Below, one piece after another: positions 1-64,000 of a stretch of DNA of 64,000 nt. The translations under genes and the position numbers were made by a program. Under the pieces are notes generated by a model, which made no database searches, had not been told where the DNA came from, and saw only the letters and a program-made list of their open reading frames with translations. Each line of letters starts with the position of its first letter. Positions within the stretch are counted from its first letter, which is position 1. The DNA is from Actinoplanes lobatus. Lineage in GTDB: Bacteria; Actinomycetota; Actinomycetes; Mycobacteriales; Micromonosporaceae. The stretch spans positions 6,382,501 to 6,446,500 of the forward strand of contig NZ_JACHNC010000001.1 of assembly GCF_014205215.1 (NCBI RefSeq), given 5' to 3'.

Positions 1-1158
1 ATCAACAACGCGGGCGTACGCTGGGCGCGTCTCATCGGCCGCGCCCCGGCCGTGTTCGCCCTGCTGGTGGTCGTCGTCCTCGGCGCCATCGCGATCCCGT
101 CGTCCCGGCTGCACCTGGCCTTCCCGTCGGACTCCACCGCACCCACCGACACCACCCGACGTAAAGCCGCCGATCTGATCAACGGCGCTTTCGGTGAGGG
201 CCGCCTGGCCCCGATGCTGACCGTGGTCGACGGACGCGGGGTGCCCGAGCAGGAGCGGCCCGCCGCGTACCAGGAGGTGGTCGCCTGGGCCGCCGGGCAC
301 GCCGAGGTCGCCAACGCCCAGCTCGGCGGCATGAACGAGCAGGGGACCGGCGCGCTCATCCTGATCACCCCGAAACACGGGCCGAACGACACCGCCACCG
401 AGGCCCTGCTCGACGACCTGCGCGACACCCAGACCGACATCGAGAAGCAGACCGGTACGAGCATCGGCATCACCGGCCTGACCGCCATCCAGACCGACAC
501 CTCCCAGCGGCTCGCCGACGCCCTGCCGCTCTACCTCGGCGTCGTCATCGGCCTGGCGTTCCTGATCCTGATGGTCGTCTTCCGGTCCATCCTGGTGCCG
601 CTGACCGCCACCCTCGGCTTCCTGCTGTCGGTCGGGGCCACCCTCGGCGCCACCGTCCTGTTCTTCCAGGAAGGCGTGTTCGGGCTCTTCCCCGGCCAGC
701 CGATCATCAGCTTCATCCCGATCTTCCTGATCGGCCTGGTCTTCGGGCTCGCCATGGACTATCAGGTCTTCCTGGTCACCCGCATCCGTGAGGCGCACAT
801 CCACGGCGCCTCCTACCGGGAGGCCGTCGTCGACGGGTTCCGCAACAGCGCCCGCGTCGTCACCGCCGCCGCACTGATCATGACCGCGGTGTTCAGCGGG
901 TTCATGTTCATGGGCGAGCCGATCATCCAGTCGATGGGCTTCGCCCTCTCCGCCGCCGTCCTGTTCGACGCGTTCGTCGTACGCATGTGCCTGATCCCCG
1001 CCCTGATGTATCTGATGGGCGAGCGCGCCTGGTGGCTGCCGAAGTGGCTGGACCGCATCCTGCCGAACATCGACGTCGAGGGCGAAAGCCTCGACCGCCC
1101 GCACCTGGCCGACCAATACCGCCCCACCGACTCCGTCACCGAGCCGGTCCGCGTCTGA
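1..1158 (+). CDS. MMPL-family transporter, C-terminal part (cut by window start)
   Basis: The reading frame is open from base 1, so the gene begins upstream of the window. The visible 385 residues hold one hydrophobic helix near the start (FALLVVVVLGAIAIP), a periplasmic domain of roughly 150 residues, then a block of helices ending in a basic tail. The segment GLVFGLAMDYQVFLVTRIREAH is typical of the last helix bundle of MMPL/YdfJ proteins of the RND superfamily, which export lipids or drugs across the inner membrane. The GTG at 52 is inside the domain and is not the true start. The following hydrolase starts 26 bases downstream on the same strand and may be co-transcribed. Substrate cannot be told from the sequence. 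Confidence 0.9.
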   Translation: MNNAGVRWARLIGRAPAVFALLVVVVLGAIAIPSSRLHLAFPSDSTAPTDTTRRKAADLINGAFGEGRLAPMLTVVDGRGVPEQERPAAYQEVVAWAAGHAEVANAQLGGMNEQGTGALILITPKHGPNDTATEALLDDLRDTQTDIEKQTGTSIGITGLTAIQTDTSQRLADALPLYLGVVIGLAFLILMVVFRSILVPLTATLGFLLSVGATLGATVLFFQEGVFGLFPGQPIISFIPIFLIGLVFGLAMDYQVFLVTRIREAHIHGASYREAVVDGFRNSARVVTAAALIMTAVFSGFMFMGEPIIQSMGFALSAAVLFDAFVVRMCLIPALMYLMGERAWWLPKWLDRILPNIDVEGESLDRPHLADQYRPTDSVTEPVRV

Positions 1159-1184
1159 AATCCCACGGGAAGGGACCCCAGAGG

Positions 1185-2228
1185 ATGACCACCATCGCTG
1201 CCCAGCTGGGCGGAAAGATCACCGGGGTACGGCGTACCCGGGTGGAGGCCTCCCCGCAGTTCGCCGACGGGAAGTTCCGCAACAGCGTGCCCACCAGCAC
1301 CGCCATGGACTTCGCCGCCATCCGCAAAGCCACCGCCGACATGCTGACCGGCGGCCTGGCCCGGCGCCGGCCCCACCAGCCGGTTCCGCTGGTGACCGCG
1401 CCCGCCGCCGACGCTGACGGCCTGCACGTCACCTGGTACGGGCACTCCACCGTCCTGGTCGAGATCGAGGGGCACCGGATCCTGCTCGATCCGGTGTGGA
1501 GCGAACGCTGCTCGCCATCGTCGCTGGCCGGTCCCAAACGGCTGCACGAGCCACCGGTCCCGCTGCCTGAACTGCCCGCCCTGGACGCCGTCGTGATCTC
1601 CCACGACCACTACGACCACCTCGACATGGAGACCGTCCAGAACCTCGCCGGCCTCCAGGCCACCGTGCTGTTCGTGGTGCCGCTCGGGGTGGGCGCACAC
1701 CTGGAACGCTGGGGCGTCCCGCAAACCCGCATCGTCGAGCTGGACTGGAACGAGTCGGCCCGCGTCGGTGACGTCGAACTGACCGCCACCCCGGCACGGC
1801 ACTTCTCCGGCCGCGGCTTCACCCGCGACGAGACCCTCTGGGCGAGCTGGGTGATCAAAGGCCCGTCCCGCCGGGCGTTCTACTCCGGCGACACCGGCTA
1901 CTTTCCCGGCTTCGCCGAGATCGGCGAGCGGCACGGTCCGTTCGACGTCACCATGGTGCAGATCGGGGCGTACGGCGACGCCTGGGCCGACATCCACATG
2001 GTGCCCGAGGACGGTGTCGCCACCCACCTCGACGTCCGCGGCGGCCTGATGATCCCGGTGCACTGGGCGACGTTCACCCTCGCGCCGCACGCCTGGTCCG
2101 AACCCGCCGACCGCACCTGGCGTGAGGCCAAGGCCCGCGACGTCACCCTGGCGATCCCCAAGCCGGGGGAGCGGATCGACGTGGACAATCCACCGGAGAT
2201 CGACCCCTGGTGGCAGCAGATCGCCTGA
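1185..2228 (+). CDS. Metallo-beta-lactamase-fold hydrolase (UlaG/NAPE-PLD-like)
   Basis: This 347-residue protein has the HxHxDH zinc motif at residues 140-145 (HDHYDH), preceded by TWYGHSTVLVEI and LLDPVW. Downstream come ARHFSGRGF, YSGDTGYF and MIPVHWATF, which supply the remaining metal ligands. The pattern matches the beta-lactamase superfamily branch that includes UlaG lactonases and NAPE-PLD-type phosphodiesterases. The start ATG at 1185 follows a purine-rich GGGACCCCAGAGG leader; an upstream in-frame extension would run back into the MMPL gene. It probably sits in one transcript with that gene. The real substrate is unknown; a phosphodiester or lactone hydrolase is the family expectation. 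Confidence 0.88.
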   Translation: MTTIAAQLGGKITGVRRTRVEASPQFADGKFRNSVPTSTAMDFAAIRKATADMLTGGLARRRPHQPVPLVTAPAADADGLHVTWYGHSTVLVEIEGHRILLDPVWSERCSPSSLAGPKRLHEPPVPLPELPALDAVVISHDHYDHLDMETVQNLAGLQATVLFVVPLGVGAHLERWGVPQTRIVELDWNESARVGDVELTATPARHFSGRGFTRDETLWASWVIKGPSRRAFYSGDTGYFPGFAEIGERHGPFDVTMVQIGAYGDAWADIHMVPEDGVATHLDVRGGLMIPVHWATFTLAPHAWSEPADRTWREAKARDVTLAIPKPGERIDVDNPPEIDPWWQQIA

Positions 2229-2330
2229 CCGCGCCTGGCGTAGTGAATCTGAGAACCGGCTGTGGTGGCCTCGGCGAGGGAGCGATTCTGTTTACCGTTC
2301 GAGGCCGCCACCGAAGGAACTCCTCATCAT

Positions 2331-2882
2331 CATGGGCGACGTGGTCACCTCGGAACCCGGCCGGGTGCGCGACTCACTGCTGCCGCTGACCCGGATGCGC
2401 GGGCGGCACGGGGTCTTCACGAGTACTACGTCGGCGCCGAGAACTGGACCGAGGCGGCCGCCGAACTGGACCTGCGGGTGTTGCGCAACGAACGCGTCGA
2501 GATCGCCCACGGCGGCGGGGCCATCGATCTCGCCGGCGTCAACGACATCACCGGCGCCCAGTACGCGCATCCGCCGGACTACGAGAGGACGCTGGCCGGG
2601 CGGGACCAGAGCCGGCCGGTGGTGCTGATGGCGCACCAGCCGGTCGCCGTCCACGACGCCGCCCCGTACGGGGTCGATCTCCAGCTGTCCGGCCACACCC
2701 ACGGTGGTCAGATGTTCCCGTTCGACTACCTGGTCGGGTTGCAACAGCCGGTGGTGTCCGGGTTCGGCGAGGTCGACGGCACACCGGTGTACGTCACCAA
2801 CGGCGCCGGTTTCTGGGGGCCGCCGGTGCGGGTGGGCGCCGACCCCGACATCACCCTGCTCACCCTCCGGTCCACCGCATAG
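2331..2882 (+). pseudogene. Decayed calcineurin-like metallophosphoesterase
   Basis: The 3' part encodes EYYVGAENW, VRVLRNERV-like text, VVLMAHQP and the metal-binding LSGHTHGGQMFP, which are hallmarks of YkuE-type membrane metallophosphoesterases. The preceding piece (GDVVTSEPGRVRDSLLPL, RGRHGVF) lies in another frame from 2331. The two pieces meet around 2410-2425, where the expected VTGNHE metal-binding loop is missing, apart from the HEYY end, because of a short out-of-frame deletion. The N-terminal membrane helices and the first DxH metal motif are also absent upstream. Family members are usually 280-400 residues, and only about 180 codons remain. I read this as a non-functional remnant. 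Confidence 0.8.
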
Positions 2883-2968
2883 ACACCCGGAACCGGGATT
2901 CGCGGCTGATCCCGGGCAGGCGGAACCGCGTGGATTCCCGCACGGCTCGGTATCCGCCGAATCGGCAA

Positions 2969-3667
2969 TCAGCCGGCCGCGTCGAAGAAAAGCGCTCGCA
3001 CGCGCCGTAGCCAGGCCTCCACGGCCGCGCGGTCCGGCTCGTTCGGCAGGGGCGTCGGGGTGGTGTCGAAACGGGACTCGTAGTCGGCCATCGTCCGGCT
3101 GGCCATGTCCACGTCGCCGGCGGCGACCCGCTCGCCGAAGTCGAGGAAGCGCTGCGGATCGTCGAGGCGGATCCGCAGATGGCCGGTGGTGTACAGGTCG
3201 AGGCCATGGACGCACAGGCGCAGAAGATGTCTGGCGTGCTTCGCGGTGCGTTTGCGGGTGTCGGCGGAGAACGAGCCGTCGCCGCGGGCTTCGAGTCGTT
3301 TGAACTGCTGGGTGGCGTACCCGAGATAGGAGTCGCGGACGCGTTTCGCGGACAGGAAGGCGGTGCGGATGCCGATGAGTTCGTCGCCGAGCGGGTGCCG
3401 GGTCTCGTACAGGTCCTCGGGCAGCCACATCAGCTCGGACACCGTCGGGTTGCCGCTGAGGGCGAGGTTGGCGTACCTGCGGGCCTCGTGGAAGGTGGCG
3501 TCCGGCTTCTTCGACACCACGGAATCCTCGGGGAAGGTGAGTCCGTGGAAGGCGGTGGTCGGGGCGGCGAACAGACCGAGCCGGTCGATGTCGGATCCGG
3601 GGCCGGCCAGGCCGTAGGCGGTGGATCCGACGATGCCGGACAACAGGACGTTCGCGGGCTCGATCAT
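2969..3667 (-). CDS. Nucleotidyltransferase-domain protein (YcgL/COG3541-like)
   Basis: The 232-residue product begins with the minimal nucleotidyltransferase signature: GIVGSTAYGLAGPGSDIDRLGLF at residues 10-32, with GS followed by the catalytic DxD (DID). A helical C-terminal region follows, with NPTVSELMWLP and a stretch YATQQFKRLE typical of predicted nucleotidyltransferases of the COG3541 group. Family members transfer nucleotides to unknown acceptors. An upstream in-frame extension exists but would run into the decayed esterase gene; the ATG at 3667 fits the family N-terminus. It lies 53 bases downstream of that pseudogene on the same strand. Confidence 0.8.
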   Translation of the reverse strand: MIEPANVLLSGIVGSTAYGLAGPGSDIDRLGLFAAPTTAFHGLTFPEDSVVSKKPDATFHEARRYANLALSGNPTVSELMWLPEDLYETRHPLGDELIGIRTAFLSAKRVRDSYLGYATQQFKRLEARGDGSFSADTRKRTAKHARHLLRLCVHGLDLYTTGHLRIRLDDPQRFLDFGERVAAGDVDMASRTMADYESRFDTTPTPLPNEPDRAAVEAWLRRVRALFFDAAG

Positions 3668-3720
3668 GACCGCATCCTTCCGCCCGAGCAGGTCATCGGG
3701 CAACGCGAATTCGCGGCTGA

Positions 3721-4561
3721 TCAGCACTGACCGTCGGCGAGCACGTAATGGTTCGGGCCGGTTCGGCGCAACGTGTGGAAGACGAAGGTGTTCCACAGGC
3801 CCATCGCCTGGCCGGAGCCGTTGGCGAACGTGTTGCCACCGGACTGCGTGGCCCGCCCGGCGACCGTGTGCGCATAGTTGCTGGCGGTGAAACATGGCTG
3901 CGATGTGCTCGGCGACGTCGACACCGACGGTGTGGGTGACGGCGGTGTGGTGCCGCTGGGCAGGCCCCACGACTGGGCGATGTAGTACGACGAGCAGATC
4001 GAGGCGAGGTAGTACGAGCCGGTCGTGCCGCACTGGTTCTCGGCGCTGCCCGGAGCGACCGGCGTGCCGTGCCCGATGCCCTGCACCCGGTAGAGCGCCA
4101 CGGCGTCCTGGTAGTACTCGACAGTGGTGGAGCCCGGCAGCGTCGCCGTCGAGGTCGCGGTCTGCGGGACGCCCCACACGTTCGTCCACTGGTCACGCAG
4201 TTCGGTGGCGTTCGCGGGCACTACGGTGGTGTCGACAGCGCGTTGTTCGACGAGGTCTGTTCGGGAAGACGACGGCCGCCCGGTAGAGGTCGGCGTACTT
4301 GGGCCAGCCGGAGTGGCTGTAGTAGTCCTGGGCGCTCTGGGTGCATCCGTGCAGCGCCACCACCAGCGGGCGGCCGGCGGGCAGCCCGGTCGGCACGTAG
4401 AAGTACATGCGCAGGGCGCCCGGGTTGCTGCCGAACGAGCCGACCTGGGTGAGCGTGGCGGCCGCGCTGGCGGGGGAGACGGGGGAGAGCGGAGACAGGG
4501 CGAAACTGGCGACGGTCAGCACCGCGACGAGCAGCACCGACCCCAATCTGCGGGGATTCAT
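3721..4561 (-). pseudogene. Broken secreted PHB-depolymerase/feruloyl-esterase-type enzyme
   Basis: The 5' part, from ATG at 4561, encodes a signal peptide (MNPRRLGSVLLVAVLTVASF...ASAA) and the start of an esterase domain with the oxyanion motif VVALHGCTQ and DLYRAAVVFP. A one-base frameshift near 4264 switches frame to PEQTSSNNA. Several hundred bases are then missing, including the GxSxG nucleophile. The 3' part (from about 4221) resumes with ELRDQWTNVWG, retains the catalytic-His-like GIGHGTPVAP, and ends in a Pro/Ser/Thr linker plus a C-terminal binding module (CFTASNYAHTVAGRA...YYVLADGQC-like). Intact relatives are secreted polyester or feruloyl esterases of over 400 residues. With a frameshift and no nucleophile this copy cannot be active. 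Confidence 0.85.
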
Positions 4562-4629
4562 GCTCGCGAACGTTGCGATCCTGTGAACCAGGCCGGAACG
4601 TGTGCGATCGCCACAACCCGTCATTCATC

Positions 4630-4635
4630 TATGTT
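4630..4635 (+). promoter_or_regulatory. -10 element (TATGTT), likely leaderless start of the nitroreductase gene
   Basis: TATGTT fits the actinobacterial TANNNT -10 consensus and ends eight bases before the ATG at 4644. There is no ribosome binding site. This geometry would place transcription start at or beside the start codon. No clear -35 box is seen. Confidence 0.45.
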
Positions 4636-4643
4636 GATGCGCT

Positions 4644-5309
4644 ATGGATGTGTACGAAGCGGTGCGCAGCCGCCGGTCGGTGCGGGCGTTCAGCGACGAG
4701 CCGGTGCCCAGGGACGTGCTTGTCCGGGTGCTGGCCGCGGCGGCGCGGGCACCGTCGAGCGGCAACCTCCAGCCGTGGCATCTGTACGTCCTGACCGGCG
4801 AGCCCCTGGCCGAGCTGAAACGGCGGGCGACAGCCCGGGCCCGGGCGGGGGATCCGGGCGATGAGCAGGACTACCCGATGTACCCGGCCGACATGGTGGC
4901 GCCGTACCGGGACCGGTTCGCGGCCGCCGCCGCCCAGCGCTATGAGGCGCTGGGCGTCGACCGCGACGACCCGGACCGCCCGATGCGGATCGCCGCGCTC
5001 AACACGGCGGCGTTCGGGGCTCCGGTCGTCCTGTTCTGCTATCTCGACCGCACGATGGGGCCGGGCCAGTGGGCGGACGCGGGAATGTACCTCCAGACGG
5101 TCATGCTGCTGCTGCGAGCCGAAGGGCTGCACAGCTGCCCGCAGGTGATGTGGACGATGTACCGCGAGACCGTCAGCCGGATCGTCGGCGCCCCGGACGG
5201 ACTGTCACTGCTCTGCGGCGTCTCGGTGGGCTTCGAGGATCCCGGCGTGCCGCCCCTGCGCACGGGGCGGGCCGACATGGGCGAGACGGTCCGTTTCGTG
5301 GGCTGGTGA
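4644..5309 (+). CDS. Nitroreductase family protein
   Basis: The 221-residue protein starts with SRRSVRAFSDEPVP and continues with AARAPSSGNLQPWHLYVLTG, the two FMN-contact segments of the nitroreductase fold. The C-terminal part has MLLLRAEGLHSCPQ and GVSVGFED, also typical. Such enzymes are cytoplasmic FMN flavoproteins that reduce nitro compounds, quinones or similar acceptors with NAD(P)H. The gene is transcribed alone and ends ten bases from the convergent DUF899 gene. Its physiological substrate cannot be predicted. Confidence 0.88.
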   Translation: MDVYEAVRSRRSVRAFSDEPVPRDVLVRVLAAAARAPSSGNLQPWHLYVLTGEPLAELKRRATARARAGDPGDEQDYPMYPADMVAPYRDRFAAAAAQRYEALGVDRDDPDRPMRIAALNTAAFGAPVVLFCYLDRTMGPGQWADAGMYLQTVMLLLRAEGLHSCPQVMWTMYRETVSRIVGAPDGLSLLCGVSVGFEDPGVPPLRTGRADMGETVRFVGW

Positions 5310-5319
5310 TCAGGGCGGC

Positions 5320-6081
5320 TCAGTGGCAGTGGCCGTCGCGGCCGAGGGTGGCCTCCGCGGTCACGCCGGGCCGGGTCCACTGCGCCGTGGGACGGCTCGC
5401 CGGACCCCACGACGGCGTGCCGTCCTCCTCCGTGCGCCAGTACCAGCACGGATGACGCCCCTCGGGGCGGCCGTCGGGCTGGTCCTCCCACGCCTCGCCA
5501 CGCCCGTACGCCGTCATGTCGAGCAGCGCGAACGTCGGATTCGTCACCTCGTTGCCGCGCCCGGTGGTGGCGTAGGTGAGGAACGTCCGGTCGCCGTCGC
5601 GCAGGTAGGCGGTGAGATAGCCCATCTCGCCGCCGGCCGGGCCGTCCACACCGCGCACCGAATACCACGGTTGCGTGTACCCCATGAACGCGGTGAACGC
5701 CGCCACCTCCGGCCAGCGCCCGGTGGTCACCACCGCGAACGAGACCCCGCGCGCGTTGAGGTAGGCCGCGTCCCGCAGATGCCAGGCGGCGTTCGTGCAG
5801 CCTTCGCACTGCCCCTGGTGCGGCGCGCCGTCGTACCACATGTGTTTGTAGACGACGAGTTCGTCGCGGCCCTGAAACAGATCGATGAACGGCATCGGTC
5901 CGCCGGGCCCGGTGACCTCGACCGTACCGTCGAATTCCACCATCGGAAGCCGGCGGCGGGCCGCCGCGATCGCGTCGCCCTCCCGGGTGTGCGCCTTCTC
6001 CCGGACCAGGAGCTCGTCGCGCGCGGCCTGCCAGGTGGCCAGGTCGGCGACGGCGGGAAAGCCGGGCTTGGTGTCGGTCAC
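5320..6081 (-). CDS. DUF899 thioredoxin-fold family protein
   Basis: The 253-residue protein has the DUF899 pattern: an N-terminal AARDELLVREKAHTREGDAIAAARRRLPMV, then LFQGRDELVVYKHMWYDG and QCEGCTNAAWHL with a CxxC, and FTAFMGYTQPWYSVRG. The family has a thioredoxin-like fold and is usually annotated only by domain number. The GTG start at 6079-6081 is supported by GGAGG five bases upstream. An imperfect dyad, AGAGT-N9-ACTCT around 6091-6109, lies just upstream and could be an operator. No partner gene is adjacent. Redox function is an inference from the fold. Confidence 0.85.
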   Translation of the reverse strand: MTDTKPGFPAVADLATWQAARDELLVREKAHTREGDAIAAARRRLPMVEFDGTVEVTGPGGPMPFIDLFQGRDELVVYKHMWYDGAPHQGQCEGCTNAAWHLRDAAYLNARGVSFAVVTTGRWPEVAAFTAFMGYTQPWYSVRGVDGPAGGEMGYLTAYLRDGDRTFLTYATTGRGNEVTNPTFALLDMTAYGRGEAWEDQPDGRPEGRHPCWYWRTEEDGTPSWGPASRPTAQWTRPGVTAEATLGRDGHCH

Positions 6082-6484
6082 GGTTACCTCCAGAGTCAGT
6101 GGGTCACTCTGATAGACCGACGGTCGAACCCAAACTCATCGGTACGCGTGCCGCGCGCTTGCGGGGACCCCGGTCCCGCGAATCGTCACGGAGCATGGAA
6201 GATCGAATATGGATTGGTCGCTATTACGCGTGAACATGCGATCAAGGAATAGTGCGGACCGGCCGAATGAGTGAGCCGTCCGGGGACGGTTCCGGAGTGG
6301 ACCCGGCCTGGCGCGATCTGATCAGTTCGCGGTCGGGACACATCGGACGGAGTGTGCTCGGCCGTGTCGGCGAGAGGGCCACCCGGTAGGGCGAGCCTGC
6401 TTCCGGCACGTTGTGCGCCGCTCCGGGGGGCCGCTAGCTTCCAGACTCAGTAACCGCGACTGGTGAAATGGGGCGGCCAGCGGA
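6082..6484. other. Intergenic region between DUF899 gene and the GTPase operon
   Basis: About 400 bases hold no convincing gene. It must contain the promoters for two diverging transcripts. Near 6091-6109 there is an AGAGT/ACTCT dyad close to the DUF899 start. Near 6435-6446 is TAGCTTCCAGAC, a 12-base string that recurs exactly upstream of the Ppx/GppA gene at 22249-22260 and includes a possible TANNNT -10 element (TAGCTT). Confidence 0.5.
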
Positions 6485-6673
6485 ATGAGCAGATCCGGCG
6501 GTAAGGAATCCTCGATCAACAAGGTGATCCAGGAACTGGCGAAATGTGATGTCGCCGGACTTCGTGGCGATTCGCGGGACGCGGTCGCGGAGCTGAAAGA
6601 CGTCGTCGACCGGATCTCCCGGATCCGGCGGGGCGAGATCCGGATCGTCGCCGCCGGGCGGTGGCGTCGATGA
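6485..6673 (+). CDS. Small protein: N-terminal segment of split dynamin-like GTPase
   Basis: This 62-residue frame encodes a helical leader (NKVIQELAKCD...ELKDVVDRISRIRRGEI) followed by IRIVAAGRWRR. That is exactly how the first beta strand and the opening of a Walker A loop look in bacterial dynamin-like GTPases (RIVVAGR...GKST). The frame ends at TGA 6671-6673. The ATG of the next frame, at 6670, overlaps this stop as ATGA, and the next frame continues with MKSTTLALLLG. The break therefore falls inside the P-loop. It could be a real frameshift mutation, a programmed -1 shift, or two coupled polypeptides. The start at 6485 has no strong ribosome binding site. Confidence 0.6.
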   Translation: MSRSGGKESSINKVIQELAKCDVAGLRGDSRDAVAELKDVVDRISRIRRGEIRIVAAGRWRR

Positions 6674-8394
6674 AGTCCACCACCTTGGCGTTGCTGTTGG
6701 GCCGCCGCTCCGTGTTGCGGATCGGGACGGGATCGGTGACCGCCGCCCCGACCGAGTTGCGGCTGGTCCAGGGCGACAGGCCGACCGGGGCCGGTAGCGT
6801 GCAGATGCTCACCGAGACCGAGGCCACCGCGCGGGCCCGCGACCTGCTCGGCCTCGGCGTGGACGACACACGGACCCTGACCGAACTGGCCACGGTGGAC
6901 CACCGCAATCAGCCGCTCCTGGCCGGGATGGTGCACAGTGCGGAGCTCTTCGGGTTCGGGACCCGGCACGATCTGGAGACCTATCTGACCAGCTGCGAGA
7001 AGGCCGGCGGCGACCGGATCGGCGATTTCGGCGCTCCGCTGATCCAGCGGATCGAGATCGACGTTCCGGTCCCGGCCGAGGTCTGGGATCTGTCCTGGGC
7101 CAGGGGCCGGGCGGTGACGCTCGTGGATCTGCCCGGTACCGGTGAGGGCCGGGCGCTGGAGAACCTGTTCCGGGACCGGCAGCAGGAACTCGCCCACATC
7201 GCGCTGAACATCGTGGCGGTCACCGGCGGTTCGTCGTTCACCCCGCCGGTGTTGCGCGGCTCGCCGAACTGCGTGTTCGTCGCCACCAAGATCGACCGGG
7301 TGGAGCAGCCGGAGCACCCCAACGAGGTACGGACCATCGAGGCGGCCGTCGCGGAGTGTCTCGCCGAATGGCGGATCGGCTCCCGGCGGGCCAGGGTCGC
7401 CGCGGTCAGCGGCATGTGGGCGTTCGCCGACGAGGCGTCCTGGCGGGAGTTCGATCCGGAGAATCCCACATGGCACGAGGCGCAGGCCAAACGGGCGGCG
7501 TGGGCCGCGGCCGGATGGAGCGACCCGGGTGCGACCGCCGGAGAGTTCCGTGCGGCTGTCGAGGCGGCCCTGGCCGACGGCGGTTCCCGGCGTCTGCGCG
7601 ACCTGATCGAGGAACTCGCCGATCCCGGCGACGCGCGGATCGACGAGATGGAGGAGCAGCGGCTGCTGGCCCGCGCCGACGAGCTGATCGAGCAGGTGCT
7701 CGCGGGGGACGCGGCGACGGTGATCGGCGACGTCGTGGTCCTGCTGGACCGGTCGGAGAAGGACCCCGAACCGGTCTACGACCTGCGCCGCGTCGCTGAG
7801 GAGCACGCCGTCACGGCGATCTACGACCGCCCGGAGTGGGAGACGATCCGCCGGTTGTTCCGTGCCGACGGATCGCTGCGGGTGCCGCTGGAGGATGTTC
7901 GCACGCTCCTCGCGGCCATTGACCTGGGCGAGGTCGCCGGCGCCGTGATCCGCGACGCGACCACCGAGATGGACGACGTCCTGCGTGACTGGGCACGGCC
8001 GTACCTCGATGCGGTGCACGCCGACGCCGGGCAGCTCAGCGGGACTCGGGCGGGGAAGACGACCGGTGACCCGGCCGGCCGTTTCGTGGAGCTGTCGCGG
8101 GGGCTGTTCCGGGTCCTGACCGACAGCAGACGGGTGGACCTCGGTGACGGCCGTGCCCCGGCCCCGTCGAGCTTCACCTTCCAGCAGGTCGCCAGGGTCC
8201 GTGACGAGCTGGCGTTGCTGCTGGCGCGGATTCTCATCGACCTGCTCAAACCGGCGACCGAACTCGCCCGCACCGAGGTGCACGACGCACTGAGCAAGCC
8301 GGCCGCCCGGGGCGCCGCCGACACGGTGCAGCGCCAGCTCCGCCGGGTCCAGACCACGCTGCGGACGATGGCCCCGAGGCGGGCGTCGACATGA
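6670..8394 (+). CDS. Dynamin-like GTPase, main part (SrfC-like)
   Basis: The 574-residue product starts in the middle of the P-loop (MKSTTLALLLG), followed by VTAAPTEL (switch I-like), VTLVDLPGTGEG at residues 150-160 (G3, DxxG) and FVATKIDRV at 204-211 (G4, TKxD). The remaining 350 residues are helical, as in dynamin-like large GTPases that remodel membranes. The family resembles SrfC-type proteins that pair with SrfB-type ATPases. The canonical Walker A glycine before Lys-Ser is replaced by Met, and the start of the loop is encoded in the preceding frame. A GTG at 6661 is an alternative start. The gene overlaps the next one by ATGA at 8391-8394. Confidence 0.75.
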   Translation: MKSTTLALLLGRRSVLRIGTGSVTAAPTELRLVQGDRPTGAGSVQMLTETEATARARDLLGLGVDDTRTLTELATVDHRNQPLLAGMVHSAELFGFGTRHDLETYLTSCEKAGGDRIGDFGAPLIQRIEIDVPVPAEVWDLSWARGRAVTLVDLPGTGEGRALENLFRDRQQELAHIALNIVAVTGGSSFTPPVLRGSPNCVFVATKIDRVEQPEHPNEVRTIEAAVAECLAEWRIGSRRARVAAVSGMWAFADEASWREFDPENPTWHEAQAKRAAWAAAGWSDPGATAGEFRAAVEAALADGGSRRLRDLIEELADPGDARIDEMEEQRLLARADELIEQVLAGDAATVIGDVVVLLDRSEKDPEPVYDLRRVAEEHAVTAIYDRPEWETIRRLFRADGSLRVPLEDVRTLLAAIDLGEVAGAVIRDATTEMDDVLRDWARPYLDAVHADAGQLSGTRAGKTTGDPAGRFVELSRGLFRVLTDSRRVDLGDGRAPAPSSFTFQQVARVRDELALLLARILIDLLKPATELARTEVHDALSKPAARGAADTVQRQLRRVQTTLRTMAPRRAST

Positions 8395-11186
8395 TCGCCG
8401 AGCCGCCAGGCCCGGAACTGCACCGTTCCGCCGAGGTGGCCCGGCTCGTCCTCAGGCCGGGGACCGTTCCCGGCGTCGTCGAACGCGTCGATCTGCTCGA
8501 CGGCGCGTCGACCGTCTCCACCACCCGATTCGCGCCGGCCGTCGACGTGGGCGGGCGAGCCACCCGGCTGGACCTGACCCCCTGGACGGGCACACCGGGT
8601 GAACCGACGCTCGTCGTCTACCACCGCAGCCGCCAGCCGGGCTGCCGCGGCGTCCCGCCGCTGTCCCGGGCCGCTTTCCGCCTCGACCCGACCGATATCA
8701 AGGAGCCGGTGATGACCCACCCGGAAACACCCGAGGACCCGGCCGTCGCGCCCGAACGTGCCGTCGTCGGCGTCGCGGCGACGGTCGACTTCGGCAGCAC
8801 CCGCACCGTCGGCGGCGTGCACGATCTCCGTTCGGTCTTCTACCGCCCCCGGCAGTTGCCGGAGGAGGCCCGGCGGCGGGCGGCCGAGGTGGGCGCCTTC
8901 ACCTACGACGCCGACAGCGACCCGGCCCTGCAGATCGAGGCCAAGACCGACTTCGACCCGGCCGTACGGGCGCGAGCGTGGCGTGAGGTGCTCGGCTGGC
9001 CGCCGTTGGCCCGCAACCACCTCGCCGCCACCCGGGCGGTGAGCAGCGACATCGTCGTCACCGACGGGGTCGTCGGGTTCGCCGAGGAGACCGTCGGCGA
9101 CGCGTCGCGGATCCGGGGCAGCAAGCGGTACCTCGCCGACCTCGACCGGGAGGTGCCGGGAACCGGGATGACCGGCCGCGACCTGTTCCCGCGCATCTAC
9201 CGGCGGTTCCTGGAACTCGTCGTCGAGGAGCTCGACCTCCCCGCCGGGCCCCGGTGGCTGAGCGTCACGTTCCCGACCCGGCTGCCACCGGACCGTCGTG
9301 ACGCGCTTCTCGAACTGCTCGAGAAGGACCAGATCGCGTCGCAGATCGACATGCGCATCGACGAGGCGGCCGCCGCGGCCAGCTTCTACCTGCTCAAACG
9401 GTTCGGCAACGACGCGGTCCTGGGCGTCGAGGCGTTCCGTCTGCACGCCCGGTGCCCGCAGGGATTCCGGGCCTGGGACGAGCCGGAGACCTGGGACGCG
9501 GCCCGCGAATGGCACGAGAACCTGCTGGTGATCGACGTCGGTGGCGGCACCACCGACTGTGCGCTGGTCAAGGTGGCGGTCGCGGACGTCGGCCCGCCCG
9601 GAGCCGGCAACAACAGCCCAGGCCGTTACTACCGGCTCCAGCCGCAGGTGACCGCCTCCGGCGGCCGGCTGCATCTCGGTGGCGACCTGCTGACCCTCTC
9701 CATCTACACGCTGCTCAAGCAGCGGTACGGGCTACCCGACAGCGCCACGAAGTTCGCGGGCGTGGAGGAACAGATCGGCGCCGAGCGCCGGACCGCCTTC
9801 GAGACCCTGTGGAAAGCCGCCGAGCAGGTCAAGAAGATCGGACTGGGGGACGAGGAGCCGCGCCGTGTCGACGTCGTCTTCGGCACCGGCACGGGCGGCG
9901 ACCGCAACACCGTGCACGTCGCGGTCGACAAGCTCGGGAAAGGACACGGCGACGGCAAGGCCGACCGGCTGATCGCGATCACCGCGGAGGACCTGGCCGC
10001 GATCGTCGACGACGTGGCGCTGCGGGTCGCCACGCTCGCCACCGGTATCGCCGCCGGCGGCCTGCACACGCTGCGGCCGACGGGCGACAAGACCCCGTAC
10101 GCCGAGCAGGCGGTCGACGCGGTGCTGCTGTCCGGCGGGTCGATGCTGGGCACGGCCCTGCGTCTGCGGCTCGAGGACGCGCTGCGGGAACGGTTCGCCG
10201 GCGACGGACTGGACCCGGGTTTCGAGCTGCACTTCGACGAGACCTACTGCAAGGTCGGCACGGTGCTCGGCGGCATGTACCTCAACGCGGTCAGCCGGTT
10301 CAGCCCGCACCCGGAGGACCCCAAGGTGGTCGCCGGCCTCCTGAACGGCCGCTCCTTCTTCGGCGTGGACGTGACCCGGCTGCACACCAACCTGGCCGCC
10401 GACTTCTTCGTCCAGCACGACGCCGAGGGCGCGGACTGGTCGGAGCCGATCTTCCGGCGCGGCGACGCGCTGACCGGTCACGGCTCGGCCGCCTACGCCG
10501 TCAGCGGCTCCTACCCGCTGATCCCGCACATCCTGGTGCACCGCTTCGACGTGAGCCCGGGCGCGGACGCCGACCAGCACAGCGGTACGGGCACCGCGGT
10601 GACCGTGTGGGCCGAGGACGATCTGCAGTACCAGCTCGCCGGCACGCTGGCCGGGCGGGGGATCAACATGCGTTTCGAGATCGACCAGGACGAACGGATC
10701 ACCCTGCAGATCGGCCGGGGAACCCCGCGCCCGGTGCTCGACGGCGAACCGGCCGTCACGGCCCCGGACGCGCCCACCGACCTGGTCCGGGACCGGACGC
10801 TCGTCCGTGACCTGTGCCTGGACGTCGTCAACGCCGGTATCGGCGTCCTGGACCTGGAACCGGGCGACTACCTGATGAGCGCGGGCACCCGGGTCAATCC
10901 CGGCGGCACCGTGCTGGCCGTCGACGGCCGGCTGCTGTACGCCGCCACCCCGGCCGGGACCCCGGACCTGCGGTTCGACCTGCTCCTGGAGATACCGGCC
11001 GGGCACCGCTGGTTGTCCATCGACGAGGGCGGCGTGCTGCGTACGCATGAGAAGCGGCCGCGACTGCAGACCGTCGACCGCCTGGAGGAACTGCTGACCG
11101 CGGACGAGGGCACCGTGTTCCAGCGGCGGCTCAACTCGCCGTCGCACTTCGACGAGGAGAAGGACCCGTTCAATGGCACGCGGTGA
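8391..11186 (+). CDS. Hsp70/actin-fold ATPase (SrfB-like)
   Basis: This 931-residue protein has three Hsp70-like nucleotide-binding elements: ATVDFGSTRT near residue 134 (phosphate 1), LLVIDVGGGTTDCALV near 380 (phosphate 2) and VDAVLLSGGSMLG near 577 (adenosine). The C-terminal third is beta-rich. The combination with an adjacent dynamin-like GTPase resembles the SrfB/SrfC pairs of Gram-negative virulence-associated loci. The frame overlaps the GTPase stop by ATGA. An internal ATG at 8712 has a perfect AAGGAG six bases upstream, and the first 107 residues show no known domain, so translation may instead, or also, start there to give 824 residues. It overlaps the next gene by 14 bases. Confidence 0.75.
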   Translation: MIAEPPGPELHRSAEVARLVLRPGTVPGVVERVDLLDGASTVSTTRFAPAVDVGGRATRLDLTPWTGTPGEPTLVVYHRSRQPGCRGVPPLSRAAFRLDPTDIKEPVMTHPETPEDPAVAPERAVVGVAATVDFGSTRTVGGVHDLRSVFYRPRQLPEEARRRAAEVGAFTYDADSDPALQIEAKTDFDPAVRARAWREVLGWPPLARNHLAATRAVSSDIVVTDGVVGFAEETVGDASRIRGSKRYLADLDREVPGTGMTGRDLFPRIYRRFLELVVEELDLPAGPRWLSVTFPTRLPPDRRDALLELLEKDQIASQIDMRIDEAAAAASFYLLKRFGNDAVLGVEAFRLHARCPQGFRAWDEPETWDAAREWHENLLVIDVGGGTTDCALVKVAVADVGPPGAGNNSPGRYYRLQPQVTASGGRLHLGGDLLTLSIYTLLKQRYGLPDSATKFAGVEEQIGAERRTAFETLWKAAEQVKKIGLGDEEPRRVDVVFGTGTGGDRNTVHVAVDKLGKGHGDGKADRLIAITAEDLAAIVDDVALRVATLATGIAAGGLHTLRPTGDKTPYAEQAVDAVLLSGGSMLGTALRLRLEDALRERFAGDGLDPGFELHFDETYCKVGTVLGGMYLNAVSRFSPHPEDPKVVAGLLNGRSFFGVDVTRLHTNLAADFFVQHDAEGADWSEPIFRRGDALTGHGSAAYAVSGSYPLIPHILVHRFDVSPGADADQHSGTGTAVTVWAEDDLQYQLAGTLAGRGINMRFEIDQDERITLQIGRGTPRPVLDGEPAVTAPDAPTDLVRDRTLVRDLCLDVVNAGIGVLDLEPGDYLMSAGTRVNPGGTVLAVDGRLLYAATPAGTPDLRFDLLLEIPAGHRWLSIDEGGVLRTHEKRPRLQTVDRLEELLTADEGTVFQRRLNSPSHFDEEKDPFNGTR

Positions 11187-11985
11187 ATCGCTCGCCGACG
11201 ACCTGGCCCGCGACCTCGGCGAGGTGCTCGGGCAGCCGGTCGCGGCGGCCGGGTTCACCGGTCGCCGCGACGGTGCGGTCGCCCCGCTGATCGGCCTGCT
11301 CGCCGAGGCCGACCCGCTGACCCGGTCGATGGCGGCCCGGCTGGCCGCCGAATGGACCGCGGCCGGCAGCGTCGACAGCGTCCGCCCGGCGGAGTTCACC
11401 GCACCGTCCGGCTACGAGTTCCCGACGCTGCGTGCCGGTGAGACCACCCTGCTCACCGGGCTGCGAACGGTTCCCCCCACCGACGGCGACGGCGCGGCCG
11501 GTACGGTCGGCCGGCTCGCTGACACCGCCGCGATGCTGCTCGGCGGTGTCGCCGAGGTGGTGCTCATCGAGCCCGGCCGGCCCGCCACCCAACGGGTGCC
11601 CGGGTGGCTGGCCCGATTGCGCCTGCTCACCATCCGTGACGAGGTGAAGGCGGAGCCGGCCGACCAGTGGGCGGTGGCGACCCATGAGGCGGTCTCGTCG
11701 GTGTACCTGCCGTCGGCGCGGCACGGTTCGCTGTGGCGTGATCTTCTGGGTGCGCTCACCGCGTACACGATGAGGGTTTTGATCGAGAACGGCAGTGACG
11801 TGCAGGCCGACCTGTTCCGCCGCGACGACCCGAGCTTCCGCAAGTACATCGATCTCGCGCGATGTTCGGTGCTGTCCGGCCATCCTCAGGCCAACGGGCA
11901 TGTGCTCCAGGTGGTGCGACCGCCGCGCATGGCCGGTGGCGACCTCACCCCCGGCTACGCGCTGCTGGCGCCGGAAGGAAACTGA
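11173..11985 (+). CDS. Unrecognised protein of the GTPase/Hsp70 operon
   Basis: The 270-residue product is acidic-to-neutral and soluble, with no signal peptide or membrane helix. I recognise no domain. It has a helical N-terminus (DDLARDLGEVL, LIGLLAEADPLTRSMAARLAAEW), a beta-alpha central part containing EVVLIEPGRP and LARLRLLTIRDEV, and a C-terminal SVLSGHPQANGHVLQVVRPP. It overlaps the ATPase gene by 14 bases and ends one base before the VWA gene's start, so it is almost certainly translated with them. By analogy with SrfA in srfABC loci it could be a third partner of the ATPase-GTPase pair, but no sequence similarity was established. Confidence 0.7.
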   Translation: MARGESLADDLARDLGEVLGQPVAAAGFTGRRDGAVAPLIGLLAEADPLTRSMAARLAAEWTAAGSVDSVRPAEFTAPSGYEFPTLRAGETTLLTGLRTVPPTDGDGAAGTVGRLADTAAMLLGGVAEVVLIEPGRPATQRVPGWLARLRLLTIRDEVKAEPADQWAVATHEAVSSVYLPSARHGSLWRDLLGALTAYTMRVLIENGSDVQADLFRRDDPSFRKYIDLARCSVLSGHPQANGHVLQVVRPPRMAGGDLTPGYALLAPEGN

Positions 11986-11986
11986 G

Positions 11987-12658
11987 ATGCCGGTCTTCCC
12001 GATCTACATCCTGGCCGACCGGTCCGCGTCGATGGCCCACGCCGCCGGGCCGGTCACCGCGATCACCGTCGTCAACGAGGTGATCCGGGACCTGCTCGCC
12101 AGCCTGTCCCGCGACCCGACCATCCGGCATCAGACCCGGATCTGCCTGGTCTCCTTCGCCGACGACGCCACCGTCGACCTGCCGCTGACCCGGCTGCACT
12201 CGACGACCGCCGTACCCGAGCTGAAGGCGAGCGGGCCCACCTCGTTCGCCGCGGCGTTCGACCGGCTCGCTGCCGCGCTCCGGGCGGACCTGCCGGTTCT
12301 CGGCCCGCACACCGACACGATGGTCTTCATGCTCACCGACGGGCAGGCCAACTCGTCGCGCGACGTGCGGTGCGGCTGGCAGAGCGAGTACGACGCCATG
12401 CTCGCCGCGGCCGGCGGTGCGGGCCGGTTGCGGCTGATCCCGTTCGGCTTCGGCCAGGTCCACACGGCCACCCTCACCCGGCTCGCCTCCGACCCGGCCG
12501 CCGCCTACATCTCCGCGCACGCCGCCCAGCCGAGCGAGGCCATCCGGCGGTTCGGTGAGCTGATCCTCAAATCGGTGGTGTCGAGTGTGGTGCACGGAGA
12601 ACCGCGTACCGTCGCGCCGCCCGGCAGCCAGGTTCTCGGCGAGCCGGTGGAGCCGTGA
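11987..12658 (+). CDS. VWA-domain protein (TerY-like)
   Basis: The 223-residue protein is almost entirely a von Willebrand factor A domain. The MIDAS metal site is complete: DRSASM at residues 10-15 (DxSxS), the threonine of SGPTSF near 83, and LTDGQ near 110. The C-terminal half (PFGFGQVHTATLTRLA...FGELILKSVVSSV) resembles TerY proteins of tellurite/stress gene clusters. The start ATG at 11987 follows GAAGGAAACTGAG, whose GGAA can serve as ribosome binding site. Its stop overlaps the phosphatase start. TerY, PP2C and kinase genes commonly form a triad, in which the VWA protein is thought to be the phospho-regulated or scaffold partner. Confidence 0.85.
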   Translation: MPVFPIYILADRSASMAHAAGPVTAITVVNEVIRDLLASLSRDPTIRHQTRICLVSFADDATVDLPLTRLHSTTAVPELKASGPTSFAAAFDRLAAALRADLPVLGPHTDTMVFMLTDGQANSSRDVRCGWQSEYDAMLAAAGGAGRLRLIPFGFGQVHTATLTRLASDPAAAYISAHAAQPSEAIRRFGELILKSVVSSVVHGEPRTVAPPGSQVLGEPVEP

Positions 12659-13494
12659 TGTCGGACCTGCCCAACCTCGGCGTCACCGACCGGCCCTGGC
12701 TGGAACCGCAGCTCTACCGGGGACCGGTGAACACCGTCCCGCCGGCGCTCGCCTACGACGGCGGCCAGGCCGGAGCACTCACCGTCCGGGCCGGCACGGT
12801 CGCCGGTGAACAGCGGCGGCCCTGGCACACCGGCAACGACGCGTTCGCCGTCTGGACCGACCCGCACGCTCGGATCTGCCTGCTCGCCGTCGCCGACGGG
12901 GTCGGCACCGACGAGGCGGCCGGCCGCGCCGCCCGGTGGGCCACCGGGTACGCCGTGAAATCCTGCCGGACCCGCCACACCCCCGGCGCCGACCTGCCCA
13001 CCCTGCTGCGCGGCATCTTCGGCGACATCGACGCCAGCCTCGCCACCCACGTCGCCGAGCCGATGACCACGCTGACCATCGCCCTCGTCCCCACCGCCGT
13101 ACCGGCCGGCGGCGCGGTCACCGCCGCCGTCGCCGCGGTCGGCGACTCCACCGCCTGGCTGATGCGCGGCGGCCGGGTCACCCCGCTGTTCGGCACGCGC
13201 GCGGCGAGCCGGCCGGCCCCACCCACCTTCGCCCTGCCCGGGCACGGCCACCGGCTCACCCTGCGGGAACCGGTGCTGCACGACGGCGAGACGCTGATCC
13301 TCGCCACCGACGGGCTGCTGAGCGGCGATCCGGACGAACGGGCGACCGGATTCCTCGCCCGGATGTGGGCCGTGCCGCCGACCCCGCTGGACTTCCTCGC
13401 CGCGCTCGGCGTACGCCGGCCCGACCGTGACGACGATCGCGCCGCCGCGGTGGCCTGGATCGGCCACCACGACCTGCCCGTCGGCGCCACGTGA
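12658..13494 (+). CDS. PP2C-family serine/threonine phosphatase
   Basis: The 278-residue product has the PP2C metal-binding aspartates in GNDAFAVW, LLAVADGVGTDEAAGRAA, ILATDGLLSGD and the C-terminal RDDDRAAAVAW. The fold acts as a manganese- or magnesium-dependent phosphoserine/threonine phosphatase. The ATG at 12658 shares a base with the VWA stop (TGATG); a GTG at 12655 is an alternative. The stop overlaps the kinase start as GTGA at 13491-13494. Its natural substrates are probably the kinase and VWA proteins encoded beside it; that is an inference from the triad. Confidence 0.85.
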   Translation: MSDLPNLGVTDRPWLEPQLYRGPVNTVPPALAYDGGQAGALTVRAGTVAGEQRRPWHTGNDAFAVWTDPHARICLLAVADGVGTDEAAGRAARWATGYAVKSCRTRHTPGADLPTLLRGIFGDIDASLATHVAEPMTTLTIALVPTAVPAGGAVTAAVAAVGDSTAWLMRGGRVTPLFGTRAASRPAPPTFALPGHGHRLTLREPVLHDGETLILATDGLLSGDPDERATGFLARMWAVPPTPLDFLAALGVRRPDRDDDRAAAVAWIGHHDLPVGAT

Positions 13495-14987
13495 TCGAAC
13501 CGGGCTGGTGGCTGATGGCCCTGATCGTGGCCGGCCAGATCCTCACCGCTCCGGTCCGGCGACTGATCGGCCGCCGCCGCGACGAGGCCGGCCACCTCTA
13601 CCAGGCGGCCGCCGAACTGCGCCGCCGCGCCGCCGCCAGACGTGCCGGACACTCCGGCGCCCGTCGCGCCGACCCGGCGGCCGCCGCCGCCCGCAAGCTG
13701 CGGCGGCGGGCACGGCAGGCCCGGTCCGACGGGGTCACCGCCCTGTGCGGGCTGATCATCATCTGGCTCGGCGCCCAGATCACCGTGTGGCGTGCCGAGG
13801 TCAACGCGGACTGGGACGGGCTACCGCTCGACACCGACCGGGTGGCGACCGTCCTGACGGCCACCCTGCTGACCGGGCTGCTGTGGCTGTGGTGGGCGTT
13901 GCGCCGCGCCGGGGACCCGGCGGCCCGCGACCGGGCGCTGGCCCACACCCTGTCGCTCGCCGTGGCCGGCGCGGTCCTGGCGCTGATGTTCGGGCCCGCG
14001 CCCGAGACGACCGTGCTCAGCGCCGCCGCCGTCGCGCTGTCCCCCATCTTCCGGCGGGCCGTCGAACTCACCAGCGCACCCCGCGTTGCCGTACCGCTCT
14101 CCGACCGGGCGCGGGAGCTGGCGGACGGGTCCACCACCAGCGGCCGCACCGAACTCCTCGACGTGGTGGCCGCCGAACGGGTCCGGCACCAGGAAGCCAT
14201 CGGCTGGCACGAGCACATCCGGGCCGCCACCATCGACGGGGACCCTCGATCGTTCGTTTACAAACAGTTCAGCGCCGACGGACGGCGGGAGCTCAAGCCG
14301 TACCTCAAGATGTTGTCCCGGATCAACCGGCTGCAACCGGACCGGCGGGATCTCGCCGCACGGATCCTGCTCTGGCCGGTCGCGGTCGTCGCCGACGGCG
14401 ACACCGCCACCGGAGTCCTCTACGAACGGATCACCGCACCGTTCCTGCTGGTCGGCGGCGATCTGCAGACCGGTGACTACCTGTGCGACGAGGAGCCTGA
14501 CTACACCGGCAGCCGCCGCACGACCGTCCGGCAGCGCGCCGAGATCGCCCGCGACGTGGCGGCCGCGCACGAGTTGCTGCACTCGCTCGGGCTGGCGCAC
14601 GGCGACACGGCCTGGAAGAACTTCGCCTACGGGGTACGCGGCGACACCGGTGTCGGTCTGCTGATCGACACCGACGGGGTGGTGGCCGCGGGGGACCGGG
14701 AGGCGCCGCGGATCCACCAACCGCTGTGGGAGACCCCCGACGGGTTGACGCCGGCACAGCGCGACCTGGTACGGGTCGCGCTGCTGACCGCCCGGCTGGC
14801 CCATCCGGAACCCGACCTGTCCGCGGCGGGACCACCGGCGAAAGTGGTGCCGTGGTTCACGCCCGAACTGCGCGCCCTGGTCGAACGGATCCTGGCCGCC
14901 CCGACGCAGGGTTCGATCGGCGACCTCACGGACGCGCTGCGCGGCGCGGTCGCGGTGTCCGACCGCCGGAGCCCGGCGCGACCATGA
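13491..14987 (+). CDS. Membrane-anchored protein-kinase-like protein
   Basis: The 498-residue protein has hydrophobic helices at about residues 7-22, 82-100, 117-137 and 151-168, with an Arg-rich cytoplasmic loop between the first two. The C-terminal half is kinase-like: FVYKQF with Lys258, HGDTAWKN with Asp372 and Asn377 as the catalytic loop, and LLIDTDG at 390-396 in place of DFG. These match the divergent kinases of TerY/PP2C/kinase triads. It starts with GTG overlapping the phosphatase stop and ends the operon, abutting the convergent YdeI gene. The protein would tether phospho-signalling to the membrane, where a dynamin-like GTPase could act. Confidence 0.8.
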   Translation: MIEPGWWLMALIVAGQILTAPVRRLIGRRRDEAGHLYQAAAELRRRAAARRAGHSGARRADPAAAAARKLRRRARQARSDGVTALCGLIIIWLGAQITVWRAEVNADWDGLPLDTDRVATVLTATLLTGLLWLWWALRRAGDPAARDRALAHTLSLAVAGAVLALMFGPAPETTVLSAAAVALSPIFRRAVELTSAPRVAVPLSDRARELADGSTTSGRTELLDVVAAERVRHQEAIGWHEHIRAATIDGDPRSFVYKQFSADGRRELKPYLKMLSRINRLQPDRRDLAARILLWPVAVVADGDTATGVLYERITAPFLLVGGDLQTGDYLCDEEPDYTGSRRTTVRQRAEIARDVAAAHELLHSLGLAHGDTAWKNFAYGVRGDTGVGLLIDTDGVVAAGDREAPRIHQPLWETPDGLTPAQRDLVRVALLTARLAHPEPDLSAAGPPAKVVPWFTPELRALVERILAAPTQGSIGDLTDALRGAVAVSDRRSPARP

Positions 14988-15596
14988 TCACGTCGGGACG
15001 GCGGGCGGCTTCGCCTTCTGTGGGTAGACGGTCTCGTGGCGGGCCAGCATCGCGACGAACTCGGCGATCTTGCGTTCGCGGGTCTCGGCCCGTTTGACGG
15101 CGTTGACCCGGTGGATGAGGGCGAACCGGTTGGCCTTGGTGAGGACCTCGAACATGGCCTGCGCGGCCGGGACGGCGGCGATCGCGGCCAGCAGGTCGGC
15201 CGGCACCTCGGCCTCCGACGGCGGGGCGTAGGCCGCCGCCCACCGGCCGTCCGCCCGGGCGGCCTCCACCGCGGCCCGGCCGGCGGGCAGCATCCGGCCC
15301 TCCGCCTCCAGCCGGGCGACATGGCCGACGTTGCGCTGCGACCAGGAGCTACGGGCCGTACGCGGGGTGAACCGGATCCACGACGAGTGCTCGTCCCGCT
15401 TGCGGGCCTGCCCGTCGATCCAGCCGGCGCACAGGCCCTCGTCGACGGCCTGCTGCCAGGTGAGCGTGGTGACCGTGCCGCCCTTCCTGGTCAGGGCGAG
15501 CCACACCCCGGGCGACGTGGTGTGGTGCTCGGCCAGCCAGGCCCGCAGCTCCGTGGCGTCCGCGACGATCAACTCTTCCAGCTCCGCTTTCCCCAT
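14988..15596 (-). CDS. YdeI/OmpD-associated family protein
   Basis: The 202-residue protein has the YdeI pattern: LRAWLAEHHTTSPGVWLAL, LTWQQAVDEGLCAGWIDGQARKRDEHSSWIRFTPR and the SxWSQRNVGHVARLEAEGRM motif, followed by the C-terminal bacteriocin-protection-like region EVPADLLAAIAAVPAAQAMFEVLTKANRFALIHRVNAVKR. The biochemical role is unclear; relatives are linked to peptide resistance. The gene abuts the end of the kinase gene tail to tail, without an intervening base. Confidence 0.85.
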   Translation of the reverse strand: MGKAELEELIVADATELRAWLAEHHTTSPGVWLALTRKGGTVTTLTWQQAVDEGLCAGWIDGQARKRDEHSSWIRFTPRTARSSWSQRNVGHVARLEAEGRMLPAGRAAVEAARADGRWAAAYAPPSEAEVPADLLAAIAAVPAAQAMFEVLTKANRFALIHRVNAVKRAETRERKIAEFVAMLARHETVYPQKAKPPAVPT

Positions 15597-15626
15597 GGCG
15601 GCAGGGTAGTCGAGCGGATGCCGGCG

Positions 15627-18551
15627 TCACCGCGGTGGCGAACCGGGCCCGGCGTCGTGGGTGCGGTACCGGCCGGAGAAGGAGACCGGTGCCGCCGCGG
15701 TGACGGTGAACTGCTCCCCGTAGTGCCGGGCGGTCAGCGGCTCACCGTCGCGTATCGAGTAGGTGACCCGCTCCTCCTCGATGTCGACCTCGAGTACCGA
15801 CCCGCGGATCCGCAGCGGAAACCGCAGCCGGCGGGCCCGGGTCGGCAGCATCGGGGAGAACTCGGGTTCCGGTGAGCGCCAGCGGTACCCGGCGAACGCG
15901 TAGACGAGCGCCATCCAGGTGCCGCCGGCCGACGCGATGTGGACGCCGTCGCGCAGGTTGCCGGCGGTGTCGGCCATGTCGACGGCCGCGGCGTCGACCA
16001 GGTACTCCTCCGCGGTCCGGTACTTGCCCACGTCGGCGGCCGCGATCGCCTGTACGCATTCGGACAGCGAGGAGTCGCCGGTGGTCAGCGGGTCGTAGTG
16101 CTCGAAGATCCGGCGGCGCTGCTCGGCGGTGAAGCGTTCCGGGAGCAGGACCGTGGCGAAGACGACGTCGGCCTGCTTGATCACCCGGTGCCGGTAGATG
16201 ACGAGCGGGTGGAAGTGCAGCAGCAGCGGGTACCGGTCGCGCGGTGTGCCGGCGAAGTCCCACGGCGCCTGGTCCATGAAGCCGTCGTCCTGCAGGTGCA
16301 CACCGGCCTGCTCGTCGTAGGGGATGTAGATCTCGTCCGCGGCCCGCCGCCAGACCCGCACCTCCTCGTCGACCAGGCCGGTGCGGTCGACGAGCCGGTG
16401 GTGATCCGGCGGCGACTCCACCCGCAGACGGTCCACCACGTCCGCGGCGAGCCGTAGGTTCTCGGCGGCCATCATGTTGGTGAACAGGTTGTTGTCGACG
16501 ACCGTGGTGTACTCGTCCGGCCCGGTCACCTTGTGGATCACGAACCTGCCGTCCCGGCGTTCCGAGAAGAAGCCGAGGTGCGCCCACATCCGGGCGGTCT
16601 CCACCAGCAGTTCGGCGCCGTGCCGCATCAGCAGGTCGGTGTCGCCGGTGATCCGGACGTACTGGTCGAGCGCGTAGGCGATGTCCGCGTCGATGTGGTA
16701 CTGGGCCGTCCCCGCCGCGTAGTACGCCGACGCCTCGTCGCCGCCGATGGTGCGCCACGGGAACAGCGCGCCGGCGCAACCCACCTCGCGGGCCCGGCGC
16801 CGGGCGTCCGGCAGCATCCGCACCCGGTGCATGAGCAGGCTGCGCGCCACCTCGGGGCAGGTGTGCACCAGGAACGGCAGGACGTACACCTCGGTGTCCC
16901 AGAAGTAGTGGCCCTCGTACCCGGTCCCGGTCAGGCCCTTGGCCGGCATCCCGTGCCCCTCGGCGCGCAGCGTGGCCTGCATGACGCTGAACAGGCTGAA
17001 ACGCAGCGCCTGCTGGGCGGCCGGCCCGCCCTCCCAGACCACGTCGCTGCGATCCCAGAAGGCGCGGACCTGATCCTGGTGCGCGGCCAGCGTGGCCGGA
17101 TAGCCGGTGCTCCGCGCCCGGTGCAGGGTCACCGCGGCGCGTTCGATCAGGTCCGTGTCGGTCGCCGGGCCGTAGTGATAGGCGAGCCATTTGGTGAGCG
17201 TGACCGTACGGCCGGCCGGCACCTCCCCCGCGAACCCCACGATGGCACGGTCGTCATCGATCTTCGTGCGGAGGTGGGCGAGCACCTCGGTGTCGAACTC
17301 GTGATCCATTCCGGCCGCCACCCGCAGCGCGCTGCGCGCCGTCCGGTAGGTGCGGATCACCCGGGCGCCGTCGGTTCGGTCGCCGTCGGGCACCAGGGCC
17401 CGGTCGTCCAGCGCCCGGGTCTGCCGCGGGTCGAAGGCCGCCGTCTCCGTCGCCGGACGGGGCAGGATCATCTCCGAGGAGATGACGACACGTCCGGGGG
17501 CGTCGAGTGCGGTCAGCTCGAAGCGGATGCCGGCCAGGTGGCGCTGGGCGAGGGACACGAACCGGGTGGTCACCAGCCGGAACCGCCGCCCGTCGGCCAA
17601 CTGGTAGACCACCGTGCGGTCCAGGACGCCGCGGCGCATGTCCAGGGCCCGTTCGAACTCCCGGACCTCGGTCGTCTCACAGGTCACCGGATCGTCGTCG
17701 ATGTACAGCCGCAGGGCGGTGCCGTCCGGGACCGGCGCGATGGTCTGCCCGGTGGTGGCGAATCCGTGCGCGTTCTCCGGATAGACGATCGGCCAGGTCT
17801 CGTGGAAGCCGTTGAGCAGCGTGGCGGGCCGGAAGGACGGCTGGCCCTCCTCGAAGGCGCCGCGAATGCCCAGGAAGCCGTTGGCCACCGCGAACAACGT
17901 CTCGGTCTGCTCGACATAGCCGGGGTTGTACATGCGCTCGACGATGCGCCAGGGATCGGTCGGATAGTCCCCGGCCGCGGCCAGCAGGCGGCGGCTGGCG
18001 GCCAGGAGGCGGTGCTCCTTCGGCCCGGCCCGGTGCACGTCGTCGGTCGCCGCGACGAGCAGCTCACCGAGGTCGGCGACCACGAGGTCGGCTCCGTTCC
18101 GGGTGAGTGCCGCCGCGGCCCCGTCCCGGTCGACCCCGATGACCAGGCCGAACCCTCCCGCCCCGCCGGCCGCTACGCCTGCGGCCGTGTCCTCGACCAC
18201 CACCGTGCGTGCCGGCGCGGCACCGAGCCAGCGGGCGGCCTCCAGGAGCATGCCGGGGCCCGGTTCACCCGAGAGCCCCAGCTCATGTGCCGCCCGGCCG
18301 TCGACGCCGGTGTCGAACAGGTTGGTCAGGCCCGCGACGGCCAGAACGGCGGTGCGGTCGGAGCGGTCGGTGACCACGGCGGTCCGGAGACCGGCCTCGC
18401 GTAACTCACGGACCCAGGCGATGGATCCCGGGAACGCCTCGATCTCGGCGCCCGGCCCGTCCGCCGTGCCCGGCGTGCGCGGGATCAGGACTCCGTCGAG
18501 GCCGAAGAGCACCGCGTCGAAGTCCCGACCGGTCACCGGCGTACCACCCAT
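15627..18551 (-). CDS. HAD-domain / glycoside hydrolase family 65 fusion protein
   Basis: The 974-residue protein combines an N-terminal HAD module (about residues 10-190) with a GH65 disaccharide phosphorylase or hydrolase (about 205-974). GH65 features include WRIVERMYNPGYVEQTETLFAVANGFLGIRG, GTGYEGHYFWDTEVYVLPF, the VTGPDEYT segment with the catalytic Glu near residue 679, and VIKQADVVFATVLL. Relatives act on trehalose, maltose or kojibiose, sometimes with a beta-phosphoglucomutase domain to use the glucose-1-phosphate. Here the HAD motif reads LFGLDGVL: Gly17 stands where the nucleophilic Asp should be, while Asp19 remains. The mutase or phosphatase part is thus probably inactive. Confidence 0.88.
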   Translation of the reverse strand: MGGTPVTGRDFDAVLFGLDGVLIPRTPGTADGPGAEIEAFPGSIAWVRELREAGLRTAVVTDRSDRTAVLAVAGLTNLFDTGVDGRAAHELGLSGEPGPGMLLEAARWLGAAPARTVVVEDTAAGVAAGGAGGFGLVIGVDRDGAAAALTRNGADLVVADLGELLVAATDDVHRAGPKEHRLLAASRRLLAAAGDYPTDPWRIVERMYNPGYVEQTETLFAVANGFLGIRGAFEEGQPSFRPATLLNGFHETWPIVYPENAHGFATTGQTIAPVPDGTALRLYIDDDPVTCETTEVREFERALDMRRGVLDRTVVYQLADGRRFRLVTTRFVSLAQRHLAGIRFELTALDAPGRVVISSEMILPRPATETAAFDPRQTRALDDRALVPDGDRTDGARVIRTYRTARSALRVAAGMDHEFDTEVLAHLRTKIDDDRAIVGFAGEVPAGRTVTLTKWLAYHYGPATDTDLIERAAVTLHRARSTGYPATLAAHQDQVRAFWDRSDVVWEGGPAAQQALRFSLFSVMQATLRAEGHGMPAKGLTGTGYEGHYFWDTEVYVLPFLVHTCPEVARSLLMHRVRMLPDARRRAREVGCAGALFPWRTIGGDEASAYYAAGTAQYHIDADIAYALDQYVRITGDTDLLMRHGAELLVETARMWAHLGFFSERRDGRFVIHKVTGPDEYTTVVDNNLFTNMMAAENLRLAADVVDRLRVESPPDHHRLVDRTGLVDEEVRVWRRAADEIYIPYDEQAGVHLQDDGFMDQAPWDFAGTPRDRYPLLLHFHPLVIYRHRVIKQADVVFATVLLPERFTAEQRRRIFEHYDPLTTGDSSLSECVQAIAAADVGKYRTAEEYLVDAAAVDMADTAGNLRDGVHIASAGGTWMALVYAFAGYRWRSPEPEFSPMLPTRARRLRFPLRIRGSVLEVDIEEERVTYSIRDGEPLTARHYGEQFTVTAAAPVSFSGRYRTHDAGPGSPPR

Positions 18552-18615
18552 GAACGACAGGATGGGCCCTCATGATCGCGGTGCCATCACCCCCAGCGGA
18601 TGGCATCGCCGCTGG

Positions 18616-19437
18616 TCAGGTGGTGAAGATGGTGAAGGCCACCTGGTGGGTGGCGCCGCCGGCCCGGAACTGCAGGAACAGGCGTTTGTCGCCGCGTTCG
18701 GCGAAGGCGGCGTGGAACGCGAGGACGGCGTCGGGCGGGGCGGCGCCGTCCGGGCCGGCCGGGATCGGGTGCAGATGCTTGAGGCCCTGGGTGCGCACCT
18801 CGAAGTTCGACAGGTGGGCGTAGGCGCCGAGATACGGTTCGAGCACCGCGGGGCGGCCGTCGCGCAACACCTGGAACCGCAACGCCGTCTGGGTGCCGGA
18901 GACCAGGTCGGCGGTGCCGTCGAGACGGCGTACGACGTAGGGCCCCGAGCGTGCCTCCGCCCGCGGGGCCGGGACGGGCACCATGCTGGTGTCGCCGGCG
19001 ATGACGAACGGGACCCCGAGAACGGTGGGGTCGGCGCCCGCCGGACGGCCGTGCGGGACGAACTCGATGTACACCCGGTAGGCGCCGCCGTCGGAGATGG
19101 ACACCGGGGCGGTCCAGGCGCCGTCGGCCACCTCCGGGTGCAGGTGCTGATATGCGGAGAGGTCGTCGCGGAGCACGTACATGTGCATGGGTTTGGTGTG
19201 CACCTGCTGGAAGTCGGTGGCGGCGCCACCGGGCCCGGTGACCCGCAGCGACACCCGGCCCGGGCCGCGGCCGGTGGGCAGGGCCAGCGGCTCCACCCGG
19301 AAGCCGTCGTAGCTGTCGGAGAGCCCGTCGCTGTGATAGGCGACCGCCGAGGCGGCCGGCGCCGGAACCGTCGCCGGGGACGGGCCGCGGCTGTCGGCGA
19401 AAAGGTAGGCGGCCGCCACGAAACCCGCCAGCGTCAC
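18616..19437 (-). CDS. Secreted or membrane-anchored protein with two beta domains
   Basis: The 273-residue product has an N-terminal hydrophobic helix (TLAGFVAAAYLFADS) and then two similar beta-rich halves. Each half has a Met/His-rich strand: HTKPMHMYVLRDDLSAYQHLHPE in the first and LGAYAHLSNFEVRTQGLKHLHP in the second. The repeated HLHP element could bind metal. The GTG at 19437 gives a very short n-region. The upstream frame has an Arg-rich stretch (SRHRRLSAAV) that would make a better signal peptide, but only a CTG at 19479 is available as start. It lies directly downstream of the choice-of-anchor-B gene and is likely co-transcribed. Function unknown. Confidence 0.75.
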   Translation of the reverse strand: MTLAGFVAAAYLFADSRGPSPATVPAPAASAVAYHSDGLSDSYDGFRVEPLALPTGRGPGRVSLRVTGPGGAATDFQQVHTKPMHMYVLRDDLSAYQHLHPEVADGAWTAPVSISDGGAYRVYIEFVPHGRPAGADPTVLGVPFVIAGDTSMVPVPAPRAEARSGPYVVRRLDGTADLVSGTQTALRFQVLRDGRPAVLEPYLGAYAHLSNFEVRTQGLKHLHPIPAGPDGAAPPDAVLAFHAAFAERGDKRLFLQFRAGGATHQVAFTIFTT

Positions 19438-19475
19438 CGCCGCCGAGAGGCGGCGGTGACGCGATCCGGCGCCGG

Positions 19476-20783
19476 TCAGCTGACCGCCGCCGTTCCGGTC
19501 GGCCGGACCAGGAACAACCCGACGCCGATGCTCTGCACGGCGACGACACCGTTCTTCAGGTACGGCAGTGCCATCCAGCTGCCGCTGTACCCGCTGGCGT
19601 TGGAGCTGGGGTCGACGTCGAAGTAGCCGACCTCGGGCAGCGAGGCCGAGGCGGCGTTCGTGGTGTCGAGGATGCGCAGGCCACCGCGGTACGAGGCCTG
19701 GAAGTGCCGGTTGCCGACGGTGTACCCGTTGTGGTTGACGAACGTGCCACGCGTGCCGTTGTCCCTGCCCACGTACCGGGCGGCGTCGAGCTTCTCGATG
19801 TTGTAGACGAAGTCCGGGCTGCCGGAGGCGGTGCTGATCGTCTCGTCGTTGACGATCATGTGCTTGTAGTCGCTGGTGGCGAAGCCCTGGTGGATGAAGC
19901 TGGCGCCCGGGTGGGTCACGCTGGACAGCACGACGATGTTCGACTTGTTCGTCACGTCGAGGATCTGGAACCGCTTGCCCTGGCCGGTGTAGTTGAAGGC
20001 GATCTCCCGGCCGGTGTAGCGGGTGTCCGGGCCGGCGTAGGTCACCACGATCGACTCGTGCGAGTAGACCTCACGGCTGTAGCACGCCGCCAGTGTCAGG
20101 GTGAGCGGCGTCTTGATGTCGTAGATCGTCAGGCCCTTGCTGCACGTGTTCGCGCCGGAGACGTACAGGAAACCGGTGTTCTGATTGATCTGCAGCGTGT
20201 GGCTGTTGGTCAGGCCGGTGAACCGCGCGTCCGCGGTGAACGTCTGGGTGGTCGTCACGCCCTGGAGCTTGTTGAGGTTGAAGATCTGGATGCCGTGCGA
20301 CACCGAGTCCTTGCCGATGTAGGCGTAGTTCTTGTACGTGCGGACGTCGCACCAGGACGAGCTGACCCCGTTCGACGACGGCAGGTTGCCCAGGTAGCGC
20401 GGGTTCGACGGGTCTGTCACGTTGACGAACGAGACGCCGTTGGACCGGCAGTACAGGATGTACTCGTTGCTGTCGCGGGTGTCGGTCCAGTACCACATGC
20501 TCGACGAGCCGCCGCCGCCCAGCGCCGACTGCGGCAGGAAGCTGAGCAGGTCGACGTTCTTGCACGGGTACTTGTCGGCCATCCCGTTGACGCAGGTGAT
20601 CGGCGCGCCGGCGAGGAGTTCGCCGCTGCGCCAGGTGGGCTGGTAGATGCGCAGCATCTCCGCCTGCTCGGCTCGGCCCTCCGGGGTGTCCGGGTCGTGC
20701 GCGGTGGCCGGTGGGCCGGCGACGGCGAGCAGCAGCAGGAATCCGGTGACGGCAAGGATGGTGCGACGTACGCCTCGGAGCAT
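19476..20783 (-). CDS. Secreted choice-of-anchor-B family protein (LVIVD-type beta propeller)
   Basis: The 435-residue protein starts with a signal peptide (RRTILAVTGFLLLLAVAGPPATA). The mature part has repeated strands that link event text such as GVSFVNVTDPSNPRYLGNLP, GIQIFNLNKLQGV, LTIYDIKTPL, RFQILDVTNKSNIVVLS and GLRILDTTNAASASLP, which form LVIVD-like propeller blades. The layout matches the choice-of-anchor-B group, which in other bacteria carries different C-terminal anchors; here there is none, so it is presumably secreted. Two Cys near CVNGMADKYPC could form a disulfide. It leads a two-gene unit with the secreted protein at 18616-19437. Confidence 0.8.
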   Translation of the reverse strand: MLRGVRRTILAVTGFLLLLAVAGPPATAHDPDTPEGRAEQAEMLRIYQPTWRSGELLAGAPITCVNGMADKYPCKNVDLLSFLPQSALGGGGSSSMWYWTDTRDSNEYILYCRSNGVSFVNVTDPSNPRYLGNLPSSNGVSSSWCDVRTYKNYAYIGKDSVSHGIQIFNLNKLQGVTTTQTFTADARFTGLTNSHTLQINQNTGFLYVSGANTCSKGLTIYDIKTPLTLTLAACYSREVYSHESIVVTYAGPDTRYTGREIAFNYTGQGKRFQILDVTNKSNIVVLSSVTHPGASFIHQGFATSDYKHMIVNDETISTASGSPDFVYNIEKLDAARYVGRDNGTRGTFVNHNGYTVGNRHFQASYRGGLRILDTTNAASASLPEVGYFDVDPSSNASGYSGSWMALPYLKNGVVAVQSIGVGLFLVRPTGTAAVS

Positions 20784-20910
20784 GTCGACGCCCTTTCGCG
20801 CGGGGGAGCCGGCGCGCGCGGGGGTGTGGCACGCACCGGATGCGTGCCTGAACGCTAAGCGGCACTTCGACAGCAGTCAATGTCTTGGCGGTTTGGCAGG
20901 CGCACATGCG

Positions 20911-20944
20911 GAAGCGGCGCCCGGTGGTCACCGGGCGCCGCTTC
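20911..20944 (-). terminator. Strong hairpin downstream of the small membrane-protein gene
   Basis: A perfect 16-base inverted repeat with a 2-base centre (GAAGCGGCGCCCGGTG and its complement) lies 17 bases beyond the stop codon of the minus-strand gene ending at 20962. No T-run follows, which is common in high-GC actinobacteria. It also separates this gene from the downstream choice-of-anchor-B promoter. Confidence 0.7.
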
Positions 20945-20961
20945 TCTGGGATTCTCAAATG

Positions 20962-21474
20962 TCAGGCAAGGGGAGCCGGGTCGGTGGCGGGGCGCCGGCC
21001 GATCAGGAACAGCGCGTAGCCGGCCAGCGAGATCACGAAGCCCAGGCCGACGACCATCGCGGCGATGCCGAACGAGACGACCGAGGTGAACAGCGAGGCA
21101 CGCAGGAAGGAGCCGTTCATCACGGTGGCCCGGACCGGGTCCTCCTTGTCGAGCTCGGCGTAGGTCTTGCCGCCGCTCGCCTTGAGGGCGTGCTTCTCGA
21201 TGATCTGGGCCTCGGAGTAGGCGGTCAGCGGGCCGTCGATCTTCTCACCGGCGAACCAGTCGGCGTCGGCGGAGACGGTGATCCGCTCGTCCGCGAGCTG
21301 CGACTGCACGGTGAACCAGGTGGTGGCTCCGGCGGCCACCATGACCAGGCCGGCGAGCGACAGCAGGATGCCGATCCAGCGCACAGGACTCATCGAACCG
21401 CGAGCGGCCTTACGCGAACTGCGAACAGCACTACCAGAAACGGTCCGCCCGACCTCGTGGGTCATTGCGCTCAT
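20962..21474 (-). CDS. Two-helix membrane protein (family often misnamed LigA)
   Basis: The 170-residue protein has a transmembrane helix near residues 31-53 (WIGILLSLAGLVMVAAGATTWFTV) and another near 133-160 (SVVSFGIAAMVVGLGFVISLAGYALFLIG). Between them is an extracytoplasmic loop with ERITVSADADWFAGEKIDGPLTAY and ASGGKTYAELDKEDPVR, strongly conserved in actinobacteria. Databases often call this family aromatic ring-opening dioxygenase LigA, but nothing here resembles a dioxygenase. The ATG at 21474 is supported by GGGGAG six bases upstream. It diverges from the cyclic-nucleotide-binding gene. Function unknown. Confidence 0.8.
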   Translation of the reverse strand: MSAMTHEVGRTVSGSAVRSSRKAARGSMSPVRWIGILLSLAGLVMVAAGATTWFTVQSQLADERITVSADADWFAGEKIDGPLTAYSEAQIIEKHALKASGGKTYAELDKEDPVRATVMNGSFLRASLFTSVVSFGIAAMVVGLGFVISLAGYALFLIGRRPATDPAPLA

Positions 21475-21666
21475 GACTAACTCCCCGTTAAGTAATCGTT
21501 CTATTCCTCGTCGGTCCCTCCGGCCTGCTGTTCGGCCGGGGTTCGATCGTCGGCTTACGCAAATAAGAATGCGGTCCCGGGGCACTCGGCAGTAGGGCCG
21601 ACAGGTCCGGGCCTAAGGTCCTAACCTGGGAAAGGATCCGCCGGCGGCCCATTTCGAGGAGTGGCC

Positions 21667-22143
21667 ATGTCGATCACCGTCGAAACGCTCGCCGGGCAGC
21701 CGTTCCTGGACGGCCTGACCGGGCATCAGCTGAGTCTGCTGGTCCCGCTGGCCGGCCGGTCGACGTTCCACGCCGGGGACCGGATCTTCCGGGAGGGCGC
21801 CACGGCCGATCAGTTCTGGCTGCTCACCTCGGGCCATGTCTATCTCGACAGCGAGGTGCCGGGGTACGGCTACTTCGTGCTGGAGAAGCTGCGGTCGCCG
21901 GCGGTGCTGGGCTGTTCCTGGCTGTTCCCGCCGTACCGGTGGCAGTTCGGTGCGGTCTCGGTCGACACGACGCACGCGCTCACCTTCGACGGGCCGCCGG
22001 TCCGGGCGCTGCTGCAGAGCGATCCGGGGCTGGGCTACCAGCTCACCACCCGATTCCTGCACGTCATGGGGGACCGGTTGCATGCGGCACGGCGGCGGCT
22101 GGCCGACTGTCAGCGGGCGGCCGGGCACCGTACCGAGCTGTGA
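21667..22143 (+). CDS. Cyclic-nucleotide-binding-domain protein without DNA-binding domain
   Basis: The 158-residue product is a single Crp-like effector domain: FLDGLTGHQLSLLVPLAGRSTFHAGDRIFREGATADQFWLLTSGHVYLD, then AVLGCSWLFPPYRWQFGAVSVD and a C-terminal helix (LTTRFLHVMGDRLHAARRRLAD). There is no helix-turn-helix, so it is not a transcription factor by itself. The start ATG at 21667 follows GAGGAG with six-base spacing; GTG at 21661 is less likely. Similar stand-alone domains occur in actinobacterial redox and dormancy gene neighbourhoods. The ligand is unknown. Confidence 0.82.
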   Translation: MSITVETLAGQPFLDGLTGHQLSLLVPLAGRSTFHAGDRIFREGATADQFWLLTSGHVYLDSEVPGYGYFVLEKLRSPAVLGCSWLFPPYRWQFGAVSVDTTHALTFDGPPVRALLQSDPGLGYQLTTRFLHVMGDRLHAARRRLADCQRAAGHRTEL

Positions 22144-22248
22144 CCGGCCGTGCTCCTGCCGGGCGCTGAACGCCGCTTCCGGAAGAAGACTTGCCGAACT
22201 CTCGATGAATCTCACCGCCTGTCCGTCCCGGTGCCCCCGTCCCGGAGT

Positions 22249-22254
22249 TAGCTT
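22249..22254 (+). promoter_or_regulatory. -10 element (TAGCTT) close to the Ppx/GppA start
   Basis: TAGCTT fits TANNNT and ends six bases before the ATG at 22261, leaving no room for a ribosome binding site. The string TAGCTTCCAGAC containing it occurs again at 6435-6446, before the GTPase operon. No clear -35 element is visible. Confidence 0.35.
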
Positions 22255-22260
22255 CCAGAC

Positions 22261-23265
22261 ATGCGGCTCGGCGTACTGGATGTCGGATCGAACACCGTGC
22301 ATCTCCTCGTCGTGGACGCCCACCGGGGCGGCCATCCCGACCCCATGCGGTCCGAGAAGACGCAACTACGGCTCGCGGAACAGGTCGACGCGGGACGGCT
22401 GACCGACGCGGGCGCCGGCCGGCTGGTGCGCGCCGTGGCGCGGGCCAGAGCGACCGCGACCATCGCGGGATGCGAGGAACTGCTCGCCTTCGCGACCTCC
22501 GCCCTGCGCGAGGCGGACAACTCGGCGGCCGTGCTGGCCCGGGTGCGGGCCGAGACCGGCGTCGACCTCCAGGTGCTGTCCGGCGAGGACGAGGCACGCT
22601 ACACCTTCCTCGCCGTCCGCCGGTGGTACGGCTGGTCCGCCGGACGGCTGCTGGTGCTGGACATCGGCGGCGGATCCCTGGAACTGGCGGTCGGCCGCGA
22701 CGAGGACCCCGACGTGGCACTGTCACTGCCCCTCGGCGCCGGACGGCTCACCCGGCAGCGGCTACCCGGCGACCCGCCCGCCCGCACCGTCGTCGAGGCA
22801 CTCACCGCGGACCTCGACGCCGCCCTCACCCCGGTCGCCCGCAGGATCCGCGAGGCCGGACCGTACGACCTCGCCGTCGGCACCTCGAAGACGTTCCGCT
22901 CGCTGGCCCGGCTCGCCGGAGCCGCCCCGTCCAGCAGCGGACCGCGGACCCGCCGCTCCCTCACCGATGTGGGGCTGCGGCAGGTGTTCGGCTTCATCAG
23001 CCGGATGGCGTCACCCGACCTGGCCGACCTGGACGGCGTGAGCCCCGGCCGCGCCCACCAACTCGTGGCCGGCGCGCTGGTGGCCGGGGCCGCGATGCGG
23101 GCACTGGAGATCAGTGACCTGCAGATCTGCCCCTGGGCGCTGCGCGAAGGGGTGATCCTGCACCGGCTGGACACCCTCGGCGTACCGACCCCGTCCCACC
23201 GGCGGTGGCCCCTCACCGACCGGAAGCCACGACCCGTACTGAAGATCATGGATGGCCTACGTTGA
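22261..23265 (+). CDS. Ppx/GppA-family phosphatase
   Basis: The 334-residue product has the ASKHA-fold signature of exopolyphosphatase/guanosine pentaphosphatase: GVLDVGSNTVHLLVVDA at residues 4-20, AFATSALREADN near 80, LSGEDEARYTFLAV near 108 and VLDIGGGSLELAVG near 131. Length fits the short actinobacterial form (about 310-340 residues), which lacks the C-terminal HD domain of E. coli Ppx. It would degrade polyphosphate or pppGpp in the cytoplasm. It is followed 22 bases later by the membrane-protein gene, with which it may be co-transcribed. Confidence 0.9.
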   Translation: MRLGVLDVGSNTVHLLVVDAHRGGHPDPMRSEKTQLRLAEQVDAGRLTDAGAGRLVRAVARARATATIAGCEELLAFATSALREADNSAAVLARVRAETGVDLQVLSGEDEARYTFLAVRRWYGWSAGRLLVLDIGGGSLELAVGRDEDPDVALSLPLGAGRLTRQRLPGDPPARTVVEALTADLDAALTPVARRIREAGPYDLAVGTSKTFRSLARLAGAAPSSSGPRTRRSLTDVGLRQVFGFISRMASPDLADLDGVSPGRAHQLVAGALVAGAAMRALEISDLQICPWALREGVILHRLDTLGVPTPSHRRWPLTDRKPRPVLKIMDGLR

Positions 23266-23287
23266 CGGAGCCGTCGATACTCTAAGC

Positions 23288-24601
23288 ATGGATGTGAATA
23301 CGGGGGGCAATCCCGCCGGCGGTCCCGCGCCCGTCGTCGTCGAGCTGACCGCGGCCGAGGCCGCGAGCGGTGCGACGAAGGCGGTCGCCGCACCCCCGGA
23401 CGGTCAGCCCACAATGATCTATTTTCCGCCGGGCGCCACGGACGGCGTGATGCTGAACGTCGACCTGCCCTGGGTCGACCCGGCCACCGGCACAGCCTCC
23501 ACAAGAACCGTGCCCGTGCTCATCCGGGTGCTTCCCGCCGGCGCCTTCCCCGGGTACGGTCCGCCGCCCGGTTTCCCGCCGGGTGGCCCGCCGCCCGGCT
23601 TCGCCGCTCCCGCCCGGTCGCGGTTCAGCACGCGGACCCGGATCCTCGCCGTCGCCGCGGGAATGGTCCTGCTCAGCGCCATCCTCCTGGCGCCGAGCGT
23701 CTTCGGAGCGAGCGACACCGAGACCACCGGCGGCACCACCACGACGTCCACCACCACCGCGACCCTGCCGACCGAGGAAGCCGCCGCCGTGGCGACGCCG
23801 CTCGACCCGGTCGCCTTCCAGGCCTCACTGGACGCCGCCGACAAGGAGCTGGCCGCGGGCGTCAACACCCTGCGGGCAGCCACCACGCCCCGCGCGGTGG
23901 CCGGCGCTGCCGACGCCCTGGCTGAGACAGCCCGTACCCAGGAATCCGCGCTGTCCGCGTTGACGGCGCCGGCCGCGGCCAGCACCGCGCACGGTGACCT
24001 CGTCTCCGCGCTCTCCGCACTGGCGGACGAACTGTCCTCGGTGTCCGGGGCCGCGGAAGGCCGCAGCGTCTGCACCGGCGGCTCCGCCGCCGCCGCGCTC
24101 GGCCGCGCCGATGCCGCGACCGACCTGAGGACCGCGATCGCCGCGCTCGCCGCCTCCGACCCGGCCGCGAAGTACCGGTTCGGCTCCTTCGTGCCCGCCG
24201 TGGCGAAGGATCAGAACCGCCGCAAGCCCAACGCGACCTACCTGACCCGCATCACCGGTGGCAGCGGCCAACTCAAAGTCGACAACGGCAACGCGGTGGA
24301 CACCGTGGTCAAACTGGTGAAGGTGGGCGCCAAGAAGCCGACCGTCGCCGTCTACATCCGGGGCAACAAGAAGGTCACGACCGGCCGCATCAAAGACGGC
24401 ACCTACCAGGTCTACCTGGCCAGCGGCGTGGACTGGGACGGCAAACGCTTCACCCGCGATTGCGCGTTCAGCAAATTCGACGACAGCCTCAAATTCACCA
24501 CCACCTCCCGCCAGTACACGATCTGGGAGCTCAGCCTGAAAGAGGTCTTCGGCGGCAACGCCTCCTCATCCGACGTCGACCCCGACGAGTTCCCGGCCTG
24601 A
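23288..24601 (+). CDS. Single-pass membrane protein with Pro/Gly-rich N-terminus, function unknown
   Basis: The 437-residue protein has a cytoplasmic region ending in a Pro/Gly-rich string (PGYGPPPGFPPGG), one transmembrane helix near residue 118-138 (TRILAVAAGMVLLSAILLAPSVFG), a Thr-rich linker (GGTTTTSTTTATL), an Ala-rich helical stalk near 170-290, and a C-terminal beta domain (SFVPAVAKDQNRR...VKLVKVGAKKPTVAVYIRGNKK...LKFTTTSRQYTIWELSL). The ATG at 23288 was chosen because an earlier in-frame ATG at 23252 overlaps the Ppx gene. I recognise no family; the C-terminal domain looks extracytoplasmic and could bind a ligand. Confidence 0.75.
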   Translation: MDVNTGGNPAGGPAPVVVELTAAEAASGATKAVAAPPDGQPTMIYFPPGATDGVMLNVDLPWVDPATGTASTRTVPVLIRVLPAGAFPGYGPPPGFPPGGPPPGFAAPARSRFSTRTRILAVAAGMVLLSAILLAPSVFGASDTETTGGTTTTSTTTATLPTEEAAAVATPLDPVAFQASLDAADKELAAGVNTLRAATTPRAVAGAADALAETARTQESALSALTAPAAASTAHGDLVSALSALADELSSVSGAAEGRSVCTGGSAAAALGRADAATDLRTAIAALAASDPAAKYRFGSFVPAVAKDQNRRKPNATYLTRITGGSGQLKVDNGNAVDTVVKLVKVGAKKPTVAVYIRGNKKVTTGRIKDGTYQVYLASGVDWDGKRFTRDCAFSKFDDSLKFTTTSRQYTIWELSLKEVFGGNASSSDVDPDEFPA

Positions 24602-24614
24602 CCCCATCGCGGCC

Positions 24615-24620
24615 TAGACT
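24615..24620 (+). promoter_or_regulatory. -10 element (TAGACT), likely leaderless start of the TPR gene
   Basis: TAGACT fits TANNNT and ends six bases before the GTG at 24627. No ribosome binding site precedes that GTG, so a leaderless transcript is likely. Confidence 0.45.
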
Positions 24621-24626
24621 CCGCGC

Positions 24627-26093
24627 GTGACGACTACCCCCGCACCCGCCGACATCGCCTTCTCGCTGCTGCGGGAGGGGCGATTCGGCGACGCCGAGAA
24701 CGTGATGGCCCGCGAGGTTCAGACCGTCACCGACAAACACGGGTACGGCAGCCCGGAGTGGGCCTCGGCCCAGTGCGACCTCGGCAACGTGCTTCTCAAC
24801 GCGGACCAGCTGGCCCGCGCCATCGAGTGCTTCCGGCAGGCCGCGTCGGTGACGCCGGTCGACCAGGAGTCCCGTAAGGACCAGCTGACCTATCGGCTCA
24901 ACGTCGCCATGGCGCTGCGGATGGCGGGGCGGCTGGAGGAGGCCGAGGAGCAGCTGCGCCAGGGTGTGCAGGAGCGGCTGGCGTTCTACGGCCGCGAGCA
25001 CGCCGGGTACGCCTTCGGCCTGGAGCCGCTGGCGTCGCTGCTGCTGGAGCGCGGCGACGTCGGCGGGGCCCGGCAGGTGGTCGAGGAGACGGTGGCGATC
25101 TTCTGGAACAACGGGCACGAGCGGGTCGCCTCAGCGCTGGCGCTGCGGGCCGCCGTGGTGCAGGCCGGCGGTACGGGGGAGCCGCTGTTCATCGGCCTGG
25201 AGCAGCTGCCCGACCAGGTCGTCGAGCAGATCGGCCGGGTCGTCACGCAGATGCCGGTGGCGGGCGCCGCAGCCCGCAAGGAGCTGCTCACCACGGTGGC
25301 CGCGGTGCTGGAGCAGCGGCTCGGGGCGGACCATCAGGGCACGATCAACGCGCTGTCCGCGCTGGCGAACCTGGGCCGCGACATCGGGGACCAGGCCGGC
25401 CGGGTGGAGGCGATCGAGCGGGTGCTGGCCTCCTACGAGCGGCAGGGCCGTACCGAGGAGGCGCTGATGGCGGAGCTGGGCCTGGCGATGGCGCGCGACG
25501 ACGCCGGCGACACCGGGGGTTCGCTGCGCGCGTACGCATCGGCGTTTGAACGTTCGCAGGTCATCGGGCGTCCCGAGGTGATCAGTCAGGTACTGCGCAA
25601 CTGGGGCCTGGCTCTGCGGGAGGCCGGGCAGGCCGGCCCGGCCGAGGAACGGCTGACCCAGGCGCTGGAGCAGGCCCGCCGCGGTGCCGACCACGACACG
25701 GTCGGCCGGGCGGGGGTGGCGCTGGGCCTGTTCCTGCAGCACGAGGGCCGGCTCGGCGAGGCCCGCGCGATCCTGGAGGAGGGCCTGGCCGTGATGGACC
25801 CGGTGCATCCGGACGCGCTGGTCGGGCGCAGCCACCTCAGTGCGGTACGCGATGGGCGTACCTGTGGTTGTGGTGACATGCCGTCGACGATCGCCGAGGC
25901 GTTCCGCGAGTTCGTGATCACCCGGCTGCCGTCCGACCTGCTCGACCGGCTCGAGGTCGAGATCGTCGACAACGACTTCAAGATCGACGTGCATCTGCTG
26001 CGGGAGCCGGCGGAGGCCGAGATCGGGCGGCTCAACGAGGTCTTCGCCACCGCCCAGGCCGAGTTCCGCCACCGCATCACCGACCGGCGCTGA
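24627..26093 (+). CDS. Tetratricopeptide-repeat protein
   Basis: The 488-residue product is built of TPR-like helical pairs, for example WASAQCDLGNVLLNADQLARAIECFRQAASV, LTYRLNVAMALRMAGRLEEAEEQLRQGVQER and AGVALGLFLQHEGRLGEARAILEEGLAVM. A C-terminal segment (TCGCGDMPSTIAEAFREFVITRLPSDLLDRLEVEIVDNDFKIDVHLLREP) is distinct and non-TPR. It has no signal peptide and is probably a cytoplasmic scaffold. It starts with GTG close to a -10 element. Partner proteins are not indicated by the neighbourhood. Confidence 0.82.
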   Translation: MTTTPAPADIAFSLLREGRFGDAENVMAREVQTVTDKHGYGSPEWASAQCDLGNVLLNADQLARAIECFRQAASVTPVDQESRKDQLTYRLNVAMALRMAGRLEEAEEQLRQGVQERLAFYGREHAGYAFGLEPLASLLLERGDVGGARQVVEETVAIFWNNGHERVASALALRAAVVQAGGTGEPLFIGLEQLPDQVVEQIGRVVTQMPVAGAAARKELLTTVAAVLEQRLGADHQGTINALSALANLGRDIGDQAGRVEAIERVLASYERQGRTEEALMAELGLAMARDDAGDTGGSLRAYASAFERSQVIGRPEVISQVLRNWGLALREAGQAGPAEERLTQALEQARRGADHDTVGRAGVALGLFLQHEGRLGEARAILEEGLAVMDPVHPDALVGRSHLSAVRDGRTCGCGDMPSTIAEAFREFVITRLPSDLLDRLEVEIVDNDFKIDVHLLREPAEAEIGRLNEVFATAQAEFRHRITDRR

Positions 26094-26158
26094 GCTTGGA
26101 CCCGGGCGGCCTGACCGGCCCGGACGCATATTCGAAGCGGGCTCACCGGAGGCACACC

Positions 26159-26596
26159 ATGCGAGAAGATCATCCGGTCGACCGGCTTGTCGTCGCGCTG
26201 GAAGGGGACGCGACGGCATCGATGGTTCAGGTGATGCGCGCCTCGGCTCAGCGGTTTGCTGATCGGCGGGCCTGGGTCCTCGGCCCGCCCAGCTTCCTTG
26301 ACCGATCGGATGAGCCTGGTGATCGCTGGGTCGGGTTCGGGTTGCGGATCTATACGGCTCTGCCACCATGGGGCGACGAGATCGACCCGCAGGTGGACCG
26401 GGCTCACCTGGAGGAAGTCAAGGAGCTGGTCGCCGAGATCTGTCGAATCTCGGAGGAGCATTGTGCTTCGTTCCAAGTCGAGTACGCGGGCGAGTTCATC
26501 GGCATGGTGGAGTCCGGTCGAATGGATTCCGGGCTTGCGGACAACCTGATCGGTGAGTGGGAGCGGGTTATCGATGCCGCGAGATCCGCGGAGTGA
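26159..26596 (+). CDS. Small hypothetical protein
   Basis: The 145-residue product is acidic and probably soluble. It has a beta-rich core (RRAWVLGPPSFLD...RWVGFGLRIYTALPPWGDEID) and a helical C-terminus (REAHLEEVKELVAEI-like, EWERVIDAARSAE). I recognise no domain. The ATG at 26159 has GGAGG eight bases upstream, which supports the start; longer in-frame versions lack a signal. Base composition is slightly less GC-rich than the neighbours. It sits 65 bases after the TPR gene on the same strand. Confidence 0.65.
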   Translation: MREDHPVDRLVVALEGDATASMVQVMRASAQRFADRRAWVLGPPSFLDRSDEPGDRWVGFGLRIYTALPPWGDEIDPQVDRAHLEEVKELVAEICRISEEHCASFQVEYAGEFIGMVESGRMDSGLADNLIGEWERVIDAARSAE

Positions 26597-26761
26597 CTGC
26601 CGACAGGGAGGCGCTCCCCGTCTCCGGCTGGTCCTACTTCCGGCGTACTCGCCGAGCATCCCTTCCGCCTTCCGCCAGGCCGCGCGAGTTTCATGCCGAA
26701 ATGCCGCCAAGGAGAATCGCGGCGACGGCAGCGTCGACACGATTCCCACCGCCCAGCATCG

Positions 26762-27376
26762 TCACTGCGCCCAGTGGCTCTGGTGGTGACATATAACGCC
26801 CGCCTTCCAGACTGGTGACCGCAGGGAGAAGTCGATGCCGGTGGCCACCTCTGCGGCTCGTTCCGCGCCGAGCTCCCGCTCAGTCAGCCACAGGCCCAGA
26901 TCCATTCCAGCGCTCAACGCGCCTGCGGTGACTCGATCACCGTCGTCGACCACCCGTTGCTCGATCACGTTGACGCCGTAGGCGCGTAGTTCGTTGTACG
27001 CGTTGCGGTTCGTCGTAGCGCTGCGTCCGGTCAGCAGACCCGCTGCGGCGAGCAGCATCCCGCCTGTGCACACCGACGCCGTCCACCGCGCGGAACCGGC
27101 CGCATCAGCCAGCCGCTCGGGCAGGACGCCGCGCTGCGCCTGCGCCCAGGCGCCTTCCTCAGCCCGGTTCACCCATCCACCGCCAACCACGATCACCCCG
27201 TCCGGGCGGCCCAGCACGCCGGGAATATCCAACCGGATGCCCCGCATGCTGCGCACCGGACCAGGCTTTCGCACGGCTACCAACTCCACGTCGAACCCGG
27301 CGCTGGACAGCACCTCGAACGGGCCGAAGGCGTCAAGCTCGTCGAAGCCGTCGAACACGATGATCTCTATTCGCAC
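26762..27376 (-). CDS. DJ-1/PfpI-family protein (class I glutamine amidotransferase-like)
   Basis: The roughly 204-residue protein has the family fold: IEIIVFDGFDELDAFGPFEVL at the N-terminus, a nucleophile elbow with SVCTGGMLLAAAGLLTGRSATTN, and GVIVVGGG. The Cys in VCTGG is the expected reactive residue. Family roles include isonitrile hydratase, glyoxalase III-like deglycase and protein repair. The GTG at 27376 was chosen because it fits the usual N-terminus (MRIEIIVFDG). An ATG at 27418 would add 14 residues and leave only ten bases to the divergent regulator. Shares a promoter region with the GlxA-like gene. Confidence 0.83.
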   Translation of the reverse strand: MRIEIIVFDGFDELDAFGPFEVLSSAGFDVELVAVRKPGPVRSMRGIRLDIPGVLGRPDGVIVVGGGWVNRAEEGAWAQAQRGVLPERLADAAGSARWTASVCTGGMLLAAAGLLTGRSATTNRNAYNELRAYGVNVIEQRVVDDGDRVTAGALSAGMDLGLWLTERELGAERAAEVATGIDFSLRSPVWKAGVICHHQSHWAQ

Positions 27377-27428
27377 CTGCCCAGGCTCGTCGGTCGCGCC
27401 CTGGTGTGCCAGTGGCATCCTTGCCGTC

Positions 27429-28376
27429 ATGCGTGAGGAATCGGCCATCCACCGTGTCGCCGTCCTGGCCCTGCCGCCGGTGGTGGCGTTCGACGCCGCC
27501 ATCGCCACGCAGGTCTTCGGCCACGAGGGTTACGGCCGCTACGAGGCCGTGTTGTGCTCCCTGCAGGCGGGGCCGGTGCCGACCACCACGCCGGGATTCG
27601 GTATCACCGTCGCCGCGGGCCTTGAAGCCGTCGCGGCCGCCGACACCGTTATCGTGCCCGGCTTCCGGCGTGGACCGGCGCCGGCGGCCGCGCTCGACGC
27701 CCTGCGCGCTGCGCACCAGCGCGGAGCCCGGATCGTCTCCATCTGCAGCGGTGCCTTCGCCTTGGCCCAGGCCGGCCTGCTCGACGGCCGCCGGGCCACC
27801 ACCCACTGGGCTCACGCCGGCGACCTCGCCCGCGAACACCCCGCCGTGTACGTCGACCCGGCCGTCCTCTACGTCGACGAAGGCACCGTGTTGACCAGCG
27901 CCGGGCTCGCCGCCGGCCTCGACCTGTGCCTCTACCTCATCGGTCTCGACCATGGGCAATCGGCAGCGATCCAGCGCGCCCGGCAGATGGTCACCGCACT
28001 GCACCGCACCGGTGGGCAAGCCCAATACAGCCTCGCCGGCGCGACCGCGGCAGGCGAGCGGCTCACGAGTGTGACGCAATGGGCGCTGGCCAACCTGCAC
28101 CAGTCCATCACCGTGGCCGACCTTGCCCGGCAAGCGATGCAATCCACCCGAACGCTCAGCCGCGCCTTCGCGACAGAGCTAGGCACCAGTCCGCGCGCCT
28201 GGCTGATCGCCGCCCGGCTGCGCAAAGCCTGCACCCTACTGGAGACCGGCGACCTGACCGTCGAAGAAATCGCCCGGCGCACCGGACTGGGCAGCGCCGC
28301 CAACCTTCGACTGCAGTTCCGCCGAACCTACGCCACCACCCCGCTCGCCTATCGAAGCGCATTCCAACGACGCTGA
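27429..28376 (+). CDS. GlxA-family transcriptional regulator (DJ-1 domain plus AraC helix-turn-helix)
   Basis: The 315-residue protein has an N-terminal DJ-1/PfpI domain (RVAVLALPPVVAFDAAIATQVFG; nucleophile-elbow SICSGAFALAQAGLLDGRRATTHW) and a C-terminal AraC domain from about residue 215 (QWALANLHQSITVADLARQAMQSTRTLSRAFATELGTSPRAWLIAARLRKA). It probably senses a small metabolite and regulates the divergent DJ-1 gene, whose start is only about 50 bases away. The two genes thus form a classic regulator/enzyme pair in which both partners carry the same fold. Confidence 0.88.
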   Translation: MREESAIHRVAVLALPPVVAFDAAIATQVFGHEGYGRYEAVLCSLQAGPVPTTTPGFGITVAAGLEAVAAADTVIVPGFRRGPAPAAALDALRAAHQRGARIVSICSGAFALAQAGLLDGRRATTHWAHAGDLAREHPAVYVDPAVLYVDEGTVLTSAGLAAGLDLCLYLIGLDHGQSAAIQRARQMVTALHRTGGQAQYSLAGATAAGERLTSVTQWALANLHQSITVADLARQAMQSTRTLSRAFATELGTSPRAWLIAARLRKACTLLETGDLTVEEIARRTGLGSAANLRLQFRRTYATTPLAYRSAFQRR

Positions 28377-28491
28377 GCGCTCGACCGACGGCATCCGGAT
28401 CCAGCCGCGATCCAGGCGTCGACCCGGCCCGCTGCATCGCGACGCGACCCAGGGGTGATGGGTCGGCTCGCCGACGGCCGGCATCGGCCGG

Positions 28492-28497
28492 TAGTTT
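28492..28497 (+). promoter_or_regulatory. -10 element (TAGTTT) of the GNAT gene
   Basis: TAGTTT fits TANNNT and ends eight bases before the GTG at 28506, which lacks a ribosome binding site. The spacing suggests a leaderless message. Confidence 0.4.
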
Positions 28498-28505
28498 GCG
28501 TCCTC

Positions 28506-29039
28506 GTGAGGGATTTGACGCGCTTGGAAACGCCTCGGCTCGTGCTGCGCCACTGGACCGACGACGACCTGGATCCGATGGCCGCCATCAACGCCGATCC
28601 GGAGGTGATGCGCTGGATCCGCAACGGGCAGCCCCTCGACCGCGACGGCACCGCGGAACGTCTCGCCACCTGGCGCAGGCACTGGGACGAGCACGGTTTC
28701 GGCCTGTTCGCGCTCACCCTGCGCGACACCGGCGAGCTGGCCGGCTTCACCGGGCTGGCGGTTCCCACCTTCCTGCCGGAGATCCTGCCGAACGTGGAGA
28801 TCGGCTGGCGCCTGGCCCGCCGGCACTGGGGCCGCGGCCTCGCCACCGAGGCGGCCCGGGCGGTGCTCGGGCACGCCCGCGACGACCTGGGCATGAAACA
28901 CCTGGTCAGCATCCATCAGGTCGGCAACGAGGCGTCCGCCCGCGTCATGCTCAAGATCGGCATGCGCCTGGACCGGGAGACCAACGACCCGACCCACGGC
29001 ACACCGCTGCGCGTCTACGCCATCGACCTGGCCGAGTAG
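28506..29039 (+). CDS. GNAT-family N-acetyltransferase (RimJ/RimL-like)
   Basis: The 177-residue product has the RimJ/RimL pattern: RLETPRLVLRHWTDDDLDPMAAINADPEVMRWI, GFGLFALTLRDTGELAGFTGL, and the acetyl-CoA-binding loop RLARRHWGRGLATEAARAVLGHA followed by HQVGNEASARVMLKIGM. It would acetylate an amine on a protein or small molecule. The GTG at 28506 fits the family N-terminus. Its last 25 bases overlap the 3' end of the convergent TPR gene. Confidence 0.88.
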   Translation: MRDLTRLETPRLVLRHWTDDDLDPMAAINADPEVMRWIRNGQPLDRDGTAERLATWRRHWDEHGFGLFALTLRDTGELAGFTGLAVPTFLPEILPNVEIGWRLARRHWGRGLATEAARAVLGHARDDLGMKHLVSIHQVGNEASARVMLKIGMRLDRETNDPTHGTPLRVYAIDLAE

Positions 29040-32000
29040 CCGTCGAGGCCCCGGCGGACGCGGACCAGTTCGGCGGCGAGGTCCGGCGCCCGGCCGGCCA
29101 GATCCTCCAGCGAGGACCGGGTGTCCAGCAGACCGGTCCAGAGCACGCCGCGGCCACGTTCCAGCAGTTCCACGGCGCCGCCCGGATCCTGATTGGCCAG
29201 CGCGGCCGCGCTCGCCTGCGGGGCGGCGCCGGACCAGTTGCCCAGGGCCGTCTCCTGGCTGATCCGGCTGATGCCCCGCCAGGCCAGCGGGGCGAGCAGG
29301 CCGACCGCGTACGCGAACGCCGTCTGCACCTCGGGCAGGTCATCGAGCCATCGCGCCGCGTTCCCCCAGGTGGCGGCACCCTCGATGCGGGATTGCGCCG
29401 GCACCGCCGGGTGGTGTGCGGCCTCGCGGCCGTGGTCGCGGGCGACGGCCACCGTCGACGGGTCTCCGCGGTGCAGGCCGTCGGTCAGTAGCACCCCGGC
29501 CAGCACCGCGCGGAGCTGGGCGTGGTCGGGGGACGCCGGCTCCTCCCCGGCCAGGGCGTCCCGCAGGGCCGTGACCGCGGCGCGCAGATCCGCGTCGTCG
29601 TGGTACTCCCGCCAGCGCCGTTCCAGTGCCTGCCCCAGCGTGGTGAGAAACGACGACCGATACAGATCGTCGGCTGACGACACCTCGATCGCCTCACGGA
29701 TCCGGTCGATCGCCTCCTCGAGGTGGGCGCGCTGTCCGGTGTGCTCGAACGCCGCGATCAGCGTGGCCGCCAGGTCGGTACGGAGCCGGCCGCCTTCGAA
29801 GTGACCGAGGTCCGGTCCGTCCATCGCCGCCGCGCGCCGCCCCACCGTGACGGCCTCGTCCAGGTCGCCCCGGGCCATCAGCAGTCGGCCGAGCCGGGAG
29901 AGCAGGCCGGCACGAGCGGTGTGGCCGTTGGCCCGTTCGACGGCGGTTCTCGACGCCTCGATCGCGTCGTCGAGGTCCGGCAGGTGACCGTGCAGGTCGT
30001 ACCGGTTCTTGAGATGGGCGGACAGGTTGGCGGCGAACCGTGGATCCGGCTCGTCGTCGCCGGCCAGGGTGCGCCCGATGGCGATGGCCCGGTCGAGGTC
30101 CTCGGCCCGGCCGTCGCGGTGGAACCGCAGGACGAGAGCGGTGGCGAGATTGGCCGCGGCCACGCCGTACTCGATATGGGTTCGGGGAATCGCGTCGAGG
30201 ATGTCGCGGAGCAGGCCGATGCCCTCGTCGAGGCCGTCCTCGCCGCCGGGCCGCTGCAACCTGGTGCGCAGGGTGATCTCCAGGAGGATGCTGCCGTACG
30301 AGCGGGTCAGCCCGGCCTTGGCGGTGACCGTGCGCATCAGGTCGGCCGCCGTCTCGATGTCGGCGGGGTCGCCGTACTGTTCGAAGCGCGCCGACAGGGC
30401 CATGGCCAGCTCCATCTGCGTGATCCAGCGGCCGATGCCCTCGACGGTCATCTGTGCCAGGGCCTGCCGGAGATTCACGATTCCCTCGGTGAGGTCCTCC
30501 GGTCGACCGTACGCATGGAATCTGAGCGTCAAGGCCGAGCCGAGCCGGCCGATCGCCTGCGCCCGGGTGACCAGCAGCGGATCGGGCCCGCGCAGCACCG
30601 CCCGCAGCAGGCCGACGGCCTCGTCCAACCGGCCGGCGTCCCGGAAACCGGCGGTCGCCAGGGCGTTCCCGAGCTGGTAGCGCAGCGCCGCCGCCTGGGT
30701 GGCGCGGCCGTCGACCATGCTCTCGGCCCGCCGTAGGACCGTGATCGCCTCGTGGATGCCGGCACCGCCGAGGTATCTCGCGGACGCCGTCAGGGTGGTG
30801 CCCAGCAGCAGGAGCCGCTCCACCACGTCACGGCGTGCGGGCTCGGCCGGATCCTCGCGGCGCAGCGCCCGGATCGCGTGGTCCAGGTCCTCCGGATCGC
30901 CGCCGATCTGGTAGGCGGCCAGGTAGGCGGCGCCGGTCGCGGTGGCGTGCACGGTCGCGGCGGCCGGACTCGGGCGGGTGCCGTCGAGCAGTGCCAGGGC
31001 CCGGCGGGCGTCGCCGAGATCGCCGCTGTGGTGGGTGGCCCGCACCGAGAGGATCATCGCGAGGATGATCCGGGGCTGCTCCTCGTCCTTCACCCCGGCG
31101 AGCAGTTCCACGGCCGCGTCGAGGTCGGCCCGGTCGCCGCGCTGGCGCAGCGCCTGCGCGCAGGCGGCGGCCAAACCGATCTCCAGGCCCGTCGGTGACG
31201 CCCGCAGCTCCGCGAACATGGCGAGGGACCGGTCCAGGTCGATGCGGTCGCCGTTGGCGAGAAACCGTCGCAGGTACGCCTGCCCGCCGGCCGCCAGCGC
31301 GCCGAGCCGGGCCACACCCCGGGTGGCCGCGGCGGCCTGCTCCGCCAGCGCCGCGGCCCGGTCGACGTCGGCGCGGCTGTCGGTCCGCGCCGACCGCAGC
31401 AGCAGGGCCTCGGCGAGAACCTGCAGCACGTCGGGATGTCGTTCCTCCGCGCTCAGCTCGTGGATCGCCAGCTCGACGTCGCCGGGATCCTCCGTGGCGA
31501 TCAGGCATCGGGCGTACGCCGGAACGAGCTGCGCCCGCTCCCGGTGACCGGCCGGGATCGTGGCCAGCACGCTCGCGAGCAGCTCCCGCGCCTCGCCGAC
31601 GGCCGCGGGGTCGCCGGTGGCCTCGGACAGCGACGCCAGCGAGAGCCCGAGCATGCTCGCCAGCGACGGCCGCTGCGGCGACCCGGGCGGCACCACGGCC
31701 AGGCATTCGCGCAGCAGGCCGATCTGTTCGCCGAGCTGTTCCGCGCTGGTCACCCCGACCGCCGTCCCGCGCAGGAACAGGGCGGTGGCGAGAAGATGCA
31801 GCACCGCCGGCGTACGCGGCTCGACCGGCCGCAGCAGGTCGACGGCGCGATCCAGCACGCCGATGTTCTGGCTGACGTAGTAGGCCGACACGTACGTCAT
31901 GGCCGACGCGAGCGCCCATTCCGCATGATCCGGATCCGCCGGATCCGCCGCACCGAGGTCACCGGCCCGCCGCAGCACGCCGAGCGCCTCCCGCAGATCC

Positions 32001-32215
32001 CGCTCGTCGCCGGCGAGCATGAAACGGCCGGCAAGCAGATTCGCGATCAACAGCAAAACCTCGACCGACGGGGTACGCCCATCGCCGCCGATCGACCGCA
32101 GCCGCATCAGCAGCCGGTCCACCACGTGCCGGTCGCCGCGCCCGATCCCGTCCATGTACTCCCGGCGGATCTCAGCGAGGTCGATGTCCGGCGCCGGCAT
32201 CGTTCCACTGTGCAC
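29015..32215 (-). CDS. Giant TPR protein lacking the usual C-terminal CHAT domain
   Basis: The 1066-residue protein is an array of TPR-like units of the kind found in actinobacterial CHAT-TPR proteins (for example LALDGTRPSPAAATVHATATGAAYLAAYQIGGDPEDLDHAIRAL-type repeats). The last part reads AAALANQDPGGAVELLERGRGVLWTGLLDTRSSLEDLAGRAPDLAAELVRVRRGLDGYSARSMA. In related proteins this linker is normally followed by a CHAT protease domain of about 300 residues. Here the frame stops at once, inside the end of the convergent GNAT gene, so the protease appears lost. It follows the CHAT-STAND gene by 72 bases on the same strand. Could be a sensor or a relic. Confidence 0.78.
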   Translation of the reverse strand: MHSGTMPAPDIDLAEIRREYMDGIGRGDRHVVDRLLMRLRSIGGDGRTPSVEVLLLIANLLAGRFMLAGDERDLREALGVLRRAGDLGAADPADPDHAEWALASAMTYVSAYYVSQNIGVLDRAVDLLRPVEPRTPAVLHLLATALFLRGTAVGVTSAEQLGEQIGLLRECLAVVPPGSPQRPSLASMLGLSLASLSEATGDPAAVGEARELLASVLATIPAGHRERAQLVPAYARCLIATEDPGDVELAIHELSAEERHPDVLQVLAEALLLRSARTDSRADVDRAAALAEQAAAATRGVARLGALAAGGQAYLRRFLANGDRIDLDRSLAMFAELRASPTGLEIGLAAACAQALRQRGDRADLDAAVELLAGVKDEEQPRIILAMILSVRATHHSGDLGDARRALALLDGTRPSPAAATVHATATGAAYLAAYQIGGDPEDLDHAIRALRREDPAEPARRDVVERLLLLGTTLTASARYLGGAGIHEAITVLRRAESMVDGRATQAAALRYQLGNALATAGFRDAGRLDEAVGLLRAVLRGPDPLLVTRAQAIGRLGSALTLRFHAYGRPEDLTEGIVNLRQALAQMTVEGIGRWITQMELAMALSARFEQYGDPADIETAADLMRTVTAKAGLTRSYGSILLEITLRTRLQRPGGEDGLDEGIGLLRDILDAIPRTHIEYGVAAANLATALVLRFHRDGRAEDLDRAIAIGRTLAGDDEPDPRFAANLSAHLKNRYDLHGHLPDLDDAIEASRTAVERANGHTARAGLLSRLGRLLMARGDLDEAVTVGRRAAAMDGPDLGHFEGGRLRTDLAATLIAAFEHTGQRAHLEEAIDRIREAIEVSSADDLYRSSFLTTLGQALERRWREYHDDADLRAAVTALRDALAGEEPASPDHAQLRAVLAGVLLTDGLHRGDPSTVAVARDHGREAAHHPAVPAQSRIEGAATWGNAARWLDDLPEVQTAFAYAVGLLAPLAWRGISRISQETALGNWSGAAPQASAAALANQDPGGAVELLERGRGVLWTGLLDTRSSLEDLAGRAPDLAAELVRVRRGLDGYSARSMA

Positions 32216-32287
32216 ATCCGCCGACCCGTCCGCCAGCCCCGCGGACGGGCTTGAGGGCCTCCGGTGCGGCGATGCAAGATCAACCGA

Positions 32288-35200
32288 TCAGCCGTCTTCC
32301 GGGTGAGGTGCGGAGCCGGTGCCCCGCAGAAGCTCACCGATCTGCTGAGCGAGAGGTGTGAGCCCGACCTTGGTCGCTGCCGCGAGGCTCTTCTCCCATA
32401 CCTTTCGGGCATCGTCCGGTTTTCCATAGGCGGTGAGAAGCACACCGAGGTTGGCTCCCACGACAGCAAGCCCGTCGGGCCGTCGCAAGCGATCGAAGAT
32501 CTCGAACGCCTTGAGCATGTTGGACAACGCTGAGGGGAAGTCCTGGCGTTGCACCTGGATCTGCGATATGCCCCAGGTGGTGGTGGCGATGCCCTCCATG
32601 TCGTTCAGCCGTTCGGCCGCCGGCAGCACCATTTCGAGGCGGATACGGAGTGCTTCGTCGTAGTCGCCACGCTCGAAGAGGATCTCGGCGATTCTTTCCC
32701 AGTTGAGAGCGATGGCGCGGGTGTCGCCGAGTCGCTGGTAGACGGGTAGCTGGACCTCTTGGCGGATGCGGAGCGCATCATCGGACTCGCCACGCTGGTA
32801 GCGGATGTCGGCGATCTTTCCCCAGGTGACAGCGATGGCGCGGGTGTCGCCGAGTCGTTGGTAGACGGGGAGTTCGATTTCGTGGCGGATGCGGAATGCT
32901 TCGTCGAAGTCGCGGCGCTGGTAGCGGATGTCGGCGATCTTTCCCCACGTTATGGCGGTTTCGCGGGTGTCGCCGAGCCGTTGGTAGACGGGTAGCTCGA
33001 TTTCGTGGCGGATGCGGAGCGCTTCGTCGTACTCGCCACGCTGGTAGCGGATGTCGGCGACAGCGCCCCAGGCGATGGCGGTGGAGCGGGTGTCGCCGAG
33101 TCGTTGGTAGACGGGTAGTTGGACCTCTTGGCGGATGCGGAGTGCTTCGTCGTACTCGCCACGCTGGTAGTGGATGTCGGCGATTCGTCCCCAGGCGATG
33201 GCGATGGCGCGGGTGTCGCCGAGTCGTTGGTAGACGGGGAGTTCGATTTCGTGGCGGATGCGGAGCGCTTCGTCGTAGCCGCCACGGAGGAAGAGGATCT
33301 CGGCCAGATCCCCCCACGCCGTTGCCGCCTCACGTTCGGATCCCGCGGTGGTGAACATTTCGCGGGCCTGGTTCAGCAACTGTTCGGCCTGTTCCAGCGC
33401 ACCCCGGGTGATCAGGAGCTTGGCGTGTTCGCCAGTGACTCTGGCGTGGGTCAACGGGTCGGCCGCTTCACCTTGGGCCGTGACCTGCTGGACCGCCTGC
33501 TCGGAAAGCGCGACCGCCGTGTCACCGTCGCCGCTGATCTGTGCCGCGTCAGCAACATTGCGCAACAACCAGACCGGCGCAGACCTGGCGCACCGGTCGA
33601 GCACGGCGAGAGCCTGCTGCCCGAGCGCAAGCGCCTGCTCCGCCGGGCCCGCAAGCAGAGCCCGCACCGCGTCCCCGGAGCACAGCGCGACCACCGTCGG
33701 GTCCTCAGCCATCACCGCCAGCCGGGTGAGTTGTAGATCCAAGGCGGCGTTCCAGGTTGGTTGCTCGTCGGTGCCACCCCACGCGGTCAGCAGAGGCCGG
33801 ACCACCGCAGTCGCGAGTTCGACCTGTTCAGCATCCGTCAGCGGGGTGAGCCGGCCGGCGGCCAGGGCGTTGACCGCGGCAGCGGTCGCCCGCTGATCGC
33901 GGGCGTCGGAGAAGGTGTCGGCCAGCCCGAGACCGCAGAGCCGCCGCACCGACCCGAGGGTGCGGCTTTCCAGCAGGTCGGTGACGGCCGCGGGCATCGG
34001 CAGTTCGAAGAGGGTCAGCGCTCGCAGCAGGGCGATGTGGGCGGCCCCGGCCTGCTCGATCAGCGCATCCAGAGCCAGGTTCTCCACGAATGCGCGGATC
34101 TCGGTGTCCGCCGGTAGATCGCCACGATCGAGGTAGCTCTCGATGTCGGTGACCGCCTGTTCGGCCCGGGCCAGGTCGACCTGCGGGCTGTAGACCAGCC
34201 GCAACACGACCAGATCCTGTAGGCCGGGGTTGCCCCGGCTCACCGCCACCGCCCGTGCCGCCAATGCGGTCCGCGTCAGCCGCAATCGTTCGGACGGCAC
34301 GGCCTGCTGCCGCACCGCCAGCTTCCGTCGCGCCACCTCGGTCAACGGCGCCAACTGCACTCGCTCCAAACGATCCGGCAGTCCGTCGAGCGTGAACACG
34401 AACCGGCTGGTCAGGATCAATCGGCTGTCACCCCGTTCCGGGTCGAACGCCCGCAGTACCGCCGCCAGCACCGGCGCATGGCGGCCGGACACCCGGTGCG
34501 GGCCTTCCTCCTGTGGCTCGAGGACTTGTTCGAGGTCGTCGATGATCAGCAGTAGCGGCCGTTGCCCGTCGCTGCCGGGCTGGGAACAGGGGCCGGACAG
34601 CAGATCCACCAGCAGCCACCGCAACGCCTCCGGCTGGTCGCGCACCTCGGCCCGTTTCGCCTCGATCAACGACCGGGCCGCCGCGTTGTCCTCCACCGCT
34701 GCCGCGATCGCCTCCAGAATCCCCATCGCGGTGTAGTCGCCGAACACCACCGCCACCGCGCGGTCGCCGAACCGGTCCGCCAACCGTGCCGCCAGACTCG
34801 ACTTGCCCAACCGGCCCTGGCCGTGCAGCAGCACCCCGGCGTGCTCGTTGCCGCGCAGCGCTCGCAACGCCCGCCGCATCTCCCGGCGCCGGCCGACGAA
34901 CATCTCCGCCGTGGCCACCGGCACGTGCCGGCGCTTGAGGTCCAGGAACGTCTTCGTGCCGTGCAACGCCGACGTCCACTGCCGCTTGCGTGTTCCGGCG
35001 ACCACCGGCCCGCCGCCGGCCGGGCCCAGCCAGATCCGGGCCAGGTGCCAATCCGCCCGCAATCGCGGCTGCTCACAGGCCAGCAGTTTGCGGCGAGCGT
35101 CACCGACCGCCGTGGCCAGGTCCAGCCGTCGCCCCAGGCGCTCGTAGAGATGTCGCGCGAACAGGGTCGCGGCGCCGTCGGTGACCGACCCGTCCCAGCC

Positions 35201-36136
35201 GACCACGGCGGGCACCCCGGCGCGCACCAGGCTGGTGGACAGCGAATGCGCCACCGGCACCACCTCGATGGTGCCGGCATCGCTGTCGGGCGGCTTGCCG
35301 GGGGAGCGGTGATCCTCGCCGGGAGGCAGGTAGCCTTCCGCGTCCGCCGGGGTCGCGGTCAGGCACGCCGAGACGAACATCAACCGTGGCATCACCGACA
35401 ACCGGCCGATGAGATCGGGCGCCGTCACCGGCAGGCCGTCGCCGACCTCGTCCTCCATCATCAGCACCGGCACCCGAGGTCCGTCCGGAGACGTCGGCCA
35501 GCTGTTCACACCGTGGCAGGACAGATGCAGCACCGGAAGCCCGCCGAGGTCGGCCCACCGCAGGCCCAGCTGCTCCGGATCGCCGGTGTCCTCCACCACC
35601 AGGTCTGCCCGGGTATCGCCGACCGCGGTGAGGATGGCCGACTCCTCGGCCTCGAAGTCGAGTTCCCGCTGCCGGTGCGGGGCCGAGGCCATGAACATCA
35701 ACCCCAGCCGGTACTCGTCAAGCGGTGTAGCGTCCGTCGGCGTCCCCAGGCGGCGAACCACCTCGAACCGGCGTATCCCGTCGGCAGCCAGGAATCCGGT
35801 CTGGTCGGCCAGTACCTCCCACGGCGCGCGTAGCACCGCCCACCCGGCCGTCGACGGCGACTGCGGCGCCCGAACCTCGAACACGAGCGGTGCCGTCACC
35901 TGTTCCAAACAGGTGCTCAACCGTCCTCGGCCGCCGTCGATCCAGTCGAACAGCTCCCGGCCCAGCTCTACGAGAACCGCATCGTCGGAGCCCGCATGCA
36001 CCGCGTCCACATACCGGCCGGCGACATCGAGCAGCAACTTGACGTCAGGGGCGCCCAGTGGCCGTCGGGCACCCACCGGCACGCCGTCGACCAGCACTTC
36101 GAAGCCGGCGTCATCCAGAACCAGACCGGTAGTCAC
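32288..36136 (-). CDS. CHAT-protease / STAND-NTPase / TPR protein
   Basis: The 1282-residue product has three modules. Residues about 80-370 are a CHAT caspase-like protease with catalytic His208 (LHLSCHG) and Cys258 (FVSACLTAT). Residues about 410-800 form a STAND-type NTPase with Walker A GQGRLGKS at 439-446 and Walker B LLLIIDDLEQ near 529-537. Residues about 940-1260 are TPR repeats of 41 residues, several nearly identical (RGEYDEALRIR-EIELPVYQRLGDTR). This is the layout of sensor-switch-effector immune proteins: repeats sense, ATP-dependent oligomerisation activates, the protease cuts. It lies just upstream of the giant TPR gene, with which it may form an operon. Confidence 0.85.
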   Translation of the reverse strand: MTTGLVLDDAGFEVLVDGVPVGARRPLGAPDVKLLLDVAGRYVDAVHAGSDDAVLVELGRELFDWIDGGRGRLSTCLEQVTAPLVFEVRAPQSPSTAGWAVLRAPWEVLADQTGFLAADGIRRFEVVRRLGTPTDATPLDEYRLGLMFMASAPHRQRELDFEAEESAILTAVGDTRADLVVEDTGDPEQLGLRWADLGGLPVLHLSCHGVNSWPTSPDGPRVPVLMMEDEVGDGLPVTAPDLIGRLSVMPRLMFVSACLTATPADAEGYLPPGEDHRSPGKPPDSDAGTIEVVPVAHSLSTSLVRAGVPAVVGWDGSVTDGAATLFARHLYERLGRRLDLATAVGDARRKLLACEQPRLRADWHLARIWLGPAGGGPVVAGTRKRQWTSALHGTKTFLDLKRRHVPVATAEMFVGRRREMRRALRALRGNEHAGVLLHGQGRLGKSSLAARLADRFGDRAVAVVFGDYTAMGILEAIAAAVEDNAAARSLIEAKRAEVRDQPEALRWLLVDLLSGPCSQPGSDGQRPLLLIIDDLEQVLEPQEEGPHRVSGRHAPVLAAVLRAFDPERGDSRLILTSRFVFTLDGLPDRLERVQLAPLTEVARRKLAVRQQAVPSERLRLTRTALAARAVAVSRGNPGLQDLVVLRLVYSPQVDLARAEQAVTDIESYLDRGDLPADTEIRAFVENLALDALIEQAGAAHIALLRALTLFELPMPAAVTDLLESRTLGSVRRLCGLGLADTFSDARDQRATAAAVNALAAGRLTPLTDAEQVELATAVVRPLLTAWGGTDEQPTWNAALDLQLTRLAVMAEDPTVVALCSGDAVRALLAGPAEQALALGQQALAVLDRCARSAPVWLLRNVADAAQISGDGDTAVALSEQAVQQVTAQGEAADPLTHARVTGEHAKLLITRGALEQAEQLLNQAREMFTTAGSEREAATAWGDLAEILFLRGGYDEALRIRHEIELPVYQRLGDTRAIAIAWGRIADIHYQRGEYDEALRIRQEVQLPVYQRLGDTRSTAIAWGAVADIRYQRGEYDEALRIRHEIELPVYQRLGDTRETAITWGKIADIRYQRRDFDEAFRIRHEIELPVYQRLGDTRAIAVTWGKIADIRYQRGESDDALRIRQEVQLPVYQRLGDTRAIALNWERIAEILFERGDYDEALRIRLEMVLPAAERLNDMEGIATTTWGISQIQVQRQDFPSALSNMLKAFEIFDRLRRPDGLAVVGANLGVLLTAYGKPDDARKVWEKSLAAATKVGLTPLAQQIGELLRGTGSAPHPEDG
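32685..33299 (-). repeat. Direct repeats of 123 bases encoding TPR units
   Basis: Five copies of a 123-base unit run head to tail; the same landmark string (GGGTGTCGCCGAGTCG and close variants) recurs at 32719, 32842, 32965, 33088 and 33211, exactly 123 bases apart. Each encodes a 41-residue TPR-like unit. Two variants of the core alternate: HEIELPVYQ and QEVQLPVYQ. Identity at synonymous positions points to recent duplication or gene conversion. Confidence 0.9.
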
Positions 36137-36339
36137 TCCGCGTAGTCCTCCTCACCCGACGCGGTCAGCACGGTGGGCCCACCGGGTCGTCACCTTTACC
36201 TGGCGAACAGACGTGAGCCGGGCTGTTCGGCGCCTCGCCGGGTGTGGCGGCCGGAGTGAGGATGTCGCTGGGATCGAACCGCTGGCCAGCGGCGTACGTA
36301 GACGCCTTCTGTTCGGGTCCATGTGACGAAAGGATTGCT

Positions 36340-36726
36340 GTGAACACGGTGGTTCTGGTGTTCGATCGCACTGATGTCGGATTGCGTCACATCGCGGGCG
36401 CGTTCGGTGAAGCGGCCTTCGTCGCCGGCAAAGTGGCCACAATCGAGCCGCCCGGAGGGCGGATGTACGTCTGTGAGATGTCCCCGATCGAGGAGGGGAT
36501 CTTCGATGAATGGCCGCCGGAGAGGATTCCTGCCGTCCCGAAGGTCTTCTCGGTCGATTATCGGGAGACCGAGGCCGTGGAGGACCTGGTCAAAGGGCTC
36601 GCACCGCATCACGAATTCTGGATCGACAGCAATTTCGGCCGAGTTTATTCGCGGGATGAATTCCTGTCCGTGGCCGCCGATCCGGCCCAGCATTGGTGGA
36701 GTTACGACGACGAATCGTCGACGTGA
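36340..36726 (+). CDS. Small hypothetical protein
   Basis: The 128-residue protein starts with a beta strand ([19 protein letters not shown]) and contains [54 protein letters not shown] and a tryptophan-rich tail ([13 protein letters not shown]). I recognise no family. The GTG at 36340 is preceded by GAAAGGA at a good distance, which supports it over upstream in-frame codons. The 3' end overlaps the convergent LLM oxidoreductase gene by 25 bases. Confidence 0.65.
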
Positions 36727-37730
36727 CTCTCTGTCAGGACTCCGGCGATCGCGTTTGCGGTCAGCGCGACGGATTCGAGGCGGTCGGCGATCCTCGTCGA
36801 CTGGTGAGCGACGATCAGCTCATCGGCCCGCGCCTGCTCGGCGAACGCGGTGAGGTACTCCCGGACCTCGTCCGGGGTGCCCACCGCCGTGTAGGTCAGC
36901 ATCGAGGCGAGCTGCCGGCCGTTCGGCGTCGTCAGGAAGGCGTCGATCTCCTCGTCGGAGTAGTCCCCTTTGACCAGGCCCCGGACCAGGATGCGGCGGG
37001 TGGCCTCGAACCGCTGCCGCGCCTCCTCGGACGAGGGGGCGGCCACCACGTTCACCCCGGCTATGACGTACGGCTCCGCCAGCTGCGCCGACGGGGTGAA
37101 CTCGCTGCGGTAGAGCGCGACCGCCTCATGCAGCAGACCGGGCGAGAAGTGCGAGGCGAAGGCGTACGGCAGACCGTACGCGGCGGCGAGCCGGGCGCCG
37201 AACAGCGACGAGCCCAGGATGTACAGCGGCACGTTCGTCCCGGCGCCCGGCGTGGCCCGTACGCCCTCGACCGCTGACTCGTCGCCGAGATAGCCCTGCA
37301 ACTCGCGAATGTCCTGCGGGAAGCTCTCCGCCGACATCGGGGTCCGGCGCATCGCCCGCATCGTGACCTGGTCGCTGCCGGGGGCACGGCCGAGGCCCAG
37401 GTCGATCCGGCCCGGGTGGAGCGAGGCCAGGGTGCCGAACTGCTCGGCGATCACCAGCGGGGAGTGGTTGGGCAGCATGATGCCGCCCGCACCGAGACGG
37501 ATCGTGGAGGTGTGGCCGGCGACGTGCCCGATCAGCAGACTCGTGGCACTCGAGGCGATCCGGGCCATGTTGTGATGCTCGGCGTACCAGACCCGCTCGT
37601 AACCGGACCTCTCGGCAGCCTGCGCGAGGGCGACGGAATTCGCGATGGCCTGCGCCACCGTTTCACCGGGAGCGATCGGTGCGAGATCCAGGATCGAAAG
37701 GCGCAGGCCGGCCTGGGCGGTACGTGTCAT
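36702..37730 (-). CDS. LLM-class flavin-dependent oxidoreductase (luciferase-like)
   Basis: The 342-residue protein has the MsnO8/luciferase-like pattern: [86 protein letters not shown] and [24 protein letters not shown]. These are FMN- or F420-dependent monooxygenases and oxidoreductases. The ATG at 37730 fits the family; the frame is open further upstream without a signal. Next to an F420-type reductase and a PPOX flavoprotein, an F420 link is plausible but unproved. Confidence 0.9.
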
Positions 37731-37830
37731 ACGCGCGGTAACACCCGGCCCGCGGTGATCGTTCCCGCCGGTGCGCCAGAACACAGCCGCCGGCCAGCGG
37801 TCTTCGCCGAGACACGGCATCGTAGTGGCT

Positions 37831-38292
37831 ATGACCGATGAGTTGACCGCTCAGGCCCGTGCCATCCTCGCCGCCAACCGATACGCGGTACTCGGCACCG
37901 CCACCCCCACCGGGGAACCCTGGGTGAGCCCCGTCTACTTCGTCAACCTGGACTTCAGCAGGATGCTGTGGCTCTCCCGCCCCTCCGCGCGGCACTCGGA
38001 ACTCATCGCCGACAACCCCCGGATAGCGGTCACCGTCTTCGATTCGGCGGTTCCGATGGGCGGCGCCACGGCCTTCTACGCCCGCGCCACCGCCGCGCCC
38101 TGCCCGGACAGCGACCTCGCCCTCCAGCTGCAGATCTTCTCCACCCGGTCGGTCGCCGAAGGCTTCCCCGCCTGGCGCCTGAACCAGGTCACCGGCGAGG
38201 CCCCGCTGCGCCTCTACCGCGCCGACATCACCGACGCCTGGCTGCTCCCCGCCGACGACGGCCCCGAACGCCGCATCCCACTCCCGCTGTGA
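37831..38292 (+). CDS. Pyridoxamine 5'-phosphate oxidase-family (PPOX) flavoprotein
   Basis: The 153-residue product has [64 protein letters not shown], the split beta-barrel of flavin-binding PPOX-like proteins. The family uses FMN or F420 for varied reductions. The ATG at 37831 was chosen because it fits the family start. It ends five bases from the convergent reductase gene. Confidence 0.85.
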
Positions 38293-38296
38293 ACCC

Positions 38297-38944
38297 TCAG
38301 GGCTGAGGTGACTCGGCCGGGGACGGGAACACGGCACGCGGCTGCCCGCCCGCGAACCACAACCCGATCGCGAACGCCGCCGTGGCCTCCAGGTATCCGG
38401 CGCGGGCCAGGCCACCGCACGGTGCCGGTGTGCAGCCGATCGAGCTGATCAGCGTCTGCGTGACCACGATCGCGGTGGGGTGGTCGGCGCAGTAGGGCAC
38501 CGACAGGGCGACGTCCTCGAAAACGGGCGGCCGCATGCTCCAGATGCTGACATGGCACATGTTGAAGGCCTTGACCACGTGTGCGCCGGGTGCGGCCATC
38601 GCGAGCCGGCCGGCCAGGGACGTCCCGTCGGAGGTGGCCAGCATCAGGCCTTCGCCGGTGGGCGCCAGCGGGTTGGTGCAGTCGACGACCGTACGCCCGG
38701 CGAGGTGTTCGGCGAGGCCGCCGACCACCGCGGGCGCCTGCGCCGCGGGGATCGCCACCAGTACGGCGTCGCCGTGTCCCGCCGCATCCGTGAGAGTGCC
38801 GTGCCCGGAGGCGCTGATGCGTTCGGCCGTTTGACGTGCACGTACCCGATCGCGGCCGCCGATCATCACGTGGTGTCCGGCCGCGGTCCAGGCGCTGCCG
38901 AGTGCCGCCGCCATGCCGCCCGTACCAAGGATGCCGATTCTCAT
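38297..38944 (-). CDS. NADPH-dependent F420-type reductase / NAD(P)-binding oxidoreductase
   Basis: The 215-residue product opens with a Rossmann motif (RIGILGTGGMAAALGSAWTAAGHHVMIGGRD) and has VVDCTNPL, HVVKAFNM and a C-terminal helical part. This is the pattern of F420:NADP oxidoreductase-like and related reductases. Directly upstream, the minus-strand leader has TATTTT six bases from the ATG, so the start may be leaderless. It diverges from the HxlR regulator, which probably controls it. Confidence 0.82.
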   Translation of the reverse strand: MRIGILGTGGMAAALGSAWTAAGHHVMIGGRDRVRARQTAERISASGHGTLTDAAGHGDAVLVAIPAAQAPAVVGGLAEHLAGRTVVDCTNPLAPTGEGLMLATSDGTSLAGRLAMAAPGAHVVKAFNMCHVSIWSMRPPVFEDVALSVPYCADHPTAIVVTQTLISSIGCTPAPCGGLARAGYLEATAAFAIGLWFAGGQPRAVFPSPAESPQP

Positions 38945-39008
38945 CGGCTGAAAATACGGCCGCCGATACGCACGAAACGGTGTGTATCACGTCGGGCAGG
39001 ATGGGCCG

Positions 39009-39362
39009 ATGGATTTCACCTCCGACTGCCGCGCCCGCGTCGCTTTCGAGGTACTCGCCCATCGCTGGGACAGTGTCGTCGTGTTCACCATCGCCGCGTA
39101 CGGTCCGCTGCGGCCGGCGGCGCTGCTGACCCGGATCGGCGGGATCAGCCCCAAGGCGCTCAACGACGCGTTGCGCCGGCTGGAGTACAACGGCCTGGTG
39201 GAACGGCGGCCGTTCCGGGAGACGCCACCCCGGGTGGACTACGCGCTCACCGAAGCGGGCGGGGCGCTGCTGGAGCCGATGCGCATGATGGGCGCGTGGG
39301 CCACCCGTTACGCCGACGCGGTCATCGACGCTCAGGAACGGTTCGGGGCGCGCTCAACCTGA
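39009..39362 (+). CDS. HxlR-family transcriptional regulator
   Basis: The 117-residue protein is a winged-helix regulator: CRARVAFEVLAHRWDSVVVFTIAAYGPLRPAALLTRIGGISPKALNDALRRLEYNGLVERRPFRETPPRVDYALTEAG. The Cys near residue 6 is the conserved N-terminal cysteine seen in thiol-sensing members of the family. It is divergent from the reductase at 38297-38944, with about 64 bases between start codons, the usual regulator/target layout. Confidence 0.88.
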   Translation: MDFTSDCRARVAFEVLAHRWDSVVVFTIAAYGPLRPAALLTRIGGISPKALNDALRRLEYNGLVERRPFRETPPRVDYALTEAGGALLEPMRMMGAWATRYADAVIDAQERFGARST

Positions 39363-39493
39363 GCCAGCGTCGCGGGCGGGAACCGTGTCACCCACCTGGG
39401 CGCCCGGCGGTAGCCCGCCAGGCTGGTACCAGGAGGAATCCCGGGCAACCCCTACGATGGTCGATGCATGTCCGCCTGGGGGAGGCACTACGC

Positions 39494-40687
39494 ATGGCGC
39501 TGTTCGACGACGCATATCCGGCGAATCCGCATCCGGCGCTGGCCGAGCTGCGGCAGGCCGGGCCGGCACACCGGGTGACGTCGCCCGCGGGGATCCCGTT
39601 CTGGCTGGTCACCCGCTGGGACGAGGCCCGCCTGGTGCTGACCGATCCGTCGCTGTCCAAACAGCAGCCCATGGACGGCCTGCCCCCGCACCTGAGCTCG
39701 GCGCTGACGACGCAGATGCTGCTGCGCGACCCGCCGGACCACACCCGGCTGCGGCGGCTCGTCTCGGCCGGCTTCACCCCACGCCGTACCGAAGCGCTGC
39801 GACCGAGGATCGAGCGGCTCACCGACCAGCTGATCGACGGGTTCGCCGCGGATGCCGAGGTGGACGTGATCGACCGGCTCGCCGTGCCGCTGCCGTTCGA
39901 GGTGATCTGCGAACTGCTCGGCATCCCGGCGGCCGAACGCGGGCCGTTCCGGGCCTGGTCCGACACGATCATCGTGGGCGGCGCCGACATGGTCGAGGCC
40001 CTGTCGCAGAGCGTCGCCTACTTCCGTGACCTGCTCGCCCGCAAACGCGCCCAGCCGGCGGACGATCTTCTCAGCGCGCTCGCCGGGATCGTCGACGACG
40101 GTGACCGGCTCAGCGACGACGAGCTGGTCGGCATGGCGCTCCTGCTGGTGGTGGCCGGCCACGAGACCACGGCGAACCTGATCGGCAACACCGTCCACCT
40201 GCTGAGCCGCCACCCGTCGCAGCGCTCGCGGCTGCGCGACGATCCGGGCCTGGTGCCGGCCGTGGTCGAGGAGGTGCTGCGGATGGCCAGCCCGTCGGCG
40301 ACCAGCACCTACCGGGTCACCACCCGCCCTCTCACCCTCGGCGACACCACCATCCCGGCCGGCGAGCAGGTGCTCGTCTCCCTGCTCGCGGCGAACCGGG
40401 ACCCGCGACGATTCACCGGCCCGGACACGTTCGACCCCGGCCGGCCCGACGCCGGGCACCTCGCCTTCGGTCACGGCATCCACTTCTGCCTGGGCGCGCC
40501 GCTGGCCCGGATGGAAGCACAGATCGCCGTTCGCCGGTTGTTCGCCCGCCACCCCGATCTCGAGGTCACCGTGGCGCCGTCGGAGCTGCGCTGGCGTACC
40601 GGATTGTTGATGCACGGCCTGCGGTCCCTGCCGGTCCGCCTTCGGCCGGGCGGGTGTTTCTCAACATCGTTTTCGCAGGTAGCGTGA
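39494..40687 (+). CDS. Cytochrome P450
   Basis: The 397-residue protein has the I-helix AGHETTAN, the ExxR motif EEVLR and the haem-binding loop FGHGIHFCLGAPLARME with the axial Cys. It is a soluble class I P450, typical of actinobacteria, that needs an outside ferredoxin. The ATG at 39494 is supported by a GGGGGAGG eight to nine bases upstream; an in-frame ATG at 39464 lacks one. No ferredoxin gene is adjacent. The C-terminal tail beyond LPVRLRPGG is short and unusual. Substrate unknown. Confidence 0.92.
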   Translation: MALFDDAYPANPHPALAELRQAGPAHRVTSPAGIPFWLVTRWDEARLVLTDPSLSKQQPMDGLPPHLSSALTTQMLLRDPPDHTRLRRLVSAGFTPRRTEALRPRIERLTDQLIDGFAADAEVDVIDRLAVPLPFEVICELLGIPAAERGPFRAWSDTIIVGGADMVEALSQSVAYFRDLLARKRAQPADDLLSALAGIVDDGDRLSDDELVGMALLLVVAGHETTANLIGNTVHLLSRHPSQRSRLRDDPGLVPAVVEEVLRMASPSATSTYRVTTRPLTLGDTTIPAGEQVLVSLLAANRDPRRFTGPDTFDPGRPDAGHLAFGHGIHFCLGAPLARMEAQIAVRRLFARHPDLEVTVAPSELRWRTGLLMHGLRSLPVRLRPGGCFSTSFSQVA

Positions 40688-40786
40688 GCAGCGGCCGACG
40701 GGCCGGGGTCCCCCTGCGTTCGTACTTCCGTCACGGTGACGCCGGTACGAGCGACGGCCGCCTCTTCACCACGAAGGAGACCGCCG

Positions 40787-41653
40787 ATGTCCGAGACCGG
40801 CGTCATTCATGACATCGGGTACCAGCGGTACTCCGGACCCCGGCTGGGCCGTGTCGCGATGCAGCGGGCCCTCTTCGTGCACGGGTTGCGCGCCGCCTTC
40901 GGGTTCGGCCGCTCCGCCAAGGCGAAGACCTTCCCCTGGCTCGTGGCCTGCATCATGCTGCTGGTCGCCGTCATCGTGGCGGCCGCGCGCTCGATCACCG
41001 GAGAGGTGTTCTTCACCTACCTCCAGTACGCCGACCAGATGAGCCTCCTGATCATCTTCTTCGCGGCGATCGTCGCGCCGCAGCTGGTCTCCCGCGACCT
41101 GCGGGCCGGGGTGCTGCCGCTCTACTTCAGCCGTCCGTTGCGGGCCGCCGACTACGTGATCGCCAAGTTCGCCGCCATGACGGCCGCGACCTGGCTGCTG
41201 CTCGGCGTGCCGCAGTTCATCATGTTCCTCGGCGCCGCGTTCACCACCAAGAGCGGCGTCAGCGGGGTGTTCAGCGAGCTCGGGGATCTGCTGCCCGGTT
41301 GGGCCTACAGCCTGCTCTGGGCGGTGATGTTCGCCGGTGTCAGCCTGCTGATCGCGTCGCTGACCGGAAAGCAGGCGTTCGCCGCCGGCGGCATCGTGGC
41401 GGTCTTCATGATGACCGTCCCGGTCGTCGGCGTGCTCGCCTCGCTGCCGAACACCACCGCCAACAGCCTGTCCGGGCTGGCCAGCCCGACCTTCCTGATC
41501 GGAGGCGTCGGCGAGTGGCTCACCGGGAGGACGAGCGAGCTCGACGTGGGCGTGGGCAGGTTCGGCCCGATCTACGGCATCGAGGCGGTGTGCCTGCTCG
41601 CCGCGTGCCTCCTGCTCCTGCTCGCCCGTTACCGGAAGGTGGCCTCGCTGTGA
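40787..41653 (+). CDS. ABC-2-type transporter permease
   Basis: The 288-residue product has about six hydrophobic helices (for example FPWLVACIMLLVAVIVAAAR, MSLLIIFFAAIVAPQLVSRDLRAGVLPLYFSRPL, TWLLLGVPQFIMFLGAAF, AVFMMTVPVVGVLASLP, IEAVCLLAACLLLLLARY). The segment LVSRDLRAGVLPLYFSRPLRAADYV is typical of ABC-2 permeases. AAGGAGA lies well placed before ATG 40787. No ATP-binding subunit is encoded beside it, except for a tiny overlapping remnant frame; a partner ATPase must come from elsewhere or was lost. Confidence 0.85.
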   Translation: MSETGVIHDIGYQRYSGPRLGRVAMQRALFVHGLRAAFGFGRSAKAKTFPWLVACIMLLVAVIVAAARSITGEVFFTYLQYADQMSLLIIFFAAIVAPQLVSRDLRAGVLPLYFSRPLRAADYVIAKFAAMTAATWLLLGVPQFIMFLGAAFTTKSGVSGVFSELGDLLPGWAYSLLWAVMFAGVSLLIASLTGKQAFAAGGIVAVFMMTVPVVGVLASLPNTTANSLSGLASPTFLIGGVGEWLTGRTSELDVGVGRFGPIYGIEAVCLLAACLLLLLARYRKVASL

Positions 41654-41703
41654 CCACGCAGACCCTCGTGCCCGAGCCGGCCGGCCGAACCGGCGTGGCC
41701 TGA
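41650..41703 (+). CDS. 17-residue frame overlapping the permease stop (possible relic)
   Basis: A GTG at 41650 overlaps the permease stop as GTGA and opens a frame of 17 residues (MTTQTLVPEPAGRTGVA) that ends at 41703. In many actinobacterial operons a coupled gene of this position encodes the transporter's ATPase, often starting MTT. This may be the truncated stump of such a gene, or simply a chance frame. Confidence 0.3.
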   Translation: MTTQTLVPEPAGRTGVA

Positions 41704-41732
41704 GGGCACCCCACGCGGCCGCTCGGCAGCGG

Positions 41733-42221
41733 TCATGGTTTCCAGCGCCGGTTCCAGGACTCGATGATCTGGTGCACGGTGGAGGCGTCGCTCGGCACGA
41801 TCCGGGCCCAGATGTTGCTGCCGCGTTCGATGTTCAGGCGTACGTTGCTGCTCGTCCACTCGCCCTCGCGGTTGTACGTCTCCGCGTACAGGCCACTGCC
41901 GCCCGATGGCTCCCACTCGCGCAGGACTCCTACCGGTGTGTCGGTCGGGTCGTCGTCCCGTACCAGAAGAAAGAACTTGAAGTTGATCCTTCTTTCTCGC
42001 CGTTTCCGGATGCGGGCGGCCGCGCGAGGCGAAATGGACCGGAGCCGGTAGGGCGTCTCGCCGGCTTCGATGCGAGCCAGAAGCGCCGAGCGCACCCATG
42101 CGGCATCGTCGTTGAGCTGCAGAGCAACGGACGACCCGTCGATCACCCGCAGCACGGTGACCGGATCCTTGACGTCGTGCCCGTCGCCGACGACGGCGAG
42201 ATAGCGATACGCCAGACTCAT
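41733..42221 (-). CDS. Hypothetical protein coupled to the PPOX gene
   Basis: The 162-residue product has a beta-rich fold (YRYLAVVGDGHDVKDPVTVLRVIDGSSVALQLND, VGVLREWEPS...LYAETYNREGEWTSSN) and a central basic helix (AAARIRKRRERRINFKFF). I recognise no family. Its start overlaps the PPOX stop as ATGA at 42218-42221, so the two are translated together. That suggests a shared function, but none is known. Confidence 0.7.
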   Translation of the reverse strand: MSLAYRYLAVVGDGHDVKDPVTVLRVIDGSSVALQLNDDAAWVRSALLARIEAGETPYRLRSISPRAAARIRKRRERRINFKFFLLVRDDDPTDTPVGVLREWEPSGGSGLYAETYNREGEWTSSNVRLNIERGSNIWARIVPSDASTVHQIIESWNRRWKP

Positions 42222-42877
42222 TCGTACCGGTATTTCAGCGCGTCCGCCTCGGTCTGCTCGATCTCGGCGATCGTCAGGTCCGGCATCCGCAACTGGGCCT
42301 GCGTCACCTCGGCCGAGGTCGGCTGGGCGTCCGCCGCGAGCCACTCCTCGGGCTTCCAGACCGAGCCGCGCAGGAACGACTTGGGGCAGTGCGGGTAGAC
42401 CTCGTCGATGCCCACCACCAGCGCGCTGGCCGGCGGCTTACCCACTGCGGTCAGCTGCGACAGCAGGTCGGGGCGGGTGGAGACGCAGGCCCGGCCGTTC
42501 ATGCGCAGCGTCGTGGCGCGCCCCGGGATGACGAACAGCAGCCCGGCCCGTCCGGTGGCGATGACGTTCTGCAGGGTGTCCAGCCGCTTGTTGCCGGTCG
42601 CGTCCGGAATCGCCACGGTCCGCGAGTCCAGGACGGTGACGAACCCGGCGGGGCCACCGCGCGGCGAGACGTCGTGGTTGCCGTCGGCGTCCGCACTGGC
42701 GATGAGGACCAGCGAGGAACAGGCGATCAACTGCCGGGTCTGGTCGGTGAGCTCGGTCATCTGCTTGCGCACGGCCGCGTCGCCGGGCATCGCATAGGTC
42801 CGGCGCAGCGTCTCCTGGTCGGGCACGGCGTCGAGGAGCAACGAGTCGAAGGCGCTGGTGGCGAGATCTGGTCGCAT
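42218..42877 (-). CDS. Pyridoxamine 5'-phosphate oxidase-family FMN flavoprotein
   Basis: The 219-residue protein has LVLIASADADGNHDVSPRGGPAGFVTVLDSRTVAIPDATGNKRLDTLQNVIATGRAGLLFVIPGRATTLRMNGRACVS, characteristic of MSMEG_1061-type PPOX flavoproteins (about 200 residues). The family binds FMN in a split beta-barrel; substrates are unknown. It heads a two-gene unit with the small hypothetical protein at 41733. Confidence 0.85.
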   Translation of the reverse strand: MRPDLATSAFDSLLLDAVPDQETLRRTYAMPGDAAVRKQMTELTDQTRQLIACSSLVLIASADADGNHDVSPRGGPAGFVTVLDSRTVAIPDATGNKRLDTLQNVIATGRAGLLFVIPGRATTLRMNGRACVSTRPDLLSQLTAVGKPPASALVVGIDEVYPHCPKSFLRGSVWKPEEWLAADAQPTSAEVTQAQLRMPDLTIAEIEQTEADALKYRYE

Positions 42878-42941
42878 GCATAGACCTTAATAAAACCCTT
42901 CGGTGTACGGGGGGCGCGCGGCCGATGGCATCCTGGGCGGC

Positions 42942-43283
42942 ATGACTGATCCGGACGCCAAGGCGAATCTTGTCCGCTACCTGCGGGAGGCCCGCGAGTC
43001 GCTGCTCGGGAAGCTCGACGGACTGTCGGAGTACGACATGCGACGGCCCCTCGTACCGACCGGAACGAACCTGCTCGGACTGGTCAAACACGTGGCCGTG
43101 GTGACCGCCGCCTACTTCGGAGAGGTGTTCGACCGGCCGTTCCCCAGGCCCCTGCTCAGCCTGACCGAGGGCGCCGAACCCAACGCGGACATGTGGGCCG
43201 GCGACAACGTCCACGAGGCCGACGAGGCGTGGTGGGCCGCCTACCGGGACAGGCTGGAAGCCACCGCGCGTTCCTTCGCCTGA
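42942..43283 (+). pseudogene. Truncated DinB-family protein
   Basis: The 113 residues match the N-terminal two thirds of DinB/DUF664-like proteins: NLVRYLREARESLLGKLDGLSEYDMRRPLVPTGTNLLGLVKHVAVVTAAYFGEVFDRPFP, including the first metal-ligand His of KHV. Intact relatives run to about 165 residues and end with a VHMIAETHRHAGHADIVRE-type helix that carries the other two metal histidines. This copy stops at RDRLEATARSFA, and no continuation is visible in other frames downstream. It should not bind metal normally. A short but functional variant cannot be excluded. Confidence 0.65.
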
Positions 43284-43420
43284 CCCGTCATCCGCGCGTG
43301 CGCCGACTTCCCGCCGATCGCCGGTACACTCCCGGCGGCGCAATTGTCCATTCCGGACTGTCGTGCTGCTCTCGACGCGCCGTTTCTGGGAATCCCCATC
43401 GAAGAGGACGGGACACGCGT

Positions 43421-44758
43421 ATGAAGTCGTCGCTCTATTCCGTATCGATCCGATGCTCGCTGTCCGCCCGCCGTGCCCTGCGGCGGCTCATGTCGGCCCT
43501 GCTCGTGACCATGCTGGTCACGCTGGGCCTGCACGTTGCGCCCGGCGCCGCGGTCGCGGCCACTCCCAAGAAGATCAAGGTAACGAACGCCGGGCCCGCC
43601 AAGTTCTGGACCGGCTCCGTGCGGGTGGACGGCCCGGTCAACCCGGCCGTTCCCGAATGCCAGGCCGTCCATTGCGACCGGCTTGACCTCGCCGTCTCGC
43701 TGCCGCCGGGCATCTGGCGTCACCCCGGCGGCGTGCAGGTCGCGATCCGCTGGGACGGCGCCACCGAGGCCGCCCTCGGCCTTTACGTCTATCGCGGCCG
43801 GACCCTGGTGGCCAGCTCGGCGGCGGGGGTGGGCTTGGCCCAGTCGGTGCTGATCCCGTCGGCGGCCAACGGCATGTACACGGTCTATGTCTCGTACGGC
43901 GTCACCTACGGCGCCGTGGACCCGGACCCCGTCATCGCGTACGAGGGCCTCGCCGAGGTGGAGTTCAACCCGCCCAAGTATCCGATCCGCGACCTGCTGC
44001 CCGACCTCAAATCCATGCCGCAGGAGAACGTCACCTACGACAACCCGGGCACGATCTTCGACGACACGGCCCAGCCCGGACAGTCCTGCTTCGACAGTGA
44101 GCGGGGCGAGCAGGGCGCCGTCCAGTGCCTGCGCTTCGACCAGGTGTTGCAGAACGTCGGCGCCGGCCCGCTCGAGCTGCGGTTCAGCCGGCAGGCCGGG
44201 GTGTTGCAGGACGAGCCGGTGGTGCAGCGGGTCTACCGTTCCGACGGCACGTACACCGACCGCGATGCCGGCTTCGTCGAGTTCCACCCGGTGCACGGCC
44301 ACTACCATTTCGAGGGCTTCGCCCAGTCCGAGTTGTGGCTGGCCGACGCGTCCGGCAGCCCGGTGGGCACCGCTCCGGCCGCGACCGGTGACAAGGTCAG
44401 CTTCTGCGTGGCCGATACCGACCTGGTCACGTTCGGCCAGAAGGGTGATGCCCCGATGTCGTACCCGGCGCCTGACTGTCTTGAACCGAAGCTGGTCGAG
44501 GGCGCCACCGAGTACTTCTGGTACGGCATGTCCCGGGGATGGGCCGACCGGTACAACTGGTACCTGCCGGGCCAGTTCATCGACACCCAGGGCCTGACCG
44601 ACGGCACATACGTGCTCTACACCCGGGTCGACCCGGACGACAAGTTGCAGGAGGTCACCGAGACCGACAACTGCGGCAGCGTGGTGGTCCGGTTGACCGG
44701 GCTGGCCACCGCCGGCCCGCACGCCGACCTTCTCGGCACCGGCCCGGCCTGCGTCTGA
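43421..44758 (+). CDS. Secreted lysyl-oxidase-family protein
   Basis: The 445-residue protein has a long signal peptide (RRALRRLMSALLVTMLVTLGLHVAPGAAVAA), a beta domain of about 150 residues, and a C-terminal lysyl oxidase domain from about residue 190: FDQVLQNVGAGPLELRF, RDAGFVEFHPVHGHYHFEGFAQSELW with the copper-binding histidines, and GQFIDTQGLTDGTYVLYTRVDPDDKLQEVTETDN. Bacterial members oxidise amines or modify extracellular proteins. It ends with a strong terminator hairpin. The nearest purine-rich signal is somewhat far from the ATG. Confidence 0.85.
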   Translation: MKSSLYSVSIRCSLSARRALRRLMSALLVTMLVTLGLHVAPGAAVAATPKKIKVTNAGPAKFWTGSVRVDGPVNPAVPECQAVHCDRLDLAVSLPPGIWRHPGGVQVAIRWDGATEAALGLYVYRGRTLVASSAAGVGLAQSVLIPSAANGMYTVYVSYGVTYGAVDPDPVIAYEGLAEVEFNPPKYPIRDLLPDLKSMPQENVTYDNPGTIFDDTAQPGQSCFDSERGEQGAVQCLRFDQVLQNVGAGPLELRFSRQAGVLQDEPVVQRVYRSDGTYTDRDAGFVEFHPVHGHYHFEGFAQSELWLADASGSPVGTAPAATGDKVSFCVADTDLVTFGQKGDAPMSYPAPDCLEPKLVEGATEYFWYGMSRGWADRYNWYLPGQFIDTQGLTDGTYVLYTRVDPDDKLQEVTETDNCGSVVVRLTGLATAGPHADLLGTGPACV

Positions 44759-44764
44759 CCGCAC

Positions 44765-44793
44765 GGCCTCCGCGGGCGTGTCCCGCGGAGGCC
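44765..44793 (+). terminator. Hairpin after the lysyl-oxidase gene
   Basis: A perfect 12-base stem (GGCCTCCGCGGG and complement) with a 5-base loop begins seven bases after the stop codon. No T-run follows. Confidence 0.75.
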
Positions 44794-45138
44794 GCCGTCA
44801 GGTATGCCGCCTGGCGGTGGCTGCCTGCTGTCCACGGACAAGAGCCGCACTGTCACAGCAGGTCAGAACGGATCTCCTGCTGGAGTACTTGGGGGAACGG
44901 CCGCCAACGCCGGGCGGGCATCCGGTTGCGACCCGGGCTGGACAGGCGGTGGGATCCCTTCACGTTCGCGCGCAAGAAGTGGTGGCCCATCAACGGCGCC
45001 AACGTCTCCGCCGGCGCCGCCTACCAGGCAGCAGTACATGCGAGGTCGCTGCGCCGCGCGAGCGGCTGATCTCGTCGGCGGAGGCTTGGTACAGTCCCCG
45101 GCCGGGACGGCGATCATCGATCTATCGCGGAGGCTGCG
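44794..45138. other. Region without a recognisable gene
   Basis: Several short frames cross this 345-base stretch, but none has a convincing start, ribosome binding site or domain. One frame gives WDPFTFARKKWWPINGANV around 44950-45010, which looks protein-like and may be a remnant. A GCGGAGG sequence just before 45139 serves the next gene. Confidence 0.45.
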
Positions 45139-45765
45139 GTGCGTGGAGTCAGAGTCGGTATTCCACTTCTCGTGTTGCTGGGTTCGGTGGCGCTCGCGGC
45201 GTGCGGCAGTGCGGATGCGGATGCGGGCGCGGCGCAGGCCGGAACAACGCCATCTCTTGGTCCGGGAAAGTACGCGGGGGACGACCTGACGCGGCCCACG
45301 CTTCCCGCGGCTCGTGGGCCCGTGCTGCACGTGGAAAACACGTACACATACACGGTGCAGGTGCTCGACGCCATGACGACGCTGTCCATGCCGTCCGACC
45401 CGCCGCCGCCGGCCGGCACGACGGCGCTGGTGCTGCTGCTGCGGGTGGAGGCCGATCCGCCGGAACGCCGGATCACCGCACCGATCCAGCACCTGAGCAT
45501 CGACTACCCCAGCCGCAGGCAGGACCTGAACCAGTACATCGGGACCGTGTTCGACGGCCGCGAGCCCTATCTCACCGAGGACCAGGTGCTGTTCGGGGGT
45601 GACGGGGCAGAGGGTGTCGACGTCCTGGAAGCGAACACGGTGTACTACACCTGGGCCTGGCAGTTGGTCTCCGAGAAGGCCGATCTCGAGGGTGCGTCCC
45701 TATGCGATGTCAGTATCGCGGGCAAGGAGAACTGCATCCCCGTCGGAACGATCCGAGCCGACTGA
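45139..45765 (+). CDS. Lipoprotein of unknown function
   Basis: The 208-residue product starts with a lipoprotein signal peptide ending in a lipobox LAAC (VGIPLLVLLGSVALAACGSADADAG). The mature part is beta-rich, with HVENTYTYTVQVLDAMTTL, ALVLLLRVEADPPERRITAPIQHLSIDYP and a C-terminal pair of cysteines (LCDVSIAGKENC). The GTG at 45139 follows GCGGAGG at close spacing. I recognise no family. It would be anchored to the outer face of the cell membrane. Confidence 0.78.
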   Translation: MRGVRVGIPLLVLLGSVALAACGSADADAGAAQAGTTPSLGPGKYAGDDLTRPTLPAARGPVLHVENTYTYTVQVLDAMTTLSMPSDPPPPAGTTALVLLLRVEADPPERRITAPIQHLSIDYPSRRQDLNQYIGTVFDGREPYLTEDQVLFGGDGAEGVDVLEANTVYYTWAWQLVSEKADLEGASLCDVSIAGKENCIPVGTIRAD

Positions 45766-45886
45766 GCGGAAGCGGACACCGACCTTTTCTCAGCCGGCCG
45801 CTCGCCGTACCAGATCGGTGATCTTCCGCTCGGTGCCGGCGGCCAATGCGGTGATCGCGAAGTAGGCGTGGGGCGTTGTTTCCGGC

Positions 45887-45914
45887 TTGACGCATTCCGT
45901 TATGGGAATATGAT
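45887..45914 (+). promoter_or_regulatory. Strong promoter (TTGACG-16-TATGAT) for a leaderless ArsR-type gene
   Basis: TTGACG (45887-45892) and TATGAT (45909-45914) are 16 bases apart and match the main sigma-factor consensus. Transcription would start near 45921-45922, which is the ATG of the ArsR gene. An ATG at 45910 lies inside the -10 box, so it cannot be used from this promoter. Confidence 0.75.
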
Positions 45915-45921
45915 GGCTGTC

Positions 45922-46263
45922 ATGGCACGAGCAGCGACGACGTCGGACGCGTTCAACGCGATCGCCGAGCCGCAGCGCCGGGACATCCTGGCGCTGCTGC
46001 GGGCGGGGGAGTGGCCGGTCACCGACCTGGCCCAGGAGCTGGGGATGAGCCAGCCGCGGGCGTCGAAGCACCTGCGAGTGCTCCGGGAGGTGGGGCTGGT
46101 GCGCGTCCGTGAGGTGGGCAAGCAGCGCCTCTACGGCCTGGATGCCCGCGGGTTGCAGCCGATCCACGAGTGGGTGGGCGGATTCGAACGGTTCTGGGCC
46201 GGCGGTTTCGACCGGCTGGAAACGTACGTGCAGGAGCTCAAGCAGACACGGCAGGAGGACTGA
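45922..46263 (+). CDS. ArsR-family transcriptional regulator
   Basis: The 113-residue protein is a winged-helix regulator with SDAFNAIAEPQRRDILALLRAGEWPVTDLAQELGMSQPRASKHLRVLREVGLVRVREVGKQRLYGLDARGL. There is no metal-binding cysteine pair, as in the subgroup linked to AHSA1 genes. The ATG at 45922 coincides with the expected transcription start of a strong promoter, so the message is leaderless. It leads a three-gene unit with an AHSA1 protein and a DHFR-like enzyme, and probably autoregulates it. Confidence 0.88.
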   Translation: MARAATTSDAFNAIAEPQRRDILALLRAGEWPVTDLAQELGMSQPRASKHLRVLREVGLVRVREVGKQRLYGLDARGLQPIHEWVGGFERFWAGGFDRLETYVQELKQTRQED

Positions 46264-46266
46264 CCG

Positions 46267-46740
46267 ATGGCGGTAGAAGAGCGGGAGATCGTGATCTCCC
46301 GGGTCATCGACGCCCCACGGGAGCTGGTGTTCGAGGCGTTCACCGAGGTCCGTCACCTGTCGCGGTGGTGGGGGCCGGAGGGTTTCAGCACCACCACGCG
46401 GTCCTTCGAGTTCCGCGAGGGCGAGGTGTGGGATTTCGTGATGCACGGGCCGGACGGGACCGACTACTCCGAATGGATCACCTGGACCGAGATCGTCCCG
46501 CCCGAGCGGATCGCGCTGCTGCACGGGGAGTTCCACGACGATCCGAACGCGTTCGAGTCGGTCCTGACGTTCACACCGGACGGCGTGGCGACCCGGATCG
46601 AGATGCGCACGGTGTTCCCCACGAAACAGCTGCGCGACGAGGCGGTCGAGAAATACCACGCTGTCGAGGGTGGCCGGCAGACCCTGGGCAACCTGTCGGC
46701 GTACGTCATCGAGGTCTTGCTGAAGGAAGGGGCGAGCTGA
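46267..46740 (+). CDS. SRPBCC/AHSA1-domain protein
   Basis: The 157-residue product has the AHSA1 pattern: EIVISRVIDAPRELVFEAFTEVRHLSRWWGPEGFSTTTRSFEFREGEVWDFVMHGPDG and TWTEIVPPERIALLHGE. The helix-grip fold holds hydrophobic ligands. Pairs of ArsR regulator plus AHSA1 protein are common in actinobacteria. It starts three bases after the regulator's stop and overlaps the next start (TGATG). Confidence 0.9.
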   Translation: MAVEEREIVISRVIDAPRELVFEAFTEVRHLSRWWGPEGFSTTTRSFEFREGEVWDFVMHGPDGTDYSEWITWTEIVPPERIALLHGEFHDDPNAFESVLTFTPDGVATRIEMRTVFPTKQLRDEAVEKYHAVEGGRQTLGNLSAYVIEVLLKEGAS

Positions 46741-47405
46741 TGGCCGGAAAGGTGTTCTTCAGCGTGTCGATGTCGCTGGACGGCTTCGTCGCGCCCGAGC
46801 CGCCGTCCGTCGCCGATTTCCTCACGCCCGGGAAGCAGGACGATCCGGACGTGCGGCGCTGGATGAAGCAGTGGGGGGAGTTGCAGCAGTGGATGTTCCC
46901 GCTGCGGTTCTTCCGGGAGAGCCTCAAGATGGGCGAGGGCGGCGAGGAGGGGCGCGACAACGAGATCGCGCGGGAGACGTACGAGCGGATCGGCGCGAAC
47001 GTCATGGGAAAGCGCATGTTCGACCTCGGCGAGCAGTCATGGCCGGAGGAGGCGCCCTTCCACACGCCGGTCTTCGTCGTGACGCACACCGAGCGGGAGC
47101 CGTGGGAGCGGCCCGGCGGGACTACCTTCCACTTCGTCAACGACGGCATCAAGTCCGCGCTCGACCAGGCCCGCGAGGCCGCCGGTGATCGTGACGTCCG
47201 CATCTCGGGCGGCGGGACGACGATCCTGGAGTACGTGAACGCCGGCCTGGTCGACGAGTTCACGATCGCGCTGGCACCCGTGCTCCTGGGATCGGGCACC
47301 CGGCTGTTCGACGGCGTGGACGCCTCCCGGATCAGGCTGGAGCCGGTCCGCTCCGAGCCGTCACCGCGGGTGACGCACCTGACCTACGCCGTGCGTCCTC
47401 GCTGA
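46740..47405 (+). CDS. Dihydrofolate-reductase-family (RibD-like) protein
   Basis: The 221-residue product has KVFFSVSMSLDGFVAPE at the start, then ANVMGKRMFDLGE, TPVFVVTHTEREPW, DVRISGGGTTILEYVNAGLVDEFTIALAPVLLGSGTRLFDG, which is the RibD C-terminal/DHFR-like pattern. These enzymes reduce pterin-like or other substrates with NADPH. An insert near residues 20-65 (PSVADFLTPGKQDDPDVRRWMKQWGELQQWMFPLRFF) is longer than usual. The ATG shares a base with the preceding stop. The 3' end overlaps the convergent lyase gene by 22 bases. Confidence 0.85.
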   Translation: MAGKVFFSVSMSLDGFVAPEPPSVADFLTPGKQDDPDVRRWMKQWGELQQWMFPLRFFRESLKMGEGGEEGRDNEIARETYERIGANVMGKRMFDLGEQSWPEEAPFHTPVFVVTHTEREPWERPGGTTFHFVNDGIKSALDQAREAAGDRDVRISGGGTTILEYVNAGLVDEFTIALAPVLLGSGTRLFDGVDASRIRLEPVRSEPSPRVTHLTYAVRPR

Positions 47406-48292
47406 CCGGACAGGCCCAGCCGTTCGACGACGTCGATCACCTCGGCGCGGTCGGCGCCGGACAGTCCGCGGATCGGGCGGGGCAGGGCCGGCGCCGTCAC
47501 CAGTCCCAGGTGCTCGGCGACCACCGCGATCACCCGCAGGCTGCCGCGATGCCGGGCGAACAGGTCCCACAACGGTTGCAGCCGCGCCGACTCGGCCAAC
47601 GCGGTGGCGGTGTCACCGGCCCGCACCGCACGGGTGATCGTCAGCGCCGGCCCGGGCAGGGTGCCGCCGATGACGCTGTACCAGGCGTCGCAGCCGGCGA
47701 TCAGCCCGGCGGCGCCGTACGCGTCACCGGACACTCCGAGCGTGACGTGCGCGGGCAGCAGCCCGCGCAGCCGGGCGACGTGGGCGTTCGCCGCGGCCGG
47801 GTCGGCGGGGACTCCCGGGATCTTGATCGACGCCACGTTCGGCAGCGCGGCGACGGCCTGGTAGAGCTGGTCGGTGAAGGTGAAGTGGGTGGTTCCCGGA
47901 TTGTCGTAGACGGTCAGCGGCACGGACAGTTCCCGGGTGACGTCCTCGTACAGGCCGTAGACGTCGTCGGCGGTCAGCGGCTGATAGGACACCGGCGCGA
48001 GCAGCACCGCCGACACGCCGGCCTTCTGCGCATCCTCGGCAAGATCGAGAACATCACGGGTACGGGTCGCGCCGATGCTCACCATCACCGGGATCCCGGC
48101 GGCGTGCTCCACCGCGAGACGCGCCAGCCGGGCACGTTCCCGCGGGCGCAGATAGGCGTACGACCCGGTCGAACCGAGCGGTGAGATCGAGTCGACCCCG
48201 GCCGCGACGAGCCGGTCGATCAGGCCGGTGAAGGCCCGCTCGTCAACGGTGCCGTCCCCGGCGAACGGGGTGAGAGGAAAGGCGCTGAGCAC
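47384..48292 (-). CDS. Dihydrodipicolinate-synthase-family aldolase/lyase
   Basis: The 302-residue protein has the DapA/NAL features: SAFPLTPFAGDGTVDERAFTGLIDRLVAAGVDSISPLGSTGSYAYL with the substrate-carboxylate loop, LTVYDNPGTT with the catalytic Tyr, and NVASIKIPG with the Schiff-base Lys. A TIM-barrel class I aldolase is expected. Because no lysine pathway genes surround it, a role in sugar acid or keto acid catabolism is as likely as lysine synthesis. Confidence 0.88.
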   Translation of the reverse strand: MLSAFPLTPFAGDGTVDERAFTGLIDRLVAAGVDSISPLGSTGSYAYLRPRERARLARLAVEHAAGIPVMVSIGATRTRDVLDLAEDAQKAGVSAVLLAPVSYQPLTADDVYGLYEDVTRELSVPLTVYDNPGTTHFTFTDQLYQAVAALPNVASIKIPGVPADPAAANAHVARLRGLLPAHVTLGVSGDAYGAAGLIAGCDAWYSVIGGTLPGPALTITRAVRAGDTATALAESARLQPLWDLFARHRGSLRVIAVVAEHLGLVTAPALPRPIRGLSGADRAEVIDVVERLGLSGQRGRTA

Positions 48293-48313
48293 GTCGCCAC
48301 CCTACTGTTGGGC

Positions 48314-48973
48314 TCATTCCCCCAGCAGGCCGGTGAGAACCCGCGACACCGTGTCCTCGAAACGTGGTGCGGGCGTCGCCGGGCCGCCGGCCAGCGCCGC
48401 CGCCAGGTGGGGGTGCCGTCCCGCCGCGATCGCGTGGGCCAGGTAGGCGCCCTGCCTCTGCGGGGCGCCGGAGCTCGCGTTGAGCTCGTGCAAGGTGAGG
48501 GCGGCGGTGAGCGTGGTCATCACGGCGAACGCCTCCAGCTTGCGGCCCGCGCCCGCCGGGTGCGCGGCGAGGATCGCCAGCACGTGTTCCAGCAGTTCGG
48601 TGGAGTGCGGGCCGAGCGTGGAGCGGGCGAGCAGCAGTTCCGGCAGCCAACTGTGCCGCAACATCACCGCGCGGCCCTGCCGGTACACCTCCAGCAGTGC
48701 CGGCAGCCAGGGGCCGCCCGGTTCGGGCAGTTGGTACTCGGTGGCCATCTCGTCGGTCATCAGATCGAGCAGGTCGTCCCGGCTGTCGACATAGCGGTAG
48801 AGCGACGCCGGGCCGGTGCCCAGTTCGGCGGCGACGCGGCGCATCGACACGGCGGCCAGGCCCTCCCGGTCGGCCAGGGCGATCGCCGCGGCGGTCACCT
48901 CCGCGCGGGATCGTTCGGCGGGCCGGCCCACTCCCGTACGCCGCTCCCGAAGCCACACCGGCACCGTCTCCAT
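48314..48973 (-). CDS. TetR/AcrR-family transcriptional regulator
   Basis: The 219-residue protein has the TetR helix-turn-helix (RAEVTAAAIALADREGLAAVSMRRVAAELGTGPASLYRYVDSRDDLLDLMTDEM) and a C-terminal ligand domain of the TetR_C type. The ATG at 48973 is preceded on its own strand by a GAGAGGGG run. It diverges from the alpha/beta hydrolase; a palindrome at 49014-49033 between them is the likely operator. Confidence 0.88.
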   Translation of the reverse strand: METVPVWLRERRTGVGRPAERSRAEVTAAAIALADREGLAAVSMRRVAAELGTGPASLYRYVDSRDDLLDLMTDEMATEYQLPEPGGPWLPALLEVYRQGRAVMLRHSWLPELLLARSTLGPHSTELLEHVLAILAAHPAGAGRKLEAFAVMTTLTAALTLHELNASSGAPQRQGAYLAHAIAAGRHPHLAAALAGGPATPAPRFEDTVSRVLTGLLGE

Positions 48974-49013
48974 GCCACCCCTCTCCCGTTGTGCCCACCC
49001 TATCGTTCCGAGT

Positions 49014-49033
49014 ACAGTGTTCGCGAACGCTGT
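49014..49033 (+). promoter_or_regulatory. Putative TetR operator (20-base imperfect palindrome)
   Basis: ACAGTGTTCGCGAACGCTGT is symmetric except at one position per arm, with a perfect GTTCGCGAAC core. It lies between the divergent TetR and hydrolase genes, 21 bases before the hydrolase start, where a repressor would block the promoter. Confidence 0.7.
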
Positions 49034-49054
49034 TCCCGAATGAGTGAGGCAACG

Positions 49055-49960
49055 ATGACCAGGACCCCGTACACCGCGCGCAACGGCGACGTACGCCTCG
49101 CGGTCGACGACCTCGGCGGCGCCGGCGGCGAGCCGCTGCTGCTGCTCATGGGACTCGGCGTCTCCCGCCTCTGGTGGCCCGACGGCATGGTCGCCGCGCT
49201 GATCGACGCCGGATTCAGCGTCGTCTCGTTCGACGGCCGCGACGCCGGCGGCTCCACCCGCTTCGACGACGCTCCGGCCGGCAACCCGGTCACCGCCCTG
49301 CTGCGCCGCCGCCCGCCCGCCTACACCGCCGAGGACATGGCCGACGACACGGTCGCCGTCCTCGACGCGCTCGGCTGGCAGCGCGCCCACCTGTTCGGCG
49401 TCTCCCAGGGCGGCCTGGTCGCCCAGCGCACCGCACTACGCCACCCCGGCCGGGTGCACACCCTGACCTCGTACGCCGCCGTACCCAGCGACGTTCGCGG
49501 CGCCGCCGTCCTCCGCTACGTGCGCCTGCCGTTCCTGGCGCGCCTGACCCGGATGCGCCACCCCGCCGGCCGCGACGGAGACGTGGCCGCGGGCCTGGAC
49601 CTGTTACGGGCGGTCGCCTCGCCCGGCTATCCGTTCGACGAGCAGGACGCCCGCCTGCGCGTCGAACGCGAACTCGACGCCGGGCTGCCCAGCGGCGTCC
49701 GCGACAGCCGCGCCCAGGCCCGGCAGACCAGCGCCACCTGGCGCGGCCCGCGCCTGCGCGACCTCCGCGTCCCCACCCTCGTGTTGCACGGCGAGCAGGA
49801 CCCGCTGATCCGCCCCGCCGCCGGCCGCCGCATCGCCGCATCGGTGCCGAATGCCCGCTACGTCGAACTGCCCGGCACCGGCCACGACCTCCCCCGGGAG
49901 ATCTGGCCCACCGTGGCCCGCGAGATCCGAGCCCACGCCGACGAGACCGCCCAGATTTGA
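49055..49960 (+). CDS. Alpha/beta-fold hydrolase
   Basis: The 301-residue product has the hydrolase pattern: LLLLMGLGVSRLWWPDGMVAALIDAGFSVVSFDGRDAGGSTRFDD, nucleophile elbow FGVSQGGLVAQ (GxSxG), the Asp of LVLHGEQDPLIRP and the His of LPGTGHDLP. The start at 49055 has GTGAGG at five-base spacing; an ATG at 49040 five codons upstream lacks a signal. It is controlled, very probably, by the divergent TetR protein. Typical substrates are esters or lactones. Confidence 0.88.
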   Translation: MTRTPYTARNGDVRLAVDDLGGAGGEPLLLLMGLGVSRLWWPDGMVAALIDAGFSVVSFDGRDAGGSTRFDDAPAGNPVTALLRRRPPAYTAEDMADDTVAVLDALGWQRAHLFGVSQGGLVAQRTALRHPGRVHTLTSYAAVPSDVRGAAVLRYVRLPFLARLTRMRHPAGRDGDVAAGLDLLRAVASPGYPFDEQDARLRVERELDAGLPSGVRDSRAQARQTSATWRGPRLRDLRVPTLVLHGEQDPLIRPAAGRRIAASVPNARYVELPGTGHDLPREIWPTVAREIRAHADETAQI

Positions 49961-50022
49961 AAGACCCATCCGGGGTACGCGCGCCGAGGCGCTGATGAGA
50001 GTGCTCCGGCGGTAACACCTGA

Positions 50023-50439
50023 TCAGTAGTCGGTCGCCTCGCAGTCCTGTTCGGCGACGAGCTTGATCAGGCTGGCCGGGGCGGTGCGGGCAGGCGTCGC
50101 AACGGCGTGGAACGGATGCGTGAGGGCGCACGTCACCACGCAGTTGCCGGGCCGGATCTCCCATGCGACGACCGTCAGCCCGCCGCCGACGACCTCGATC
50201 GTATTGATCAGGACTTGATAGCCGCCGCTCGGGCGCGTCCCGAGCGCGGCGACCACGCACATCTCGGTCTGCCAGTCCACTGCCGCCGCCGGGGGCCCGA
50301 ACGACGAACCAGAGGATGATTTCGCCCAGTGCCGGGCCCACTCGTCCGCGTCGCGGACGACATGCAGGCCTTCCGAGAGGTCCTGCCTCGGCCGCACGAG
50401 GCTGCCGATGTCCCGGAACGGAAGCAGGCCCTCGACCAT
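50023..50439 (-). CDS. PrcB-like domain protein
   Basis: The 138-residue product contains VDWQTEMCVVAALGTRPSGGYQVLINTIEVVGGGLTVVAWEIRPGNCVVTCALTHPFHAVATPA. The GxRPSGGYxVxI pattern belongs to the PrcB C-terminal domain, known from protease complexes and small stand-alone proteins. No protease gene is adjacent. Longer upstream starts are open, but the ATG at 50439 is the most natural. Confidence in the family is moderate. Confidence 0.65.
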   Translation of the reverse strand: MVEGLLPFRDIGSLVRPRQDLSEGLHVVRDADEWARHWAKSSSGSSFGPPAAAVDWQTEMCVVAALGTRPSGGYQVLINTIEVVGGGLTVVAWEIRPGNCVVTCALTHPFHAVATPARTAPASLIKLVAEQDCEATDY

Positions 50440-50494
50440 TCGGTCACTGTAACCGCGTTCGCGACAGTCCGAACAGTACGTCGCGTCGTCGGCC

Positions 50495-50887
50495 CTACGC
50501 CGTGGGCGCGCCGCGGCGGGCGAAGACGGTGTCGAACAGCGCCCATCCGTCGAGTTCGACCGGATCCGGCCGGTCCGGCCGCCACCCACCGTCCAGCGCC
50601 TCGTCCAGCAACGCCCGCACCGTACCGGGCTCGTGAAGGTTCAACCACCGGCCGGCGCCGCCCATCACCGCGCCGCTTTCCACCATCCCGTCCGGGACGA
50701 GGCGACCAGGGCCGGCGCGGAAGACGATCTCGAGCCGTCCCCGTGACCGGTGGCGGCGGATCACGACGATCTCACGGCAATGCGCGTACTTCGACGGGTC
50801 GTCGACCTCCTCGTGCTGGTGCCCGATGTTCCACAGGAACCGGTCTTCACCGACGGTCAGGAACCGCACCCCGCGTCGACGTGGCAT
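50495..50887 (-). CDS. Hypothetical protein
   Basis: The 130-residue product has RRRGVRFLTVGEDRFLWNIGHQHEEVDDPSKYAHCREIVVIRRHRSRGRLEIVFRAGPGRLVPDGMVESGAVM and a helical C-terminus. It is related in look to small actinobacterial proteins of unknown function that start with a V-RFLTVGxxRFLW strand. It lies upstream of the PrcB-like gene on the same strand, 55 bases away. Confidence 0.68.
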   Translation of the reverse strand: MPRRRGVRFLTVGEDRFLWNIGHQHEEVDDPSKYAHCREIVVIRRHRSRGRLEIVFRAGPGRLVPDGMVESGAVMGGAGRWLNLHEPGTVRALLDEALDGGWRPDRPDPVELDGWALFDTVFARRGAPTA

Positions 50888-51313
50888 CCCGCGACCCTAC
50901 GGGACCAGCTGAGTTCTTGATACGGGTGAGCGGGAAGCGGCACTCTCGACACCGAAACCGTCATGTAACCCCCGCATGGTCGATCGTGGCCAATATGGTC
51001 CACCGTCTCACCGCAAATTATGCAGAGAATGAAATCGCCACGGACGGCTGGACAGATTTGCCCGCCCCGATTCCCGGTGCAGGCTCTTGACCAGTCCAAA
51101 GTCCAGGCCCGTGGGCGTCGGGGCCGCGAAATTCATCCGCTCCGGACGAAGTGAGGCGGGGGGATCGGCCGCCATCGTTCAGGTGTGGTTCGCCTCTGAG
51201 CGCGCGCCCCCACGGGCGCCGGGTGAATCGAGAGGCAACGGTAGTCGAAACGCAAGGTTAACGAACGTCAATAGTCATTCATGCGATGTCCACCCAGCAT
51301 TGCGGGGAGAGCC
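50888..51313. other. Regulatory region upstream of the arginine deiminase operon
   Basis: This 426-base stretch has no convincing gene. It is less GC-rich than its surroundings near 50990-51060, which suggests regulatory DNA. A dyad TTAAC-N4-GTCAA lies at 51258-51271, 42 bases before the permease start. The ribosome binding site GGGGAGA lies at about 51304-51310. Confidence 0.5.
51258..51271 (+). promoter_or_regulatory. FNR/ANR-like dyad upstream of the arc operon
   Basis: TTAACGAACGTCAA is one mismatch from the symmetric TTGAC-N4-GTCAA. It resembles FNR/ANR-type sites, which activate arginine deiminase operons in some anaerobically adapting bacteria. Whether this organism has a matching regulator is unknown. 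Confidence 0.35.
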
Positions 51314-52714
51314 ATGGCAGAGGTCAGAGAAGCGTCGTCGAAGCCCGAGGCCGCCGCCAGCCTGGGGCTCCCGCAGGCCACGGCGCTCATTCTGGGCAGC
51401 ATCATCGGGGTCGGCATCTTCAACCTGCCGTACTCCCTGGCATCCATCGGTCCGATCAGTATCGTCGCGATGGTCCTGACCACGCTGGGCGCGGTCGCGC
51501 TGGCGCTGATGTTCGCGTCGCTGTCGCGGCGGCTGCCCGCCGACGGCGGCCCGTACGCGTACGCCCGCGCCGGCTTCGGCAACGGCACGGGTTTCATGAA
51601 CGCGTGGTCGTACTGGATCACGGCATGGGCCGGCAACGCGGCGATCGTCACGGGATGGGTCTTCTACGTCGAGAAGTTCGTCAACACGGGTCATGCGGCC
51701 GGCTGGTCGATCGTCATCGCCCTCGTCGGCCTGTGGATTCCGGCGGCCGTGAACCTCAGCGGCGTCAAGAACACCGGGGTCGTCCAACTGTGGACGTCGA
51801 TCATCAAGTACGTGCCGCTGGCGCTGATGTCGACCGTCGGCCTGTTCGCCATCAGTTCCGGCAACTTCTCACCGTGGAACGTCAGCGGCGAGTCCGATCT
51901 GAGCGCGATCGGCAGCGCGATGGCGATCTGCCTCTTCAGCTATCTCGGGGTGGAGGCGGCCGCGGTCGCCGCGGCGAAGGTTCGCGACCCCGAACGCAAC
52001 ATTCCCAAGGCCACCCTGCTGGGCACATTGGGCTCCTCGGTGGTCTACCTGCTCTCGATGATCGCCGTGTTCGGCACGGTGCCCACCACGGAACTCGCCA
52101 AGGACGAGAACAAGGCGTCGTACTCGGTGGCGGCCGACGCGATGGTCGGCGGCGGCACCTGGGCGGGCTCGCTGGTGGCCATCGCCGTGATCGTCTCCGG
52201 CATCGGCGCTCTCAACGGCTGGATCATGATCTGCGCCGAGATGCCGCTCGCGGCCGCGAAGGACGGCCTGTTCCCGGAGGTGTTCGGCCGGCTCTCGAAC
52301 CGTGGGGTCCCGGCGGTCAGCATCATCGCCTCGACCGTGCTGGGCAGCGTCGCCATGGCGGTGAGCTTCATGGGCACCAGCGGCGCCACCGTCTTCAACA
52401 CCCTGGTGCTGATGACCGGCATCACCGCCGCGATCCCGTACGCGTTCTCCGCGCTCGCCCAGTTGAAGTGGCGGCTGCGTGACCGCCGGGAACTGCACAC
52501 GCCCCGCTTCGCCCGCGATGCGACGGTGGCGGTCCTCGCCCTGGTCTTCTCGGTCCTGTTCATCGTGTGCTCCCGCAACACCGGTGCGGACAAATGGTAC
52601 GAGGTGTGGAGCCCGTTCCTGATGGCGGGCGCGGCCATGCTCATCGGCATACCCGTCTACCTGCGCATGCGTACCCGGATGACCGAACCGCCGCCGGTCC
52701 CGCCCTACCACTGA
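51314..52714 (+). CDS. arcD: APC-family basic amino acid antiporter (probable arginine/ornithine exchanger)
   Basis: The 466-residue protein has about 12 transmembrane helices and the APC glycine motif ATALILGSIIGVGIFNLP near residues 22-39. The loop YLGVEAAAVAAAKVRDPERNIPKATLLGTLGSSVVYLL fits basic amino acid/polyamine antiporters. First gene of an operon with carbamate kinase, arginine deiminase and ornithine carbamoyltransferase, it should import arginine in exchange for ornithine. GGGGAGA precedes ATG 51314; the in-frame ATG at 51281 lacks such a signal. The gene name is by context. Confidence 0.85.
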   Translation: MAEVREASSKPEAAASLGLPQATALILGSIIGVGIFNLPYSLASIGPISIVAMVLTTLGAVALALMFASLSRRLPADGGPYAYARAGFGNGTGFMNAWSYWITAWAGNAAIVTGWVFYVEKFVNTGHAAGWSIVIALVGLWIPAAVNLSGVKNTGVVQLWTSIIKYVPLALMSTVGLFAISSGNFSPWNVSGESDLSAIGSAMAICLFSYLGVEAAAVAAAKVRDPERNIPKATLLGTLGSSVVYLLSMIAVFGTVPTTELAKDENKASYSVAADAMVGGGTWAGSLVAIAVIVSGIGALNGWIMICAEMPLAAAKDGLFPEVFGRLSNRGVPAVSIIASTVLGSVAMAVSFMGTSGATVFNTLVLMTGITAAIPYAFSALAQLKWRLRDRRELHTPRFARDATVAVLALVFSVLFIVCSRNTGADKWYEVWSPFLMAGAAMLIGIPVYLRMRTRMTEPPPVPPYH

Positions 52715-52729
52715 CCCGGAAGGATCCCC

Positions 52730-53695
52730 ATGCGCATCGTGATCGCCATCGGCGGCAACGCGCTGCTGCAACGCGGCCAGAAGCCCGACGCCGCGATCCA
52801 GCAGGAGAATGCCCGCCGAGCCGTCGAAGCCCTGGCCCCGCTGGCCGCCCGCCACGAGCTGGTCATCACCCACGGCAACGGCCCGCAGGTGGGCATGCTC
52901 GCCCTGGAGAGCGCGAACGACCCCGAGCTGGAACGGCCCTATCCGCTGGACGTCCTCGGCGCGCAGACCCAGGGAATGATCGGCTACTGGCTGCTCCAGG
53001 GTCTGCAGAACGCCCTGCCCGGGCGGCAGGTCGCGGCGATCGTCAACCAGACCCTGGTGTCCGCCGCCGACCCGGCGTTCGCGTCGCCGACCAAGTTCGT
53101 CGGGCAGGTGTACGACGAGGCGACGGCGCGTCGGCTGGCAGCCGTTCGGGGCTGGGACGTGAAACCGGACGGGCCGCACTGGCGCCGGGTCGTCCCGTCA
53201 CCGGCGCCCGAGCGGATCGTCGAGACCCGCATCATCCGCCAGCTGCTGTCCGCCGGCACGGTGGTGGTCTGCGCCGGCGGGGGAGGCGTACCGGTGGTCC
53301 GCAACGAGGCGGGCCGGCTGGAGGGTGTCGAGGCGGTCGTCGACAAGGATCTGGCCACCGCGGTCCTGGCCGAGTCGCTCGAGGCGGATGCGCTGCTGCT
53401 GCTCACCGACGTGCCCGCGGTGTACTGCGGCTTCGGCACCAGCCAGGCCGAGGTCGTGTCCCGGGCCACCCCGGCCGCGCTGCGCCGCGAGGAGTTCCCG
53501 GCCGGCTCGATGGGGCCGAAGGTCGAGGCCGTCTGCCGGTTCGTGGAGCTGACCGGTGACCTGGCCGCCATCGGGGCGCTCGACGAGGCCGAGCAGATCC
53601 TCGCCGGCAAGGCCGGCACGGTCGTGACCCCCGGCGGCGACTACGGCGGCCCGCACGATCTCAAACCTCAGTCCGTCCCCACCAACGCTCTCTAA
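52730..53695 (+). CDS. arcC: Carbamate kinase
   Basis: The 321-residue enzyme has [73 protein letters not shown] and [20 protein letters not shown], the hallmarks of carbamate kinase. It transfers phosphate from carbamoyl phosphate to ADP, giving ATP in the last step of the arginine deiminase pathway. It starts 15 bases after the antiporter with GGAAGGA in front. Confidence 0.93.
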
Positions 53696-53708
53696 AGAGG
53701 TGATCGGA

Positions 53709-54929
53709 ATGCCTTTCGGGGTTCACTCAGAGGTCGGCAAGCTACGCAAGGTCATGGTGCACCGGCCCGGTCTCGAGCACACCCGCCTGACCCCGTCGAA
53801 CGCCGAGGAACTGCTCTTCGACGACGTGCTGTGGGTCGAGCGGGCCGAGGCCGAGCACGACGCGTTCTGCGAGGTGATGCGCGGCCGCGGCGTCGAGGTG
53901 TTCGAGGTGGAGACCCTGCTCACCGAGGCGCTCGCCGACCCGGCCGCCAAGCAGTGGGTCGGCGAGCACATCCTCAACGAACGCGAAGTGGGGATCACCG
54001 CCGCCGACCGGGCCCGCGAGTGGGTCGGCGGCGCCGAGCCGGCACAGGTCGCGGACTTCCTGATCGGCGGGATCACCAAGGCCGACGTGGCCAACCCGCT
54101 CGGGCTCATGTGGGAGTCGGCGTCGGCCACGACGATGCTGCTGCCGCCGCTGCCCAACTTCCTGTTCCAGCGTGACCCGTCCTGCTGGATCTACGACGGC
54201 GTCACGCTCAACCCGATGACGAAACCGGCCCGCAAACCGGAAACCATGATCATGGAGACGGTCTACCGGTTCCATCCGATGTTCACCGCCGAGAAGTTCC
54301 CGATCTGGCTCGGCGGCGCCGACGAGGACTGGGGCCGCGCGAACGTCGAAGGCGGCGACGTCCAGCCGATCGGCAACGGCGCGGTGATGATCGGCATGGG
54401 TGAGCGCACCACCCCGCAGGCCGTGCTGTGGATCGCGCGCTCGCTGTTCCGGGCCAACTCGGCGCGGGTCGTACTGGCCGTGCTGCTGCCGAAGTCACGT
54501 AGCTACATGCATCTCGACACGGTGATCACCATGTGCGACCGGGACGTGGTCACCGCGTTCCCGCAGGTCGTCGATGGCGCCCGGATCTGGGCCATCCGCC
54601 CGGGCGACGACGCCGACGACCTCGTCGTCGAAGAAGCAGACGGTTCGCTGCCCCAGGTCATGGCGCGGGTTCTCGGGATCGGTGAGATGCGGGTCATCGA
54701 GACCGGCGGCGACAGCTTCGGCGCTGAACGCGAACAGTGGGACGACGGCAACAACGTGGTCGCCCTCGAACCCGGTGTCGTCGTCGGGTACGAGCGCAAC
54801 ACCAGCACCAACGCCGCACTGCGCAAGGCCGGCATCGAGGTGCTGCCGATCGCCGGCTTCGAGCTCGGCCGCGGCCGCGGCGGCTCCCACTGCATGACCT
54901 GTCCCATCCAGCGCGACCCCGCGTTCTGA
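53709..54929 (+). CDS. arcA: Arginine deiminase
   Basis: The 406-residue enzyme has [58 protein letters not shown] (substrate-binding Glu/Asp), [13 protein letters not shown] with the catalytic His, and [10 protein letters not shown] with the nucleophilic Cys. It hydrolyses arginine to citrulline and ammonia. The first two RDP motifs are close to the family (FxRDP). The ATG at 53709 lies after GAGGTGAT; a GTG at 53700 would add three residues. Confidence 0.94.
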
Positions 54930-54942
54930 TCGGAGACCTTCC

Positions 54943-55944
54943 ATGGCGTTCAACCTCAGAAACCGCCACTTCCTCAAAGAGATCGACTTCAGCCCACAGG
55001 AGCTGCGGCACCTGTTGCGGCTCGCCGAGGCGCTGAAACTGGCCAAGTACGCCGGCACCGAGGTCAAGCACCTCGAGGGCAAGGAGATCGCCCTGATCTT
55101 CGAGAAGACCTCCACCCGTACGCGGTCGGCGTTCGAGGTCTCGGCCTTCGACCAGGGTGCGCACGTCACCTACCTCGACCCGTCCGGGTCGCAGCTGGGT
55201 CACAAGGAGTCGATCGCCGACACCGCCGCCGTCCTCGGCCGCATGTACGACGCCATCGAGTTCCGCGGCAGCGCCCAGACCGACGTCGAGGAACTGGCCG
55301 CGCACGCCGGTGTGCCGGTCTACAACGGGCTGACCAACGAGTGGCACCCCACCCAGATGCTGGCCGACTTCCTGACCATGCACGAGGCGAGCAACAAACC
55401 CTACGACGGCCTGACGTACGCCTACCTCGGCGACTGCCGCTTCAACATGGGCCGCTCACTGCTGATCATGGGGGCGCTGATGGGCAGCGACGTCCGGCTC
55501 GCCGGGCCCGCCGACCTGCACCCGCCGAAGGACGTCGTCCAGCTCGCCCAGGAGATCGCCGGGCGTACCGGTGCCCGGATCACCATCACCGACAACCCGG
55601 ACGAGGCGGTCGCCGGCGTCGACTTCGTCCACACCGACGTCTGGGTGTCGATGGGCGAGGCCAAGAGCGTGTGGACCGACCGGGTCCGGCAGCTCACGCC
55701 GTACCAGGTGAACAGCGACCTGCTGGCGAGGACCGGGAACCCGCTCGTCAAGTTCATGCACTGCCTGCCGGCCTTCCACGACAGCAACACCGTGGTCGGC
55801 GCCGAGATCATGGAACACACCGGCATGACCTCCGGCCTCGAGGTCACCGGCGAGGTCTTCAACTCACCGGCCAGCATCGTCTTCGATCAGGCCGAGAACC
55901 GTCTGCACACCATCAAAGCGGTTCTGGTCGCGACTCTGGGCTGA
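54943..55944 (+). CDS. arcB: Ornithine carbamoyltransferase (catabolic, arginine deiminase pathway)
   Basis: The 333-residue enzyme has [43 protein letters not shown] with the carbamoyl-phosphate STRTR motif, [15 protein letters not shown], and the ornithine-binding [10 protein letters not shown]. In this operon it works in the catabolic direction, splitting citrulline to ornithine and carbamoyl phosphate. Its 3' end overlaps the convergent ROK gene by 32 bases. Confidence 0.93.
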
Positions 55945-57052
55945 CCGCCGGGTACCGGTTCGGCTGCGGCCGGGCCGGTACCCGGACATCGGGGACGCCG
56001 TACCGTGCGTTCAGGACCTGCATCGCGGCGCCCGCCGCGATCGTGTCGGTGCCGAGGCCGGCCAGGGTGACCTCGACGGACAGCCAGTCGGCGCGGGGGA
56101 CCTGGGTGCGGACCGCGTGCTCGACGGCCCCGCGGTAGATCTCGCCGTGTTCGAGCAGGTCGGCTCCGGCGAGGACGATGTGCCCCAGATCGAGGGTCTG
56201 CAACAGGTTGACCACGCCGACACCGAGGACGGCCGCGGCCGCCGCGGGATCGCCGGCCCGATCGTGGACGGCCTCCAGGCAGCCGCGGCGGCCGCACACG
56301 CACGGCGGCCCGTCGAGCTGGACGACGGTGTGCCCGAACTCCCCGGCGTTGGTGTGCGCGCCACGGTGGGCGGCGCCGCCGAGCCAGAGCCCGGCGCCGA
56401 CGCCGCTCTCGACCATGATCAGGGCGGCGTCGCGGAACCCGGCGCCGTGGCGCCACGCTTCGGCGGTCACCGCGGCGGTGACGTCCTTGTCGACGTGGAC
56501 CGGCAGCCCGAGCCGTTCGGTGGCGAGGTCAGCCAGCGGGATGTCGTGCCAGTGGCGGAGCCGGTGCGCGTCGCGGACGGTGCCGGTGGCCTGGTCGAGC
56601 GGCCCGATCATGCCGATGCCGACCCCGGCCAGGTGCCGGGGCGCGCCTCCGGGCCCTGGGGCGGCGAGCAGTCCGGTGACCCCGGCGGACAGTTCGCTCA
56701 GCAGCTGCTCCGGGGTGAAGTCGGGTGGCAGGGCGGTCGTGACGCCGGCCCGGACGGTGCCGGCCAGGTCGGTCAGGGCCAGGCGCAGGGCGCGGCGGGT
56801 GACGTGTGCGCCGATCGCCCACCGGCTGTCGGGCACGAGCCGGTAGATGGCGGCCGGTTTGCCCATCGCGGCCCGGCGCACCCCGGCCGGTGCGATCAGG
56901 CCCTCCTCCAGCAGCCGGGCGAGGACCTTGGAGACGGCCTGTGGGGTCAGGCCGGTGACCTCGGCGACCGTGCCGCGCTCGATGGTCGGCCGGGTGCGGG
57001 CCAGCGTGAGGACCAGGGCCTCGTGGTAGTCGCGGAGGAAGGCGAGGTGCAC
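55913..57052 (-). CDS. ROK-family transcriptional regulator
   Basis: The 379-residue protein has an N-terminal winged helix ([31 protein letters not shown]), a ROK sugar-kinase-like core ([63 protein letters not shown]) and the zinc motif CVCGRRGC. The GTG at 57052 was used as start. It is divergent from the MFS pump, and two identical operator-like palindromes lie between and inside the start of the pump gene, so it probably represses that gene in response to a sugar or other ligand. Confidence 0.88.
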
Positions 57053-57072
57053 GGGCTCACACTACAACTAAC

Positions 57073-57085
57073 GCAACAGCGTTGC
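57073..57085 (+). promoter_or_regulatory. Probable ROK operator, copy 1 (GCAAC-N3-GTTGC)
   Basis: GCAACAGCGTTGC is an inverted repeat (GCAAC/GTTGC) around AGC. It lies 20 bases after the ROK start and 13 bases before the MFS start. The identical sequence recurs at 57112-57124. Confidence 0.72.
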
Positions 57086-57098
57086 TAAAGTCCGGGTC

Positions 57099-58340
57099 AT
57101 GACCGACATACGCAACAGCGTTGCAGAACTCGACGCTGTGGCTCCCCACCCCGGCGCCGACCGCCGCTGGCCGGCCCTGCTCGCCCTCGCCTTCGGCGCC
57201 GTCGCCATCGGCCTCACCGAGTTCGTCCCCGCGGGCCTGCTGCCCCAGATCGCCCAGGACCTGCTCGGCGCCGAGTACACCCGATCCCCGTCCGACGCCG
57301 TCGCGCACGCCGGCTGGATGGTCACCGCGTACGCCCTCGGGGTCGTCGTCGGCGCGCCCCTGATCGCCGCCGCGACCGCCCGCGTGCCGCGCCGCCGGCT
57401 GGTCCTCGCCCTGCTCGTGCTTTTCGTGGCCGGCACCGTCGCGTCCGCGCTCGCCCCCGGATTCACCCTCGTCCTGGTCGCCCGGTTCGTGGCCGGGCTG
57501 CCGCACGGCGCCTATTTCGGCGCCGCCGGCCTGCTGGCCGCCAAACTGATGGGCCCCGGCAACGAGGGCCGCGGCTTCGCCGCCGTGCTCAGCGGCCTGA
57601 CCATCGCCAACGTCGTCGGCGTGCCGGCCGTCACCTGGCTCGGCCAGCAGTCCGGCTGGCGGATCGCCTACCTGGTCATCGCCGGTGTCTTCGCCCTCGC
57701 GCTGCTGGCCGTGGCCGCCACCGTGCCGGACGCGCCCGCCGCCGACGGTTCCCCCGCCGCCGAACTGCGCTCGCTGCGCCACCCGCTGGTCTGGCTGACC
57801 GCCGCCACCGCCGCCATCGGTTTCGCCGGCTTCTTCGCCATCAACAGCTACATCGCCCCGGTCACCACCGAGGTCACCGGCCTGTCCACCGGCACCGTGC
57901 CGTGGGTGCTGGTCGCCATGGGCCTGGGCATGACCGTCGGCAACGCGCTCGGCGGCTGGTACGCCGACCGCGACCTGCACCGCGCCACCCTGCTCGGCTT
58001 CACCGCGATGATCGCCACCGCGGTGCTCTTCGCCCTGACCGCCGGCACCACGGCCGGCCTGTTCACCGGCGCCTTCCTGATCGGCGCGACCAGCCTCTTC
58101 CTCGGTCCCGCCCTGCAGTCCCGGCTGATCACGGTCGCCCCCGGGGCGCAGCTGATGGGCGCTGCGGTCAACCAGTCCGCCATGAACATCGCCAACAGCC
58201 TCGGCGCGGCCCTCGGCGGCGCGGTCATCGCCGCCGGCCTCGGCTACCGCGCCCCCGCCTGGGCCGGCGTCGCCCTCGGTCTGGCTGGCCTCGCCCTGGC
58301 CGCCACCGGGTTCGCGCTCGACCGACGGCGGGCCGTTTGA
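57099..58340 (+). CDS. MFS transporter (DHA1-type drug or metabolite efflux)
   Basis: The 413-residue protein has 12 hydrophobic helices and MFS loop motifs (GWMVTAYALGVVVGAPLIAAATARVPRRRLVLALLVLFVAG; GNALGGWYADRDLHRATLLG). LTEFVPAGLLPQIAQDL in helix 1 is typical of the DHA1/AraJ-like family. It is probably an exporter under control of the divergent ROK regulator. Codons 5-9 (RNSVA) are formed by the second operator copy. Confidence 0.9.
   Translation: MTDIRNSVAELDAVAPHPGADRRWPALLALAFGAVAIGLTEFVPAGLLPQIAQDLLGAEYTRSPSDAVAHAGWMVTAYALGVVVGAPLIAAATARVPRRRLVLALLVLFVAGTVASALAPGFTLVLVARFVAGLPHGAYFGAAGLLAAKLMGPGNEGRGFAAVLSGLTIANVVGVPAVTWLGQQSGWRIAYLVIAGVFALALLAVAATVPDAPAADGSPAAELRSLRHPLVWLTAATAAIGFAGFFAINSYIAPVTTEVTGLSTGTVPWVLVAMGLGMTVGNALGGWYADRDLHRATLLGFTAMIATAVLFALTAGTTAGLFTGAFLIGATSLFLGPALQSRLITVAPGAQLMGAAVNQSAMNIANSLGAALGGAVIAAGLGYRAPAWAGVALGLAGLALAATGFALDRRRAV
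57112..57124 (+). promoter_or_regulatory. Probable ROK operator, copy 2, inside the MFS coding sequence
   Basis: A second exact copy of GCAACAGCGTTGC lies 39 bases (centre to centre) after the first, within codons 5-9 of the MFS gene. About four helical turns apart, both could be bound by one regulator oligomer. Confidence 0.68.
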
Positions 58341-58432
58341 AAGATTCTCCGGCGATGGTGTCGTATCAAGGGGCCGCCGTTCGTGGAACCGGTGTGCGGC
58401 GTCCGCCGGACCGGTATCAGAGGGAGACGACC

Positions 58433-58813
58433 ATGCCGGAGTACCTGATCACCTTCAACGACGAGTGGGTGCCCCACCACACCGAGGAGCAGATCCGCGC
58501 GAAGTCCGAGGCGGTCCGCCCGGTGATCGACGAGATGCTGGCCGAGGGCGTGCTGATCTTCAGTAACGGCGGCCTCGACCGGTCCACCGCGGTGTGCAGC
58601 GTCGAGGCCGTCGACGGCGAGGCCGTCTTCACCGACGGCCCGTTCGTCGAGACCAAGGAGCACCTCGGCGGGTTCGCCGCGGTGGAGGTGCCCGACGACG
58701 CGACGGCGCGGTACTGGGCCGGCCGGCTCGCGACCGCGCTCGAGTGGCCCCAGGAGGTGCACCGGTTCCGCGGTCCCGGAGCCGACCGCGCCGGCCGCCT
58801 CGGGAACAAATGA
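58433..58813 (+). CDS. YCII/DGPF-domain protein, sigma-factor partner
   Basis: The 126-residue product has MPEYLITFNDEW, the GVLIFSNGGLD strand and the signature DGPFVETKEHLGGFAAVEV. DGPF/YCII proteins are encoded directly next to ECF42-type sigma factors; here its stop overlaps the sigma start by ATGA. It may sense a stress signal for that sigma factor. AGGGAGA precedes the ATG. Confidence 0.9.
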   Translation: MPEYLITFNDEWVPHHTEEQIRAKSEAVRPVIDEMLAEGVLIFSNGGLDRSTAVCSVEAVDGEAVFTDGPFVETKEHLGGFAAVEVPDDATARYWAGRLATALEWPQEVHRFRGPGADRAGRLGNK

Positions 58814-60072
58814 GCGCTGGCACCACCGAGCAGGCGATCACCCGCGCCCACCGTCAGGAGTGGGCGCGGCTGGTCGCCGGCCTCGCCCGCCGTTTCGGTG
58901 ATCTCGACATCGCCGAGGAGGCGACGGCCGAGGCGTTCGCGGCCGCCGCACAGCGGTGGCCGCGCGAAGGCGTACCGCCGAATCCCGGCGGGTGGCTCGC
59001 CACCACCGCATCCCGCAAGGCGATCGACTGGCTGCGGCGCGAGGCCCAGCGCGACGCCAAACACCAGGCGGCCCTCATCGTGTACGACGACAGCGCACCC
59101 GAACCCACCGGCCCCGTCGAGGACGACCGGCTCCGGCTCGTCTTCACCTGTTGTCATCCGGCGCTCGCCATGGACGCCCGGGTGGCGCTCACCCTGCGCC
59201 TGCTCGGCGGCCTCACCGTCGCCGAGATCGCCCGCGCCTTCCTGGTACGGGAGACCGCTATGGCGCAACGCATCACCCGTGCCAAGACGAAGATCAGGGC
59301 GGCCGGCATTCCGTACCGGGTGCCGTCGGCCGGTGACATCCGCGAGCGGCTCGCCGGCGTGCTCGCGGTCGTCTACCTGATCTTCAACGAGGGCTATCTC
59401 GCCGGTGAGGGTGACGATCCGGTCCGCGCCGACCTCACCGACGAGGCGATCCGTCTCGGCCGCCTGCTGCGTGACCTGTTGCCCGGCGACGGCGAGGTGG
59501 CCGGGCTGCTCGCGCTGATGCTGTTCACCGACGCCCGGCGGCGGGCTCGCGTGTCCGGCAGCGGGGAACTGGTGATCCTCGCCGAACAGGACCGCGGGCT
59601 CTGGGACCGCCACCTCATCGCCGAGGGCGCCGCGCTGGTCCGGGAGCGGATCGCGGCGGTGGCGGCCGGCGGCCCACCGGCCGGGCGCTACCAGCTCCTG
59701 GCCGCGATCAACGCCGTCCACACCGAGGCCCCGTCGGCCCGGGAGACCCGCTGGCCGACGATCATCGCCCTGTACGACCGGATGGCACGGCTCGACCCGT
59801 CCCCGATCGTGCGGCTGAACCGGGCGGTCGCGGTCGCCGAGGTCGACGGCCCGGCCGCCGGGCTCGCCGAGATCGACCGGCTCGCCGACGTCCTCGACGG
59901 CTATCACGCCTTCCACGCCGCCCGCGCCGACCTGCTGCGACGTCTCGATGACGGTGCCGCGGCGGCCGCCTACGACCGGGCCGTCGCCCGCACCGACAAC
60001 GCCGCCGAACGGGCGTACCTCATCCGCCGCCGCGACCAGCTCCGGCGCCCGGACGATCGCGAAGCGCCTTGA
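58810..60072 (+). CDS. ECF42-type RNA polymerase sigma factor with C-terminal extension
   Basis: The 420-residue protein has sigma region 2 (RQEWARLVAGLARRFGDLDIAEEATAEAFAAAAQRWPREGVPPNPGGWLATTASRKAIDWLRRE) and region 4 (LTLRLLGGLTVAEIARAFLVRETAMAQRITRAKTKIR), then about 240 extra helical residues (FNEGYLAGEGDDPVRADLTDEAIRLGRLL, LNRAVAVAEVDGPAAGLAEIDRL). That long extension and the DGPF partner define the ECF42 group, which lacks an anti-sigma factor. It probably regulates DGPF-type genes. Confidence 0.9.
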   Translation: MSAGTTEQAITRAHRQEWARLVAGLARRFGDLDIAEEATAEAFAAAAQRWPREGVPPNPGGWLATTASRKAIDWLRREAQRDAKHQAALIVYDDSAPEPTGPVEDDRLRLVFTCCHPALAMDARVALTLRLLGGLTVAEIARAFLVRETAMAQRITRAKTKIRAAGIPYRVPSAGDIRERLAGVLAVVYLIFNEGYLAGEGDDPVRADLTDEAIRLGRLLRDLLPGDGEVAGLLALMLFTDARRRARVSGSGELVILAEQDRGLWDRHLIAEGAALVRERIAAVAAGGPPAGRYQLLAAINAVHTEAPSARETRWPTIIALYDRMARLDPSPIVRLNRAVAVAEVDGPAAGLAEIDRLADVLDGYHAFHAARADLLRRLDDGAAAAAYDRAVARTDNAAERAYLIRRRDQLRRPDDREAP

Positions 60073-60174
60073 TTCGGCGTCCTTCGGGGCAGAACGGACG
60101 CGGACCGGGATAGCGTTGGTCCTCAGGGTTACGTTCCTGCCCGGCCCGAAAGGGTGCTCGCGGAGGGGCTTCCG

Positions 60175-61377
60175 ATGACCTCGACGAAGAAGGCGCCGAA
60201 GCTGGCCGATCTGCTCGCCTGGCTTGAGCGGTTGCGCGGCCGGGGACAGGTCGTCCATGACGACAAGCAACGCTGTTGGCATGTGCTGGGTCACCCGGAA
60301 ACCAGCGCCGTGCTCTCCGACCCCGGCGCCTTCTCCTCGGATCTGAGCGAACTGGTGCCGCGGCAGGAGGACTTCGCGCTCTTCGAGCAGGGCAACTTCG
60401 TCCGGATGGATCCGCCCCGGCACCGAAAGCTGCGCGGCCTGGTCAACCAGGCGTTCACGCCACGGGTCGTGGCCCTGCTGGAACCCCGGATCGCGCGGGT
60501 CACGAACGAATTGCTCGACGGCGCGGGCGGCGAGACCCGGGTGGACATCATCGAGCGGTTGGCCTACCCCCTGCCGGTGATCGTCATCGCGGAACTGCTC
60601 GGCATTCCGGCATCGGACCGGCCGATCTTCCACCGATGGGCCGACGACCTGTTCAACCAGCAGAACATCGATCCCGAACAGTCGCTCCTCGCCACCGCCA
60701 CGGAGTCGATGGACACGGCCGTACCGACCATCCGGGAGATGAACACCTACCTGCTGCAACGCATCCGGGCGCGGCGCGCCGACCTCGCCGATGACCTGAT
60801 GAGCAAACTGATTCTGGCCGAGGTCGACGGGGAGCACCTCGCCGACGAGGAGATCATCGGGTTCGTCGGCCTGCTGCTGCTCGCCGGGCACATCACCACG
60901 ACAGCGACGCTCGGCAACGCGATTCTCTGCTTCGAGGAGAACCCCGAGGCCGCGGCGGCGGTACGCGACGACCCGGGACTGCTACCCGACACCATCGAGG
61001 AAGTGCTGCGATACCGTACGCCGTTTCCTCGCCTGGCCCGCCTGACCACCCGTGGCGTCGGGATCGGCGAGGTGGACGTTCCGGCCGGTGCCGTCGTCAT
61101 GCCGTGGCTCGCGGCCGCCAACCGTGACGAACGGGTGTTCACCGAACCCGACCGGTTCGATGTCCACCGCACCCGCAATCCGCACCTCGCCTTCGGGCAC
61201 GGCATCCACTTCTGCATCGGAGCGCCCCTGGCGAGGCTGGAGGCCCGGGTCGCTCTGGGCATCATGTTCCAGCGGTACGCGGACATCTCGGTCGCGGCCG
61301 ACGAGCCGGTCGACGAGGTGAACCCGTGGCTGATGACCAGCGTGAACCGGCTGCCGCTGGACCTGCGACCGAACTGA
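60175..61377 (+). CDS. Cytochrome P450
   Basis: The 400-residue protein has the I-helix LLAGHITTTATL, the ExxR motif EEVLRYR and the haem loop FGHGIHFCIGAPLARLE. The position normally Glu/Asp before TT is Ile (AGHITT), an atypical change in the oxygen-activation groove. The ATG at 60175 follows GGAGGGG. No redox partner is adjacent. Substrate unknown; similar P450s occur in secondary metabolism. Confidence 0.92.
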   Translation: MTSTKKAPKLADLLAWLERLRGRGQVVHDDKQRCWHVLGHPETSAVLSDPGAFSSDLSELVPRQEDFALFEQGNFVRMDPPRHRKLRGLVNQAFTPRVVALLEPRIARVTNELLDGAGGETRVDIIERLAYPLPVIVIAELLGIPASDRPIFHRWADDLFNQQNIDPEQSLLATATESMDTAVPTIREMNTYLLQRIRARRADLADDLMSKLILAEVDGEHLADEEIIGFVGLLLLAGHITTTATLGNAILCFEENPEAAAAVRDDPGLLPDTIEEVLRYRTPFPRLARLTTRGVGIGEVDVPAGAVVMPWLAAANRDERVFTEPDRFDVHRTRNPHLAFGHGIHFCIGAPLARLEARVALGIMFQRYADISVAADEPVDEVNPWLMTSVNRLPLDLRPN

Positions 61378-61403
61378 CAGCGCAGATCCGTGTGCCATTC
61401 GGT

Positions 61404-61421
61404 AATACCCTAGGGGGGTAC
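61404..61421 (+). promoter_or_regulatory. CsoR-like copper-responsive operator
   Basis: AATACCCTAGGGGGGTAC has the TACCC...GGGGTA symmetry of CsoR sites in actinobacteria. It lies 67 bases upstream of a CopZ-like gene. The csoR gene itself is not in the window. Confidence 0.65.
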
Positions 61422-61487
61422 CGGTATCATCGTGGGGAGGCGGCGGCGCCCTGTCCGCCGGAATTCGCCAACGACGAGGAGACCGTG

Positions 61488-61694
61488 ATGGCCGCCAAGA
61501 CCTACACCGTGACCGGCATGACCTGCTCGCACTGCGTCAACTCGGTGACCGAGGAGGTCGGCAGGATCCCCGGCGTCACCGGTGTCCAGGTCGACCTGAC
61601 CTCCGGCGCGGTCACCGTCACCAGCGCCCAGCCCGTCGACGACACCGCGGTGGCCGCGGCCGTCGACGAGGCCGGTTACGAACGGGCGAGGTAG
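61488..61694 (+). CDS. Heavy-metal-associated-domain copper chaperone (CopZ-like)
   Basis: The 68-residue protein is one HMA domain: TYTVTGMTCSHCVNSVTEEVGRIPGVTGVQVDLTSGAVTV, with the metal ligands in MTCSHC. It carries Cu(I) to transporters or a regulator in the cytoplasm. GAGGAGA precedes the ATG. A CsoR-like operator upstream supports copper induction. No CopA ATPase gene follows; instead there is a bidirectional terminator. Confidence 0.9.
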   Translation: MAAKTYTVTGMTCSHCVNSVTEEVGRIPGVTGVQVDLTSGAVTVTSAQPVDDTAVAAAVDEAGYERAR

Positions 61695-61706
61695 CCGTAG
61701 ACGCCG

Positions 61707-61738
61707 ACTGCCCGCACCCTGTGGTGGGTGCGGGCAGT
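61707..61738. terminator. Bidirectional hairpin between copZ-like and NlpC/P60 genes
   Basis: A perfect 13-base stem (ACTGCCCGCACCC and complement) with a 6-base loop lies between two convergent genes, 12 bases after the first stop and 7 bases from the other. Confidence 0.78.
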
Positions 61739-61745
61739 GTCGTCA

Positions 61746-62333
61746 TCAGGCCAGGCGCCGGACGACGTAGTTCGAGCTCCAGATCTTCTGCTTGCTGACC
61801 GGCTTGCCGGTCCGCGGCGCCGACCACATCATGCCGTTGCCCGCGTAGATGGCGGCGTGGATGCCGTACGAGCCCCTGCGGATGATGATGAGGTCACCGG
61901 GACGGGCGTCGGCCTTGCTGACCTTCTTGCCGTACTTCTGCTGCAGGTTCGCCTTGTGCGGCAGCTTCTTGCCCACCGTCTTCTTGTAGACGTAGAGGGT
62001 GAAGCCCGAGCAGTCGAATCGCTTCGGCCCGACGGCGCCGAACAGGTAGAGCTTGCCCTTGTGCGAGGCCGCCTCGGTCACGACCCGGGCGCCGATCGGC
62101 TGCGCCGCGGTCACGACCTTGGTGCTGGCAGTGGCGCCGGCCGCGGCCTCGACGGTGACGGTGCGGCTCACCGCCACGTTCGTCCGGACGGTGGCGACAC
62201 TCGGCGCCTGTGGGGCGGCGGAGGCGGCGTGCGGTGTGCCGAGTCCTCCAGCGAGAAGACCGAGACCCACGGACAGGGCGATGGTGCCGGTTCCCAGGGT
62301 GCGGAAGTGCCGGCTCGAAGTACGTACGTGCAC
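61746..62333 (-). CDS. Secreted NlpC/P60-family cell-wall hydrolase
   Basis: The 195-residue product has a long signal peptide (HFRTLGTGTIALSVGLGLLAGGLGTPHAASA) and a C-terminal NlpC/P60 domain: RFDCSGFTLYVYKKTVGKKLPHKANLQQKYGKKV with catalytic Cys, ARPGDLIIIRRGSYGIHAAIYAGNGMMWSAPRTG with the His. It cuts peptidoglycan stem peptides. The GTG at 62333 is favoured, since GGAGGG lies 11 bases upstream and the riboswitch ends about 20 bases before it; longer frames would run through the riboswitch. Confidence 0.88.
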   Translation of the reverse strand: MHVRTSSRHFRTLGTGTIALSVGLGLLAGGLGTPHAASAAPQAPSVATVRTNVAVSRTVTVEAAAGATASTKVVTAAQPIGARVVTEAASHKGKLYLFGAVGPKRFDCSGFTLYVYKKTVGKKLPHKANLQQKYGKKVSKADARPGDLIIIRRGSYGIHAAIYAGNGMMWSAPRTGKPVSKQKIWSSNYVVRRLA

Positions 62334-62352
62334 GGTGAAGGAATCCCTCCGG

Positions 62353-62490
62353 CACGCCTGCGAGGTTAGCTGTCGGGTTCGGGCGCGAAGGAATGCCCGG
62401 CCGCACGGTGGCGGCTTCACCCCAAGATCCGTCACCTGGCGGTGCCGGATCGATATGTGGTTCCCCCGTCCCTGCCCCCGATTGCCTCAT
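62353..62490 (-). promoter_or_regulatory. ydaO-yuaA-type c-di-AMP riboswitch
   Basis: On the minus strand the leader has GGGGGAACC (62459-62467), GGGGTGAA (62416-62423) and, at the 3' side (62355-62380), GAACCCGACAGCTAACC followed by TCGCAGGCG. These are the conserved elements of the ydaO-yuaA motif, which binds cyclic di-AMP and controls cell-wall hydrolase genes in actinobacteria. It directly precedes an NlpC/P60 gene. The 5' boundary is approximate. Confidence 0.85.
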
Positions 62491-62510
62491 GCTCGCCAAG
62501 TGGCTCGTGT

Positions 62511-63184
62511 CGCCGGACCGGGGCAGGGCTCGGCGTGGTCCGTGCTGACACGACCGGCGAGCAGGTGCCCGCCGCCCTTCCTTGATATCCCAGGTCCAGG
62601 GGCTGCCAACCCGCCGCGACATCCACGGGTGCCGATCGATCTGGCGAGTAGCGTCCCGGTTGCGGGACGGGTGCGAAGTTTTCCGACACGCTGTGTTCAT
62701 GGGTGGTGACGGCGCGGTGATGATCTTGTGTGAAACTGATCACGATAAATCCGGATCGTCATCTCCGCGGCTACGCCGGCAGTCATCCGCTCCGTCGAGG
62801 GCGAGCCGACTCACCGGCCCGCCGGGCATGGCCGAGCGGCCGAATGCCGCAACCACCGGGCCGGGGCGTCAACAGCCGGGCGTTCACCGCACTCGCCTCC
62901 TCCGCCTCCGCATCAAGATCCCTCCGGCCGGTTGCGCTCGCACCCCCGGTGACCTCGGCCCGACGCCGGGCATCCGCGGTTCCAGGCCCTCAAGACCGAT
63001 TTCGTACGGACGGAGCACCCGCCAACCGCAAGACGACCGCGAACGCCACCGGGACCCGGGCTCGATCGCGGCAACCATTCGGAAACCGGCAAACACCGAT
63101 TCTGTGATCGTCGCGCCCGGCGCCTCGTCGAAGTGACTGGTGAGCCCGCAGACAGCGGGTGGAACATTCCGAAAGGGTCTGCTC
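62511..63184. other. Long intergenic region upstream of the CAP-domain gene
   Basis: About 670 bases hold no convincing gene on either strand. It carries the promoter of the riboswitch-controlled NlpC/P60 gene near the left end, and GAAAGGG (63169-63175) as ribosome binding site for the CAP gene on the right. A less GC-rich patch lies around 62720-62760. A tRNA-like D-arm string near 62828-62845 is not part of a complete tRNA. Confidence 0.45.
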
Positions 63185-63931
63185 TTGCGCCAGCTTCTTC
63201 GCCGCTTCGCCGTGACCGCTCTCCTCACCCCGGTCGCCGCGATCGGTGCCACCACGATGATCGCGAGTTCGGCCGAGGCTGCGCCGGCGAAGCCTGGCCC
63301 GACGCAGCCCGACTACGGGCAGTACGGCTCCTGGTACGGCTCGGGCAACTACGACTCGGGCCGGTACGGCTCCGGGAACTACGACTCCGGCCGCTACGGC
63401 TCCTGGAACCCCGGTCCGGTCAAGCGCAGCCCGTCGTGGCCGGCTCCGACCAAGCCGGCCCCGACCAAGCCGGCCCCGAGCCAGCCCGCCCCGAGCCAGC
63501 CCGCGCCGACGACGCCCGCCCCGGGCAACACCACGCCGGCCAAGTCGTCCGAGCAGGCCCTCCAGGACGAGATCAACCGCCTGATCAACGTCGAGCGTGG
63601 CAAGAACGGCTGCTCCGCCCTGACGGTCAACGCGCAGCTCACCCAGGCCGCCCGTGACCACAGCGCCTGGATGGCCCAGACTGGCACGTTCTCGCACACC
63701 GGCAGCGGCGGGTCCAGCTTCGTCGACCGCGCCAAGGCGGCCGGCTACGCCCAGCCGTCGGCCGAGAACATCGCCTACGGCTACCGCACCGCCTCCGAGG
63801 TGGTCAACGGCTGGATGAACAGCTCCGGCCACCGCGCCAACATCGTCAACTGCAAGTCCAAGACGGTCGGTGTCGGCGTGGTCCTCAAGGCCGACGGCAC
63901 CCCGTACTACACCCAGGACTTCGGTTACTGA
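63185..63931 (+). CDS. Secreted CAP-domain (SCP/PR1-like) protein
   Basis: The 248-residue protein has a signal peptide (RQLLRRFAVTALLTPVAAIGATTMIASSAEA), a repetitive Tyr/Gly/Ser region with YDSGRYGSGNYDSGRYGS, a Pro/Ala-rich linker (APTKPAPTKPAPSQPAPSQPAP), and a CAP domain from about residue 125: NRLINVERGKNGCSALTVNAQLTQAARDHSAWMAQTGTFSHTGSGG, ENIAYGYRTASEVVNGWMNSSGHRANI. The TTG at 63185 is favoured by GAAAGGG nine bases upstream; GTG at 63140 is the alternative. Probably cell-wall associated; function unclear. Confidence 0.88.
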   Translation: MRQLLRRFAVTALLTPVAAIGATTMIASSAEAAPAKPGPTQPDYGQYGSWYGSGNYDSGRYGSGNYDSGRYGSWNPGPVKRSPSWPAPTKPAPTKPAPSQPAPSQPAPTTPAPGNTTPAKSSEQALQDEINRLINVERGKNGCSALTVNAQLTQAARDHSAWMAQTGTFSHTGSGGSSFVDRAKAAGYAQPSAENIAYGYRTASEVVNGWMNSSGHRANIVNCKSKTVGVGVVLKADGTPYYTQDFGY

Positions 63932-63943
63932 CGCCTGACGCCT

Positions 63944-63976
63944 GATGCCCCAGCCGCCCCGTGCGGCTGGGGCATC
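63944..63976 (+). terminator. Hairpin after the CAP-domain gene
   Basis: A perfect 13-base stem (GATGCCCCAGCCG and complement) with a 7-base loop begins 13 bases after the stop codon. Confidence 0.8.
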
Positions 63977-64000
63977 TCGCTTCAGCCCTCGGTGACGGAT

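Follow-up and report, generated by a model that had tools for sequence, protein, structure and literature searches.

Conflict systems of the GAP1-N2/DO-GTPase type in actinobacteria combine a GTPase either with an Hsp70 protein or with a kinase, a PP2C phosphatase and a stand-alone vWA protein; the kinase often has a zinc ribbon or transmembrane (TM) segments, and the Hsp70 and triad themes are described as non-overlapping (Kaur et al. 2020, PMC7159879). The authors of that article proposed a regulated assembly near the membrane. Adjacent VWA, PP2C and kinase genes make up the TerY-P triad, which is found with larger defence cores, Hsp70-containing CoCoNuTs among them, and whose kinase bears a C-terminal zinc ribbon or OB fold (PMC11090510, citing Anantharaman 2012 and Gao 2020).

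The operon described here is a tight co-directional cluster at 6485-14987 on the plus strand of the window, the whole stretch of 64,000 nucleotides of Actinoplanes lobatus DNA that was analysed. By analogy of parts, the GAP1-N2 GTPase systems are its closest published relatives; the two share a GTPase, an Hsp70-fold ATPase, a TM kinase, a PP2C phosphatase and a stand-alone vWA protein, but the ATPase of the operon is of the SrfB type, whereas the GAP1-N2 systems have a classical Hsp70. With TerY-P the operon shares the adjacency of VWA, PP2C and kinase genes, its kinase having predicted N-terminal TM segments rather than the C-terminal domains of the TerY-P kinase. It comprises six genes, in the following order.

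6485..8394, plus strand: dynamin-family GTPase gene with broken frame (frames 6485-6676 and 6661-8394)
8391..11186, plus strand: SrfB-type actin/Hsp70-fold ATPase, 931 aa (motifs, profile-profile comparison)
11173..11985, plus strand: probable third subunit, 270 aa (hhalign, position in gene order)
11987..12658, plus strand: stand-alone TerY-like VWA protein, 223 aa (Pfam, MIDAS residues)
12655..13494, plus strand: PP2C protein phosphatase, 279 aa (Pfam, metal-binding Asp)
13491..14987, plus strand: predicted membrane kinase, 498 aa (AF2 model/Foldseek, conserved residues, hydropathy)

The GTPase and ATPase genes overlap by four bases (ATGA), the ATPase and third genes by 14 bases, and the VWA and PP2C as well as the PP2C and kinase genes by four bases each (GTGA); a one-base gap separates the third gene from the VWA gene. 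A promoter and terminator scan of the operon, a kind of scan that is uninformative for actinobacteria, gave nothing above chance. In comparison with A. flavus, the intact genes, five in all, have dN/dS values of 0.14-0.36, and the remaining GTPase part has one of 0.51. A chance cluster is ruled out by a gene order conserved across families, and the operon of the original prediction is real, since A. flavus and a locus with unlike flanks (L072) have the same order and the dN/dS ratios agree with this.

The six-gene order was found in A. flavus (L012) and in L072, which belongs to a presumed Microtetraspora genome. An Actinoplanes copy that has diverged (G007, L008) has five genes, without the third gene and with the triad kept; its PP2C, missed by ORF calling, rests on tblastn and a profile hit (2.2e-11) on the translated stretch. 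The flanks of L072 and A. lobatus differ: one of ten flank ORFs gave a hit, weak and distant. A gene order limited to this genome had been named beforehand as evidence against one functional system; the gene set is conserved outside A. lobatus while its flanks vary. The pairing of core and triad is seen in all four loci of the ATPase clade (see below) and spans two families and three separate lineages, A. lobatus and A. flavus being near kin.

The operon is rare but conserved. Full-length clade members occur in 3 of 354 genomes of its own family and 1 of 341 of another, and in none of 392 genomes taken as Streptomyces from their chaplin genes or of 150 from another genus, perhaps Nocardia, the genus and family names of several of these sets being deduced. 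A second Streptomyces search (150 genomes) returned only three genomes already seen, although members from Streptomyces and Nocardia do appear in the protein list; the relatives named are Streptomyces flavofungini, S. alboflavus, S. spongiae, Nocardia takedensis and Thermopolyspora. SrfB-type matches outside the clade were present in 15/354, 18/341 and 8/392 genomes, so that a few per cent of the large genomes searched in actinobacteria have SrfB-type cassettes. An ATPase query against genome contigs retrieved a single distinct locus, that of A. flavus, and tblastn against plasmids gave no match. A search for an empty site via the flanking glycosidase yielded none that was orthologous, the matches shown outside G000 being 35-47% identical.

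The ATPase contains the motifs VDFGS, IDVGGGTTD and LSGGS, and a 16-row alignment including A. lobatus shows no variation at the core positions of the phosphate and adenosine motifs typical of actin/Hsp70 proteins; the statement of invariance rests on this alignment, simple motif patterns having missed motifs in several ATPases. The predicted SrfB kinship was borne out by profile-profile comparison with actinobacterial SrfB-type ATPases (prob 100, E 1.6e-74), one of which, L037, passes the PF07520 cut-off; the A. lobatus ATPase itself is not matched by PF07520 at E<=1. In the tree, the triad-bearing ATPases form one clade on one side of a 100/100 branch, a grouping favoured by their having been picked as close relatives; 13 of the 16 rows are without an inspected neighbourhood, four loci of the triad clade were read, and the tree program warned of a possible misplacement of L008, whose branch is long.

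The GTPase frame of A. lobatus is interrupted immediately ahead of the P-loop. In A. flavus the gene is intact in a single frame (L012 7094-9004, 636 aa), and it lies in one frame in all eight aligned relatives (A. flavus and seven others), which excludes two separate GTPase genes as well as a programmed frameshift, of which the relatives have no need. The originally predicted dynamin-like GTPase in two frames is hence a dynamin-family GTPase encoded by one broken gene, and the seven genes counted become six. Its Dynamin_N match (0.002) is below the Pfam cut-off, those of the L072 and L008 GTPases are above it. A protein database search found seven GTPases, an understatement of the family because only candidates sharing most words were scored. 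G1/G3/G4 motifs are present in the GTPases of the eight aligned relatives, with an altered G4 (TFLD) in L008; since Met replaces the last Gly before the P-loop Lys in seven of the eight, GTP hydrolysis is not assured. By hhalign, the GTPase resembles those of the broad SrfB-type cassettes (prob 99.5, 481 columns) and, with a prob of 76.4, those of tubulin-type cassettes; at 1e-3, GTPase profiles of the other cassettes match, within the triad clade, the A. flavus GTPase only. Kinship with the SrfC family itself, also predicted, was not supported by the Pfam/NCBIfam scans of the operon proteins and their relatives, in which no SrfC- or SrfA-type match is listed; SrfC and Virul_Fac we take to be family names for the srfABC GTPase.

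The third protein had been called an unknown protein. It is indeed part of the operon, but its likeness to the third protein of SrfB-type cassettes had been missed: hhalign gave a prob of 92.7 (E 4.4e-7, 149 columns), compared to 2.0 or less for reversed and unrelated-family controls and only 2.5 for the tubulin-type third gene. It also holds the same place in the gene order, and is probably a short relative of the cassettes' third protein, as judged by these profiles. A direct profile search (hmmsearch) with a threshold of 1e-3 gave no hit to SrfB-cassette third proteins, the AF2 model (pLDDT 37.1) was useless, and a database search returned only the protein itself, again understating the family, as only candidates sharing most words were scored.

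SrfB-type cassettes (PF07520; srfABC) were compared on the basis of actinobacterial sequences. Outside the clade, the E limits used gave 48 distinct SrfB-type matches, of which 45 were read (all except G651, G804 and G805). The GTPase gene lies beside the ATPase gene in 45/45 and a third gene follows the same order in 43/45, in several loci at a distance of as much as some 1 kb from the ATPase gene by ORF calls. Twenty of the 45 loci had served to build the profiles of GTPase and ATPase, and 16 of these twenty also the third-gene profiles; the other 25 were not in the profiles, some of them (L107, L108) being near kin of one that was. Gene order and profile matches indicate that the first three genes of the operon are a diverged form of this recurrent actinobacterial cassette, from which the A. 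lobatus operon differs by its shorter third protein and the added triad. A TerY-like triad was found in 0/45 of these loci, including L120 and L127, which are cut by contig ends so that a triad could not be visible there. This count refers to TerY-like triads and not to VWA proteins, as a 501-aa VWA protein of L010 that Pfam detects escaped the triad profiles. In L010 a GTPase, an SrfB-type ATPase and a third gene are followed by this VWA protein and a Tubulin_2 protein in place of the triad. We know of no established function for SrfB-type cassettes. A lone PP2C gene was observed in one such locus, L039.

The VWA and PP2C proteins score above Pfam cut-offs (PF13519, 7.7e-10, and PF00092, 1.1e-9; PF13672, 2e-16). 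The MIDAS residues D11, S13, S15, T85 and D118 are complete and conserved in 4/4 loci; the PP2C has its metal-binding Asp, and the DG/GDS/DG/DDD motifs are present in 3/3 aligned sequences. The PP2C of the diverged Actinoplanes copy has lost the DG motifs. With the third gene missing from this copy as well, the proposed reversible switch is not universal in the clade. The kinase gave no Pfam or NCBIfam match above cut-off. Hydropathy suggests three hydrophobic segments (about 81-99, 118-136 and 149-167) ahead of a C-terminal protein-kinase-like domain; Foldseek searches with the AF2 model (mean pLDDT 60.5) returned protein kinases (prob 1.00, E roughly 1e-6 to 1e-5, query TM 0.32-0.38), and K258, H370, D372, N377 and D393 (K, HxD..N, D) are conserved in 4/4. 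The predicted VWA/PP2C/kinase triad was supported in this way. Since Pfam scans showed no C-terminal zinc ribbon or OB fold in the kinase, we classify the triad from its sequence as TerY-P-like, not TerY-P; given the low confidence of the model, a small added domain is possible.

We consider the chances about even that the operon encodes a single machine with its own switch, an SrfB-type NTPase assembly at the membrane turned on and off by phosphorylation. The dynamin-family GTPase, the SrfB-type ATPase and the third subunit would form the core, assembling in an NTP-driven manner; the membrane-anchored kinase would phosphorylate a core component, most likely the GTPase or the ATPase, and the PP2C would dephosphorylate the same protein. 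The metal-dependent VWA protein would bridge triad and core, and a membrane signal would set whether the assembly forms. The direct basis of this model is gene content, order, conservation, domain identities and catalytic residues, from which we infer complex formation, the phosphorylation target, action at the membrane and a stress or anti-invader purpose. It is favoured by the gene-for-gene match of the core to the recurrent cassette, the triad in 4/4 clade loci, the catalytic residues kept in the ATPase, in VWA protein and kinase (4/4) and in PP2C (3/3), and the hydrophobic N-terminus of the kinase; counterpoints are the broken GTPase gene of A. lobatus and the third-gene match, which is profile-profile only. 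Alternatively, an SrfB-type cassette and a TerY-P-like stress or defence triad might be co-inherited on one transcript, not interacting. The core occurs without the triad in all 45 other loci (with the contig ends noted), and of 11 kinase matches outside the clade seven loci were read, in six of which (L096, L097, L098, L100, L101, L102) the same triad profiles find complete triads without the core, and in the seventh (L099) a partial one. Nevertheless, with the pairing kept in 4/4 loci that span two families and lie deep in the ATPase tree as one clade, with start codons overlapping stop codons, and with both modules retained in the five-gene copy, we regard two separate modules as unlikely. 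A phosphorylation-controlled envelope machine of housekeeping or developmental function, for example in membrane fission or sporangium formation, with no defence role, seems likewise doubtful: dynamin-family and actin/Hsp70-fold NTPases with a membrane kinase fit cell-envelope work, and the hosts of the operon are morphologically complex, but a housekeeping role fits poorly because the distribution given above is very patchy.

That the A. lobatus copy is decaying and non-functional is a possibility we take seriously without favouring it. The frame break, set against the one-frame copies in the eight aligned relatives, the raised dN/dS of the GTPase remainder and a nearby gene likewise shortened relative to A. 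flavus point in this direction; however, about 1.7 kb after the break are free of further stops, all downstream genes are intact, a sequencing or assembly error would give the same appearance, and decay in A. lobatus would say nothing on the function of the family. Membership in the GAP1-N2/DO-GTPase conflict systems is suggested by the same kinds of parts in actinobacteria, but is very improbable: models of GAP1-N2, GAP1-M, GAP1-C and DO-GTPase gave no match at E<=1 to the seven A. lobatus frames, six L072 and four L008 proteins, and the GTPases of all three loci match Dynamin_N (that of A. lobatus below cut-off), not DO-GTPase. The same models detect a genuine GAP1-N2 system 3.66 Mb away, the sole GAP1-N2 match genome-wide (DO-GTPase control PF19993, 6e-16). 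The original remark that no single named system with this gene set was known overlooked the parallel of the GAP1-N2 systems, in which a GTPase is linked with Hsp70 or with such a triad (PMC7159879).

The originally proposed roles in membrane remodelling, stress and defence are conjectural, a stress or defence role being plausible. PADLOC was uninformative: its matches were all weak, the kinase matching MkoA (0.026) and the ATPase PDC-M61B (0.065), and in a second TerY-P-like triad of A. lobatus it missed both VWA and PP2C; no known effector domain was seen in the operon proteins. Somewhat tentatively, we suggest that the operon represents a conflict or stress system of actinobacteria that has had no name so far. 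Its SrfB/dynamin machine would have gained a kinase/phosphatase/VWA switch, parallel to GAP1-N2 within one genome; GAP1-N2 systems apply a switch of this type to a different core centred on a GTPase. A clade with its own kinase, phosphatase and binding protein offers a direct handle on SrfB-type cassettes, as the identity of the core protein that is phosphorylated would show which step is regulated, and an intact operon copy is available in a cultured actinomycete, A. flavus. A. lobatus has such a triad both in the SrfB/dynamin operon and beside its GAP1-N2/Hsp70 cluster, which suggests that the two assemblies share control logic.

Six co-directional genes, whose ends overlap or nearly touch, lie at 6485-14987 of the window, on the 10.4-Mb chromosome of the host (genome G000):

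6485-8394, + strand: GTPase, frame broken just before the P-loop
8391-11186, + strand: SrfB-type ATPase with actin/Hsp70 motifs
11173-11985, + strand: third gene, with a profile-profile match to the third gene of SrfB-type cassettes
11987-12658, + strand: VWA protein, above the Pfam cut-off
12655-13494, + strand: PP2C phosphatase, above the Pfam cut-off
13491-14987, + strand: membrane kinase, with an AF2 model matching PDB kinases and hydrophobic N-terminal segments

The tight co-directional cluster of the original prediction stands, but its gene number is six: a break shortly ahead of the P-loop splits the single GTPase gene into two frames, and this brought the earlier count to seven. The operon is real, conserved and rare, and consists of an SrfB-type cassette (the core) plus an added TerY-P-like triad of VWA protein, PP2C and kinase. 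As far as our literature searches reach, this combination is new, with clear published neighbours; searches of openly licensed PMC papers, in part judged by title, returned no description of the gene set.

Full-length members of the clade formed by ATPases close to that of the window occur in 3 of 354 genomes of the host's own family (G000, A. flavus G019, and the Actinoplanes genome G007), in 1 of 341 genomes of a second family (G789), in none of 392 genomes of a genus taken to be Streptomyces and in none of 150 genomes of another genus, while among 394 genomes of the class only the host itself has one; these sets overlap, and the counts are not to be summed. The protein database gave 28 matches, with members in Streptomyces, Nocardia, Microtetraspora and Thermopolyspora (P0025-P0028 being more remote); the one gene neighbourhood read among these was L072, the G789 locus, taken to be Microtetraspora. 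Conservation of gene order in other actinobacteria, one of the proposed checks on the operon, was borne out, as the six-gene order is shared by the window, the A. flavus locus L012 and L072. The diverged Actinoplanes locus L008 (G007) lacks the third gene, its order being GTPase-ATPase-VWA-PP2C-kinase. Flanking ORFs matched window ORFs in six of eight cases at L012, one of ten at L072 (a weak match to a distant window gene) and none of twelve at L008. Judged from sequence, so scattered an occurrence is more in keeping with an accessory stress or conflict system than with a housekeeping one.

Outside the clade, 45 of 48 distinct SrfB-type matches were read for neighbourhood, in sets of 20 and 25. 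A GTPase-profile gene adjoins the ATPase in all 45 loci, and the third gene is present in 43 (L048 lacks it, and L127 ends at a contig edge). The triad was detected by our profiles in none of the 45, two of which (L120, L127) are cut by contig ends; a lone PP2C occurs in one (L039). According to these profiles, six further Actinoplanes loci carry the whole triad, and a seventh carries part of it. In the ATPase tree (40 sequences), a branch supported at 100/100 separates the 16 rows of this clade from the rest, with a program warning that the long L008 branch is possibly misplaced. The triad was seen directly for 3 of these 16 rows (the window, L008, and P0006, taken to be L072), as well as in A. 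flavus. A single recruitment of the triad to an SrfB-type core would be the simplest history.

A second SrfB-type cassette (L010, L011, L038, L040, L041, L043), a separate clade in the ATPase tree, comprises GTPase, SrfB-type ATPase and third gene, followed by genes for a VWA and a Tubulin_2 protein (Pfam-checked in L010 only), with a Ser/Thr kinase gene nearby. At L096:3545-10973 and L098:9341-15956, a triad accompanies two other large genes (~680 and 550-580 aa) and no GTPase-profile match was found; the second large gene is VWA-like by our profile, without a Pfam match in L098, where the kinase is encoded on the other strand.

The GAP1-N2 GTPase systems were described by Kaur et al. (2020; PMC7159879). 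About 10% have a kinase theme, confined to actinobacteria, in which the kinase frequently carries a zinc ribbon or TM helices and in most cases adjoins a PP2C and a stand-alone vWA, and a separate theme carries HSP70 and GrpE; the parts list of the window operon is strikingly alike. Membership was rejected: no GAP1 or DO-GTPase model matched at E ≤ 1 in the seven window frames, six L072 proteins and four L008 proteins. As a positive control, GAP1-N2, -M and -C all matched one protein of the same genome (contig C1, about 10.053-10.058 Mb), with DO-GTPase2 on both its neighbours, one just under the cut-off. Past one oppositely oriented gene from this system lie a classical Hsp70 (PF00012, 6e-71) and a VWA/PP2C/kinase triad (L101); the whole region spans L134:4784-11182 and L101:3647-11657 (G000:C1 about 10.053-10.069 Mb). 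The same kind of triad therefore adjoins two different cores in one genome. Because of the published theme, the L101 triad is probably part of the GAP1-N2 system. The CoCoNuT paper (PMC11090510) reports that TerY-P triads often accompany Hsp70-containing defence systems and that TerY-P kinases end in C-terminal zinc ribbons or OB folds, whereas the window kinase has N-terminal membrane segments instead.

The GTPase of A. flavus is a single 636-aa frame, as are those of seven further aligned relatives. The break in the window may be a sequencing error or a real lesion, which fit the sequence equally well. No additional stop occurs in the 1.7 kb after it, and this part has a dN/dS of 0.51 relative to A. 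flavus, compared with 0.25 (ATPase), 0.16 (third gene), 0.14 (VWA), 0.36 (PP2C), 0.36 (kinase) and 0.26-0.28 (two flanking genes). The Dynamin_N match of the window GTPase is weak (0.002, below the Pfam cut-off); two relatives' GTPases exceed the cut-off. At the position of the final P-loop Gly (G1), 7 of 8 sequences carry a conserved Met, within the pattern G-x-x-[AG]-[SA]-M-K-S-T (alignment A5, with L012:7094-9001 and relatives); the diverged L008 copy alone has Gly. Most aligned rows have ordinary G3 and G4, the exceptions being DTPG in L072 and TFLD in L008. Elsewhere, the window gene at 3721-4624 looks shortened relative to a single 390-aa frame of A. flavus (L012 4694-5866), the DNA alignment skipping ~345 bases of the latter.

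Core residues of the ATPase phosphate and adenosine motifs are invariant in 16 aligned rows, the D-S-S-T-D residues of the VWA protein are conserved in 4/4 sequences and the Asp motifs of PP2C in 3/3 aligned. The L008 PP2C (L008:7532-8236) matches the profile at 2.2e-11 and may be a pseudo-phosphatase, because both DG metal-binding motifs are absent. No Pfam or NCBIfam model matched the kinase above cut-off; its AF2 model (mean pLDDT 60.5) matched PDB protein kinases at probability 1.00 (among the matches listed, E about 1e-6 to 1e-5, TM by query 0.32-0.38). The K, HxD..N and D residues of the kinase are conserved in 4/4 sequences, and three segments within its first 170 residues exceed the hydropathy threshold used.

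For the third gene, the unknown protein of the original prediction, the C-terminal 149 columns of a profile built from three sequences only match the third gene that actinobacterial SrfB-type cassettes carry (probability 92.7, E 4.4e-7), against ≤2.0 for the controls, which were six unrelated families of these loci and two reversed profiles. Its place in the gene order agrees. Against kinship, the probability is only 2.5 with the tubulin-type third gene, itself related to that of other SrfB-type cassettes (99.3). A direct profile search gave no match between it and the cassettes' third genes reaching 1e-3, and its predicted structure has pLDDT 37.1.

Composition, gene order, conservation and residues of the operon are directly supported; complex formation, substrate and purpose are what we infer from them. 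The core would undergo NTP-driven assembly as a complex, its phosphorylation state would be set by the membrane-anchored kinase and PP2C, and metal-dependent binding by the VWA protein would keep the parts in contact. Farther along the window, 32288-36097 encodes a protein of 1269 aa, for which the PADLOC models give a TPR-repeat match (2.5e-11).
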